This document shows, one piece after another, positions 1 through 55,908 of a stretch of DNA of 55,908 nt. The notes under the pieces are model-generated. The model did not search any database, had not been told where the DNA came from, and was given only the letters and a program-made list of their open reading frames with translations. Each line of letters opens with the position of its first letter. Positions within the stretch are counted from its first letter, which is position 1. Both the position numbers and the translations under genes were made by a program. Source of the DNA: Paracoccaceae bacterium (GTDB lineage: Bacteria; Pseudomonadota; Alphaproteobacteria; Rhodobacterales; Rhodobacteraceae); assembly GCA_947449875.1 (NCBI GenBank), contig CANFSY010000007.1, forward strand, positions 1 through 55,908. Reading direction: 5' to 3'.

Positions 1-178
1 AAAATGACGAATCCAGATAGCACAAAAAACAAATCAACCATTAGATAACCGTTGTTTATAAATTTAGAATCAAAAATTGGATTCCATTTAGGCAAATGGA
101 ACACAACAATAAATAAAGCTGCTATTCCCCTTATGCTTTCCAACTCATCAATTCTTGCAAATTTTTTATTCGATTCAT
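1..178 (-). pseudogene. Acyltransferase-3 (OafA-like) family, N-terminal fragment, cut by window edge
   Basis: Minus-strand translation ...[51 protein letters not shown] matches the acyltransferase-3 N-terminal pattern (RGIAAL..VFH...[16 protein letters not shown]). No ATG/GTG/TTG start in this frame before an in-frame TGA near 215-217. Confidence 0.65.
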
Positions 179-270
179 GCGGAATGATTTTGTGATGATA
201 GAATTTCTGTTGCTCTCAAACCATTGGTTGCAACAAGCTAGGCCACAGCAAGCAATTTTGTCAATCCTCA

Positions 271-951
271 GGCATTGTTGCATAAGTCACCCTTCAGGAC
301 AGATAGCCCGCTTTCCCCTTAATTATCAGCCCAAGCGAAGGATCTCCTCGGTGCGGAGGGCTGAGAAGCGGTTCATCAGTGCGGCGCGGATCTGGATTTC
401 CGCTGACTGGCTGTCTGGGTGCTTTGCGGCGATGCGCTCGCTGAAGGCTTTCAGGCACGGCAGCTTCGCCTCGATCCGGCTCCGGACGTGATATCTGGTC
501 CAGCGCTTTCAGAAGGCCCGGCTGTATTGACGGCTGGCGCGCGGGGTGTCGTTTCTGGCGATCGCTGCCGGCCAGTTCTCTGTCCGAGGGCGTCGATTTT
601 TGCGGATCGGAATGATCGTAGTGGCCTGGCGGTTGATGATTGCGATGTGGCAGCGGCGGGTGTCATAGGCCCCGTCGGCGGTCACGGCTCCAATCTCCTC
701 GATCCTCAGACAGAATTGGATCGCAGCATCAAGGAAGACCGCAGGGCGACTGGGGCTGTCCTCAGTCGGCGCGCGCCAGGTCATCTCCATGTCCAGCCAG
801 ATCCGCAAAGACCCATGCCTTTTCAGTGAGGCGGTGTAGCTGCGCCAGTTCGTAGTTCGGTAGCGGGCGGGTGCTGGCTTGCTCATGTCGCTTGACTAAC
901 AAATGGAATTCACAGTGTTAATCCATTTCCACCAGAGTTATGCAACATCGT
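271..951 (-). mobile_element. IS5-family element, internally deleted, both ends retained
   Basis: Ends ggcattgttgcataa (271) and ttatgcaaca (938-947) are inverted. ORF 509..886 (-) reads MSKPAPARYRTTNWRSYTASLKRHGSLRIWLDMEMTW...AIQFCL then jumps directly to EEIGAVTADGAYDTRRCH. After a TGA the same frame continues KRWTRYHVRSRIEAKLPCLKAFSERIAAKHPDSQSAEIQIRAALMNRFSAL. Confidence 0.8.
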
Positions 952-953
952 CG

Positions 954-1124
954 ATTGGTATCTTCCCCAACGAGGACAGCATCCTGCGCCTGATCGGTGC
1001 CGTCCTGTTCGAGTAGAACGACGACTGGCAAAGCTAACACCGCTCCATGATGGTCGAGGCATTCTGCCAGATGGATACCGCCCAGATCGACCTGCTTCTA
1101 AGTATTACCACACAGGCCGCCTGA
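954..1124 (+). pseudogene. IS256-family transposase, C-terminal fragment with in-frame stops
   Basis: Translation IGIFPNEDSILRLIGAVLFE*NDDWQS*HRSMMVEAFCQMDTAQIDLLLSITTQAA* resembles IS256 transposase C-termini. Confidence 0.75.
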
Positions 1125-1159
1125 CCGATGATCCAGAATGACAATCCCGCAAATTACAC

Positions 1160-1252
1160 TATCTTGACGGACGCCACTCCGGCACTCCGCCTTCAGCCTG
1201 CCGCAAAATCGCGATGATCTGCGTCTCAGGGTATCTGCTTGTCTTCATGCGA
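1160..1252 (-). pseudogene. IS3-family OrfA N-terminal fragment
   Basis: Minus-strand translation MKTSRYPETQIIAILRQAEGGVPEWRPSR, typical of IS3-family OrfA starts, then truncated. Confidence 0.7.
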
Positions 1253-1289
1253 AATCTCCCCATGTATCTTGCCGAGAATGTTCTGCTTT

Positions 1290-1423
1290 CTCACACCAAT
1301 AAATTTGGGAGGATTGCTCAGTGTCTTGGGGGTCTTGCCGATTACCTTGCTGAGGCCTTCAATTGCATGCGTCGTATTGATAATTTTCCGCACAGCTTGC
1401 CGAAAAGCAAAGAACGTGATCAA
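1290..1423 (-). pseudogene. IS256-family transposase internal fragment
   Basis: Minus-strand ITFFAFRQAVRKIINTTHAIEGLSKVIGKTPKT resembles the IS256 motif FFAFP..IRK.IYTTNAIE.LN..IRK..KT. Confidence 0.7.
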
Positions 1424-1615
1424 CTCTTGGCAGGCACTTGCTTAAATACACCGCACGTGTATAATATGCGTATACGAAAGTTTACCACGGAAGGGTAGGA
1501 AAGGCAGAAAAACTAAATCGAACACCTAGGTGCAGAGAGGAGATATGAAAGAGTTCTCGACTACGTCGGCAAACATGGAATTGTTTGTTAGTATAAGTGA
1601 GACGAGGAGTAATTT

Positions 1616-2380
1616 ATGAATGGAACGATAACCGTACATTCAATGTATAATAATATTGTTGACCAGAGAGTTGTAGTTGCACAGCAAAGGGTCTTTGATG
1701 CATTGGGTATCAAACTTAAACAGCATCTTATTGAAGGTGTATCTCACGGAGAGTGGATGGACGCAATAATACATCGCAACGAAAGTGAGATAACAATTTT
1801 TTGCGATATTGATGCATTTCCTGTAAGAGGATCTGCATTTTTATCAGCGCTTGAGTCAATAAAAAGCGGTAATATATTTGGCCTTGGTCAGGTCGCTAAT
1901 CACTTAAATCCAAATCATATTTACGCAGGTCCAATGTTCTTAGGGTTTTCGAGGGCTACATATGTACGGTGCGGTTCCCCTTCGATGAAGCAAACAGAAT
2001 TGTATGACGCTGCTCAATTTCTCACGATCGAAGCGGAAAGATTGGGCGTTTCAATAAGTCTTGCGCTTCCAAATTTGACGATAATACCAAAGTGGCCGTT
2101 TTCAAATCGTGGAGTTTTCGGGATCGCTACTTTTTATGGAAACCAAATAGGTGAGTTCGATTTTTTCCATCTTTTCGAATCGCGTTTCGCAAGAAATGTC
2201 GAGATTTTTGAAAAAATATCTGAAGACGTTCTATGTGGAAATTTGGATTTTTCAGCGTACCTGCAATCAGCGAACCGGCAAGAATCGCAATCGAAATCAC
2301 CGATAATTTTCCGAAGAATTACCAATTTTTTGAGACGCCTCGCTTCCATTTGGTCGAACTTGCGCAGGCGGCAAGGGTAG
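1616..2380 (+). CDS. Putative glycosyltransferase-like protein (DID motif), AT-rich
   Basis: 254-aa open frame with EITIFCDIDAFPVRGSAFLSAL (DxD-like motif after hydrophobic strand). Markedly AT-rich relative to the rest of the window. Confidence 0.5.
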   Translation: MNGTITVHSMYNNIVDQRVVVAQQRVFDALGIKLKQHLIEGVSHGEWMDAIIHRNESEITIFCDIDAFPVRGSAFLSALESIKSGNIFGLGQVANHLNPNHIYAGPMFLGFSRATYVRCGSPSMKQTELYDAAQFLTIEAERLGVSISLALPNLTIIPKWPFSNRGVFGIATFYGNQIGEFDFFHLFESRFARNVEIFEKISEDVLCGNLDFSAYLQSANRQESQSKSPIIFRRITNFLRRLASIWSNLRRRQG

Positions 2381-2396
2381 ATTTTCGCTTACCCTG

Positions 2397-2472
2397 GGCA
2401 TTGTTGCATAAGTCACCCTTGAGGACAGATAGCCCCTTTGCCCTTGATTATAAGCCCACGCGAAGGATCACT
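2397..2472. mobile_element. Terminal fragment of the same IS5-type element
   Basis: ggcattgttgcataagtcacccttgaggacagatagcccctttgcccttgattataagcccacgcgaaggatc closely matches 271-345, then diverges. Confidence 0.75.
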
Positions 2473-2477
2473 GAAGA

Positions 2478-2981
2478 TTGCCTTCTGGGACCGGCAAACA
2501 ACAACCTTGGGCCGATGGAATAAACACACCTCCTGCTGTGCTGCATGGGTCTGATCGACAGATCGAACCTCAGGTCTTTTGTATCGGATTTAACAAGACA
2601 GGAACCACATCTGCGAGTGTCGCTTTCGAAGAACTCGGTTACAGGGTTGGAAAAGAGCCTGAGGCAGAGAGATTGATCTCCGATTGGGCGCGTCGCGACT
2701 TTTCTCGCATCATCAAATACTGCTTGACGGCTGGCGCCTTTCAGGATGTTCCCTTCAGCCTAGGGTCAGGATTCATAAGTAACCAAGCCATTGAGACCGC
2801 GGCTTATGTCGAGCGTTACAACCGCACAGTCCGGAACGAATGGCTGGATCAATACATCATGGAAAGCATTGAGGAGGCTCAAGAACAAGCCACAAAATGG
2901 CTATGGACATACAACAATCACCGCCCCAACATGGGCATCGGCGGCATAACACCCGCAATGAAAATGAAAATGGCCGCGTGA
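2478..2981 (+). pseudogene. Chimeric ORF: sulfotransferase-like N-terminal fragment joined to IS3-family OrfB C-terminus
   Basis: N-part QVFCIGFNKTGTTSASVAFEELGYRVG carries a P-loop-like PAPS-binding motif (GFNKTGTTS). C-part AYVERYNRTVRNEWLDQYIMESIEEAQEQATKWLWTYNNHRPNMGIGGITPAMKM is an IS3 OrfB end. Confidence 0.75.
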
Positions 2982-3309
2982 ATTCTACGGATGCATCCCG
3001 TTAAAAATGGGGAGATTACCTACCAAGCCTCCGACTGCAATGCTGCAGCGGGAGCGGTTCAGATAGGCGTGCCGGATGGCCACCCGACGCTTGCCTACAC
3101 GGATGTGCTGATCATCTGACAGGTGGCGCTGGACTAAGTTACGGCGCAGCGTCTTTCTCATCGCCTAAGGCGGTCGGCCATTATTGATGTAGCCGCCGAT
3201 CAGCGCCCGTCTTGACCCACACCTATAGAAGCATCGTTTTGGGGATACAGGGTAGATTCGGGGGTAGGTTTTCAAAACCCCAAAATTATTCAATGATTTC
3301 AATGTGTAT

Positions 3310-3399
3310 TGGCGGAGGCGGTGGGATTCGAACCCACGAAGGGGTTCCCCCCTTGCTCAGTTAGCAACCGAGTGCTTTCGGCCTCTCAGCCACGCCTCC
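3310..3399 (-). tRNA. tRNA-Ser(GCT)
   Basis: Reverse complement ggaggcgtggctgagaggccgaaagcactcggttGCTaactgagcaagggggg...gtgggttcgaatcccaccgcctccgcca: acceptor stem GGAGGCG/CGCCTCC, T-loop GTTCGAATC, long variable arm, encoded CCA. Confidence 0.95.
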
Positions 3400-3599
3400 G
3401 ACGGGAGTTGTTTAAAGGGGTGGGGACTTGGAGGCAAGGGGGAAATCTACAGGTCTAAGCACGATGGTTGAGGCTGGCCAACGGATTTCGGTTGTGATTC
3501 AATTCCCTTATGGTTTCGTGGACGGTCGGCATGGTAGGCCTATGCCCCGAAACCACAACCGAAGATCGCAAACGGCTTGGAAGGTCTTGATGCACAGCT

Positions 3600-3717
3600 A
3601 GGATCGTACCGAGGTGGACAGGGCGCGTGCGCTGCGTCTGACGCGTGATGTCTGGACCAGTGCAGGGATCGCGCAAGCCGTCGCGCTGCGCGAGGATACT
3701 GTGCGGTTTTGGTGCAG
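3600..3717 (+). pseudogene. IS630-like transposase N-terminal HTH fragment (tentative)
   Basis: Translation DRTEVDRARALRLTRDVWTSAGIAQAVALREDTVRFW; truncated where the IS3 element begins. Confidence 0.4.
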
Positions 3718-3755
3718 TGGACCTGTCACGTATTCGTGCCGCCCCGAATGCTCGT

Positions 3756-4634
<879 letters not shown>

Positions 4635-4706
4635 GGCTTTTGGCTCGCGAAGAGCTGGGTGGCCTTCGTCAGGAAAACAGTCCCCCGGACTGTTTTCTGA
4701 TCCTCC

Positions 4707-4973
4707 TCAGTTTAGGATATCCCTCTCCTCGCGCAGTATGCGGTTCTCGCGCCGAAGCCCTTCGTTCTCAAGCGCAAGTTCGCGATCCTTGGGCGGCGGC
4801 ACGACATCCGTGTCGCGGTGCGTCGTGATCCACTTGTTCAGCGTCGACATCCCGACCCCAAGATCATCAGCAATCTGTCTGCGCGAAAGCCCGCTGGTCA
4901 GCGCGATCCGCGCCGCATCCTTGCGAAATTCATCCGTTCTGTTTGTGCCCATGGTTGATCCCCTTTGCTGCAC
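4707..4973 (-). CDS. IS3-family transposase OrfA
   Basis: MGTNRTDEFRKDAARIALTSGLSRRQIADDLGVGMSTLNKWITTHRD...LALENEGLRRENRILREERDILN: HTH plus leucine-zipper pattern. Confidence 0.85.
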   Translation of the reverse strand: MQQRGSTMGTNRTDEFRKDAARIALTSGLSRRQIADDLGVGMSTLNKWITTHRDTDVVPPPKDRELALENEGLRRENRILREERDILN

Positions 4974-5022
4974 ATTACGTGATCAAAGGAGCGGCACAAA
5001 ACCGTGACAGGTCCAGTAGAAG

Positions 5023-6200
5023 GTGATCCAGACCGTCCGCGAGAAGTTCACCTGCCGGGACTGCGAGAGGATCAGCCAGCCGCCGGCCCCCTTCCACCCA
5101 GCACCGAGGGGCTGGGCTGGCCCCAACCTGCTGGCCCCAACCTGCTGGCCATGGTTCTCTTTGAGAGGTTCGGCCAGCACCAACCCCTGAACAGGCAAGC
5201 CGAACGCTATGCCAAAGAAGGGGTCGAGATCAGCCTTTCTACCTTGGCCGACCAGGTCGGGGCCTGTGCCTTGGCGCTGCAGCCGATCCATGATCTGATC
5301 CGTGCCCATGCCATTGGGGCCGAGCGATTGCATGCTGATGATACGACCGTGCCACTGATGGCCAAGGGTGGTACGCGGACTGCCCGGCTCTGGACCTATC
5401 TGCGCGACGACCGGCCCTTTGCAGGTGGGTCACCACCGGCGGCGCTCTATCACTTCTCCCCCGATCGCAGGATGGAACATCCGACCCGGCACCTGGCAGG
5501 CTGGACGGGGATCCTGCAAGCAGACGCCTGTGGCGGCTACAGCGATCTCTATCGCCATGATCACAAGCCCGCGTCTGAGCTCAGCGCGCTGTGCTGGTCC
5601 CATGCTCGGCGCAAGTTCTTCGAATTGGCCGACATCAAGTCTACGGCCCGCAACGGTAAAACGGGGACAGCGGAGATCTCACCCATCGCACTTGAAGCCG
5701 TCAAACGCTTCGATGCCCTCTTCGATGTCGAACGCGAAATCACCGGCCTGACTTCCGAGGCTCGCCATGACGCCCGTCAGCGACTGATGCGCCCAATGGT
5801 CCAGGAACTGCACGACTGGCTGCGATCCGAACGCGCCCGGATGTCGAAGCACAACCCGGTTGCCAAGGCCATCACCTACATGTTCGAAGACGACGGCCGC
5901 TGGGACGCATTCACCCGCTTCCTCGAAGACCGCCGCATCTGTCTGATGAACAATGCCGCCGAACGCGCCCTGCGCGGCATTGCCCTCGGCCGAAAGGCCT
6001 GGCTCTTCGCTGGATCGCCGCGCGGCGGTGACCGCGCCGCCTTCATGTATTCCCTGATCGTCGCCGCCAAGATGAACAACATCGACCCTTAAGCCTGGCT
6101 GGCAGATGTCCTTGCCCGACTGCCGGATATGCCCCTGTCGCGCCTGCCAGAACTCCTTCCCTGGAACTGGAAGCGCGGCTTTAGCGCCAAAGCCGCATGA
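5023..6200 (+). pseudogene. IS66-family transposase (TnpC), frameshifted and with a premature stop
   Basis: KVIQTVREKFTCRDCERISQPPAPFHPAPRGWAGPNLL, frameshift at a 14-bp tandem duplication (5121-5148), then MVLFERFGQHQPLNRQAERYAKEGVEISLSTLADQVG...KMNNIDP* followed in frame by AWLADVLARLPDMPLSRLPELLPWNWKRGFSAKAA*. Confidence 0.85.
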
Positions 6201-6412
6201 ACTGCGGCCCACGCCGGATGGTTACGGTCCGGCCGCTCCCACGTGCGAGACGGACCTTGCAATGAAGGCTCCACGATTAAAATGTCCCCGCCAGAGTAGG
6301 GCAAACAAGGTTAAGGTTTGCGCTTCAAGCTGTAGGACTATTGCGAAACTTCCGTCGTGCCCATTTATCATGCCGTTCTCACGCAGGTGGAAATGGTGGC
6401 GGTCATATTGGA

Positions 6413-6781
6413 TTAGGGGGCTTTGGCCGTACGCTCTTGGCATAGGCACGCGATAGGCTGGGAATGGTCGCGCTGGATCAGCGCCTCTGGCGCAAGGCGG
6501 TCAAGGCGGTTGGCCAGATCAAGGTCAAGGTTTGACAGGCCGTGGCAGTCGTGCGTGGTCAGCGTGACATCTACCACGTTGTAAGCATTGGACCATTCCG
6601 GATGGTGGTTAAGCTTTTCGGCGATCAGGGCGGCGCGGCACATAAAGCCCCACGCCTCGATAAAGCTTTTGAACTTCCACACTTTGCGGATGGCGTCACG
6701 GTCAGGCACAGCGCCCCAACCGGTTTCCCCCAAGGCGGGAAGCGAAGCGGTGCGTTCGGCTTGGGTCAGCAGGATTGCCAT
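6413..6781 (-). CDS. phhB: 4a-hydroxytetrahydrobiopterin dehydratase
   Basis: EKLNHHPEWSNAYNVVDVTLTTHDCHGLSNLDLDLANRLDRLA is the pterin carbinolamine dehydratase motif. The C-terminal tail looks longer than usual. Confidence 0.8.
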   Translation of the reverse strand: MAILLTQAERTASLPALGETGWGAVPDRDAIRKVWKFKSFIEAWGFMCRAALIAEKLNHHPEWSNAYNVVDVTLTTHDCHGLSNLDLDLANRLDRLAPEALIQRDHSQPIACLCQERTAKAP

Positions 6782-6799
6782 GGGGTGGGCCTTTCAAGG

Positions 6800-7972
6800 T
6801 TAATCTTTTTCATCTTGCTCGGTCTTGCGGAATGGGCCATAGGCCGTCAGCACCTCGATCTCTTCGTCGACAGCGCGGCGTTCTTGGTCAAGATACCGCG
6901 CCACGGCTTTGGCAAAAGCGGGGTCGGTCAGCCAATGCAGCGAATGTACAGGCGTTGGCAGATAGCCCCGCGCCAGTTTGTGTTCGCCCTGCGCCCCAGC
7001 CTCGACCCGTTGCAACCCGCGGGTGATGGCCCAATCTATGGCCTGATAGTAGCACAGTTCGAAATGCAGACAGGAATAATTTTCTACGCAGCCCCAGTAT
7101 CGGCCAAACAGGGTGTCGCGCCCGATGAAGTTGAGCGCCCCCGCAACCGCGCGGTCGCCGTCGAAGGCCAAGCACAGCAGCGCATCGCCGCGCATCGTGT
7201 CGTGCAGTTCATGAAAAAAGGCGCGCGTCAGGTAGGGCGTGCCCCATTTGCGGCTGCCGGTGTCTTGGTAAAAGGCCCACATCGCGTCCCAATGCTGGGG
7301 CTGGATAGCGTCGCCCGTCAACATGCGGATCGTCAGGCCGTGGCCCTGCGCCGTCTCGCGCTCTTTGCGGATCATCTTGCGCTTGCGCGATGATAGATCG
7401 CCCAAAAAGGCGTCAAAACTGGCGTAGCTGTTGTTTTCCCAGTGAAATTGCTGCGTGATGCGGTGCAGTGTGCCTTGATGGCCTGCCAGTGCTGCCGCCT
7501 CTTGCTCTGTGCAAAAGGTGATGTGCAGCGAGGACAGGCCGTTGTCTTTGGTCAACCCAATCGCCGCATCCAGCAAAAGCGGGGATAGCGCGGCGTCGCC
7601 CAGAAAGCGGCGGCCGGTGGCGGGGGTGAAGGGTACGGCCGATTGCAGTTTGGGATAATAGGTGCCGCCTGCGTTTTCCAAGGCCTGCGCCCAGCCATGG
7701 TCAAAAATATATTCGCCTTGGCTGTTGGATTTCACATAAAGCGGCATGGCTGCCGCAGCGATGCCGTCGCGGTACAAAACCAGCGGCCGTGTTTGCCAGC
7801 CGGTGCCCTTGCCTGTCGATCGCGATCTGTCCAGCGCCAGAAGGAAGCGGTGGGCGGTGAATGGGTCAATCGGCACTCCGCCCTCTGGGTTGGCCAAACG
7901 GTCCCAATCGGCGGCGTCAATCTCGGCCATCCCGTTCAGCAGGGCAATTTCATAGGTCATCCGCGTCTCCAT
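6800..7972 (-). CDS. GNAT/FemAB-like N-acyltransferase (DUF482-type)
   Basis: Translation from METRMTYEIALLNG; motifs KRKMIRKERE, FYQDTGSRKWGTPYLTRAFF, RYWGC...LHFELCYYQAIDWAI..GL.RVEAGAQGEHKLARGY. Confidence 0.75.
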   Translation of the reverse strand: METRMTYEIALLNGMAEIDAADWDRLANPEGGVPIDPFTAHRFLLALDRSRSTGKGTGWQTRPLVLYRDGIAAAAMPLYVKSNSQGEYIFDHGWAQALENAGGTYYPKLQSAVPFTPATGRRFLGDAALSPLLLDAAIGLTKDNGLSSLHITFCTEQEAAALAGHQGTLHRITQQFHWENNSYASFDAFLGDLSSRKRKMIRKERETAQGHGLTIRMLTGDAIQPQHWDAMWAFYQDTGSRKWGTPYLTRAFFHELHDTMRGDALLCLAFDGDRAVAGALNFIGRDTLFGRYWGCVENYSCLHFELCYYQAIDWAITRGLQRVEAGAQGEHKLARGYLPTPVHSLHWLTDPAFAKAVARYLDQERRAVDEEIEVLTAYGPFRKTEQDEKD

Positions 7973-8003
7973 TCCGAGTATGATGGCGCGGGGCAGGGGG
8001 GCG

Positions 8004-8771
8004 TCAAGCGGGGAACGGGGCGGCGTAGTCTTCGAACGTGATGTTCTGCGCGATTTTGCGCGCCTCGGCCTCGGCCTCGGGCGAGCGGATGGTCCAGCAC
8101 AAGATCGCAGCCCCCTGGGCCTTAAGTTCGGCCACACGCGGGCGATGCAGATCGCGCGCTTCGTGGCTGATAAAGGATGACAGGCTGCGGTCGTAATCGG
8201 GAATTTCGCGCAAGCGGTCACAGGTCGCAGCGCTGAGCGGGGCCCAGTCAGCATCATAAGCCGAGGTGGTCAACCCGCGCGGGCGGTTGGGGCAAAGCCG
8301 CGCCATATGGGCGACAGACTCGGGGTTGAACGACATCAGCGCCACATCGCCGGAATAGCTTTCCAGATCGCGGGCGGTGGCCTGTTCCAAGCGCCCATCG
8401 GTTTGCGACATGGTCAGGGTCTGGTCCTTGATTTCCACCAACAGCGGCACGGCCCCGCCGATCAACGTCAGGACTTGGGCAAAGGTCGGGATCGTGTCAT
8501 CCGATCCGGCCAATTTGATACGGCCCAGTTCGGCAGCACTGCGGGCGTTGAGAGGTCCGGCCTCGTCGGTCAGGCGGCCCAGATCTTCGTCGTGAAAGAC
8601 CATAGCCACGCCATCTGCCGACAGTTGCAGATCAATTTCTATTCCATACCCCGCCGCACGGGCCGCCCTTATGGCCGAGGGCGAGTTTTCAATCCGCCTG
8701 CGGGCGCGGTCGTGCAGCGCGCGGTGGGCAATGGGGCAACGCACAAAGGCTGATGGCAGCGGCACGCGCAT
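8004..8771 (-). CDS. Glycerophosphodiester phosphodiesterase family protein
   Basis: IAHRALHDRARRRIENSPSAIRAARAAGYGIEIDLQLSADGVAMVFHDEDLGRLT: GDPD motif. Confidence 0.85.
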   Translation of the reverse strand: MRVPLPSAFVRCPIAHRALHDRARRRIENSPSAIRAARAAGYGIEIDLQLSADGVAMVFHDEDLGRLTDEAGPLNARSAAELGRIKLAGSDDTIPTFAQVLTLIGGAVPLLVEIKDQTLTMSQTDGRLEQATARDLESYSGDVALMSFNPESVAHMARLCPNRPRGLTTSAYDADWAPLSAATCDRLREIPDYDRSLSSFISHEARDLHRPRVAELKAQGAAILCWTIRSPEAEAEARKIAQNITFEDYAAPFPA

Positions 8772-8772
8772 C

Positions 8773-9237
8773 TTAGCGCACCTCGAAGATGGCTTCGATT
8801 TCAACGGCCACGCCCAGCGGCAAAGATACGGCTGACACCGCTGATCGCGCATGGCGGCCCGCCTCGCCCATCGCGGCGACAAGAAAGTCTGACGCGCCGT
8901 TGATCACCTTAGGCTGGTCAACAAAATCGGCGGTCGAGTTTACAAAGCCCACCAGTTTCACCGTCCGCACCACGCGGTCAAGGTCACCGCCGCAGGCGGC
9001 CTTAAGCTGGGCGAGCAAGGCAATCGCACAGGTTTTGGCCGCTTCTGCGCCCTGTGCCGCATCCAAATCAGCCCCAAGCTTGCCCGTGATCAACCCACCC
9101 GCCGCATCGCGGCTGATCTGACCGGAGATATAGACTTGGGCACCCACCTGAACGAAGGGCACGTAGTTTGCAGCGGGGGCCGGCGCATTGGGCAAGGTTA
9201 CGCCAAGCGCTGTCAGACGGGTTTCGATCGCAGACAT
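8773..9237 (-). CDS. RidA family protein
   Basis: PFVQVGAQVYISGQISRDAAGGLITGKLGAD...VVRTVKLVGFVNSTADF. Confidence 0.8.
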   Translation of the reverse strand: MSAIETRLTALGVTLPNAPAPAANYVPFVQVGAQVYISGQISRDAAGGLITGKLGADLDAAQGAEAAKTCAIALLAQLKAACGGDLDRVVRTVKLVGFVNSTADFVDQPKVINGASDFLVAAMGEAGRHARSAVSAVSLPLGVAVEIEAIFEVR

Positions 9238-9312
9238 GGTTCCTCCGAAAAATAGGGGTTGCGCAACGCTACGCTGCGGTCGTGACAGGGTAAAGACGGT
9301 GGGAAGCCGCCT

Positions 9313-10761
9313 TTAATTTTCGCGCATGGCCATACGGAAATAATCGGTGAAAGGTTTGAGAAGATAGGCCATGGGCGTATGGTCGCCCGTGCCGATATAG
9401 GCTTGCACCGGCATGCCGGGGACAAGCTTTTTATCCTTCAACTTGGCCAATTCCCCAGCTTCCAATATGATCTCGGCGCGGTAAAAGCTTTGGTGGCTGG
9501 CCTGATCGCTCATCGCATCGGCTGAAATGGTGGTCAAAGTGCCCACCAGTTGCGGTGTCGAGCGAGCGGAAAAGGAGGCAAAAGACACCCGCACCTCTTG
9601 GCCCAAATGCACCTCGTCCACGTGGATCGGCGGGATTTGCGCGATGATGATCAAGGGGCGATCTTGCGGAATGATATACATAATCGGGTCGGCAGGACGG
9701 ATCACCGACTGCGGCGTTGTCACCGCCAAGCCCAGCACAATGCCCGATACAGGCGCGCGAATTTCAAGGTGGTCGACCTGTTCGGTCAGGGCGCGCCGAC
9801 GCTCTGCCAGTTCAAGGGTCTTGTCGCCCATATCGCGCAACTGGGCATTGGCATCTTCGCGGCGGGCCGATTTGATTTGCAGGATCTGCAGCTTGGTTTC
9901 GGTGGCTTTGCCTTCGGATTGCGCAAGGTTCGATTGCAACTCGCCCCGATTGCCATCCAGCCGCGCCACTTCGCGCTTTAGGTCCATTATTCGGGCCGAT
10001 TGGGTCAAGCCCTTGTCCAGCAAAGTTTGTTGATCGGCGATTTCGGGTGACAGAAGGGCAATCTGGTCATCAAGCGCCGCCATCTGCGCCGCGATTCCCT
10101 GCCCTTGCGAGGCGATCTGGTCCAACCTTTTGCCCAACTGGTCGATCTGGGCGTTTTGGGTTTCCAGACGGGCGACGAAAAGGCGCTTTTGCCCTTCGAT
10201 CTGCTCGGCGACATCGGGGCGCGTTGCGGCAAGGTCGGTCAATTCGGCGGGAAAGACCAGTTCGGTCAGATCATCACGCTCGGCCTCTAGGCGGGCTTTG
10301 CGGGCCATGCCGTCAAACAATTGCCCCTCGACAATGGCCAGTTCCGCTTTGACCTGCGTGCCATCCAGCCGGATCAACAGGTCGCCGGATTTCACGGTTT
10401 GCGCCTCTTGCACGGCGATTTCGGCGACAACGCCGCCGTTGGGATGCTGCACAATTTGGCGGTTTTGTTCCACCTGCACCACACCCGGCGCCACGACCGC
10501 GCCCGAGATGGTGGTCATCATGCCCCAGCCGCCGAAAAAGGCGATCAGCAGGGCGATGGTTACAACACCTGTCCAAATCGGCTTGCGCGCTGACCAAGCC
10601 AAAGGGTTGGGCAAGGCCGACGGCGCAGGCTCACGCTTTGACACGGCGGTCGGCCGAGGAATATCCAGCGCCGTGGCCGCAAGCATTGCAGGAACCGGAG
10701 CGTCATTTTCGGGGCGATCCGCGGGGGTTTGGTTGGCATCCGATGGGGGAAGATTGGTCAT
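9313..10761 (-). CDS. Type I secretion periplasmic adaptor, HlyD family
   Basis: GAVVAPGVVQVEQNRQIVQHPNGGVVAEIAVQEAQTVKSGDLLIRLDGTQ...ADPIMYIIPQDRPLIIIAQIPPIHVDEVHLGQEVRVSFASF. Confidence 0.9.
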   Translation of the reverse strand: MTNLPPSDANQTPADRPENDAPVPAMLAATALDIPRPTAVSKREPAPSALPNPLAWSARKPIWTGVVTIALLIAFFGGWGMMTTISGAVVAPGVVQVEQNRQIVQHPNGGVVAEIAVQEAQTVKSGDLLIRLDGTQVKAELAIVEGQLFDGMARKARLEAERDDLTELVFPAELTDLAATRPDVAEQIEGQKRLFVARLETQNAQIDQLGKRLDQIASQGQGIAAQMAALDDQIALLSPEIADQQTLLDKGLTQSARIMDLKREVARLDGNRGELQSNLAQSEGKATETKLQILQIKSARREDANAQLRDMGDKTLELAERRRALTEQVDHLEIRAPVSGIVLGLAVTTPQSVIRPADPIMYIIPQDRPLIIIAQIPPIHVDEVHLGQEVRVSFASFSARSTPQLVGTLTTISADAMSDQASHQSFYRAEIILEAGELAKLKDKKLVPGMPVQAYIGTGDHTPMAYLLKPFTDYFRMAMREN

Positions 10762-12494
10762 GCCACACCTCCGGCGGTTGGGGTTTTGGCAATTTCGGCG
10801 TGGTTTTTGACCATGTCTTTCAGCACCGCATCGCGCGGACCAAAGGCCCGCCGCGCACCATCTTCCAAGACCAGCAACATTTCGCATTCCTGAATCGCTG
10901 CCGGGCGGTGCGCCATGATCAAAACGGCGCAGCCGTCCTCTTTCATTTGGCGGATCGCTTGGTTCAGCGCGACAGACCCGTCGTTATCAAGGTTGGAATT
11001 GGGCTCGTCCAGCACCAAAAGCACCGGATTGCCGTAAAGGGCGCGGGCCAAGCCGATGCGTTGGATTTGCCCGCCCGACAGCCGGCCGCCCAAGGCCTGC
11101 ACGCGGGTGTCATAGCCATCGGGCAGTTTGGTGATCATGTCATGGGCAGCGGCTTTGCGCGCCGCTTCGACCACAGCGGCACCGTCGGGGTTTTGCTGCA
11201 GACGGGCAATGTTTTCGGCAATGGTCCCGTCAAACAAGGTGATTCGCTGCGGCAGATAGCCGATATAGCTGCCCAATTGGTCAGGATCGTATTGATCCAG
11301 CGCCGCGCCATCCAGCCGCACCTTGCCACCCGCCGGTTTCCAAGCGCCGATCAGCGCGCGGGCGAGGCTGGATTTGCCAGCACCCGAAGGCCCGATCACG
11401 CCCACGGCCTGCCCCGGTTCTAGCCGGAAGTTCACCATGCGCAGCACGGCTTGGCTTTCGCCCGGCGGCACCACGGTCAGATTTTGCGCCTCTAGCAGGG
11501 CGCGGGGGCGGGGGAGTTCGGTATGCGGTGGTTCAGGTTGCACCCGGCTTAACAGTTCTGACAGGCGCGCACGCCCTTCTTGAGCGCGCGTGACCAGCGC
11601 CCATTGGCCGATCACCACTTCGATCGGCTGCAAAGCGCGGCCCAAAAGAATAGATCCGGTGATCATCGCGCCGGACCCGACATCGCTGTTCAGCACCAAA
11701 TAGGCCCCCGCCCCCAACATGGCCGATTGCAGGAACTGACGGAATACTTTGGAAATCGTGCCGAAGACCCCGCCAAGGTCGGCCGCGACAAGGCTTTGTT
11801 CCAGCCCGTTGCGGCGCGTGACTTGCCAACGATCAAAGGCTGCATTGGTCATGCCCAAGGCTTGCACCACCTCTGCCTCTTGCTTGATGCCGTCCGACAA
11901 CTGCTCGCCCCGCAGGGTCGAGGCATTGGCCTTTTGCAGCGGCGCTTTGGTCATCGCTTGGTTCAACACCGTGACAACAATCAAAATCACCCCGCCGGCC
12001 ACCGATATCCAGCCCAACAGCGGGTGAAACACAAAGATCGCCACCAAGAACATCGGGGCCCAAGGAATATCAAACAGCGCAATCAACACAGGCGAGGCCC
12101 ATAGCCGCTGCACCGCTTCCAAGTCACGCTGGGCGGACAGCGCGGCAGGATCGGTCGGTGAAACCGCCATGCGCTTCATCGCAGCGGCAAACACCCGACG
12201 GTCCAGCTTTTGTTGCATCCGCGCGCCGATCCGCGCCATGATTCGGCCCCGCGCGTAATCCAGCACGCCCATGGCCAGATACAAAACCGCCATCAACGCC
12301 GACAAAGCCCACAGCGTCGGCTCTGACCGGCTGCCAAGCACGCGGTCGTAGACCTGCAACATGTAAAGCGGGCCGGTCAGCATCAAGAGATTGACGAAGA
12401 TCGAAAAGAAAAACGCCGCAAACAAAAGGCCACGCAGATCCCGGCGTGCAGCATCCAACTCGTCACGACCGCGCTTGAATTCGATGGGCGCCAT
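10758..12494 (-). CDS. Type I secretion system permease/ATPase (PrtD-like)
   Basis: Transmembrane N-part and ABC ATPase motifs GPSGAGKSSLARALIG, LSGGQIQRIGLARALYGNPVLLVLDEPNSNLD. Confidence 0.9.
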   Translation of the reverse strand: MAPIEFKRGRDELDAARRDLRGLLFAAFFFSIFVNLLMLTGPLYMLQVYDRVLGSRSEPTLWALSALMAVLYLAMGVLDYARGRIMARIGARMQQKLDRRVFAAAMKRMAVSPTDPAALSAQRDLEAVQRLWASPVLIALFDIPWAPMFLVAIFVFHPLLGWISVAGGVILIVVTVLNQAMTKAPLQKANASTLRGEQLSDGIKQEAEVVQALGMTNAAFDRWQVTRRNGLEQSLVAADLGGVFGTISKVFRQFLQSAMLGAGAYLVLNSDVGSGAMITGSILLGRALQPIEVVIGQWALVTRAQEGRARLSELLSRVQPEPPHTELPRPRALLEAQNLTVVPPGESQAVLRMVNFRLEPGQAVGVIGPSGAGKSSLARALIGAWKPAGGKVRLDGAALDQYDPDQLGSYIGYLPQRITLFDGTIAENIARLQQNPDGAAVVEAARKAAAHDMITKLPDGYDTRVQALGGRLSGGQIQRIGLARALYGNPVLLVLDEPNSNLDNDGSVALNQAIRQMKEDGCAVLIMAHRPAAIQECEMLLVLEDGARRAFGPRDAVLKDMVKNHAEIAKTPTAGGVA

Positions 12495-12648
12495 AGGTCT
12501 AATCCTGACTATTCAGAGAGGTTTGGGTATAAAATGCGTCGTCTTGCCGAGCAACGCGCTTGCCCGTTGTCTTGTCTTGCCGCTCGTCATAGTACTTGCA
12601 CTGAAAAAGTAAAAGACTTGCCAACACATTTGGAAAAGACTGGCCAGA

Positions 12649-13404
12649 ATGAAAAATTTAGGTTCCCTGCCCACGCGAACACGGCGCAAAGGCCTGATGG
12701 TTGCGGCCGTTTTGGCGCTTGGCCTGCAGGCCTGTGCGCCGGCCGTAGCGCCGCAGGGCATCAACGACCCCTTCGAAAAGCAAAACCGCGCCACCCATGC
12801 GTTGAACCTGAAGCTTGACACCTACATCGTGCGCCCTTTGGCCAACAAAGCCACGCGGGTCTTGCCCGAACCGGTGGTGCAAGGGGTCAGCAACTTTGCG
12901 GGCAACCTTGATTTGCCCGGCATGGTCGCCAATGACCTGCTGCAGGCCAAGTTCGGGGCGGCCCTGCAAAACACGCTGCGGTTTGCGCTGAACTCGACCA
13001 TCGGGATCGGGGGGCTCTTTGATCCCGCCACCAAGCTGGGCGCTGCAGCCAAAGACACCGACTTTGGCGAGACGTTGAGCGTTTGGGGTATGGCCGAGGG
13101 GGCCTATGTCGAACTGCCGTTCTACGGCCCGTCGACGCAGCGCGATGCTGTGGGGACCGTGGTGGACGTGATTTTCGACCCGACCCGCCTGTTGATCCCG
13201 AAAGACCACCGCTGGGTCACAACTGCCGCCCAAATCGCAGCACGCATCGGAGATCGTGGCCGCTATTCCGAAACGGTCGATTCGATCCTATATGACAGTG
13301 CAGACGGCTACGCCCAAGCGCGGCTCTTGTATCTTGAGAACCGCCGCCACAATTTAGGCCAGACCACGGCCGATTCAGAGTTCGAGGACCCCTATGCGCA
13401 GTAA
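12649..13404 (+). CDS. MlaA/VacJ family lipoprotein
   Basis: Lipobox-like LGLQACAP; NDPFEKQNRATHALNLKLDTYIVRPLANKATRVLPEPVVQGVSNFAGNL. Confidence 0.88.
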   Translation: MKNLGSLPTRTRRKGLMVAAVLALGLQACAPAVAPQGINDPFEKQNRATHALNLKLDTYIVRPLANKATRVLPEPVVQGVSNFAGNLDLPGMVANDLLQAKFGAALQNTLRFALNSTIGIGGLFDPATKLGAAAKDTDFGETLSVWGMAEGAYVELPFYGPSTQRDAVGTVVDVIFDPTRLLIPKDHRWVTTAAQIAARIGDRGRYSETVDSILYDSADGYAQARLLYLENRRHNLGQTTADSEFEDPYAQ

Positions 13405-14017
13405 AAGCGACTCCACCGCGATGACCCTGACCCGCCGTGCCTTTGGTGCGGGCCTTGCCTCGGGTGCGGGGTTTTTGGCCTTTGCCTTGCCCGTGCGTGC
13501 CCTGAGTGTCGATCAGGCCCGCCAACTGGTGGACAAGTTGATCGCCGACATCAACGCAACCATCAACTCTGGCAAATCCGAACAGGCGATGTTTGGCGAC
13601 TTTGAGCAGATCTTTGTCACCTATGCCGATGTGGCGACCATCGCGCGGTCGGCCCTTGGGCCTGCGTCTAAGCAGGCCAGTGCGGGCCAGATGGCGGCGT
13701 TCACCAAGGCCTATCAGGGCTATATCAGCCGCAAATACGGTCGCCGCTTCCGCGAATTCATCGGCGGCAAGATCGAAGTGACAGACGCGCGGCCCTATAA
13801 AAGCTATTACGAAGTCATCTCGACCGCGACCTTGCAGGGCGAAGCCCCCTTTGATCTGCGCTGGTGGGTGGGCGACAAATCCGGTCGCAACCTGTTCTTC
13901 AACATCATCATCGAAGGCGTCAATATGCTGGCGTCCGAACGCACCGAGATTGGCGCGATCTTGGACAAGAACGGTGGCGATATTGACAAGCTGGTTGCAT
14001 CGCTGGAAGCGACCTAA
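13394..14017 (+). CDS. MlaC/Ttg2D family phospholipid-binding protein
   Basis: SVDQARQLVDKLIADINATI...FTKAYQGYISRKYGRRF...NIIIEGVNMLASERTEIGAILDKNGGDIDKLVASL; overlaps the VacJ gene end. Confidence 0.88.
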   Translation: MRSKSDSTAMTLTRRAFGAGLASGAGFLAFALPVRALSVDQARQLVDKLIADINATINSGKSEQAMFGDFEQIFVTYADVATIARSALGPASKQASAGQMAAFTKAYQGYISRKYGRRFREFIGGKIEVTDARPYKSYYEVISTATLQGEAPFDLRWWVGDKSGRNLFFNIIIEGVNMLASERTEIGAILDKNGGDIDKLVASLEAT

Positions 14018-14040
14018 CCGCGCCAAAACACCGTCACTGT

Positions 14041-14064
14041 GGCCGGGGCTTTCCCCGGCCTTTT
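14041..14064 (+). terminator. Rho-independent terminator after mlaC-like gene
   Basis: GGCCGGGG-CTTT-CCCCGGCC followed by TTTT. Confidence 0.8.
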
Positions 14065-14074
14065 CGTTGCAGCC

Positions 14075-16231
14075 TCAGTTTCCCTTGCCCAGCAATTGCT
14101 GCAACACCGATGTGAATGGATCGACCGCAGGCTCTTGCGCGGTGTCTTTTGGCGGCAGCGGGGTGGCGGTTGCGTCAGGGCTGGGGGGCTGGCGCGGTTC
14201 GGGCACGATCACGGGCAGCGGTGTGACGGGCAGGCCGTCTTCGACACGGGTCATCACCTCGTGCCAGATTTCGGCAGGAATACCGCCGCCGGTCACGCCG
14301 GTCAGGGGCGTGTTGTTGTCATAACCCATCCAGACGCCGGTGACGTAATCGGCGGTAAAGCCAATGAACCACGCATCGCGCGCCTCGGATGTGGTGCCGG
14401 TTTTGCCCGCAACGGGGCGATCCCCCAATTGCGCCCGCTGTCCTGTGCCGTTTTGCACCACTTGGGTCATCATCCACGTCAGTTCCTTGGCCGCAGTGTC
14501 CGAGATCACGCGCGCCCCCATGCCGCCGATTTGGCCGATCAGGGGCGTCTGGTCGCCCTTTAAGGACAGCTCGCGCAGCCCATAGGGGGCCACAGCCGAT
14601 CCGCCATTCAAAATGCCCGCATAAGCCCCCGTCATTTGCAGCAAGGTCGCCTCTGAGGCCCCCAGCGCCAAGGCAGGCCCCGCCGCCAGATCACCCGAGA
14701 TGCCAAAACCATGGGCCGTGTTGCGCACCGTATCCAGCCCCACAGCCATGGCAATCTTGACGGCGGGAATGTTGCGGCTTTCTTGCATGGCTTGATAGAT
14801 CGGGATCACACCTTTGAATTCGTTGTCATAATTGCTTGGCGTCCAAGGGCCTGACCCCGGGATATTGACGGTCAAGGGGCTGTCGTCGACATAGTCCATC
14901 GGGCTCCACCCGATATTCAGTGCCGAGGCATAGACAAAAGGCTTAAAGCTTGACCCTGTCTGCCGCAGCGCCTGCGTGGCGCGGTTGAACGAACCCGCCT
15001 GCGGCAGATCGCGCCCCCCCACCATGGCCCGCACCGCGCCATCCGCGCTCATCACGACAATCGCCGCTTGGGCGTTGGACCCGTCTTTGAGCTTTTTGGC
15101 AAAGACGGCCGTCAGCGCCTCTTCGGCGGCCTTTTGCAGGCGCGGGTCCAGCGTGGTCTTGATGATGACATCTTCGGTCGTGGTGTTGCCCAGATAAGCG
15201 GGCGTGCTTTCCATCACCCAGTCGGCAAAGGCCCCGCCCGCATTGCGCGCTGCCGCCTGCGACAGTTCGGCGGGATGGGCCAAGGCATCCTCTGCCTCGG
15301 CTTTCGTCAAAAAGCCTTGCTCCTGCATCAAGCCGATGATCACCGCCGCCCGATCGCGGGCGCGCTGCAGATTGTTGGTGGGCGCATACTTAGATGGCGC
15401 TTTCAACAGCCCCGCCAACATTGCCGATTCGGCGGGCGACAGATTGGCCGAGGATTTGCCGAAATACCGCTGCGAGGCCGCTTCAAACCCGCGACTGCCC
15501 GCGCCCAGATAGGCGCGGTTGAAATAGATCGTCAGGATTTCGTCCTTGGTGTACTTGGCCTCCATCGCCAAGGCATAGGGCACCTCTTTGATCTTGCGCT
15601 TTAGCCCGCCGGAACGGCAGTCGTCCTCATAATCGCTTTCCGACTTCCACTGGGTCGGATCAAACGCCACCCCAAGGCACAAAAGCTTGGCCGTTTGCTG
15701 GGTAATCGTCGACCCGCCGTTGCCTTCAAACGCCCCGCGTCCGGCGCGCAGGTTTATTGCCACGGCCGAAATGATGCCACGGGGGCTGACGCCGAAATGC
15801 TGGTAAAAACGCTTGTCCTCGGTCGCGATCACCGCGTGCAGCAGGTTGGGCGACACGGTTTGCGGTGTGACCTGCCCGCCAAAGGTTTCGCCGCGCCACG
15901 CAAAGACCTGATTGTTGGTATCCAGCATGGTGACAGACCCGCGCGCGCGCCCGTCGATCAAGGCCGACACGGGGGGCAGTTGCACGTAAAAGTACAAGAC
16001 AGCGCAGCCAAGTACGGTTGCGCCCACGACAGCGGCACGCCACACAATCCCCCAGACCATGCGCCGCAGAAAATGGGCGAACCCGGCCACAATCCCGCGT
16101 TTGCGCGCAGCTTTGCGCCGTGGCACCCGCCGCGCGGCCGGCGGCTTGGCCGGAGGTTTGCCCCGCCCGCCCGCAGGCGCGCCGTAGCGCCGATCGGCGG
16201 TCAAAGGCCGCCCTTTGGAAGTGGATGCCAT
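14075..16231 (-). CDS. Class A penicillin-binding protein (transglycosylase/transpeptidase)
   Basis: ATEDKRFYQHFGVSPRGIISA, GGSTITQQTAKLLCL, RQTGSSFKPFVYASAL, VAGKTGTTSEARDAWFIGFT. Confidence 0.92.
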   Translation of the reverse strand: MASTSKGRPLTADRRYGAPAGGRGKPPAKPPAARRVPRRKAARKRGIVAGFAHFLRRMVWGIVWRAAVVGATVLGCAVLYFYVQLPPVSALIDGRARGSVTMLDTNNQVFAWRGETFGGQVTPQTVSPNLLHAVIATEDKRFYQHFGVSPRGIISAVAINLRAGRGAFEGNGGSTITQQTAKLLCLGVAFDPTQWKSESDYEDDCRSGGLKRKIKEVPYALAMEAKYTKDEILTIYFNRAYLGAGSRGFEAASQRYFGKSSANLSPAESAMLAGLLKAPSKYAPTNNLQRARDRAAVIIGLMQEQGFLTKAEAEDALAHPAELSQAAARNAGGAFADWVMESTPAYLGNTTTEDVIIKTTLDPRLQKAAEEALTAVFAKKLKDGSNAQAAIVVMSADGAVRAMVGGRDLPQAGSFNRATQALRQTGSSFKPFVYASALNIGWSPMDYVDDSPLTVNIPGSGPWTPSNYDNEFKGVIPIYQAMQESRNIPAVKIAMAVGLDTVRNTAHGFGISGDLAAGPALALGASEATLLQMTGAYAGILNGGSAVAPYGLRELSLKGDQTPLIGQIGGMGARVISDTAAKELTWMMTQVVQNGTGQRAQLGDRPVAGKTGTTSEARDAWFIGFTADYVTGVWMGYDNNTPLTGVTGGGIPAEIWHEVMTRVEDGLPVTPLPVIVPEPRQPPSPDATATPLPPKDTAQEPAVDPFTSVLQQLLGKGN

Positions 16232-16501
16232 CCTAAGCCCTGCCTGTACCCGTACCGCGCCGCCCGTTTCGGGCTTGTTCTGGCAAGATCTATCCCATCG
16301 CGCCCGGAATGTGGAGCGATACATCAGTGCGATTCGACTTCGTTTTTCGCCTGTTTAATAAGCATATGAGTTAATTTTTAGCAGTAATGCGCATTTTTTA
16401 ATCACCTGGAGTGCCGTGGCTGGCTGCGACCTTGAACATTCCGCCCGTAAGTTAAGATGTGTGACTCAGAAAGGTGCCGATAGGTGTTGTCGGAAGGGTG
16501 A

Positions 16502-16843
<342 letters not shown>

Positions 16844-16860
16844 GCGTTTGGTTTAGGGGA

Positions 16861-18285
16861 ATGATAGAAATGTTGAACACAGCGAAATTTACAAGGGCGG
16901 GGGCGCTGGCGGCGTCTATTTCAGTGGCAGCACCGGCTTGGGCGCAGACGGCTCTGATCAAGGCCCCCGATGCCGCAGCACAGGCGGGCATGGTCAACAA
17001 GGGCGATACGACGTGGATGCTGGTCTCTTCAGCCCTTGTGCTGTTGATGGCCATTCCGGCCTTGGGCCTGTTTTACGGCGGTCTTGTGCGGTCTAAGAAT
17101 ATGCTCAGCGTGTTGATGCAGACCTTTATGATCGTGTCTTTGGTCGCAGTCTTGTGGGTGACCTTTGGCTATTCCTTGGCCTTCACCTCGGGGTCAGCCT
17201 ATGTCGGCGGGCTGTCCAAGGCTTTCTTGGCTGGTGTGGGGGTTTCGACCTTTGCGGCGACCTTTTCCAACAACGTCTATATTCCGGAATATGCCTTTGT
17301 GATCTTCCAGATGACCTTCGCCTGCATCACGCCCGCGCTGATCGTGGGGGCCTTTGCCGAGCGGATCAAGTTCTGGCCGCTGATGCTGTTTTGCGGCCTG
17401 TGGGTGACGATCGTTTATTTCCCCTTGGCGCATATGGTCTGGTATTGGTCCGGTCCGGACTTTCTGGCCGATAACCCCACCGACATGGGCCTGATCTGGG
17501 GCTGGGGCGGGTTGGACTTTGCGGGCGGCACCGTCGTGCACATCAACGCAGGCATCGCCGGTTTGGTGGGCTGTTTGGTGATCGGCAAGCGCGTGGGCTT
17601 TGGCAAAGAAAACATGGCCCCCCATTCCCTGACGATGACGATGATCGGGGCGTCTATGCTGTGGGTGGGTTGGTTTGGCTTTAACGCCGGATCGAACCTA
17701 GAAGCCAACGGCTATGCCGCACTTGCCTTTATGAACACCTTTGTCGCCACCGCCGCTGCGGCGCTGTCTTGGACCGTGGTGGAACAGATCCGCCATGGCC
17801 GCCCGTCGTTGCTGGGCGCTGTGTCCGGCGCTGTGGCAGGTTTGGTCGCCGTAACACCAGCGGCAGGCTATGCGGGGCCGATGGGGGCGATTGTGTTGGG
17901 GCTGATCGTCTCGCCGGTTTGCTATACCTTTGTGTCCTATGTGAAGGGCAAGTTCGGCTATGACGACAGCTTGGACGTGTTCGGCGTGCACTGCGTGGGC
18001 GGTATCCTTGGCGCCATCGCTACGGGCGTTTTGGCCGACCCGTCCTTGGGCGGTCAGGGCTGGGTCGATTACACCGTCTTTCCGGCGGTGGCAGGCACGT
18101 TTGACATGGGCGCGCAGGTGATCACGCAGATCAAGGCCGTGCTGGTCACTCTGGTGTGGTCGGGCGGTGTGTCATTGGTGCTGTTCTGGGGCATCGACAA
18201 GATCTTCGGCTTGCGCCCCTCAACCGATGATGAACGCCAAGGATTGGATCAAACCTCGCACGGCGAAAACGCTTACAACAGTTAA
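16861..18285 (+). CDS. amtB: Ammonium transporter
   Basis: DTTWMLVSSALVLLMAIPALGLFYGGLVRSKNMLSVLMQ...DFAGGTVVHINAGIAGLV...DDSLDVFGVHCVGGILGAIATG. Confidence 0.95.
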   Translation: MIEMLNTAKFTRAGALAASISVAAPAWAQTALIKAPDAAAQAGMVNKGDTTWMLVSSALVLLMAIPALGLFYGGLVRSKNMLSVLMQTFMIVSLVAVLWVTFGYSLAFTSGSAYVGGLSKAFLAGVGVSTFAATFSNNVYIPEYAFVIFQMTFACITPALIVGAFAERIKFWPLMLFCGLWVTIVYFPLAHMVWYWSGPDFLADNPTDMGLIWGWGGLDFAGGTVVHINAGIAGLVGCLVIGKRVGFGKENMAPHSLTMTMIGASMLWVGWFGFNAGSNLEANGYAALAFMNTFVATAAAALSWTVVEQIRHGRPSLLGAVSGAVAGLVAVTPAAGYAGPMGAIVLGLIVSPVCYTFVSYVKGKFGYDDSLDVFGVHCVGGILGAIATGVLADPSLGGQGWVDYTVFPAVAGTFDMGAQVITQIKAVLVTLVWSGGVSLVLFWGIDKIFGLRPSTDDERQGLDQTSHGENAYNS

Positions 18286-18329
18286 CACCATCCCGTCCAA
18301 GGCGGATCCTCCCCCGCCTTGGATATGGC

Positions 18330-18364
18330 AAACGGCCCGTGCATTCCGCACGGGCCGTTTTTTT
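18330..18364 (+). terminator. Strong intrinsic terminator downstream of amtB
   Basis: AAACGGCCCGTGC-ATTCC-GCACGGGCCGTTT followed by TTTT. Confidence 0.9.
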
Positions 18365-18379
18365 ATGGCGCAAAGAGGG

Positions 18380-19699
18380 TCAGAAATACCCGCGCGGGAT
18401 CAGGTTGTGCTGATGCGCCTCGCGCGAAAGATCCTCGCGGAAATCGGGATGCGCGATGGAAATCAGCAACTGCGCCCGTTCCGCCACCGTGCGGCCCTTG
18501 AGGTTGACCATGCCGTATTCGGTCACCACATACATCATATCGCTGCGCGGAGTGGTCACGATGTTGCCCTTGGTGAGGGCGGTGACGATCCGGCTTTTGC
18601 GCTCGCCTTTCTTGTCATAGGTCGAGGCGAGGCAGACAAAGCTTTTGCCCCCCTTTGACGCATAGGCCCCCCGCACAAACTGCGATTGCCCCCCCGTGCC
18701 CGAGATGTGGCGGTAGCCATCAGATTCGGACGCCGCTTGGCCCTGCAAATCCATCTGCGTGGTGTTGTTGATCGCCGCCACAGTGTCGTTTTGCATGATG
18801 ACATGGGGCATGTTGGTGTAATCCACCGGATGGAATTCGACCATCGGGTTGCGGTGGATAAAGTCGTACAGATACTGCGCCCCAAGCGAAAAGGTGCAGA
18901 CCATCTTGCCGGCGTTGATCTGCTTTTTCGCGCCCGTAATGCGTCCGGCGCGGTAAAGATCGACAATGCCGTCGGTCATCATCTCGGTATGGATGCCCAG
19001 ATCTTGCACACCACTTTCGGCCAAAAGGCTACACACCGCATTGGGCATGCCGCCGATGCCGATTTGCAAACAGGCCCCGTCTTCAATCTCGGCGGCGATC
19101 AGGCGGGCCACGGCGCGGTCGACATCGGTGTTCACGGGCTTGGGCAGTTCGGCCATGGGCTGGCTGTCACCGGCCAGAATGAAATCCACCTCCGAAATAT
19201 GCACACCGGTGCCTGACCCCATGACATAGGGCAAGGCGGCGCATTCCTCGACGATGACCACTTTGGCGCGTTCGACCAAGGCGCGCATCCACAGATTTGA
19301 CGGGCCGAAGTTGAAATAGCCGTTGGCATCTATGGGTGCTGTCTTGAACACCGCGATATCGACCGGATCAATGAAGCGGCGGTAATAGTCGGGGATCTCG
19401 CCCAAGTGGACAGGCAGGTAATGTGCTATCCCCTGATCATGCTTGCGCCGATCATAGCCGCTGAAATGGGTCGAGAACCAAAAGACATGCTCGCCCTTGG
19501 GGTCCGCCTCTAGCACGGCGCGCGCGCGGGTCGACAGGCAAGAGCGGATGCGCAGATTGGTGACTTGGCCCAGTCTTTTGGCCAAGGCGGCGTCAAAGAC
19601 ATCGGGCTGGCCCAGCACGGCCCCATAGTCCAGCCACATCCCCGATTGCACAAGGGCGGCTGCCGCCTCTGCCGTGATCCGTTTGGCTGCTTTCGCCAT
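18380..19699 (-). CDS. Acetyl-CoA hydrolase/transferase family (4-hydroxybutyrate CoA-transferase-like)
   Basis: GIGGMPNAVCSLLAESGVQDLGIHTEMMTDGIVDLYRAGRITGAKK...QMDLQGQAASESDGYRHISGTGGQSQFVRGA. Confidence 0.88.
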   Translation of the reverse strand: MAKAAKRITAEAAAALVQSGMWLDYGAVLGQPDVFDAALAKRLGQVTNLRIRSCLSTRARAVLEADPKGEHVFWFSTHFSGYDRRKHDQGIAHYLPVHLGEIPDYYRRFIDPVDIAVFKTAPIDANGYFNFGPSNLWMRALVERAKVVIVEECAALPYVMGSGTGVHISEVDFILAGDSQPMAELPKPVNTDVDRAVARLIAAEIEDGACLQIGIGGMPNAVCSLLAESGVQDLGIHTEMMTDGIVDLYRAGRITGAKKQINAGKMVCTFSLGAQYLYDFIHRNPMVEFHPVDYTNMPHVIMQNDTVAAINNTTQMDLQGQAASESDGYRHISGTGGQSQFVRGAYASKGGKSFVCLASTYDKKGERKSRIVTALTKGNIVTTPRSDMMYVVTEYGMVNLKGRTVAERAQLLISIAHPDFREDLSREAHQHNLIPRGYF

Positions 19700-19847
19700 T
19701 GCGCCGTTCCTTCGTTGCCGCCTGTGTCCGGCGCACTCAACCACGATGCGGAGCTGGAAAAAAGCGCGAAAATGATGCGCGCTGGGCCTTGCTCGCCCGC
19801 TGTGAAGGGGGGTTCACATCTGCGCCCGATTTGGCCCCCGATAAAGA

Positions 19848-21026
19848 TCAGCCGCCGACGGCGGCTATGGCTTGCGCAAGGATGGGCACCGTGCGGGCAT
19901 TCAGGCCCGCGATGTTGATGCGGCTGTCGCCGACCATATAGATGCCGTGGGTGTCGCGCAGCGTGTTAACCTGCGCCTCACTTAACCCCAACCGCGAGAA
20001 CATGCCGCGGTGGTGGGCGACAAAATCGTAGCGGTCGGAATTGGTGGCGCGGCGCAGTTCTTCGGCCAAAGATTGGCGCAGCGTCAGCATGTTCAGGCGA
20101 ACCTCTTCCAATTCGGCCTGCCAATCGGCGCACAGGGCGGTGTCTTCCAAAATCATCGTCACCAGCCGCGCGCCGTGGTCGGGCGGGAAGGAAAAGTTCT
20201 GCCGATTCAGATAGGCCAGATTGGCCTGCACCACACCCCTGCGCGACGGCTCGCCCAGCGCGATCAACACGCCCGTGCGTTCGCGGTAGATGCCGAAGTT
20301 TTTCGAGCACGAGGCCGCGATCAGCACCTCGGGGAAGCGCGATGCGATCAGGCGGGTGGCGGCAGCGTCAGCTTCTAGCCCGTCGCCAAAACCTTGATAG
20401 GCCAGATCGACAAAGGGAATGGCCCCGCGGTTCGCAAGGATATCGGCCATCTTGGCCCATAGCTCGGCAGAGGGGTTCGCCCCCGTCGGATTGTGGCAGC
20501 AGCCATGCAGCAAGACCACATCGCCCTTGGCCACTTTGGCCAGATCGGCCAGCAGTCCATCTTCATCCAAACCGCCGCTGGTGGCATCAAAATAGCGGTA
20601 TTCGGCCATATTCAGGCCCAAATAACGGATGATCGAGGGGTGATTGGGCCAAGTCGGGTTGGAAACCCACACCGTCGCCTTGGGCGACGCCATCTTGACC
20701 AGTTCTAACGCCTGATGCAGCGCCCCCGTGCCGCCCGGCGTTGCAGCCACGGCCGCGCGGTCGGCAAAGCCCGCCCCTAAGATCAGGTTGACCATGGCCG
20801 CGTGAAAGGCGGGCTCTCCGGCAAGACCGGTGTAGGTCTTGGTCAGCTCACGCTCCCACAGCTGCTTTTCGGCAGTCTTGACAGCGCGCATGACAGGGGT
20901 AAGGCCCGTGGCGTCTTTATAAACGCCTACGCCAAGGTCGATCTTGGCAGGGCGCGGGTCTTCGCGGAACTGCGCCATCAGGACCAAGATTTTGTCTTGC
21001 GGTTGCGGGGTCAGAGCTTCCAGCAT
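19848..21026 (-). CDS. Aromatic amino acid/aspartate aminotransferase
   Basis: DKILVLMAQFREDPRPAKIDLGVGVYKDATGLTPVMRAVKTAE...LLHGCCHNPTGANPS...AASCSKNFGIYRERTGVLI. Confidence 0.92.
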   Translation of the reverse strand: MLEALTPQPQDKILVLMAQFREDPRPAKIDLGVGVYKDATGLTPVMRAVKTAEKQLWERELTKTYTGLAGEPAFHAAMVNLILGAGFADRAAVAATPGGTGALHQALELVKMASPKATVWVSNPTWPNHPSIIRYLGLNMAEYRYFDATSGGLDEDGLLADLAKVAKGDVVLLHGCCHNPTGANPSAELWAKMADILANRGAIPFVDLAYQGFGDGLEADAAATRLIASRFPEVLIAASCSKNFGIYRERTGVLIALGEPSRRGVVQANLAYLNRQNFSFPPDHGARLVTMILEDTALCADWQAELEEVRLNMLTLRQSLAEELRRATNSDRYDFVAHHRGMFSRLGLSEAQVNTLRDTHGIYMVGDSRINIAGLNARTVPILAQAIAAVGG

Positions 21027-21051
21027 CATCGTTCCTATCATCGCCCCGTCT

Positions 21052-21909
21052 TTAGCGGGCGGGGCCTTTTTCTACGGAAAGGTCGTCGTACATGCCCCAT
21101 TCGGCCCAAGAGCCGTCATACAGCGCATGCGATTTGTGGCCAATGCGTTCCAGCGCCAACGACAAAATGGCGGCGGTGACGCCCGACCCGCAGGTGGTGA
21201 TGGCGGGTTTAGACAGATCAACTCCTGCGGCTTCAAAGACAGCCCGCAGCTCGGGCGGGGATTTCATCGTGCCCTCGGCGTTCAGCACCGCACCAAAGGG
21301 CACGTTGCGCGCGCCGGGAATATGGCCTGACCGCAGGCCGGGGCGGGGTTCGGGCGCCTCGCCTGTGAAGCGGGCTGTGGCGCGGGCGTCGATGATCACG
21401 GCCTCGCCCAATTTGGCGGCGTGGGCCACTTGGGTCACATCCTTGACCAGATGGTTCTGGCGGCTGGTGGTCATGTGGCGGTCTTTGACGATGGGCGGCA
21501 TGTCTTCAATCTCGCGCCCTTCGGCCAGCCATTTGGGCAGGCCACCGTCCAGCACGGCCACATCCATCTTGCCCATCAAGCGGAAGGTCCACCACACACG
21601 GGCGGCAGAAAACAGGCCCGCGCTGTCATAGACCACCACCTGATGCCCGTCCCCCACACCCATCGCGCGCATCCGCGAGATGAACTTTTCGGGCGGCGGC
21701 GCCATATGCGGCAGCGACGAGCGGCTATCGCTTATCTCGTCGATATCAAAGAACCGCGCGCCGGGAATATGGGTCAGGGCATAGTCGGCCTTGGCATCGC
21801 GCCCCGATCCGGGCAGATACCACGAGGCATCCAGCACCCGCAGATCGGGGTCTTTCAGATGGGCACCAAGCCAACCCGTCGACACCAGCGTTTTTGGATC
21901 GTCCACCAC
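21052..21909 (-). CDS. sseA: 3-mercaptopyruvate sulfurtransferase
   Basis: VVDDPKTLVSTGWLGAHLKDPDLRVLDASWYLPGSGRDAKADY...ITTCGSGVTAAILSLALERIGH; probable GTG start. Confidence 0.9.
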   Translation of the reverse strand: MVDDPKTLVSTGWLGAHLKDPDLRVLDASWYLPGSGRDAKADYALTHIPGARFFDIDEISDSRSSLPHMAPPPEKFISRMRAMGVGDGHQVVVYDSAGLFSAARVWWTFRLMGKMDVAVLDGGLPKWLAEGREIEDMPPIVKDRHMTTSRQNHLVKDVTQVAHAAKLGEAVIIDARATARFTGEAPEPRPGLRSGHIPGARNVPFGAVLNAEGTMKSPPELRAVFEAAGVDLSKPAITTCGSGVTAAILSLALERIGHKSHALYDGSWAEWGMYDDLSVEKGPAR

Positions 21910-21969
21910 ACCACCCCCCCCTTTTTTTGACGGGTCAATCTGCCCCCAACTTTGGCCCTGTGCCAAGCC

Positions 21970-22449
21970 TTAGCTGCGAAACCCGTTCTTCATAATGCGC
22001 GCCTTTTGGCGTTCCCAATCGCGCTTGGCCGAGGTTTCGCGCTTGTCGGCCAGCTTCTTGCCCTTTGCAACACCCAGCTTCAGCTTCACAAAGCCGCGGT
22101 CGTCGAAATACAGCTTCAGGGGCACAATCGTCATCCCCTCGCGCCCGACGGAGTTCGACAGGCGCGACAATTCCTTGCGCGACACCAACAGTTTACGGCG
22201 GCGGCGCTCTTCGTGGCCAAAGGTCTTGGCGGGCAGATAGGGTGCGATGTAGCCGTTGATCAGCCACAACTCCCCCCCCTCGACCGAGGCATAGCTTTCG
22301 GCGATGTTCGACCCGCCTTGGCGTAAAGACTTGACCTCGGACCCCATCAGCATGATGCCTGCTTCCAGATCGGATTCGATGTGGTAATCAAACCGCGCGC
22401 GGCGGTTTTCCGCGATGAGTTTGGAATTGGGGTCGGATTTCTCTGCCAT
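21970..22449 (-). CDS. smpB: SsrA-binding protein
   Basis: [60 protein letters not shown]. Confidence 0.95.
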
Positions 22450-22500
22450 GATCGCACCGAGATAGGCCAGACCACAGCTTTAGTCCAGAGAGGGGGGGAA

Positions 22501-22947
22501 ATGTTCGTGCAAATCGCAGTGGGAAGCGGGCTTTTGCTGGTCAATATCACGCTGGCCGCCATGGCCGCCATGGTGCTTGAGGTGATCTTTGCCCGCCTGC
22601 ACCACTGGTTCTTGCGCGAACCCCATCGCCCCAAACTTGTCTTGCTGGTGATGGGTGTGTCGGTTTGGGTGTTGGGGGTCATCACCATAGGATCGTGGAT
22701 TTGGGCCGTGGCATACAAGGCCCTTCAGGTTTTTCCCACAATGGAGGAATCGCTGTATTTCAGCCTTGTTGCTTTTACCACCTTGGGTTTGGGCGACATT
22801 GTGCCAGCCCAGCAGTGGCGCATCTTGGCCGGGATAGAGGCCGCGAACGGCCTGTTGAACTTTGGCCTGATGACAGCACTGTTGATCGAATCCCTCCGGC
22901 ATGTCCGCGTCGATCAAGTGGCCCAAAGGCGCAAGCGCCCCGATTAG
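22501..22947 (+). CDS. Two-TM potassium-channel-like protein
   Basis: YFSLVAFTTLGLGDIVPAQQWRILAGIEAANGLLNFGLMTALLIESL: pore loop plus flanking TMs. Confidence 0.8.
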   Translation: MFVQIAVGSGLLLVNITLAAMAAMVLEVIFARLHHWFLREPHRPKLVLLVMGVSVWVLGVITIGSWIWAVAYKALQVFPTMEESLYFSLVAFTTLGLGDIVPAQQWRILAGIEAANGLLNFGLMTALLIESLRHVRVDQVAQRRKRPD

Positions 22948-23803
22948 CGGTGCGGGCGGTGCAGCAGCAAGACCAATCCGCAGGCCACGATCAGCGCCGA
23001 TCCGGCAAGGGTCAGCGCATCAGGCCGCTCGTCAAAGACCACCACGCCAATGGTCAGCGCGAACACAATTCGCGTATAACGAAAGGGTGTGACGGCCGAG
23101 ACTTGGCCCGTGCGCATCGCTTGCGTCAGCGCGCTATAGCCTGCGACCCCGAACAGGCTGGCCCCCGCCATCAACGCCGCCCCTTGGGCGGTCGGCAAGC
23201 CAGCGCCCCCTGTCACCGCCAGTATCCCAACGCCGCACATGGCCAGCACCGCAAACCCCGCAACCCCCAACTGCGCATTTGACAACGCAGGCGGGGCCGC
23301 GCGGGTGGCCAGATCACGGCCCGCAAAGCCCAGCATCCCCGCCAGCGCCAGAAAGCTCAGCGCCGAAAAGCCCGACAGGCCGGGGCGCAAGATAAGCAGC
23401 ACCGCCAAAAAGCCCGTCACGATCAAGGCCGCGCGAAACAGCCCGACCTTTTCGCCAAACAAACTCGCCGCCACCGGAACAACAACCAAAGGTGTCGCCT
23501 GCAAAATCGCTGAAGCGGTGGAAATCGGCGTCAGCGCCACGGCCAGCGCATAAAACAAACGGCCTGCCACCTCGAACGACGACCGCAGGGCCATGGTGCG
23601 TGACCATGCGGCACGGGGAAGCGGAAGGCTGCCTGCACGCAGGGCAAGGGCTGCAAACCACAAAATCCCCACAAGCCCTTCAAAGACCAGCACCTGCCCT
23701 AAAGGCATCTCAGCCGCCGCAAGCTTCAAAAACCCGTCTTCGGCGGCAAACCCCGCCATAGAGGCCATCATCCACAAGCTGCCGCGCAGGTTATCAGAGG
23801 CCA
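22944..23803 (-). CDS. DMT/EamA family transporter
   Basis: MASDNLRGSLWMMASMAGFAAEDGFLKLAA...; repeated TM segments and EamA-type second half. Confidence 0.85.
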
Positions 23804-23843
23804 TGCGCAACTCCTGCCGGTTCGGGATATAGTGCGGTTAGCT

Positions 23844-23912
23844 CAGGCCCGATCAGATCAGGCCCGATCAGATAAGGCCCGATCAGATAAGGCCCGATCA
23901 GATAAGGCCGGC
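23844..23912. repeat. 15-bp tandem repeat, 4 full copies plus a partial
   Basis: (c/a)aggcccgatcagat at 23844-23858, 23859-23873, 23874-23888 and 23889-23903, then aaggccggc. Confidence 0.95.
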
Positions 23913-24770
23913 AAACTGCATCGCGGCTTTTATCTTGGCCTTGGTGCCTTCGGTCAAGGTCAACAAGGGCAAGCGCACCTCCTCAGCGCATAGGCCAAGC
24001 AGCGACAGGCCATATTTTGCCCCCGCCAACCCCGGTTCGATAAAGATCGCCTCGTGCAGGGGCATCAGGCGGTCTTGATAGTCCAAGGCGGTGGCATAGT
24101 CGCCGCGCAGGGTCGCCTCTTGGAATTCGGCGCACAGTTTGGGGGCAACGTTGGCGGTGACAGAAATGCACCCCACCCCGCCATGGGCGTTAAAGCCCAA
24201 AGCCGTCGCATCCTCGCCCGACAGTTGAATGAAATCTTTCCCGCAAGAAGCGCGCTGCATCGGCACACGCTCGATCTTGCCGGTCGCATCCTTGACACCG
24301 ATGATCCGCGGCAGTTTGGCCAGCGTGCCCATCGTATCGGGCAGCATATCCACGACCGATCGGCCGGGGATGTTGTAGATGATGATGGGCAAGGTGCAGG
24401 CATCATGCAGGGCGGTGAAATGCGCGATCAGTCCGGCTTGCGTGGGCTTGTTGTAATAGGGTGTGACCACCAAAGCAGCAGTCGCGCCGACCTTTTCGGC
24501 ATGGCGGATCAGGTCGATCCCTTCGGCGGTGTTGTTTGATCCCGCCCCCGCGATCACCGGAATGCGGCCTGCGACCACGCGGACGACCTCTTCGACGACT
24601 TGGCGGTGCTCGTCATGGCTGAGCGTGGGGCTTTCGCCTGTGGTGCCGACGGGCACCAACCCGTGCGAGCCTTGGGCGATGTGCCATTCCACCAAGTGTT
24701 TGAGCGTGACCAAATCCAACGCGCCGTTTTTGAACGGCGTGACCAGGGCGGGGAAAGACCCTTTGAACAT
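23898..24770 (-). CDS. dapA: 4-hydroxy-tetrahydrodipicolinate synthase
   Basis: [55 protein letters not shown]...[11 protein letters not shown]...IIYNIPGRS. Confidence 0.95.
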
Positions 24771-24918
24771 GGCAACGACTCCTTGGTTGGCGGGCGGCGT
24801 GCCCGAAGATGCGCGCCCTTCCTAACGACAGTTGCACGCTTTGCCAAGCATGGGCGGCAGGCCACCGATCACGCGCTTTGGTGTTGTGGTGCAAGGGCGC
24901 ATCAGGCAAAATCAGAGC

Positions 24919-26874
24919 ATGAAAAAATTTGTATCAACATTGCGCCTTTTGGCCCTTCTGACAGGTTTGTCCCTGTCCCCCGCCTTTGCCTTTGACACCA
25001 AAGAAATCAGCGCCTTGCATGATGCGCAGATCCTTGCCGACCAACAAGATTGGGCAGAGGCGTCTGCGCGCGCCCAAGATGCGGGCCCTGTGGGGGCCGA
25101 CATCATCGAATGGCAACGCCTGCGGGCGGGCGAGGGGCTTTTGGGCGATTACGAATCCTTTGTGTCGCGCCACCCCGATTGGCCCGGCCTGCCTTATCTG
25201 AGAGCCGCCGGAGAGGTGGCGGTGGCCCGCTCCACCGATGCTGACCGTGTGTTGCGCTACTTTGCCGATACCCCCCCCGCCAAAGCCGCAGGCGTTCTGG
25301 CGTTGACCGCCGCGCTGGAAGCCAAAGGCCGTCACGCCGACGCGGTCGAGGTGGCGACCATGGGCTGGACCAAGCTGAAATTCACCGCTGACGAGCAATC
25401 GCAGCTTTTGGCCACCTATGCCCCCGATCTGCGCGTGGCCCATGAATTGCGGCTTGACCGGATCTTGTGGGATGGCACACGCGCCGATGAAGGCGCGCGG
25501 ATGCTGGCCTTGGTGCCCAAAGACTGGGCCGCCCTTGGCGCCGCCCGCCTTGCGCTGCGCGCTGATACGGCCGGAGTGTCGGCCTTGGTCAATGCCGTGC
25601 CCGAGGCGCTGAAAGACGACCCCGGCTTGGCCTTTGAGCGGTTTTTGTACCGGATGCGCCATGACAATTACGCCGATGCGGCGGCGTTGATCGTGGATCG
25701 CTCGACCTCGGCCAAGCGGTTGGGCGACCCTGCGGCTTGGGCTGCCAAGCGGGCCGATCTTGCGCGCATCTTGATGCGCAAGGATGCGACGAAAACGGCC
25801 TATAAGGTCGCCGCAAGCCACCATTTGGCAGACACCGGCGATAGCACCGATCTGGAGTTTCTCAGCGGCTTCATCGCCCTGCGCAAGCTGAATGACCCGG
25901 CCGCAGCACTCACCCATTTCAGCCGTCTGGCGGGGGCCAGCACCCCCATCAGCCAAGCGCGCGCGCACTACTGGATGGGCCGCGCCTATGACGCCTTGGG
26001 CGACAAGGCCAAGGCGCACAGCGCCTATGGCAAGGCGGCCAAATATCAAACCTCGTATTACGGGATGCTTGCGGCTGAAAAGCTGGGGCTGGATCTGGAC
26101 GCCAGCCTTTTGTCCAACGCGCCCCCGCTGGGCACGTGGAAAGGCGCGCGGTATGCCAAATCCTCGGTGCTACAGGCAGCGGTGCTGATGGCGGCTGCGG
26201 GCAACGAACAACTCTCGGCCCGCTTTATGCTGCATTTGGGCGAAAGCCTGTCAGATGACGAGCTGGGCACGCTGGCCGGTTTGGCGCTGACCTTGCGCCA
26301 ATACCGCGCATCGGTGCTGATCGCCAAGGCTGCGACCGAACGCGGGCTGGTCTTTGCGGGGGCCTATTTTCCGGTGCCCGACATGATCCCCGAGAAGCTG
26401 CCCGTCAGCCGCGCCCTCGCCCTGTCCATCGCGCGGCGCGAAAGCGAGTTTGACCCCGAAGCGCGCAGCCCCGCAGGCGCGCTTGGATTGATGCAGTTGC
26501 TGCCTGCCACGGCGGCCAAGGTCGCCAAGGATCAGGGGATCAAGTTCTCGGCGGGCAAGCTCGCGTCAGACCCTGCCTATAACGCCACGCTCGGGGCGGC
26601 CTATCTGAAGGAACTGGTCGACCGGTTCGGCCCGTCGGTCGCGCTGATCGCCTCGGGGTATAATGCGGGGCCGGGCCGTCCGCGCGGCTGGATCGACGCC
26701 TTTGGCGACCCGCGGCTGGCGGGGACCGATGTGGTCGATTGGGTCGAGATGATTCCCTTCACCGAAACGCGCACCTATGTCATGCGCGTGGTCGAAGGCG
26801 TGGTGATCTACCGCGCCAAGCTGCGCGGAACGGCAGGGCCTGTGAATGTGACCGCTGAGCTGACCGGACGCTAG
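24919..26874 (+). CDS. Soluble lytic murein transglycosylase
   Basis: SIARRESEFDPEARSPAGALGLMQLLPATAAKVAKDQGI...ASGYNAGPGRPRGWIDAFGDPR...ETRTYVMRVVEGVVIYRAKL. Confidence 0.93.
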   Translation: MKKFVSTLRLLALLTGLSLSPAFAFDTKEISALHDAQILADQQDWAEASARAQDAGPVGADIIEWQRLRAGEGLLGDYESFVSRHPDWPGLPYLRAAGEVAVARSTDADRVLRYFADTPPAKAAGVLALTAALEAKGRHADAVEVATMGWTKLKFTADEQSQLLATYAPDLRVAHELRLDRILWDGTRADEGARMLALVPKDWAALGAARLALRADTAGVSALVNAVPEALKDDPGLAFERFLYRMRHDNYADAAALIVDRSTSAKRLGDPAAWAAKRADLARILMRKDATKTAYKVAASHHLADTGDSTDLEFLSGFIALRKLNDPAAALTHFSRLAGASTPISQARAHYWMGRAYDALGDKAKAHSAYGKAAKYQTSYYGMLAAEKLGLDLDASLLSNAPPLGTWKGARYAKSSVLQAAVLMAAAGNEQLSARFMLHLGESLSDDELGTLAGLALTLRQYRASVLIAKAATERGLVFAGAYFPVPDMIPEKLPVSRALALSIARRESEFDPEARSPAGALGLMQLLPATAAKVAKDQGIKFSAGKLASDPAYNATLGAAYLKELVDRFGPSVALIASGYNAGPGRPRGWIDAFGDPRLAGTDVVDWVEMIPFTETRTYVMRVVEGVVIYRAKLRGTAGPVNVTAELTGR

Positions 26875-28440
26875 CTAGGGCTTCATCCAGACCGACAAGT
26901 CCACCTTGCGGCCCGTGCCAAGGTCTAATCCGGTCACGCGCCCCAAGGGCTGCACGCCTGCAGGGGCGGTGGGAGTGGGCAAGGCAAAGACTTGACAGCC
27001 CGCATCCGCCAAGCCTGCGATGATCTGCTTTTGGGGTAGGAATTCCACACGGGCATCGGTCAGAAAAACCAAAGACGGCTCGGCATAGCCTGCAACGCGA
27101 AAGCTGCACGCAGGATAGCGCGCCGCCCAAGCGGCCAGCGGGCGGGCGGGCCACAGCGCGTCGAGCCCTGCCAATGTCGGGTAAACCGTGGCGTTCAACG
27201 CCAAGCCGCCCACGGCAAGGGCTATGGCCAAGCGCACAGCGCCCCCCCGCGCCGCCGAAAGGATAAAGCCAAGGCTTGCGGTCACAGCCGCAGCGCCAGC
27301 CCAAAAGGCGGGCGGCATGGCCAAGCCCAACTGACCCGCTTGCCACACCAAAGCCGCCAACAGAGCCAGCGGCAAAAGCCCCGCCAAAACCATCGGCCAA
27401 ACCCGCCGCAAAGCCCCGCTTTGCACCGCATAAGCCACCAAAAGCGCCAAGGCCGGATAAGTGGGCAGGGTGTAATGCACCAGCTTGGTGGGCAAAGCCT
27501 CAAAGATCACCCATGTCGGCAGCAGGCTTAACAGCGCAAACTGCACCACCGCCTGCCGCCGCCCCGCCCAGATCGCGTGCAGGCTGGCCGCCAAGGGCAT
27601 CGCCGCAGGCCAAAAGGTCAGCCAGATGGCGGCCAGATAAGACCCCGGCGGCGCGCCGTGCTTTTCTTGGGCCGAGGCCATCTTGTCGATCATATCCGCG
27701 CCCAGCGACGCGCCCCAAAACGCGCCGTGGCTGACAACCGATATCGCCACAAACCACGGTGCGGCCAAAGCGGCAAACACGCCCAGCCCCGCAACAGGGC
27801 GCAAGTGCCGCAGCGGCGCAAGGCTGCGGGCCACCCCACATTGTCCCGCCAAAGTCAGCGCCAGAACCATCGGCCCAATCGGCCCCTTGATCAGCGTGCT
27901 TGCCGCCAAGACAGCCCAAAACCCCAGCGCCAAGGCCCAAGACAATCCTTTGTCGCGCGCATTTCTTGCCAAAAGATAGTGCCCTGCCGCCACACTCGCC
28001 AGCAACATGGCATCGGTCTTAGCCAAATGCGCCTCGGCCCCCAGCATCAGGCTAGCACCCAAGGCGACAGCGGCTAAGAACGCCGCCTCGCGGCCCAGAT
28101 ACAGCCGCGCGGTGGCATGGGTGAAGCCGACAGCCAGCAGCGCGCCCAGCAGGCTGACAAGGCGGTAGGACCAGATCTGATCCGGTTGGCCCGTTACAGC
28201 CGCCGCAGCCGCCTGCATCCAATAAACCCCCACGGGCTTTTTGTAGCGTGGCGCTTGCCCAAAATGGATATCCACCCAATCGCCCGAGGCCAGCATCTGC
28301 CGCGAGGCTTGCGAGAACAGCACCTCGTCGCGGTCCACCGGCGGCAGGCTGAAAAACCCCGGTAACGCCACGGCCAGCATCACCAAAAGGGCCAAGCCCA
28401 AGCCCCGCCCCTTAGCCACCTGATGCGCAATCCAGTCCAT
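26875..28440 (-). CDS. ArnT-like glycosyltransferase family 39 protein
   Basis: LFSLPPVDRDEVLFSQASRQMLASGDWVDIHFGQAPRYKKPVGVYWMQAAA; multi-TM. Confidence 0.85.
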   Translation of the reverse strand: MDWIAHQVAKGRGLGLALLVMLAVALPGFFSLPPVDRDEVLFSQASRQMLASGDWVDIHFGQAPRYKKPVGVYWMQAAAAAVTGQPDQIWSYRLVSLLGALLAVGFTHATARLYLGREAAFLAAVALGASLMLGAEAHLAKTDAMLLASVAAGHYLLARNARDKGLSWALALGFWAVLAASTLIKGPIGPMVLALTLAGQCGVARSLAPLRHLRPVAGLGVFAALAAPWFVAISVVSHGAFWGASLGADMIDKMASAQEKHGAPPGSYLAAIWLTFWPAAMPLAASLHAIWAGRRQAVVQFALLSLLPTWVIFEALPTKLVHYTLPTYPALALLVAYAVQSGALRRVWPMVLAGLLPLALLAALVWQAGQLGLAMPPAFWAGAAAVTASLGFILSAARGGAVRLAIALAVGGLALNATVYPTLAGLDALWPARPLAAWAARYPACSFRVAGYAEPSLVFLTDARVEFLPQKQIIAGLADAGCQVFALPTPTAPAGVQPLGRVTGLDLGTGRKVDLSVWMKP

Positions 28441-28526
28441 GCCGCCCCTAGCTCTTCATCTTGGCACAAATACTCGACGGGGGGTCTGGGGGGTGTCAAA
28501 CCTCCCAGCCGGAGCCGACGCGCGCC

Positions 28527-29795
28527 CTAGCCGTTCTCGCGCAAAACCGTGCCCGCCAGATAGAGCGACCCGCAAATCAGCACACGGGCGGTGGGGGTTT
28601 GGGCGGCTATGGTGCCCAATGCCTCGGCCACTGATCCGGCGATCTCGGCCTTGATCCCTGCGGCCAAAGCGGCGTCGCGGGTTTGCGTGGCGGGGAGGGT
28701 GTTCTTCTCGCCCGGAATCTCCACCGCGTGCAGGGCGATGGTTTGGGGGGCCAAAGGCACCATATAGCCGCGCACGTCTTTGGTGTTCAGCATCCCGCAG
28801 ATCAGATGGGTTTCGCGCACGGGCATCCGCGCCAAGGTGGACGCCACGGCTCGGCCGCCTGCCGGATTATGGCCACCGTCCAGCCAAAGCTCGATCCCCT
28901 GCGCCATGTCGACCAAGGGCCCATGCCGCAACCGTTGCATCCGCGCGGGCCAAAAGGCTTGGGTCACCGCCGCCTCGCACTGCGCCGCCGTGGCCCCCAG
29001 ATGGCGCAGGGCGGTCAAGGCCGCCCCGGCGTTGTGAATCTGGTGCGGGCCGGGCAGGTTTGGCAGGGGCAGGTCCAACAGGCCGTTTTCGTCTTGATAG
29101 ACCATGCGGCCATGCTCTTCATGCACATGCCAGTGCTGGCCAAAGGCCAAAACCGGCGCGCCCATGCGCAACGCCCGCGCTTCGATCACGGCCATGCCTG
29201 CATCGTCTTGCGGGCCGATGATGACAGGCACGCCGCGCTTGATGATTCCGGCTTTCTCAAAGGCGATCTCGGGCAAGGTTTCGCCCAGATATTGCTGATG
29301 GTCGATGGATACGGGGGTGATGATCGTCAGCGCCGGATGGTCGATCACGTTGGTGGCATCCAGCCGCCCGCCCAGACCGACCTCTAGCAAGGTATAATCG
29401 GCAGCGGTTCGGGCAAAGGCCAAAAGGGCGGCACAGGTGGTGATCTCGAAAAAGGTAATCTCGCCCGCGCCGTTCTTTTGCACGCATTCGTCCAAAAGGT
29501 CGGTCAGGGCTGTTTCGGAAATGATCTCTCCGGCCAAGCGAATGCGTTCGTGAAACCACGCCAGATGCGGCGAGGTATAGGCATGCACCTTGGACCCGCC
29601 TGCCTCTAGCCCCGCGCGGATCATCGCTTGGGTTGACCCTTTGCCGTTGGTGCCCGCGATATGGATAACGGGGGGCAAGGCCCGTTCGGGGTTGCCCAAG
29701 GCCGCCAGCAAGCGGTGGGTTCGGTCCAAGGTCAGGTCGATCACCTTGGGATGAAAGGTCATCATCCGGTCTAAAATGGCGTCAGAGCTGGCCAT
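28527..29795 (-). CDS. folC: Bifunctional folylpolyglutamate synthase/dihydrofolate synthase
   Basis: VIHIAGTNGKGSTQAMIRAGLEAGG...YTLLEVGLGGRLDATNVIDHPALTIITPVSIDHQQYLG. Confidence 0.93.
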   Translation of the reverse strand: MASSDAILDRMMTFHPKVIDLTLDRTHRLLAALGNPERALPPVIHIAGTNGKGSTQAMIRAGLEAGGSKVHAYTSPHLAWFHERIRLAGEIISETALTDLLDECVQKNGAGEITFFEITTCAALLAFARTAADYTLLEVGLGGRLDATNVIDHPALTIITPVSIDHQQYLGETLPEIAFEKAGIIKRGVPVIIGPQDDAGMAVIEARALRMGAPVLAFGQHWHVHEEHGRMVYQDENGLLDLPLPNLPGPHQIHNAGAALTALRHLGATAAQCEAAVTQAFWPARMQRLRHGPLVDMAQGIELWLDGGHNPAGGRAVASTLARMPVRETHLICGMLNTKDVRGYMVPLAPQTIALHAVEIPGEKNTLPATQTRDAALAAGIKAEIAGSVAEALGTIAAQTPTARVLICGSLYLAGTVLRENG

Positions 29796-29798
29796 GTC

Positions 29799-30701
29799 TT
29801 AGGCCTTTGTCGCTTTGCCATCGGGCGCGGGTAGGTCGCCCTTTATGGCCGGCGACAGGCCCTGCAACATCCGCACAATCGTGGCCAATTCGTCGCGCAT
29901 CGCTTTGCGGTGGGTGACGCGGTCCAGCATTCCGTGGTCCAGCAGATATTCGGCGCGTTGAAAGCCTTCGGGCAGCTTTTCGCGGATGGTTTGTTCGATC
30001 ACGCGGGGGCCCGCAAAGCAGATCAGCGCGTTGGGTTCGGCGATTTGCACATCGCCCAGCATGGCGTAGCTGGCTGTCACCCCGCCCGTGGTCGGGTGGG
30101 TCAACACCACCACATAGGGCAGACCCGCCTCGCGCAGCATCTGCACCGCAACCGTGGTGCGGGGCATTTGCATCAGCGACAAGATCCCCTCTTGCATCCG
30201 CGCGCCACCGGCGGCGCAGAAAACGACCATAGGCCGCTTGTGTTTCACCGCCGTTTGCGCGCCCACGATCATGGCGTTGCCGACAAACATGCCCATCGAC
30301 CCCGCCATAAAGGCAAAATCCTGTGCCACGGCCACAATCGGCGTGCGCAGAATTTCACCCTCGGCCACGACCATGGCGTCACGCTCGCCGGTCGCTTTTT
30401 GGGCGGCACGCAGGCGTTCGGGGTATTTCTTTTGGTCACGAAAATGCAGCGGATCCACGACAGGCTCGGGCACTTTCACTTCGGTAAAAATCCCGCCGTC
30501 AAACAGCGCCTTGAAGCGGTCACGCGGGGTGATGGCCATGTGATGGTCGCACGCGGTGCACACGTTCAGATTATCGGCCAATTCGCGGTGAAACAGCATC
30601 GTGCCGCATTCGGTGCATTTGGTCCAAAGATTGTCAGGGGTTTCGCGCCGCGAAAACAGCGAGTTGATCTTGGGACGCACGTAGTTGGAGATCCAGTTCA
30701 T
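29799..30701 (-). CDS. accD: Acetyl-CoA carboxylase carboxyltransferase subunit beta
   Basis: [55 protein letters not shown]...[12 protein letters not shown]. Confidence 0.95.
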
Positions 30702-30875
30702 CGGCTGGCCCTTTGGTCGCTCTATTCCCGTCCGAGATAGTCTGCGCGGGGGCGAATTGCAATCACCCTGACAGGGGTGCGCCAGACGCAGCCCGCGGAT
30801 GATCTTGCCCAAAGGCCGGCGGGTGGCTATCCCTAAGGTGGAAAACGCGGCAGACGACTGCCGACAGGAGGCCGG

Positions 30876-31496
30876 ATGCCCGTTGCTGCGCTGCTGCGCT
30901 TTGCCTTGATGGGGATGGCGTTTGCCCTGATGGGCTGCGACCCTGCGACAACGGGGCAAAACCTGCACGAGATTGCGGTGTTCAAAGGCGCTCTCACGGT
31001 GGCCGCGCCGCAGGGCTATTGCATCGACAAAAAGGCCTCGGTCGCGCTGGGGCCTGCGACGGTTTTGCTGATCGGGCGGTGCAATGCCCAAGGCAAGGTG
31101 GCCGCGGCGGTGGTGACACTGACCATCGGCGCGCCCGCTTCGGCGGGCGTTCTGGTGGCAGGGCCAAAGGCCTTGGCAGAGTTCTTCGCCTCAACCGCGG
31201 GGCGCAAGGTTTTGGCGCGCGACGGCGACCCCGACCATGTGCAGATCGTGCAAACCCAAAGCGCGGGGCGCGGGCTATTGTTGCACCTGCGAGATCAGGT
31301 GACGGGGGATTATTGGCGGGCGATCACGGCGATCAAGGGGCGGTTGGTGACAATTTCCGCCTCAGGCGTGGCGGGGGCACCCTTGACCTCGGCGCAGGCG
31401 CGGGGCTTGGTGATGGACACAATGGCCCTGCTAGATCAGCGCAACGGCGCAAAGCCTGCGGCACCCCAAGTGGGGCGCGGGGCGGTGATTCCCTAA
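30876..31496 (+). CDS. Putative lipoprotein of unknown function
   Basis: Signal-like N-terminus [21 protein letters not shown] (lipobox-like MGC), open frame with SD-like aggaggc upstream. Confidence 0.55.
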
Positions 31497-31699
31497 CGGA
31501 TCGCCGCTTTTTCTTAGCAACTCTGCCAAGCGATGGCTAAATTCCGTCACAATTGCCCGGTTTTCCCGGGAAACGATCGTTTCTGTGCCATGAACGATCT
31601 TAGGAATACCCCGGAACGGTCGCCGCAGTGCCGCGATCTTGCCTGAATTGACGATCACCCCTTGGGCATACCAGCCGAAACGCTGCCGGGGGATGTAGG

Positions 31700-32605
31700 A
31701 TGGACCGACTGACGGAAATGGAAGCCTTCGCCACGGTGGTGGACCAAGGCGGCTTTACCGATGCCGCGCGCAAATTGGGTATGTCGAAATCGGCGGTGTC
31801 CAAGCATGTTTCGGCGTTAGAGGCGCGGCTTGGGGCGCGGCTGTTGAACCGCACCACGCGGCGGGTGGCCCCAACCGATATCGGGCTGGCCTATTACGAC
31901 CGCGCGCGGCGTGTGCTGCATGATGCGGGCGATGCGGACGCTTTGGTCATTGCGATGCAATCGGCGCCGTCTGGCCTGTTGCGGCTCAGCGTTGCGGCCG
32001 ACTTCGGGGCCAATCTTTTGGCCCCGATCTTGGGCCAGTTCTTGCAAGATTACCCCGACATCACGGTCAATATGGTGATGAACCACCGCTATGTCGAAAT
32101 GATCTCGGAAGGCTTCGATATGGCCATCCGCGTGGGCGCTTTGGAAGACAGCTCACTGCGCGCGCGCCATCTGGCCGACACCGCCCGCAAGTTGGTCGGC
32201 GCACCCGCCTATTTTGCCCGCCACGGACGCCCGCAGTCGATCGACGATCTGGACGGCCACCGCCTGCTGCACCAGTCAACTGAGGCGCAGGGCACGGTCT
32301 GGAAGATCACCGACCCCGCCGGAGCGGTGCGCCATGTGCGCTCGGCGGGGTGCTTGACGGTGAACGATGGGCAAAGCCTGCTGAATGCCGCCATCGCTGG
32401 GTTGGGGATCGCCTATCTGCCCGCGTTCCTATACGCCGATGCAATGCGTCAGGGCTTGGTGGAAGAGGCGTTGTCAGACCTTTCGCCCGATGTGCAGGGC
32501 ATCTATGCAGTCTACCCGCAGGGCCGATTCTTGCAGCCTAAGGTGCGGGCTTTTATCGACTTTCTGGTGCGGCACTTTGCCAATAAAGGGCCACAGGACT
32601 GGTAA
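31700..32605 (+). CDS. LysR-family transcriptional regulator
   Basis: MDRLTEMEAFATVVDQGGFTDAARKLGMSKSAVSKHVSALEARLGARLLNRTTRRVAPTDIGLAYYDRA. Confidence 0.93.
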   Translation: MDRLTEMEAFATVVDQGGFTDAARKLGMSKSAVSKHVSALEARLGARLLNRTTRRVAPTDIGLAYYDRARRVLHDAGDADALVIAMQSAPSGLLRLSVAADFGANLLAPILGQFLQDYPDITVNMVMNHRYVEMISEGFDMAIRVGALEDSSLRARHLADTARKLVGAPAYFARHGRPQSIDDLDGHRLLHQSTEAQGTVWKITDPAGAVRHVRSAGCLTVNDGQSLLNAAIAGLGIAYLPAFLYADAMRQGLVEEALSDLSPDVQGIYAVYPQGRFLQPKVRAFIDFLVRHFANKGPQDW

Positions 32606-32617
32606 GGCCTTGGGGCA

Positions 32618-33571
32618 TTAGGGGTTCAGCACCACCTCAACCCGCCGATTGCGCGCCCGCCCTTCAGGGGTTTCATTGCTGGCGCGGGGGGCCAAAAAGC
32701 CCGCTCCTTGCGCATCAATCTGGTCTGCGGCGGCCCCGTAGCGGCCGAGCAAGGCAGCCCGCACGCTTTGCGCCCGCTGGCGCGACAGGGTGATGTTGGC
32801 GGGCAACGCGCCCGAGGCGTCGGTGTGGCCCACCAGCGTGATGCGGCGGTCTGGGTTGGCCGCAAGCCACGCCGCCAGTTCTGCCAGCGAGGCATAGTCC
32901 CCCGTTTGCAGCACCGCCTCGCCCGAGGCGAAGACCAGATCGTCCAGCGCCACAGCGCCCAGCGTCATAAGCCGCCCCGCCAGATCTTGGGCCACCACGG
33001 GCGCAGCAACGTCCGCTTCCGGCGTGGCTGCGCTTTGGCCCGAAGGGGCAAGCGTCACCCCGCCACCCGGCTCAGAGCTGACGGTGCTGACCTGCACAAA
33101 ACCCTGATCCGCCGACCGGCTGACCAACAGGGCCAAAACCTCGACCCCTTTGGCCCCCTGTCGTTCGGCCAAAACATAACGAAAGTCGCCCAAGTCGACG
33201 TGCATTTGCGGTTCGGGCAGCACATCCATGCCATAGCGAAAGTCAAAGCCGCCGCAGGCCTGCGCCTCGCACTCAAAAAGGGTGGTAAAGCCCGCGGCGT
33301 TAAGCTGGTGCAGCAGGGGGGTGATCAGTTGCAAGGTGGTCAGGCGCTGCTTGTCCATCCGGTAGGCGCGTTGGGTCACAGCCCCCGCCACATCTTGCAG
33401 CGGCAGTACACCGGCGGCAAAGGGGCCCACGGGCAAGCGCAAGGTCGCGGGGTATTCCGACCAACCGCCGATTTCCGTGGCCGGGGCTGGCATGTCCAAC
33501 AGGGGGGCCGCCTTGGCGGGCAAGGCCAAGATCAGGCCACAGGCCAAGGCAAAAGATACGGCTTTGATCAA
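32618..33571 (-). CDS. OmpA-family (C-terminal peptidoglycan-binding) protein
   Basis: C-part LAAWLAANPDRRITLVGHTDASGALPANITLSRQRAQSVRAALL; N-terminal signal-like segment; start uncertain. Confidence 0.85.
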   Translation of the reverse strand: MIKAVSFALACGLILALPAKAAPLLDMPAPATEIGGWSEYPATLRLPVGPFAAGVLPLQDVAGAVTQRAYRMDKQRLTTLQLITPLLHQLNAAGFTTLFECEAQACGGFDFRYGMDVLPEPQMHVDLGDFRYVLAERQGAKGVEVLALLVSRSADQGFVQVSTVSSEPGGGVTLAPSGQSAATPEADVAAPVVAQDLAGRLMTLGAVALDDLVFASGEAVLQTGDYASLAELAAWLAANPDRRITLVGHTDASGALPANITLSRQRAQSVRAALLGRYGAAADQIDAQGAGFLAPRASNETPEGRARNRRVEVVLNP

Positions 33572-33590
33572 GGCGGTGACACAGGCCCGG

Positions 33591-34310
33591 TTAGACTTTA
33601 AGGCGATAATGATACTCTCCCACAGGCTGCATCCCAAGGGAAGCATAGAGCGCACGCGCCGCTGTGTTGGCCTTTGTGACGGCCAAAGCCAGCCGATCCG
33701 CGCCTTGCTGTGCCCCCCAAAGGGCGGCGGCGGCCAGAAGTTGGCGACCAGCCCCTTTGCGGCGCTGGCTTTCGCGCACCTCGACGGCGTGGACCATCGC
33801 GGTGGTGCCGTGCAACGCCACAAAGGCCGCGCCCGAGGGTCGGTCGGCCGTGCGGCCCAGCACGACGGTCTTGGGGCCTGATACACGGCCCATCACAGCC
33901 AAGCGCCCGCCCAAGATGCCGCCGTCGGCCCAGATTTCCTTGGCGATCTGCAAGGGGGGCCAATGGGGAAAGCTGGTCATGCGTTGGGGCGGGGCAAAGG
34001 CCGATACGGGGGCCGTATAGGCCAAGACAGGTTCGATCTTGGCATAGCCCTGCGCGGCAAGTGCGGCATCAAGGGCTGCATCCCACGGCCAGATGACGAA
34101 AAGCTTATCCTGCCCCAAGGCCTCTTGGGCGGCCTCGGCCAAAGCGATGTCACCTGCACCCCAATCGCGCGCAGCCCAAGCCGCACTGACCCTTTTGCCA
34201 CCCCCCGCCCCTTGGCCCACCGCCCAAGGGCCTGCGGAGTGCACGGCCAAAGGCGGCCAAGTGGCGGCCATTGCGGCGGCAAAGGGGGCGGTCGGGTCGG
34301 CGGGTGTCAT
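33591..34310 (-). CDS. GNAT-family acetyltransferase
   Basis: VHAVEVRESQRRKGAGRQLLAAAALWGAQQGADRLALAVTKANTAARALYASLGMQPVGEYHYR. Confidence 0.85.
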   Translation of the reverse strand: MTPADPTAPFAAAMAATWPPLAVHSAGPWAVGQGAGGGKRVSAAWAARDWGAGDIALAEAAQEALGQDKLFVIWPWDAALDAALAAQGYAKIEPVLAYTAPVSAFAPPQRMTSFPHWPPLQIAKEIWADGGILGGRLAVMGRVSGPKTVVLGRTADRPSGAAFVALHGTTAMVHAVEVRESQRRKGAGRQLLAAAALWGAQQGADRLALAVTKANTAARALYASLGMQPVGEYHYRLKV

Positions 34311-35026
34311 GCCAGATGCGCCTGAAGCGCGGCAAGGGCGGTATCCAGTCGGGCGGCATCGGTGCCGCGGATCACCAGATTGGTGCCAAAGGCCCCGTTG
34401 GTGTTGAAGGGGTAAGACCCCATCGACAGGTCGGGATAGAGCGCGGCGAAGGCGGAAAAGGCGGTGGCAATCTCACCCTCGCCGCGCAGCATCCGCAAGC
34501 TGCGCGACAAAAGCGGTTTGCCGTGGGCGATGCCTGACAGAACGCCTGCCAACATCGCCTCGAAGATGCGGGGCACGCCGGCCATGACATGGACATTGCC
34601 CAAGCTGAACCCGGGCGCTATCGAGACGGGGTTGTCGATCAACACCGCGCCGTCAGGAATGCGCGCCATGCGCTGGCGCGCCTCGTTAAAGGGCACGCCC
34701 TGCCGTTCGTAATGTGCGCCAAGCAGCGCCATGGCATCGGCGCGCTGCGTGATGGGCACGCCAAAGGCGGCGGCAATCGCCTCGGCGGTGATGTCGTCAT
34801 GCGTCGGCCCGATACCGCCCGAGGTGAACACATGGTCATAGGCCCCGCGCAGGGCATTCACGCCCGCCACAATGGCGGCGTGATCATCAGCGACAACCCG
34901 CGCCTCGGTCAGGGACAGGCCGTGGTCGGTCAGCGCCATGGCCAAATGGTGCATATTGCTGTCACGGGTGCGCCCCGAGAGGATTTCATCCCCGATCACC
35001 AGCATGGCGGCGGTTTGGTTGGGCAT
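34307..35026 (-). CDS. Competence/damage-inducible protein A-like molybdopterin-binding domain protein
   Basis: MLVIGDEILSGRTRDSNMHHLAMALTDHGLSLTEARVVADD...VFTSGGIGPTHDDIT. Confidence 0.88.
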   Translation of the reverse strand: MPNQTAAMLVIGDEILSGRTRDSNMHHLAMALTDHGLSLTEARVVADDHAAIVAGVNALRGAYDHVFTSGGIGPTHDDITAEAIAAAFGVPITQRADAMALLGAHYERQGVPFNEARQRMARIPDGAVLIDNPVSIAPGFSLGNVHVMAGVPRIFEAMLAGVLSGIAHGKPLLSRSLRMLRGEGEIATAFSAFAALYPDLSMGSYPFNTNGAFGTNLVIRGTDAARLDTALAALQAHLA

Positions 35027-35129
35027 TTGACACTCCTATCAGCTTTTGCACTGGTATAGGGGGCTTGCGCCCTCTGGCAAAGGGCGCGGGTTTCTTTTAT
35101 TTGTCGCCAAAAGCAAAAGGGTTTGCCAC

Positions 35130-35933
35130 GTGGACGATATCAGAGGCCGGGTCACCAAGGATGGCATTCGCATCTATGAGGATGCCGATTTTGCCGGCAT
35201 GCGCGAGGCGGGGCGGGTTGCAGCCGTGATCTTGGACGATATCGGGCCCTTGGTGCAACCCGGGGTCACAACGGCAGAGCTGGACGATTTCATCCGCACC
35301 GAAGTGACGCGCCACGGGGCTGTATCGGCCACGATTGGCTATAAGGGCTATCAGCACGCCTCGTGCATCTCGGTCAACCATGTGGTGTGCCACGGGATTC
35401 CGGGGGCGAAAACGCTGGTGGAAGGCGACATTTTGAACATTGACGTGACCGTCATTGTCGAAGGGTGGTTTGGCGACACCAGCCGGATGTACGGCGCAGG
35501 GCCGATCAACCGCAAAGCCGAACGCCTGATCGAAGTCACGCACGAAGGCCTGATGCGCGGGATCGAAGCGGTCAAGCCGGGCAATACCTTTGGCGATATC
35601 GGCCATGCCATCCAATCCTTGGTCGAGGCGAACCGCATGTCAGTGGTGCGCGACTTTTGTGGCCACGGCTTGGGGCGCGTGTTCCACGCCCCGCCGAACG
35701 TGCTGCATTACGGCCGCCCGGGGTCTGCCGCGGTGCTGGAAGAGGGGATGTTCTTTACCATCGAGCCGATGGTGAACCTTGGCCGCCCAGAGACAAAGGT
35801 ATTGGCCGATGAATGGACGGCTGTGACCCGCGACAAAAGCCTGTCGGCGCAGTACGAACACTCGGTCGGGGTGACGGCCACAGGATGCGAGATTTTTACC
35901 CTGTCGCCCAAAGGCAAGTTCTTCAAACCCTAA
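35130..35933 (+). CDS. map: Type I methionyl aminopeptidase
   Basis: GTG start; MREAGRVAAVILDDIGPLVQPGVTTAELDDF...NHVVCHGIPG..LVEGDILNIDVTVIVEGWFGDTSRMY...CGHGLGRVFHAPPNVLHYG. Confidence 0.95.
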   Translation: MDDIRGRVTKDGIRIYEDADFAGMREAGRVAAVILDDIGPLVQPGVTTAELDDFIRTEVTRHGAVSATIGYKGYQHASCISVNHVVCHGIPGAKTLVEGDILNIDVTVIVEGWFGDTSRMYGAGPINRKAERLIEVTHEGLMRGIEAVKPGNTFGDIGHAIQSLVEANRMSVVRDFCGHGLGRVFHAPPNVLHYGRPGSAAVLEEGMFFTIEPMVNLGRPETKVLADEWTAVTRDKSLSAQYEHSVGVTATGCEIFTLSPKGKFFKP

Positions 35934-35944
35934 CGCCTGTGGCC

Positions 35945-35985
35945 CCGGGGCGCTGCCCCGGACCCCGGGATATTTTCGCAAGTAT
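35945..35985 (+). repeat. Dispersed GC-rich hairpin element copy A
   Basis: CCGGGGC-GCT-GCCCCGG followed by ACCCCGGGATATTTTCGCAAGTATGAAAC. Confidence 0.7.
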
Positions 35986-35996
35986 GAAACCCGCGT

Positions 35997-37202
35997 TTAC
36001 AGACCACCGCGTGAAGGGCGCGGGGTGCCCAAGCGCGGGTGCAATTTGCCTGCGATGAGGTAGGCGCCCCCCATCAGCACTCCGCTGGCTGTGAAGATCG
36101 CAGCCGTGGGGGCCACGGCCAGAACGGCCCAAGCCATGCCGGGGGTGACAACGGATGAGACATCGCGAAAGCTGGAATAGATGGCCGACATCTCGGTGCG
36201 TTCCGAGGGTTTGACCGACATCAGGAACGGCAAGCCACCGATCACATCCAGCGTGACCAGCATGGTCGAGGCGGCCATCAGCGCGAATACCGTCATCCAC
36301 GGCCAAGGGGCTACCAGCGACGCCAGCACGAACAAGCTGCCACAGACCGCAAAGGCGCGCCGGACGGACAGGCGCACCGACGAGCGGCGGGCGAATTTCA
36401 ACAGCACGGGGGCCAGAAACAGGATGGCGTTGGAAATCGACAGGGCGGTGCCGCCCACGTTCTTGCCCAACCCCTGCTCGATGCAGAAATAGGGCAGATA
36501 GACCACATAGACCCACCAGCCGGTCGAGCGGATCACCGCAAAGGCCCAGCCCGCGATCAGGCGCGGTTGGGCAAAGAATCGGCCCAGATAGGCCAAGGGA
36601 TTGACCGCCGGCCCGCGCGCCCGCGCGATGGCCTTGCCATTGCCCATCCGCAGCACCCAAAACAGAACCACCAGCGCCACCGCAAAGCTGCCCGCCATCA
36701 AAAACGGCGCAGGCCGCCACAGCGAATGCAGCCACACCCCCAGCATCGGCCCGACCGCCCAAGGGGTGGCCGCAAAGAACATCTGCAGGCTTTGGCTGCG
36801 CCCCAAATTCTCGCGGTCGACGTAATCCAGCACATAGGCGTTGAAGCACACAAAGGTCGTGGCCGTGGCCATGGCATTGGCCATCAGCGACAGGGTGACC
36901 GACAGCGGCGTGCCCACAAAGGCCAGCCCCATGCCGACGAAATACAAGCTGCAACCGCCCGTATACATCCACCGCCGTGGCACCAACTGTGTGGCCCAAG
37001 GCACCAGCAGCCCCCAGATCATCGAGATCAACCCGACGATGAAATAGGCCTTTGACGACCCGACCGTCGAGCCCATCGCATCATGCACAATCAACGGCAT
37101 GACCGAGATGAGCGAGCCGCGCACGCAAGACTCCAGCCCGGTGAGGGCGGCGAAATGCCAAAGGGCGGGGGTGCGTGGCACAGGGATGTGGTCGATCGGC
37201 AT
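35997..37202 (-). CDS. MFS transporter
   Basis: LTGLESCVRGSLISVMPLIVHDAMGSTVGSSKAYFIVGLISMIWGLL...; about 12 TM-like segments. Confidence 0.8.
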   Translation of the reverse strand: MPIDHIPVPRTPALWHFAALTGLESCVRGSLISVMPLIVHDAMGSTVGSSKAYFIVGLISMIWGLLVPWATQLVPRRWMYTGGCSLYFVGMGLAFVGTPLSVTLSLMANAMATATTFVCFNAYVLDYVDRENLGRSQSLQMFFAATPWAVGPMLGVWLHSLWRPAPFLMAGSFAVALVVLFWVLRMGNGKAIARARGPAVNPLAYLGRFFAQPRLIAGWAFAVIRSTGWWVYVVYLPYFCIEQGLGKNVGGTALSISNAILFLAPVLLKFARRSSVRLSVRRAFAVCGSLFVLASLVAPWPWMTVFALMAASTMLVTLDVIGGLPFLMSVKPSERTEMSAIYSSFRDVSSVVTPGMAWAVLAVAPTAAIFTASGVLMGGAYLIAGKLHPRLGTPRPSRGGL

Positions 37203-37257
37203 AGCGGTTGATCACATGGCAGGGCCGATGCGTCTGGCCTTGATGCGACCGCAGGGG

Positions 37258-37989
37258 TCAGTCTGCGTCGGTTTTGGCCTGCGAGAGGTGATCTAGCAGG
37301 CGGCCTCGGGCCTCGGGCAGGGGTGCGGCGGGGTTTGGGCGGGTCAGTGCGCGCGACAGGAAGTGGCCAGTGATGGCCAGACCCTCGGCCACTTCGGCGG
37401 GGGTTCCGTCGGCCAAGGTCAGCACGCGGGGAAGGGGCAAAAGGCGTGCCGCCCAGTCGCCCGCTGCGGCGCGGGCCACAGCCCGCCCTGTGCGCGGCGA
37501 GATATAGGCCAGATCCTGCGTCACCCCCGTCAGCGCGCAAGAGGTCAGATCAAGGCCGTAGCCCATATCTTCCAGCAGGCGCAGTTCCCAGTTCAGGTAG
37601 GGGGCCTGCCACGCGCCGCCCGCTTCCAAAAGGTCCAGCAGGGCCACGGTTTGGGTGTACAGGGCGAGGTGCGGGTCGCGTTCGGGCAGGGCGTGGTGCA
37701 GCAGGGCGCAGATGGCATTCAGAGCCGACAGCGCACCGCGATCCGCCATAAGCGCGGCGCGGGCGTGCAGCGGTTCGGCGCGAAAGCTGCCGATTTGATC
37801 CTCCAATCGGGCGTGCCAGTGCAGCGCCAACTGCCCGCCGGGTTGCAAGATGCCCGCCATGCGCCGGGATCCGCCGCCGCGCACCACGCCAAGGTGGCGG
37901 CCATGCGCCGCTGTAAACACCTCGATGATCGCGGAGCTTTCGCCGTGCGGGCGCACGGACAAAAGGGCCCCTTCGTCTTGCCATTCCAT
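37258..37989 (-). CDS. recO: DNA repair protein RecO
   Basis: MEWQDEGALLSVRPHGESSAIIEVFTAAHGRHLGVVRGGGSRRMAGILQPGGQLALHWHARLEDQIGSFRAE. Confidence 0.92.
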   Translation of the reverse strand: MEWQDEGALLSVRPHGESSAIIEVFTAAHGRHLGVVRGGGSRRMAGILQPGGQLALHWHARLEDQIGSFRAEPLHARAALMADRGALSALNAICALLHHALPERDPHLALYTQTVALLDLLEAGGAWQAPYLNWELRLLEDMGYGLDLTSCALTGVTQDLAYISPRTGRAVARAAAGDWAARLLPLPRVLTLADGTPAEVAEGLAITGHFLSRALTRPNPAAPLPEARGRLLDHLSQAKTDAD

Positions 37990-38066
37990 GGCGGCACTAT
38001 CGCGCGGGCTTGGGCGCGGGGCAAGACGGGGCTTGCGGTGTCTGTGCAATCTGGCAGGGTTAGGCG

Positions 38067-38630
38067 ATGATGTCACGGTTGGTTGCCCTGTTGATTGGAG
38101 CCTTGGCGCTGGCCGCTTTGCGCGGACAGTTTGACGGCTTGCCCTATGCGCCCGTGGCCGACAGGCTTTGGCTTATGGCGGGGTATTTTGCCGTTTTGAC
38201 CAATCTTGGCGTGGCAGGGATGATGTTTGCCGTGGCCAAGGGCTGGCGGATGACTGGCACGATAGCGGCGGCGATGCTGGTGGCGGTGGCCATCGTCGCA
38301 GCTTCATATCCCTTCCCGTTCTGGAGCATGTCAGGGCCAGACCCTGCGTCTTGGTGGGCGGACAAAGCCCTGCACCTTGGGGTACCCTTGCTCGTGGGCC
38401 TGTGGTGGCTGGCCTTTGCCGACAAAAGGTTCAACAGTGCCGCCCTGCCCACCCTGATCGCCTGGCCCGCTGGGTATTGTGTCTACGCGCTGGTGCGGGG
38501 ATACTTTGCGGGGCCTGAACACGCCGTAGCCCCGGGCGGGGATTTCTTGTGGATCGTGGAATTTGTCAGCGGTCTTCTCGGCTATCTACTGGCTTTTGTT
38601 GTCGCGGGCTTTCGCATCGGGTCAGCCTGA
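38067..38630 (+). CDS. Pr6Pr-like integral membrane protein
   Basis: MSRLVALLIGALALAALRGQFDG...AGYFAVLTNLGVAGMMFAVAKGWR...FPFWSMSGPDPASWWADKALHLGVPLLVGLWWLAFADK. Confidence 0.65.
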   Translation: MMSRLVALLIGALALAALRGQFDGLPYAPVADRLWLMAGYFAVLTNLGVAGMMFAVAKGWRMTGTIAAAMLVAVAIVAASYPFPFWSMSGPDPASWWADKALHLGVPLLVGLWWLAFADKRFNSAALPTLIAWPAGYCVYALVRGYFAGPEHAVAPGGDFLWIVEFVSGLLGYLLAFVVAGFRIGSA

Positions 38631-38957
38631 AAGCCCGTCTTGATCCAAAAGCGTGCGCCCCTGACGGTCTTCCAATTCAATCACCCAAAGGTCGCGGTCG
38701 CGGGCCTTTTGCCGCGCCAAAAGCGCGTCGACATCGGGTTCGGCCCCCTCGGTCAGGGGAACCCAGATGCGGGCGTTGGCGGACAGATCAAAGCTGCGCT
38801 GAAAGGCGCGGGCTTGGCCGTCAAGGGTTGCGACCTTGACCACAACCGCCCCCGCCGTGGCATCGCCCTTTTGGGTGACATAAGCCGCAATTTCGGCCAA
38901 GCGCAGGCGGGTCAGATAGGCCGATACCCAAAGGCCACTGGCAAGGCGCGGAGTCAC
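38622..38957 (-). CDS. DUF1491-like protein
   Basis: VTPRLASGLWVSAYLTRLRLAEIAAYVTQKGDATAGAVVVKVATLDGQARAFQRSFDLSANARIWVPL. Confidence 0.75.
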   Translation of the reverse strand: MTPRLASGLWVSAYLTRLRLAEIAAYVTQKGDATAGAVVVKVATLDGQARAFQRSFDLSANARIWVPLTEGAEPDVDALLARQKARDRDLWVIELEDRQGRTLLDQDGLSG

Positions 38958-38964
38958 AGCGCGC

Positions 38965-39912
38965 CTATGTCGGCAGGTTGCCGTCTTTGAAATCAAGGCC
39001 CATTTCGCTGTAGCGTTCGGGTTCTTCCAGCCAGTTCGGGCGGACCTTGACCTCTAGGAACAAATGCACCGTGCGCTCCAGAAAGGCCGAGATTTCGGCG
39101 CGCGCGGCGGTGCCGATCGACTTGATCGTCTCGCCCTTGTTGCCCAGAACGATGCCTTTATGGCCGTCGCGGGCGACATAGATGATCTGGTTGATCTTGG
39201 CCGATCCATCGGGCTGATCCTCCCAGTTTTCGGTTTCGACCGTCAATTGGTAGGGCAGTTCCTCATGCAAACGCAGGGTCAGCTTTTCGCGGGTCATCTC
39301 AGCGGCGATCATGCGCATGGGCAGGTCGGCCAACTGGTCTTCGGGGTAAAACCAATGGCCCGTCGGCACGATGTCGGCCAGCCACGATTTCAACCGTTCC
39401 ACCCCGTGGCCGCGTTCGGCGCTGATCATGAAGGTGTTGGTGAAGGGGAAGGCGATGTTGGCCTCTTCGGCCAAGGACAGCAGGGCTTCGGCCTTGACCT
39501 TGTCGATCTTGTTGATCGCCAGCGCCACTTGCCCGCCCGAGGGGAAGCGGTCCCGCAGGCCTGCGATGATGGCCTTGGCCCCTTCGGTCAGGCCACGGTT
39601 GGCTTCGATCAGCAGCACGATCACATCGGCATCCGCAGCCCCGCCCCAAGCAGCGGCGACCATGGACCGGTCAAGCCTGCGGCGCGGGCGAAAGATGCCG
39701 GGCGTGTCGACAAAGACAATCTGGGATGCGCCGTGCATCGCAATGCCGCGAATGCGGGTGCGGGTGGTTTGCACTTTATGGGTGACGATCGACACCTTGG
39801 CCCCGACCATCTTGTTGATGAGGGTTGATTTTCCGGCATTGGGTTCGCCGATCAGGGCCACAAAGCCCGCACGGTGCGGGCCTTGGGTGCCCATGGTGTC
39901 GTCCTGCGTCAT
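38965..39912 (-). CDS. era: GTPase Era
   Basis: [44 protein letters not shown]...[19 protein letters not shown]-terminal KH-like part. Confidence 0.95.
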
Positions 39913-40598
39913 GCCTGTCCCTTTGTGATCCGCGCCAAAAGCGTGCGCGCTGCCATTTGTTCGGCCTGCCGCTTTGATCCGGCGCGGGCGGTTTCGGTTG
40001 CGCCGTCGTCAAGCGTCACGCGGACGGTGAAGATAGGCTGGTGGTCGGGCCCTTCGCGGGCGTCTTCGATATAGGCAGGCGGGGCCATGCCGCGGGCTTG
40101 GGCCCATTCTTGCAGGCTGGTCTTGGCATCCCGCGCATCGGCATCGACGGCGCTGATACGGTCACCCCATAGGCGCAAGATCAGATCGCGCGCGGCATCA
40201 AAACCGCCATCGACATAGACAGCGGCAATCACAGCTTCCAGCGCATCGCCCAAAAGCGCCTCTTTGCGCCGCCCGCCGGAAATCATCTCGGACCGGCCCA
40301 GTTTCAGCACCTCGCCCAAGCCGTAAGCGCGGGCGACATCGGCACAGGTTTCCTTGCGCACAAGTGCGTTAAAGCGCGGGGCAAGCTGGCCTTCGGCGGC
40401 GGCGGTGTCAGCGGACAAAAGGGCTTCGGCCATCACAAGGCCCAAGATGCGGTCGCCCAAGAATTCCAGCCGCTGGTTGTCAGCCCGCGTGGGCGACGAC
40501 ATCGACGGATGCGTCAACGCCTGCACCAAAAGCGCAGGCGTGCGGAATGTATACCCGATGAGGGCCGTAAATGCCTGAATATCCGCAGAAAGCTTCAC
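39909..40598 (-). CDS. rnc: Ribonuclease III
   Basis: [34 protein letters not shown]...[23 protein letters not shown]; dsRBD at C-terminus. Confidence 0.95.
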
Positions 40599-41395
40599 TC
40601 AACCGCCTTAAAGAAGCGATCTGCGCGCCACGTCCAGAATTGAAACAACGACGAGCCCGCAGACGAGAACATGATCCGATCCGCGCGGCCCACCAGATAT
40701 TCGGCCGGCACCATGCCCACGCCGCCGACATTTTGGGCAAAGCGGCTGTCCATCGAATTGTCACGGTTGTCGCCCATGAAGAAGTAATTGCCTTCGGGCA
40801 CGGTGAAGACATCGGTGTTGTCGGCATAGCCGTTCATGTCGATGTTCAAGACATCATGCTTCACACCATTGGGCAGGGTCTCGATCGCGCGGATCTTCTC
40901 GCAGGTGCCGCCATTGCCCACCGGCGCGTTGGAGCAGCGCGGGGAGTTGCCCATCGAACCCTGCGCCTCGTAAATCTCGGTGAAGACACCGGCGTCAACT
41001 TGGGGAGCCTCGGTGCCGTTGATGTAAAGCATTCCGCTTTTGACTTGAATCTTGTCACCGGGCAGACCAATCAGGCGTTTGATGTAATCTTCGCCGTTCA
41101 CGGGGTGGCGAAACACCACCACATCCCCGCGCTGCGGGTCGCCGGACAAGAGCGGCACTTTGATGCGGCCCGGGATCGGGCAGGCGGCAAAGGGGCACGA
41201 ATAGCGCGAATAACCGTAGGCCATTTTGTTGACGAACAAAAAGTCGCCGATCAGAAGCGTGTCTTTCATCGATTCCGACGGGATCCAGAAGGGCTGGAAC
41301 AAGAGCGTGCGAAACAGGCCAGCGATCAGCAAGGCATAGACAACGGTCTTGATGGTTTCGACGATACCGCCGTCGGATTGCTGCTTTTTGGCCAT
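40595..41395 (-). CDS. lepB: Signal peptidase I
   Basis: [27 protein letters not shown]...[28 protein letters not shown]...[16 protein letters not shown]. Confidence 0.95.
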
Positions 41396-41449
41396 GGCGT
41401 GCGCTTTCGTGAAAGGTTTGGCGCTAGATGCGCGTGAGCGCCCTAAGAG

Positions 41450-41899
41450 TCAAGAAGAAGGCGGGTTTTGATGGGTCACTTGCGCGCGAAGGGGTGGGGA
41501 AAGGGGCAAAGCCTCGATCACGACGAAGGCTTGGGCCCAAGGGTGATCATCGGTCAGGGTCACATGCACCACAGCGCGGTGGTCTGGCGGGGTCATTTCG
41601 GCCAGACGTTGGGCGGCCCATCCGCTGAGGTGCATGACGGGTTGGCCTGTCCACAGATTTGACACGGCCATGTCGCGCCACGCAATGCCCATGCGCAGAC
41701 CGGTGCCCAAGGCCTTCGAACACGCCTCTTTGGCGGCCCAGCGTTTGGCATAGGTGGCGGCTATGGTATGGGGGCGGCTGTCGGCCTTGGCTTGTTCTTG
41801 GGCGGTGAAAACACGGGTCAAGAAACGCGCGCCAAAGCGGGCAATGGTGCCTTCGATCCGCTCGATGTTGGCAAGATCGCTTCCGATGCCGAGGATCAT
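41450..41899 (-). CDS. acpS: Holo-[acyl-carrier-protein] synthase
   Basis: [40 protein letters not shown]...[21 protein letters not shown]. Confidence 0.95.
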
Positions 41900-41978
41900 A
41901 TCAAAGCAGCCCCGCTTTTTGTGGATGCAGGCTGGATATATGCTGCGCGCCGATAAGTCGAGCAGGCCTGCGGGGCCG

Positions 41979-42066
41979 CGATTTTTCTGCGAAAAATCGG
42001 TCTCTGCTGCTGCACCGGGTTTGCGTCCATCGCAGCGGTTGGGCGCGATTTTTCGCCGAAAAATCG
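41979..42066. repeat. Pair of near-identical 21-nt inverted repeats
   Basis: cgatttttctgcgaaaaatcg (41979-41999) and cgatttttcgccgaaaaatcg (42046-42066): identical 8-bp stems, 5-nt loops. Confidence 0.9.
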
Positions 42067-42082
42067 GGTTTGGGGCCGGATG

Positions 42083-42838
42083 TCAGGCTTGGCTGCGCGC
42101 CAGATCCATCCGGTGGCGCATTTCGGCCAAGGCGTCTTCCAGACCCAAAAAGATCGCCTCGCCAATCAGGAAGTGGCCGATGTTCAGCTCCATCACTTCG
42201 GGGATGGCGGCGATGGGGCCGACGTTGTCATAGGTCAGGCCGTGGCCCGCGTGCACCTCTAGCCCCAAAGCATGGGCGAGGGTTGCGCCTTTTTGCAGGG
42301 CATGCAGTTCAGCTTCGGCCTGCGCGAAGTGGCCTTCGGCGTGCAGGTCAGAGTAGTGGCCGGTGTGCAGTTCCACCACCGCCGCCCCGATGCGGGCCGA
42401 GGCTTCGATCTGGCGGGGATCGTGGCCGATGAACATCGACACCCGCGCGCCTGCGGCTTTGAGGGGTGCGATGAAATGCGCCAGACGGTTTTCATCGCCC
42501 GCCACATCAAGCCCGCCTTCTGTGGTGCGTTCGGTGCGCTTTTCGGGGACAAGGCAGACGGCATGGGGCTGGGTGGCCAGCGCAATCGCCTGCATCTCAT
42601 CGGTTGCCGCACACTCGAAATTGAGCGGAATGCCAAGGCCCGCTTTGAGCGCGGCGATGTCGCTGTCGAGGATGTGGCGCCGGTCTTCGCGCAGGTGGGC
42701 GGTGATACCGTCAGCGCCCGCCATCTCGGCCAAGAGTGCTGCGCGCAACGGGTCGGGCCAAGCACTGCCGCGCGCGTTGCGCACAGTGGCCACGTGGTCA
42801 ATGTTCACGCCAAGGCGCAATTTTCCAAGGTATGTCAT
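42083..42838 (-). CDS. pdxJ: Pyridoxine 5'-phosphate synthase
   Basis: [54 protein letters not shown]. Confidence 0.95.
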
Positions 42839-42919
42839 GGCTCTCACCCCAGTTATATGGGCTCTTCTTAGACGGGTTCGGCGCGTCTTGGAAGAGCGGT
42901 TAAGGGTGCGCCCGCTGGG

Positions 42920-42924
42920 GGTTT
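42920..42924 (+). repeat. Left copy of 5-bp target-site duplication (GGTTT)
   Basis: GGTTT immediately left of element terminus TG at 42925; identical to 45770-45774. Confidence 0.85.
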
Positions 42925-42931
42925 TGACGCG

Positions 42932-43015
42932 TTTCAGAAGGTTTGATACGGGGTCGAAAAAATTGCAAGCATAATCAATGCTTTGCGAAAGGGCGATTTC
43001 ATTAGGTTTGATACG
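42932..43015. promoter_or_regulatory. Left-end transposase-binding repeats L1 and L2 (predicted)
   Basis: tttcagaaggtttgatacg (42932-42950) and tttcattaggtttgatacg (42997-43015). Confidence 0.75.
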
Positions 43016-43112
43016 TTTTGGGCTGTTTAGGCGCATTTGACGGGTTTTCGCAGTCGGGTGTCAAAAATTATGTAATGAAATCAATGAGCGCTTTTGCTGA
43101 GACTGTAAAAAT

Positions 43113-43132
43113 CGTGCGCGGTTTTGCGCACG
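43113..43132 (-). terminator. Hairpin downstream of the repressor-like gene
   Basis: CGTGCGC-GGTTTT-GCGCACG, 7-bp perfect stem, followed on the minus strand by ATTTTTAC. Confidence 0.6.
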
Positions 43133-43140
43133 ACGCACGA

Positions 43141-43623
43141 CTATTTTGCCGCGTCAACGAACGCTTTAAGCTCTTCTAAAGTCCGCTCTGCGAAACCTTC
43201 GCAAACTTGAACGGCGGCGTCTTCGGGGTACAGATCGCGCTCCTCTGCCAAGTCATGGACTCGCATTGCAAACTCTTCGGCCAACGAAGGCAGTCGCTCC
43301 GCCCACCACTTTAGTCGGTCGCCCTCGCTTTCGAAGCCGTCCATTCGATCCAGTTTGTTGAACAGCCAAAGAACCGGAATGTATAACCACCAACCCGCTT
43401 CACCTACGGGCACGGTGATGCGAGCAAGTGGCGCTGACGGCAGGATGGTGTCTAAAGGTACATCTTCAAGTCGTGCAATCAGCGAGAAAACCTCGTGGTT
43501 GGGCAACCTTCGGCCCGCCTCATAGTTCGACCAAGTTGTCCGTTCGACACCGAGTGTCTCTGCGAACTCTGCAAGCGTCCTATCCCCGCGCACCTCGCGG
43601 AGTTTTGCTCCCATAGCCTTCAT
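43141..43623 (-). CDS. XRE-family HTH protein, presumptive prophage repressor
   Basis: MKAMGAKLREVRGDRTLAEFAETLGVERTTWSNYEAGRRLPNHEVFSLIARLEDVPLDTIL; leftward orientation at the left end, as expected for a Mu-like c gene. Confidence 0.82.
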   Translation of the reverse strand: MKAMGAKLREVRGDRTLAEFAETLGVERTTWSNYEAGRRLPNHEVFSLIARLEDVPLDTILPSAPLARITVPVGEAGWWLYIPVLWLFNKLDRMDGFESEGDRLKWWAERLPSLAEEFAMRVHDLAEERDLYPEDAAVQVCEGFAERTLEELKAFVDAAK

Positions 43624-43634
43624 TGTTTCGCTAA

Positions 43635-43645
43635 CGTGTAACACG
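43635..43645. promoter_or_regulatory. Candidate operator palindrome between divergent repressor and gp16-like genes
   Basis: CGTGT-A-ACACG, perfect 5-bp arms, in the about 33-bp divergent intergenic space. Confidence 0.5.
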
Positions 43646-43656
43646 AAGGGTGATAC

Positions 43657-43899
43657 TTGGAACAGAAAAAACAATCTGGGATTTCCACTCAAAGGCTTGC
43701 GCTGGCCAAGAGTCGGTTCACCGCCGAGGGCGTCTCTATTCGGAGTTGGGCACTTGACCGTGGCTACAACCCGCGAACGGTTTACGCAGTCCTACAAGGC
43801 AAGCTCGAATGCCGGTATGGCACGAGCCACCGGATTGCCGTTGACCTTGGATTGAAGGCGGCGGGCGGCGAAAATCTTCAGTTCCGTGTGGCGGCATAG
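43657..43899 (+). CDS. Phage-associated BcepMu gp16-like/Ner-like DNA-binding protein
   Basis: TTG start; FTAEGVSIRSWALDRGYNPRTVYAVLQGKLECRYGTSHRIAVDLGLKA resembles the BcepMu gp16 family. Confidence 0.75.
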   Translation: MEQKKQSGISTQRLALAKSRFTAEGVSIRSWALDRGYNPRTVYAVLQGKLECRYGTSHRIAVDLGLKAAGGENLQFRVAA

Positions 43900-43900
43900 A

Positions 43901-44815
43901 ATGACTTCTGCGCCTTTCAGGCCCTCCCCGCCGCCACCCAAGTTGGCAATTGGACCAGTAGTTTCCGTGGTTGAGTTGCTTGGCATCGGAGGTATTCCGA
44001 AGCATCGCACTTCCGCGACACGTTGGTTGATCAAGGCCGAAGTGCCGATTGTGAAGCTTGAAGGAGATGCAAGACGGCCTGAAGCCGTGAAGCTTTCCGA
44101 CCTTCCCGCCGAAGTCCGCCGCGCTGTCATCGAGCGCGACGTTGCCGCCGCTGGTTTGCCTCTGGGCACCTATGACGAGGCGGCGCACCAAGCTTTGGCT
44201 CAAGCAACGCCGAAGATGCGCGATGTGGCCGAACGCAAGGCGGCAATCGCGCGTGATCTGATGACGCTTGTCCACCGCCCCAACCTGCACCTCACCGCCT
44301 TGAACGCTCAGGAACCCGTCATGCCACCAGACACCGCCCCCAATCCTGCCGCCGAACAAGCCGCCTTCATTTCCATGGTGATCGAGCTGTTTGGCCTGCC
44401 GCCAAACACACCGCTATCCGACGCCGCTGCGATGCTGAAAGCCAAGCGCGAGGCGATGCCCGATCCGGGCAAATACATGCCCGTTGCGGCGGTGCACGAA
44501 ATGCTGGCAGACCGCTTGGCCGAACGCCGGGCAACGGATCAGGGCCGCGCTCAAGAAAAGGTCCGCGTTGCCATCCAGCAACGCTATATCACGCCTGGAA
44601 TGCGCGACTGGGCACTTGCCCTGTGCCAATCGGACGAAGGGTCGTTTGATGCTTTCCTGACCAAGGTCGGGCCGGTGTTTGCGTATTTGGGCGGCTCCTC
44701 GTTCAAAGCTGACACCGCAAAACCAGCGCACTTGCCGCATGAACCCAGACCGACCGATCTTGAAGCCGCGATGTGCGAGCAACTGGGCCTGCCGCCCGGT
44801 TCCCTGTCCAGATAG
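43901..44815 (+). CDS. In-frame fusion: MuA-like N-terminal DNA-binding region joined to Mu protease-I-like C-terminal region
   Basis: N-part SVVELLGIGGIPKHRTSATRWLIKAEVPIVKLEGDARRPEAVKLSDLPAEVRRAVIERD. C-part HLTALNAQEPVMPP...MVIELFGLPPNTPLSDAAAMLKAKRE...YMPVAAVHEMLADRLAERR...ITPGMRDWALALCQSDEGSFDAFLTKVGPVFAYL...DLEAAMCEQLGLPPGSLSR. No catalytic DDE core. Confidence 0.75.
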   Translation: MTSAPFRPSPPPPKLAIGPVVSVVELLGIGGIPKHRTSATRWLIKAEVPIVKLEGDARRPEAVKLSDLPAEVRRAVIERDVAAAGLPLGTYDEAAHQALAQATPKMRDVAERKAAIARDLMTLVHRPNLHLTALNAQEPVMPPDTAPNPAAEQAAFISMVIELFGLPPNTPLSDAAAMLKAKREAMPDPGKYMPVAAVHEMLADRLAERRATDQGRAQEKVRVAIQQRYITPGMRDWALALCQSDEGSFDAFLTKVGPVFAYLGGSSFKADTAKPAHLPHEPRPTDLEAAMCEQLGLPPGSLSR

Positions 44816-44940
44816 CCATCGTGCCGGGGTGGGCAGCGCCCCGGTGTGACACGCGCCGCCTCAGACCCGGCGCGTACAAGGCCCCCGACCGTCATTGTCC
44901 TGGGTGGCAGTCGGGGGTTGTCCATTTGATATGAGGCCCC

Positions 44941-45288
44941 GTGTTGAAAGATCTCGCCCGACCCATGCCCAAACCGACCGCACAGGTCGCGGCCTACGTG
45001 AAGGTGTTGGGCCCCGATCTGGCTGTCACGTTCCTCTTGTCCTTTGGCGGCGCGGAATTGATCCTGTCCGCTGATCCAAAAGGACGCTCCAGCGTCGAGG
45101 CGCTCTTGGGCTATGAGAAGGCTAAGGCCCTTGCCGCCCAACCCCGCCTGCAAAAACGTGTGCCCTTGGCCAAGCGCTGGCTTGCAGCGATGCTGCACTG
45201 GCAAGGCCACTCCACCGCAGCCTTCGCCCGGCAACTCCGCGTCTCTGACGTGTCCGTGCGCCGTTGGTTGAAGGAATGGAAAGCATGA
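44941..45288 (+). CDS. Mor-like transcription activator/HTH phage protein
   Basis: VKVLGPDLAVTFLLSFGGAELILSADPKGRSSVEALLGYEKAKALA...VPLAKRWLAAMLHWQGHSTAAFARQLRVSDVSVRRWLKEWKA; Mor-type layout with C-terminal HTH. Confidence 0.65.
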   Translation: MLKDLARPMPKPTAQVAAYVKVLGPDLAVTFLLSFGGAELILSADPKGRSSVEALLGYEKAKALAAQPRLQKRVPLAKRWLAAMLHWQGHSTAAFARQLRVSDVSVRRWLKEWKA

Positions 45289-45668
45289 CACAGGGCAACA
45301 CCCAAGACCTGATCACCCGCGCCCTCGCCACCAACGCCAAGCTTGGCGCGGATTTGGCAGAGCTATTCAGCATTGTCGCCGCCATCGGCAAGAGCCTTTC
45401 AACGGCGCTTGAAACACCCGGTAAACCGTCTTTGGACGCCGCCCCCAAGACCCGCGAGGAAGTCTTCGCAGCCCACCGGCGCGCGCATCGCAGAGGACAC
45501 CCCGGCAAGATCGAAGGCGACCCGGAACTAGAGGCCTTCATCCTCGCCCGGATCGACACCTTGACCTTTGGTCAAATCGTGTCTGAAGTGCGTGCCACCT
45601 TCCCGCCTGACCGCCATTGCAGTCATTCTGGCGTTGGCCGATGGTGGAAAAAACAGAGCGCCGATTGA
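45285..45668 (+). CDS. Uncharacterised Mu-like phage protein
   Basis: ATGA overlap with upstream gene; RGHPGKIEGDPELEAFILARIDTLTFGQIVSEVRATFPPDRHCSHSGVGRWWKK. Confidence 0.55.
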   Translation: MTQGNTQDLITRALATNAKLGADLAELFSIVAAIGKSLSTALETPGKPSLDAAPKTREEVFAAHRRAHRRGHPGKIEGDPELEAFILARIDTLTFGQIVSEVRATFPPDRHCSHSGVGRWWKKQSAD

Positions 45669-45724
45669 GGCGCGCGGCAATGACCTCAATCGGCTGTAAT
45701 CAGGTGCTGGCGGCTAATATCGTG

Positions 45725-45762
45725 TCAGACCGTCTGAAATGTGGGTATCAGACTATTTGAAA
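45725..45762. promoter_or_regulatory. Right-end transposase-binding repeats R2 and R1 (predicted, inverted relative to L1/L2)
   Basis: tcagaccgtctgaaa (45725-45739) and tcagactatttgaaa (45748-45762). Reverse complements TTTCAGACGGTCTGACACG and TTTCAAATAGTCTGATACC align with L1/L2. Confidence 0.75.
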
Positions 45763-45769
45763 GCACACA

Positions 45770-45774
45770 GGTTT
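45770..45774 (+). repeat. Right copy of 5-bp target-site duplication (GGTTT)
   Basis: GGTTT immediately right of terminal CA (45768-45769). Confidence 0.85.
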
Positions 45775-45815
45775 CCCACCCCCAGACCCCCGGGGGATAT
45801 TTAGGCCCATGTGAA
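45775..45815 (+). repeat. Dispersed GC-rich hairpin element copy B (right part; left part at 42915-42924)
   Basis: cccaCCCCCAGacccccgggggatatttaggcccatgtgaaag; the complementary CTGGGGG arm is at 42915-42921 across the mobile element. Confidence 0.7.
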
Positions 45816-45820
45816 AGGGA

Positions 45821-46429
45821 TCAAGGGCGCGATTTGCGGGCCAAGGCGCGTTTGCGGCGCAGGGATTGCGCGGCGGTGACAAGGGGCAGGGTGGCCCAGG
45901 CAAACAGCGCCGATGTGGCCAAGCCCGGCAGGATGGAACCTATCAGATAGGGAAAATAGATGCGGTGCCAGAAGAGGATCAGCCCCTCCCAATGAGAGGT
46001 TTCATCGGAAAACGCGGCGCGCAGATTGTGCCACAGATCCTGACCCGCCGCCGCAAAGGCCGCAAAGACGCCGTTGACACTAACGCTGTCAGAGGAGCCG
46101 AGCATCCAGTGGCCAAGGTTCAGCGACACCAGCGCAATGATGGGTGTGGTGATGGGATTTGACAAAAGCGTGCCCAGAACCGCTGCCAGCACATTGCCCC
46201 GCAGCGCCCACGCCAGCAGGGCGGCAACCGGCATCTGAATGCCAAAGAAGACCGGCGGAAAGTTGGCGAAAACGCCCACAAAGACGCCGCGCGCAATACG
46301 GTGGGGCGGATCGGGCAGGCGGCGCAGCCGGTGCCACAGGTACACGCTGGCCCGCTTGATCCCGCCTTTGGGATAGACCTGGTGGCGGGCCCAGTTGCCC
46401 CAACTCATCGGTTTGGCGCGTTTGAACAC
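45821..46429 (-). CDS. DUF2062-domain membrane protein
   Basis: HRIARGVFVGVFANFPPVFFGIQMPVAALLAWALRGNVLAAVLGTLLSNPITTPIIALVSLNLGHWMLG. Confidence 0.88.
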   Translation of the reverse strand: MFKRAKPMSWGNWARHQVYPKGGIKRASVYLWHRLRRLPDPPHRIARGVFVGVFANFPPVFFGIQMPVAALLAWALRGNVLAAVLGTLLSNPITTPIIALVSLNLGHWMLGSSDSVSVNGVFAAFAAAGQDLWHNLRAAFSDETSHWEGLILFWHRIYFPYLIGSILPGLATSALFAWATLPLVTAAQSLRRKRALARKSRP

Positions 46430-46451
46430 GAAAATCCCTTGCCCTTTTGGC

Positions 46452-48569
46452 TTAGGGCTTGCGGGTCACATTGCGCACCCGCGCCACCTGCGCCACGTCG
46501 GTTTCAGCCTCTAGCGCGGTCATGACCATGTGAAAATGTTCGACATCGCGCAGGTCTACATCAATCAGCAGTCTGTAGAAATCTGGTTTGCGTTCGCTGA
46601 ATTTCAAGTCCGAGATATTGGCCTTCTGCTCACCAATCACGGTGCAGATACGGCCCAGAACGCCGGCGTCGTTGGAAATCGCCACATCCAGTGTCACCGA
46701 ATAGGCGGGGGCATGGCGGCCCGATTGCCAGTGCAGATCGACCCAGCGGGCGGGTTGTTCTTCCAGCTCTTCCAGCGCGCGGCAGTCGATGGCGTGCACG
46801 ATCACGCCGCGGCCCGGATAGGTGATGCCGACAATCCGCTCTCCGGGGACGGGTTGGCAGCATTGCGCGCGTTTGAAGGTTTGGTCGGCGCCAAGGCCGA
46901 TCACGGGGCGCTGGGTGTCAACCTCGTCTTTTTGCGAGGTCGACAGTTCGGGATAAAGCGTTTCCAGCACCTTGCGCGCCGTCAGTTCGGCAGAGCCCAA
47001 GCGCGCCAGAAGTTCGGTTTCATCGCCAAGGCCCAGCATTTTGGCGGCGGTGCGCAGGGCTTTGTCAGTGGCTTTGCGGCCCACGTGGTCAAAGGCGGCG
47101 CGGGCCAGTTCTTGGCCAAGTTTGACAAAACGGCCGCGATCTTCTTCGCGCAGTGACCGCCGGATGGCGGCCTTGGCGCGGCCTGTGCTGACGATGTCGA
47201 TCCAAGACGACTGCGGGCGTTGGCCTTCGGCGGTGATGATCTCGACCGATTGGCCGTTTTTCAGGCGGGTCCACAGCGGCACGCGGATGCCGTCGATCTT
47301 GGCCGACACGCAGGAATTGCCGATGCGCGTGTGGATGGCATAGGCATAATCCAGCGGAGTGGCCCCGCGCGGCAATTGCACCACATCGCCCTTGGGCGAA
47401 AAGCAAAAGACTTGGTCGGAATACATCTCTAGCTTGACGTTTTCCATGAACTCGTCGTGGTCGCCTTCGTTCAGACGTTCGGTCAACTGGGCGATCCACT
47501 TGCCCGGATCGACGGCAAAGGGGTTCTTGGCGCGCACGCCTTCGCGGTAGGCCCAATGGGCGGCCACGCCCGCTTCGGCGACTTCGTGCATTTCGCGGGT
47601 GCGGATCTGCACCTCGACCCGTTTACCATCGCGGCCCGAAACCGAGGTGTGGATCGACCGGTAGCCGTTGGATTTGGGCTGGCTGATGTAATCCTTGAAC
47701 CGCCCCGGCACAGCGCGCCAGCGTTGATGGATCAGGCCAAGGATGCGGTAGCAGTCGCCCATATCCTGACAGATGATGCGAAAGCCGTAGATGTCAGACA
47801 GGCGCGAGAAGGCCAGATCTTTTTCCTGCATCTTGCGCCAGATCGAAAACGGCTTTTTGGCGCGGCCATAAACATCGGCCTCGATCTTGCCGCGCTCTAG
47901 CTCGGTGCGGATATCGGCGGTGATCTGGTGCACCACATCGCCGGATTCCTTTTGCAGCGTCAAAAAGCGGCGGATGATGGAGTTGCGCGCTTCGGGGTTT
48001 AGAACACGAAAGCCCAGATCTTCCAGCTCTTCGCGCATCCACTGCATGCCCATGCGGCCGGCAAGAGGCGCATAGATATCCATCGTCTCGCGGCTTTTGC
48101 GGGCCTGCTTTTCGGGCGGCATGCTTTTGATCGTGCGCATGTTGTGCAACCGGTCGGCCAGCTTGACCAAGATCACCCGCAGGTCTTTGGACATGGCCAT
48201 GAACAGCTTGCGAAAGTTTTCTGCCTGTTCGGCAGCACCCGAAGACAGTTGCAGGTTGGTCAGTTTGGTCACACCGTCGACCAGTTCGGCCACATCATGG
48301 CCAAAAAGACGCTCAACTTCTGTGTAGGTGGATTTGGTGTCTTCGATCGTGTCGTGCAGAAGGGCTGTGACGATCGTGGCGTCATCCAGCATCTGTTCGG
48401 TCAGAATGGCGGCAACGGCGACCGGATGGGTGAAATAGGGCTCGCCCGATTTGCGCAACTGGCCGTCGTGCATTTTAAGCCCGTAGGCATAGGCCTGCCG
48501 GATCAGATCAGCGTTGGTGCGGGGGTTATAGTTGCGGACGAGGGCGATCAGGTCTTCGACGTCGATCAT
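46452..48569 (-). CDS. Bifunctional (p)ppGpp synthetase/hydrolase, RelA/SpoT family
   Basis: HD motif ALLHDTIEDTKSTYTEV; synthetase DIYGFRIICQDMGDCYRILGLIHQRW...DYISQPKSNGYRSIHTSV; TGS and ACT domains. Confidence 0.95.
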   Translation of the reverse strand: MIDVEDLIALVRNYNPRTNADLIRQAYAYGLKMHDGQLRKSGEPYFTHPVAVAAILTEQMLDDATIVTALLHDTIEDTKSTYTEVERLFGHDVAELVDGVTKLTNLQLSSGAAEQAENFRKLFMAMSKDLRVILVKLADRLHNMRTIKSMPPEKQARKSRETMDIYAPLAGRMGMQWMREELEDLGFRVLNPEARNSIIRRFLTLQKESGDVVHQITADIRTELERGKIEADVYGRAKKPFSIWRKMQEKDLAFSRLSDIYGFRIICQDMGDCYRILGLIHQRWRAVPGRFKDYISQPKSNGYRSIHTSVSGRDGKRVEVQIRTREMHEVAEAGVAAHWAYREGVRAKNPFAVDPGKWIAQLTERLNEGDHDEFMENVKLEMYSDQVFCFSPKGDVVQLPRGATPLDYAYAIHTRIGNSCVSAKIDGIRVPLWTRLKNGQSVEIITAEGQRPQSSWIDIVSTGRAKAAIRRSLREEDRGRFVKLGQELARAAFDHVGRKATDKALRTAAKMLGLGDETELLARLGSAELTARKVLETLYPELSTSQKDEVDTQRPVIGLGADQTFKRAQCCQPVPGERIVGITYPGRGVIVHAIDCRALEELEEQPARWVDLHWQSGRHAPAYSVTLDVAISNDAGVLGRICTVIGEQKANISDLKFSERKPDFYRLLIDVDLRDVEHFHMVMTALEAETDVAQVARVRNVTRKP

Positions 48570-48598
48570 CCTCGTCCTGCCATTTCTGCGCTAAACGC

Positions 48599-48952
48599 TC
48601 AGTTGTCGCCTTGCGCTTCCATCAGCGCGCGCAGCAGCTTTTCTTCGGACATGTCGTCTTGCATCGGGCGGTCCATCTCGCCCGACATCAGCAGCGCCAT
48701 TTGATCTTCTTCGGGCTCGTCAACCTCGATCTGGGTTTGATAGCTTTCGATCATCCGTTCGCGCAGAACCGAGGCAATCTGGGTTTCGTCCGCGATCTCG
48801 CGCAGGGCGACGACCGGGTTCTTGTCATTGTCGCGGTCCACCGTCACGGCAGAGCCGGACTGGATCTCGCGGGCGCGGTGCGCGGCCAGCATTACCAGTT
48901 CGAACCGGTTCGGAACCTTGTCAACGCAGTCTTCAACCGTCACGCGGGCCAT
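48599..48952 (-). CDS. rpoZ: DNA-directed RNA polymerase subunit omega
   Basis: [55 protein letters not shown]. Confidence 0.95.
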
Positions 48953-49040
48953 GGATGCTCCAATAGTTGGGGGCTCGGGAAGGGCCTAGATAGTCTTGTG
49001 AAATTCTCTTGACAAGCGGCAAATGGGGGGCGGGGTCAGA

Positions 49041-49610
49041 TCAAATCGGGCGAATGCTGTCTATTTCGCTTTGCGGCAGGGCTTTAAGCATCTGGCGAAC
49101 CGTTTGGCCGCGCACGGGGTGGCACCATTCGGGGGCGATGTCGGCCAAGGGCACCAGCACAAAGGCGCGATCTTGCAGGCGGGGGTGGGGCAGAATCAGC
49201 TGGGTTGGGGCGATTTGGCTTTGCTGATCGGGGGCAAGATCGGCCCAGTGCTGCCAAAGGATGGCATCGGGCAAAACGGCATCGCCCATGGCGATCAGGT
49301 CAAGATCCAGCGTGCGTCCGGCCCAGCGGGTGGTGCGGGCCCGGCCAAATTGCGCTTCGACGGCGTGCAAACGGGCCAGCACGTCGGGCGCGGGCAGGGC
49401 GGTCTGAAGGCAGGCTGCGGCGTTCACATAGTCAGGCCCCGCCCCTGCGGGAAAGCACGGGGTCTGATAAAAACGGCTGGTCTGCACGGCTGGCAAACCC
49501 AAGACAGCCAACGCCGCAAGGGCTTGTTCCAAAACCTGTTCAGGGGTAAGATCGTCTACCGGCAGGTTGCTGCCTAGGGCGATCAAAGTAAAAGTTCGAT
49601 CATTTGGCAT
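49041..49610 (-). CDS. folK: 2-amino-4-hydroxy-6-hydroxymethyldihydropteridine diphosphokinase
   Basis: TLIALGSNLPVDDLTPEQVLEQALAAL...RARTTRWAGRTLDLDLIAMGD...LILPHPRLQDRAFVLVPLADIAPEW. Confidence 0.93.
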   Translation of the reverse strand: MPNDRTFTLIALGSNLPVDDLTPEQVLEQALAALAVLGLPAVQTSRFYQTPCFPAGAGPDYVNAAACLQTALPAPDVLARLHAVEAQFGRARTTRWAGRTLDLDLIAMGDAVLPDAILWQHWADLAPDQQSQIAPTQLILPHPRLQDRAFVLVPLADIAPEWCHPVRGQTVRQMLKALPQSEIDSIRPI

Positions 49611-49743
49611 ATATTTCACACTTAAGGATAGGTTGCCTTGTTGGCGGGAAGCCGCACTGTTAACAAAATTTCGTGGTAGTGGACCACACCTGTATTTGTC
49701 GCGCCCATTTATATGGCGGTTTGGGGAATTAAAGGAATACACG

Positions 49744-50319
49744 ATGTTTTACAAAGATGAGCGTCTTGCGCTTTTCATAGACGGTTCCAACCTTTACGCT
49801 GCGGCAAAAGCTCTTGGATTTGATATTGATTACAAGCTTTTGCGTCAGGAATTCATGCGCCGCGGCCGTTTGCTGCGGGCCTTTTACTACACAGCCCTTT
49901 TGGAAAATGACGAATATTCGCCGATCCGCCCCTTGGTGGATTGGCTGAACTACAACGGCTTTACCATGGTGACCAAGCCCGCCAAAGAATACACCGACAG
50001 CCAAGGCCGCCGGAAGGTCAAAGGCAATATGGACATCGAACTGGCCGTCGATGCGATGGAACTTGCCCCGCGGGTTGACCATATCGTGATCTTCTCGGGC
50101 GACGGTGATTTCCGTCCGCTGATCGAAAGCCTGCAACGTCAGGGCGTTCGGGTGTCGGTCGTCTCGACCATCCGCAGCCAACCGCCGATGATCGCGGACG
50201 AGTTGCGCCGCCAAGCTGACAACTTCATCGAGCTTGACGAGCTGCGTGACGTGATCGGCCGCCCGCCGCGCGACCCGCGCCAGATGGACAACCACGAGCC
50301 TGCCGTCGAAGCCAACTAA
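49744..50319 (+). CDS. NYN-domain (LabA/DUF88-like) protein
   Basis: ERLALFIDGSNLYAAAKALGFDIDYKLL...NMDIELAVDAMELAPRVDHIVIFSGDGDFRPLIESLQRQGVRVSVVS. Confidence 0.92.
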   Translation: MFYKDERLALFIDGSNLYAAAKALGFDIDYKLLRQEFMRRGRLLRAFYYTALLENDEYSPIRPLVDWLNYNGFTMVTKPAKEYTDSQGRRKVKGNMDIELAVDAMELAPRVDHIVIFSGDGDFRPLIESLQRQGVRVSVVSTIRSQPPMIADELRRQADNFIELDELRDVIGRPPRDPRQMDNHEPAVEAN

Positions 50320-50341
50320 GGCTGACCCGACTGTTTCAGAT

Positions 50342-50377
50342 AAAAAGGCCAATGCAGCCCGCTGCATTGGCCTTTTT
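50342..50377. terminator. Bidirectional-type intrinsic terminator
   Basis: AAAAAGGCCAATGCAG-CCCG-CTGCATTGGCCTTTTT, perfect 16-bp arms. Confidence 0.92.
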
Positions 50378-50456
50378 GCATGATTGCCCCCACAGGGCCC
50401 TTGCTGCGGTTTTCTTTGAAGGCAAGCTTTGCTAAAGTCAGCGCAAGGAGCACGCG

Positions 50457-51401
50457 ATGACCCCATTGACCCTTTACCTTGCCGCCCCGCGCGGCTTTTG
50501 CGCAGGCGTGGACCGCGCGATCAAGATCGTCGAACTGGCCCTGCAAAAATGGGGCGCGCCGGTCTATGTGCGGCACGAGATCGTTCATAACAAATACGTC
50601 GTCGACGGGCTGCGCGCCAAGGGCGCGGTGTTTGTCGAAGAACTGGACGACTGCCCCGTCGATCGGCCCGTGATCTTTTCCGCCCACGGCGTGCCCAAAT
50701 CTGTGCCGCAAGCCGCACAGGCGCGCCAGATGATCGCGGTCGATGCGACCTGTCCCCTTGTGACGAAAGTGCACACCGAAGCGGCCCGCCATTCGGAAGC
50801 AGGGTTGCAAATGGTGATGATCGGCCACGCAGGCCACCCCGAAACCATCGGCACCATGGGCCAACTGCCCGAGGGCGAGGTTTTGTTGGTGGAAACTGCC
50901 GAGGATGTGGCGCACCTGTCCGTGCGCGATCCGGCCAAACTGGCCTATATCACGCAAACCACCCTGTCGGTTGATGACACAGCGGGCATCGTCGCCGCCT
51001 TGCAAGACCGCTTTCCTGCCATCCTTGGCCCGCACAAGGAAGACATCTGCTATGCCACCACCAACCGTCAGGCGGCGGTCAAGGCTATGGCGGGCAAGAT
51101 TGATGCCTTGCTGGTGATCGGCGCGCCCAATTCGTCAAACTCGCTGCGCTTGGTTGAAGTGGGCAAGGCTGCGGGCTGTGCCTATGCCCAACTGGTGCAA
51201 CGCGCTGCCGAGATTGACTGGCGCGCGTTGGACGGCATTGGCCGTTTGGGTGTCACCGCCGGGGCTTCTGCACCGGAAGAGCTGGTGAACGAAGTGATCG
51301 ACGCTTTCCGCTCCCGCTATGAGGTGACGGTGGAACTGGTGGAAACCGCGCAAGAAAACGTGGAATTCAAAGTGCCCCGCGTGCTGCGAGAGCCGGCATG
51401 A
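50457..51401 (+). CDS. ispH: 4-hydroxy-3-methylbut-2-enyl diphosphate reductase
   Basis: [58 protein letters not shown]...[11 protein letters not shown]. Confidence 0.95.
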
Positions 51402-51823
51402 TCCCAAGATCGGCGCTGTATCTGGCCCTTGCGGGGCTTATTCCCTTTGTCGTCTGTGCGGGCGTGGGCCTGTCGGGCAACCAAGTTATCCTGCGCGGGG
51501 CCGAAGATGTGATCATGCTGCGCTATGGCATCATCATCTTGGCCTTTATGTCGGGGGTTTTGTGGGGCTTTGCCACCAATGCCGCAGGGCGGAGGGCGAC
51601 GGTGGCTTACGGGCTGTCGGTGCTGCCAGCACTTTGGGCGTTTTTCACCACGGTCGGGCCAACACCGCAGGCGCTGGGGGCCTTGATACCGGGGTTTTAC
51701 GGGCTTTTGGCGCTGGATTTCTTCTTTTGGCGCGCAGGTTTGGCCCCGCCTTGGTGGATGCGCCTGCGCTTGCCTTTGACGGCGGTTGTGATGGTGACTT
51801 TGGGGATCGGCATCTATATGTGA
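51398..51823 (+). CDS. DUF3429-like membrane protein
   Basis: [25 protein letters not shown]...[20 protein letters not shown]...[30 protein letters not shown]. Confidence 0.78.
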
Positions 51824-51850
51824 CGGCCTATTCCCAAGGAAAGCCGATCC

Positions 51851-52306
51851 ATGCCCGATCTTTTTGCCTATACCGATGGTGCGTGTTCGGGCAACCCCGG
51901 ACCGGGCGGCTGGGGCGTGTTGATGATCGCCCGCGAAGATGGGAAAGTCGTCAAAGAGCGCACCTTGCAAGGGGGCGAGGCTTTGACGACCAACAACCGG
52001 ATGGAGCTTTTGGCCGCGATCTCGGCACTGGAAGCGCTGGCCAAGCCTGTTGCCATCACGATCATCACCGATTCGGCCTATGTCAAGAATGGCATCACCG
52101 ACTGGATGGACAACTGGAAGCGCAAAGGTTGGCGCACAGCCGCCGGGCCACCGGTGAAGAATGTTGATCTGTGGCAAAGGCTGGATGCCGCCCGCACCGC
52201 CCATACCGTCACTTGGCGCTGGATCAAGGGCCATGCGGGCCATGCCGAAAACGAGCGGGCCGATGCACTGGCCCGCGCGGGGATGGCCCCGTTCAAGGCC
52301 GGCTAA
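51851..52306 (+). CDS. rnhA: Ribonuclease HI
   Basis: [22 protein letters not shown]...[23 protein letters not shown]...[26 protein letters not shown]...[17 protein letters not shown]. Confidence 0.95.
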
Positions 52307-52327
52307 GGCCGCGCCTTAGCCGGCCTT
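52295..52327 (+). terminator. Perfect 15-bp hairpin containing the rnhA stop codon
   Basis: AAGGCCGGCTAAGGC-CGC-GCCTTAGCCGGCCTT. Confidence 0.65.
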
Positions 52328-52451
52328 GATCCAAAGGCGCGCTTTCAGCGCAAGGGTTTTATCTCGCCTCTGGCCAAGGGCCAACCGGCTTGCTGTGGAG
52401 GTGTGCGGATTTGCCGGTTGCGATTTGCGACCGCCCGTTTACTATTTCGCC

Positions 52452-52973
52452 ATGTCCCGCCCAAGAACCCTGCCCGATTCTGACGTTTTCGCTGTGATCT
52501 TGCAGCGCATCGCGGCTGAGGGCGAGAAATCGGTGGCCTTTTCGGCGATCTCACGCGCGACAGGGCTTGCAGGGGCCTCTTTGGTGCAGCGCTATGGCAG
52601 CTTGGCCAAGATGGTGGCGGCAGCGCTCGATTGGGGTTGGGACGAGCTGGACAGGATGGCCCTTGCCGCCCAAGACACAGCCGAGGTGGCAGAACACGCG
52701 GGGGCCAAGGGTGCGCAGGCCGTGCTGAAGGCGTTAAGCGACCATGTCGCAACCCTGCCGATGGCGGCCCTTTTGGCAGCAAGCCTGCGCCACGCGCATC
52801 TGCGCCCGCGCGCTGCGGCGTGGAAGGATCGGGTCGAGGCGATGATCGAGCGGCATCTGCGCGACCGTGACAGTGCCGCGATGGTGTTTGCCGCATGGCA
52901 AGGGCAAGTCCTGTGGGATGGGCTAGACACCAAGGGCTTTCGCCTGAAAGACTTGGTAAAACGGCTGGGGTGA
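52452..52973 (+). CDS. TetR-like transcriptional regulator
   Basis: VILQRIAAEGEKSVAFSAISRATGLAGASLVQRYGSLAKMVAAALDWGWDELD: TetR-type N-terminal HTH. Confidence 0.75.
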   Translation: MSRPRTLPDSDVFAVILQRIAAEGEKSVAFSAISRATGLAGASLVQRYGSLAKMVAAALDWGWDELDRMALAAQDTAEVAEHAGAKGAQAVLKALSDHVATLPMAALLAASLRHAHLRPRAAAWKDRVEAMIERHLRDRDSAAMVFAAWQGQVLWDGLDTKGFRLKDLVKRLG

Positions 52974-52978
52974 AGCCT

Positions 52979-53224
52979 TTAGCGCCGTGCGATATAGGTC
53001 TTCCAGACCCAAATCAGCACCAAGGCCCCCAGAACCGCCCCGACAAAGCCCGCCATCCATCCGGCCAGCTCAGCCAAGCCGCGGATCACCAGCCCACCGA
53101 CGATTGCCCCGCCCACGCCAATCGCGATGGTTGTGGGAATATCGGTCTGGATCTTCATCATCCGTGTGGCCAAAAACCCCGCAGCGGCCCCGACCACCAA
53201 AAGCAAAACGACTTGCATCTGCAC
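52979..53224 (-). CDS. GlsB/YeaQ-like small membrane protein
   Basis: 81 aa, Gly/Ala-rich TMs: VVGAAAGFLATRMMKIQTDIPTTIAIGVGGAIVGGLV...GFVGAVLGALVLIWVWK. Confidence 0.65.
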   Translation of the reverse strand: MQMQVVLLLVVGAAAGFLATRMMKIQTDIPTTIAIGVGGAIVGGLVIRGLAELAGWMAGFVGAVLGALVLIWVWKTYIARR

Positions 53225-53332
53225 CTCCTGTCGCCCGCCCTATATGGGAACGGGTGGGGCCAAAGGGAAGAGGGCGCGCTGCGCGTGTCATCCCTCTTGC
53301 CACGCGCTTCGGCTTGCGCCATCACCTTGGCC

Positions 53333-53695
53333 ATGACCGATGCAGACGCCCTTCAAGCCTTTCTTGCCCCGCTCAAGCGGTTGGCCGCCCGCCACTCTGG
53401 CATCGAGGGGCAAGTGCTCTGGGCTGCGGAGGTCGAAGAAGGCTGGCAGGTGCAAGACGACACCGCCGATTTGCTGGATGCCGAAGAGATCCCGTTTTAT
53501 GTCGAAGGCCTGCTGGTCGAGGGCTTTGGCCTGATCTGGCACGTCATGGCCGAAGCAGGCGAGGGGCGGCGCGATCCTGACCATGTGCTGCTGATGGTCT
53601 GGGAGCTTGGCACCCCCCCGCCCCCCGCCCCAACCGCCGCCGAAGGTTGGATCATTCTGGACAGCGGCCGTTGGAATGGCCAAGCCGCGCCGTGA
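53333..53695 (+). CDS. Hypothetical protein
   Basis: Open frame MTDADALQAFLAPLKRLAARHSGIEGQVLWAAEVEEGWQVQDDTADLLDAEEIPFYVEGLL...; no family recognised. Confidence 0.5.
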   Translation: MTDADALQAFLAPLKRLAARHSGIEGQVLWAAEVEEGWQVQDDTADLLDAEEIPFYVEGLLVEGFGLIWHVMAEAGEGRRDPDHVLLMVWELGTPPPPAPTAAEGWIILDSGRWNGQAAP

Positions 53696-53708
53696 ACAGG
53701 TTTTGCCC

Positions 53709-54257
53709 ATGCCCCGTCTGACCCTGCGCGCCTTCGGGCCCGCCCAACCTCACCCCGACACGGCCCAATCCTTGCGCGCCGCCTTTGGCGCAATGGTGGG
53801 GCTTATGTTTGTGCAAGCAGTGCTTTGGGCGCTTGGTCGGCTGGCCGGTCTGCCCGACTTGGGGCTTTTGGCGCACCCGTTGGTGATGGCCCCCTTGGGC
53901 GCGTCTGCCGTGCTGATCTATGCTGTGCCGTCCAGCCCCTTGGCGCAGCCGTGGTCTGTGGTGGTGGGAAACACGCTGGCGGCCATTTTGGCGCTTTTGG
54001 CGCTGCGGTTGGGTTTGCCGCCCACGGCGACCTTGGGCCTTGCGGTCTTTGTCAGCCTTGTGCTGATGGCTTGGGCACGGTGCCTGCACCCGCCCGGCGG
54101 GGCGGTGGCCTTGGCGACGGTGCTGGCCGCACCGGCAGATTTGCACGCCAGCCTGATCTGGCTGGTGCTGACGGTCTTTGCAGGATCAACCCTGCTGGTG
54201 GTCTTTGGCGTTGGATATCACAGGGCCCTTGGCCGCGCTTACCCCTACCAGCCGTAA
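53709..54257 (+). CDS. HPP-family membrane protein
   Basis: HPLVMAPLGASAVLIYAVPSSPLAQPWSVVVGNTLAAI...LVLMAWARCLHPPGGAVALATVL. Confidence 0.9.
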   Translation: MPRLTLRAFGPAQPHPDTAQSLRAAFGAMVGLMFVQAVLWALGRLAGLPDLGLLAHPLVMAPLGASAVLIYAVPSSPLAQPWSVVVGNTLAAILALLALRLGLPPTATLGLAVFVSLVLMAWARCLHPPGGAVALATVLAAPADLHASLIWLVLTVFAGSTLLVVFGVGYHRALGRAYPYQP

Positions 54258-54289
54258 TCAAATCCCCACCCGCAGAAGGTGCCCGCAGA

Positions 54290-54742
54290 ATGCCAACCTC
54301 CGACCCAGCGCAAGCGACCTATGCCGCCCTCCATGCCGATTGCGCCGCCTTGGGCACGCGCCTGTTCACCGTCACGGTGATGGATGCCGCAAATGAAATC
54401 ACCCACCGCGCTTATACCTCGCATCCGGTGGAATATCCGGTGTCGGGCACCAAGCCCGTCACGCGCGACGGGTGGTATGACCAGTGCATCGCCGCGCGGC
54501 AGGTCTTTGTGGCCAATACCACGCCTGAATTTGCGCGTTATTTCTTTGACCACGCGCTGATCACCTCGCTGGGGCTTGGGTCTTGCATCAACATTCCGCT
54601 GTTTGCGCCCGAGGGTCCTGTGCTGGGCACGGTCAACCTTTTGGCTCAAGAACATCACTTCACCCCTCAAAACCTTGCCGCCTATGCTGCCCTGATCGCG
54701 CGTGACCGCGCGGCCCTGCTGGCCGCCATGTCGGCGCGCTAG
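54290..54742 (+). CDS. GAF-domain protein
   Basis: GTRLFTVTVMDAANEITHRAYTSHPVEYPVSGTKPVTRDGWYDQCIAARQVFVANTTPEF...SCINIPLFAPEGPVLGTVNLLAQEHHFT. Confidence 0.82.
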   Translation: MPTSDPAQATYAALHADCAALGTRLFTVTVMDAANEITHRAYTSHPVEYPVSGTKPVTRDGWYDQCIAARQVFVANTTPEFARYFFDHALITSLGLGSCINIPLFAPEGPVLGTVNLLAQEHHFTPQNLAAYAALIARDRAALLAAMSAR

Positions 54743-54903
54743 CCTGCCATCTTGCGCCAAATACTGCGGGCGGTGAGGGGTCCCCCCCGCTTTGTGCCCG
54801 CAGCGCAGGCCCAAAAATCCCTTGCTTCCGGCTTCGTCTCCTCTACCTTCGGGCACAGGATGAAGAAAACAGCGCCCAAGGCGCGCGCAACTGGGAGTGT
54901 TCG

Positions 54904-55908
54904 ATGCACAGCTTGAAACTGATGGGACTGGGGCTTTTGGCCTTTGGCTTGGCCACCCCGCTTACCGCCCAAGTGACAACCCTTGGCGACGGAGAGGGCG
55001 AGGTCGATATCGTGGCTTGGCCCGGCTATATGGAGCGCGGCGAAAGCGACAAGTCCTTTGACTGGATCACCAAGTTCGAAGAAACCTCTGGCTGCAAGGT
55101 CAATGTCAAAACCGCCGGCACCTCGGACGAGATGGTGACGCTGATGAACCAAGGCGGCTTTGACCTTGTCACCGCCTCGGGCGATGCCTCGCTGCGGCTG
55201 GTTGCGGGCAAGAAGGTGCAAGAGATCAACACCGCCCTGATCCCGTCATGGGAGAAGCTGGACGGCCGCTTGAAAGACGGCGCTTGGTTTACGGTAGATG
55301 GCAAGCATTACGGGGTGCCCTATCAGTGGGGGCCCAATGTGCTGATGTACAACACCGAGGTCTTCGCCCAAGCTCCCACTTCGTGGGGCGTGATCTTTGA
55401 AGAGGGCAATTTGCCCGATGGCAAAAGCAATGTCGGGCGGGTGCAGGCCTATGCGGGGCCGATCTATATCGCGGATGCGGCCCTGTATCTGATGGCGCAT
55501 AAGCCCGATCTGGGCATCACCAACCCCTACCAACTGACCCCGCCGCAATATGCCGCCGCCCTTGATCTGCTGCGCGGGCAGCGCAAACTCGTCTCGCGCT
55601 ATTGGAGCGATGCGGCCACCCAAACCGATGATTTCAAAAACGAAGGCATCGTGGCGGCCAGTTCGTGGCCCTATCAGGTGAACCTGTTGCAGGGCGAGAA
55701 ATTCCCCGTCGCCTCGACCGTGCCGCAAGAGGGGGCCACGGGCTGGTCTGACACCACCATGATGGCCACCGATGCGCCGCATCCGACCTGTGCTTATAAG
55801 TGGATGGAACATACGCTTAACTCTAACCTGCAATCGGATCTGTCGGTCTGGTTCGGCTCTGTCCCCGTGGTGCCTGCGGCTTGCACCGATGGGTCGGGCC
55901 AGCAAACC
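54904..55908 (+). CDS. Extracellular solute-binding protein (spermidine/putrescine-type ABC), partial at window edge
   Basis: MHSLKLMGLGLLAFGLATPLTAQVTTLGDGEGEVDIVAWPGYMERGESDKSFDWITKFEETSGCKVNVKTAGTSDEMVTLM...; open to the end, so absent from the ORF track. Confidence 0.88.
   Translation, partial: MHSLKLMGLGLLAFGLATPLTAQVTTLGDGEGEVDIVAWPGYMERGESDKSFDWITKFEETSGCKVNVKTAGTSDEMVTLMNQGGFDLVTASGDASLRLVAGKKVQEINTALIPSWEKLDGRLKDGAWFTVDGKHYGVPYQWGPNVLMYNTEVFAQAPTSWGVIFEEGNLPDGKSNVGRVQAYAGPIYIADAALYLMAHKPDLGITNPYQLTPPQYAAALDLLRGQRKLVSRYWSDAATQTDDFKNEGIVAASSWPYQVNLLQGEKFPVASTVPQEGATGWSDTTMMATDAPHPTCAYKWMEHTLNSNLQSDLSVWFGSVPVVPAACTDGSGQQT

Follow-up and report, generated by a model that had tools for sequence, protein, structure and literature searches.

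An internally deleted Mu-type element in a Rhodobacteraceae genome and its probable origin from compact transposing elements that carry phage head genes

Introduction

Mu-type transposition generates 5-bp duplications and uses paired transposase-binding sites close to TG/CA termini. Of the genes treated below, gpT, gpI and the tape measure encode assembly proteins of tailed phages. Small integrated elements with a capsid protein of their own have been described as cfPICI, the definition of which includes a portal, connectors, both terminases and an HNH nuclease (PMC10690885), while none of the satellite families listed in PMC11389934 is presented in that paper as a Mu-type transposing element. 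In the literature that we searched, which covered few subscription papers, no description of a Mu-type satellite was found. The DNA analysed here (the window, 55,908 nucleotides of a Paracoccaceae bacterium contig) contains a short element that the original prediction had called a natural mini-Mu and had derived from a roughly full-length Mu-like phage. The label is right, and the element is an internally deleted derivative of a compact transposing element carrying capsid genes, a descent that is well supported. The compact 7-9 kb Mu-like family to which it belongs, with its own transposase and head genes, is apparently undescribed.

Ends, target duplication and empty site

The element spans positions 42925-45769 (2,845 bp), with TG at 42925 and CA at 45768-45769 (Table 1). 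The TG/CA ends, the paired 19-bp sites at each end, the distance of 7 nt between either terminus and its first site, and the flanking 5-bp duplication GGTTT had been read from the window beforehand and are all present; the two sites of the right end likewise exist, but their coordinates had been given somewhat short and are extended in Table 1. With up to two mismatches allowed, the 19-bp consensus occurs four times in the whole window, each time at an end of the element (no mismatch in L1, L2 and R2, two in R1). The second site follows 65 bp further in on the left and 23 bp further in on the right, a spacing that does not reflect chance, since independent elements show the identical arrangement. 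The joined flanks run uninterrupted in four genomes of the same genus, and in one of these (G006, locus L142) the empty site is exactly CTGGGGGTTTCCCACCCCCAG, as had been predicted, with a single GGTTT. The TG/CA ends with paired inverted site arrays, together with the 5-bp duplication and the empty site, confirm that the element is genuine, was transposed by a Mu-type mechanism and was inserted at its present site. The insertion site is flanked by what we take, from reading of the ORFs, to be pdxJ and a DUF2062-type gene. The empty target (42914-42924 joined to 45775-45784) has the sequence CTGGGGG-TTTCCCA-CCCCCAG, a short hairpin with a minus-strand gene on either side and possibly a terminator.

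Table 1. Features of the element and its borders, in window coordinates
Feature	Coordinates	Strand	Remarks
Target-site duplication GGTTT, left copy	42920..42924	.	single copy in orthologous empty site
Left terminus TGACGCG	42925..42931	+	7 nt ahead of L1
L1 transposase-binding-type site TTTCAGAAGGTTTGATACG	42932..42950	+	+7 offset also in relatives
L2 site TTTCATTAGGTTTGATACG	42997..43015	+	offset +72 (71-73) in 12/13 elements
c-type repressor (HTH), 183 aa	43141..43692	-	PF13560 E 1.2e-8, phrog_8 E 1e-9
Ner-like small HTH protein, 80 aa	43657..43899	+	phrog_925 E 9.5e-19
In-frame deletion fusion A::I, 309 aa	43886..44815	+	phrog_310, phrog_328, PF10123
Mor/C-like late transcription activator, 115 aa	44941..45288	+	phrog_836 E 1.9e-14
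P5, family-specific protein: long N-terminal helix and C-terminal HTH	45264..45668	+	model mean pLDDT 89.6
R2 site TTTCAGACGGTCTGACACG	45721..45739	-	offset +30 kept (29-31)
R1 site TTTCAAATAGTCTGATACC	45744..45762	-	offset +7 kept
Right terminus GCACACA (inverted TGTGTGC)	45763..45769	+	
Target-site duplication GGTTT, right copy	45770..45774	.	single copy in orthologous empty site

Genes of the window copy and the A::I fusion

From left to right the window copy carries a minus-strand repressor gene, a Ner-like HTH gene, an ORF of 309 codons, a late activator and P5, the translation start of which is probably at 45291. The repressor and the Ner-like protein share 56% and 69% identity, respectively, with their homologues in the full element L135, and the late activator 71% with that of another genome of the genus (G009). 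The 309-aa ORF is a fusion: its N-terminal part (43961-44269) corresponds to residues 3-105 of an intact MuA-like transposase, that is, to the DNA-binding domain, and its C-terminal half (44261-44806) to residues 138-304 of the Mu gpI protease/scaffold. The two matches overlap by nine bases, which is consistent with a deletion at short homology, as far as the sequence can tell. A tblastn search found no match for the fusion protein in phages. The fusion marks a deletion between intact paired ends, so that the predicted internal loss with retention of both ends was borne out. A DDE-bearing A and a B of its own are absent, the copy having retained residues ~3-105 of A and no B, and it is therefore a non-autonomous member, as had also been anticipated. 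Since the deletion removed most of A, the copy would transpose only with A supplied in trans. A direct search for A found no further copy in its own genome, the assembly of which is 86.6% complete. The same genome contains a second left end of the compact family (L005, contig C98, from 9853 downwards, ~200 bp of homologous sequence), for which a right end was looked for and not found.

The family of compact elements

Searching with the 309-aa ORF led to the genomes of Roseobacter sp. HKCCD6576 and Sediminimonas qiaohouensis. In both, the C-terminal half forms part of an intact gpI, which adjoins the right end of a ~7.5-8 kb Mu-like element. The intact element of S. qiaohouensis DSM 21189, an environmental type strain, measures 7,951 bp (NZ_AUIJ01000001; locus L004, with L060 being the same element). 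When the intact gpI was compared with 397 genomes of the family, strong matches formed one group and weaker ones, from true phages, another. In Rhodobacteraceae genomes and in metagenome contigs, compact relatives occupy about 40 distinct places. Both ends were located in 12 further elements, 11 of them with 5-bp duplications and nearly all 6.7-9.0 kb long. The first eight intact elements, obtained by locus extraction and end-finding, measure 7,496-8,892 bp and have perfect duplications; others are L132 (6,716 bp), L135 (8,527 bp) and L063 (10,815 bp, including an insertion of 2.6 kb). The twelfth, L236, has a matching left end and lies on a metagenome contig that breaks off precisely at its right terminus. 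The offsets of L1/L2 (7/72) and R1/R2 (7/30) are nearly constant across the elements, the window copy included, the largest departure from this geometry being L132, which has a variant site motif. The insertion in L063 (4164-6752) is shared by L064, L065 and L067, all copies of genome G460, and is apparently a separate mobile element.

In L236, 116 bp precede the left terminus. Two IMG/VR contigs (L159 and L236) end exactly at the right terminus of the element, as expected if it occupies many sites or if variable host DNA is packaged along with it, and several insertion sites in a population explain this equally well.

Shortened copies other than that of the window occur in four genomes (G050, G055, G373 and G437). 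The window A::I and the B::I of G055 are in-frame fusions, and the C-terminal part of I is retained in several deleted copies, which, in these few cases, may reflect either selection for the scaffold-like half or deletion geometry alone. One genome (G081, L123-L131) harbours about ten P5-related copies, mostly truncated or frameshifted, which form a swarm of decayed copies; decayed copies are also present in G460.

Gene content and order

The core genes of the compact elements are the repressor, A, B, gp16/GemA, T, I, the activator and P5, with P5 located beside the right end. The late activator precedes T in some members and follows I in others, and some members have a phage decoration protein beside T and I as well as a gpG/neck homologue near P5. 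In the compact family gpT comes before gpI, the reverse of the order in all phages examined, so that T-decoration-I mirrors the phage order I-decoration-T, although all genes lie on one strand; the window copy itself has lost T. Across a gene-order survey of 308 loci, in which short contigs limit the counts of absence, TerL, portal, F, TerS and adaptor genes were found in none of the 70 T>I loci listed (partly overlapping, about 40 distinct places), 56 of which have P5, whereas the 146 I>T loci include TerL in 47, a portal in 78, F in 90 and P5 in none. To the limit of the homology search, terminase, portal and lysis genes are absent from the elements bounded by both ends as well as from the other T>I loci, and the same holds for tail genes, with two tape-measure genes (PF10145 and TMP_2) as the exception. 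In L236 a 700-aa tape measure (6597-8699) follows gpT and replaces gpI; in L132 a 627-aa tape measure (8407-10290) replaces both T and I, between A and B on one side and the activator and P5 on the other. The compact elements thus do not have a complete virion gene set of their own.

P5 was found in 32 of the 397 family genomes, in none of 50,697 phage records and in no plasmid record; a class-wide sample contained essentially no P5, with two marginal matches only. The P5 HTH bears a remote and weak resemblance to the gp27 small terminase of phages (hhalign P 1.5e-4, probability 52%, controls at least 0.056). Neither Pfam nor NCBIfam calls P5 a terminase of the gp27 type, and Foldseek searches of PDB and BFVD with the P5 model gave nothing significant. 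One element has a 245-aa ORF between P5 and the right end (L083:7881-8618, minus strand), a possible cargo gene, for which Pfam gave no match and phrog_17296, a group whose function is not known, was the only hit; PADLOC returned nothing for this ORF or for P5. Of three alphaproteobacterial plasmid records that matched gpI and were considered as possible compact elements, two have the ordinary phage order and one is unannotated.

Phylogeny, selection and transposase

The compact gpT matches the Pfam gpT model almost from end to end (E 1.4e-124). A tree of 146 gpT sequences places the 26 from compact elements on one side of a single branch, within the Mu-like phages and close to the vB_RhkS_P1 group. 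Support for the whole clade is moderate (SH-aLRT 81) and reaches 98 for 24 of the compact sequences, without two early members. To judge from the tree, the clade fits a single capture of a phage head module, which would then have diversified. T, I, the Mor activator and P5 are under purifying selection in the closest pairs (dN/dS 0.07-0.18), distant pairs being less informative because of saturation. Transposase A of the intact relatives has conserved DDE residues (D257, D322 and E377) and is accompanied by B; its identity to the nearest phage transposases is ~30%, the best among the matches listed. Mu phages that reside in the same genomes as compact elements carry another lineage of A, and none of the end sites of the compact elements was found in them. 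Compact elements and Mu phages occur together in seven genomes, compared with 3.0 expected (P 0.02 in a small, post hoc test).

Proposed lifestyle and alternative explanations

We consider it probable that the window copy arose by deletion, as a non-autonomous derivative, from Rhodobacteraceae-wide Mu-type elements of 7-9 kb for which a helper-dependent cycle can be proposed. That the compact elements live as satellites of Mu-like phages is slightly favoured on present evidence. The fuller version, in which they would spread by Mu-type replicative transposition and supply only the size-setting parts (capsid and scaffold/protease, or the tail tape measure), with motor, portal and tail coming from Mu-like phages, is plausible yet tentative, a little under an even chance. 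In such a cycle, relief of the repressor would allow A and B to replicate the intact element by transposition, and the late activator would then switch on T, I and P5. From T and I the element would build a shell of its own, of a size suited to a small genome, while portal, motor and tail would be borrowed from a co-resident Mu-like phage, and P5 would perhaps steer the motor of the helper to the DNA of the element. The window copy would be a leaner form: its in-frame deletion from A to I took away B, gp16 and T entirely, together with the greater part of A and the protease half of I, and left both ends, the control genes (repressor and activator), P5 and the scaffold-like half of I. The near-constant length, the co-occurrence with Mu phages and the likeness of P5 to gp27 weakly favour a satellite; the variable structural gene set, with L132 having a tape measure only, and the decay of some copies count against this reading.

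Among the alternatives, transposons that keep a capsid, scaffold or tape measure as anti-phage weapons, poisoning the assembly of Mu-like phages and packaging nothing, would explain why assembly genes alone were kept, why two members have a tape measure and why the scaffold-like half of I survives in deleted copies. We hold this to be unlikely, since protease, decoration and neck genes standing together in order suggest a functioning shell more than isolated decoys; moreover, interference and packaging are compatible, as known satellites show. Less likely again is an ordinary Mu-family transposon lineage in which the phage genes are useless leftovers kept by chance: the many deleted or frameshifted copies, as in G081 and G460, are what it would produce, but the single capsid clade, the intact ORFs across many genera, the full-length gpT and the low dN/dS in close pairs speak against it.

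The origin put forward in the original prediction, by which a full-length Mu-like phage collapsed directly in this lineage, accounts for the Mu-type ends, the Mu-derived genes and the internal deletion seen in the A::I fusion. It is nevertheless very improbable, because P5, absent from phage records, the T>I order and the single capsid clade set the family apart; the right-hand genes that were retained, their order and the end spacing fit a distinct family of ~8-kb elements and not phages, the left-hand genes and the activator of the window copy match compact relatives, and the co-resident Mu phages have a different A and lack end sites of the window type. What the deletion removed from the window copy was about 5 kb of a compact element and not about 35 kb of phage genome, although a Mu-like phage does stand among the ancestors of the family as a whole. 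Least probable of all is a capsid-only nanocompartment, or cargo resembling a gene-transfer agent, on a transposon independent of phages, to which gpT and a protease in the absence of portal and terminase might point, as the late activator, neck protein, tape measure and protease/scaffold are parts of a tailed-phage assembly line and no cargo-loading gene is visible.

If the compact elements are indeed satellites, satellites would extend beyond integrators that use site-specific recombinases, with one lineage coupling transposition to a partial capsid kit. The family would then provide natural tests of how few head genes suffice to redirect a helper and of whether shell and tail-length genes are by themselves enough to set particle size, and it would show how deletion derivatives, that is, natural mini-Mu elements, arise from compact elements. 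It may also account for small "Mu prophage fragments" of the sort that prophage-finding software would log as decayed.

Comparison with known systems

The Rhodovulum phages RS1 and vB_RhkS_P1 and Rhodobacter phage RC1 share with the compact elements A and B, a phrog_836-type activator, gpT, the decoration protein, gpI and gpG homologues, and vB_RhkS_P1 also has a GemA-type gene. They differ in their size of 38-40 kb, in possessing terminase, portal, tail and lysis genes, in having I before T and another lineage of A, and in lacking P5. Like the compact elements, cfPICI and the capsid-encoding satellites of Streptomyces are small and integrated and have their own capsid protein and no tails, and cfPICI also have their own protease. 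The compact elements are however not cfPICI, because portal, TerL and TerS, which that definition requires, are absent from them by homology search; they moreover integrate by a Mu-type DDE transposase. Small size and possession of their own replication and regulatory genes are shared with the P4, PICI, PLE and PICMI satellites, whose particles depend on a phage, as those of the compact elements would in the proposed cycle. The window copy, finally, resembles laboratory mini-Mu and MITEs in that both ends are kept, genes are lost and transposase is needed in trans, but it is natural, has retained regulators along with a scaffold-like fusion and P5, and originated from the compact family and not from phage Mu.
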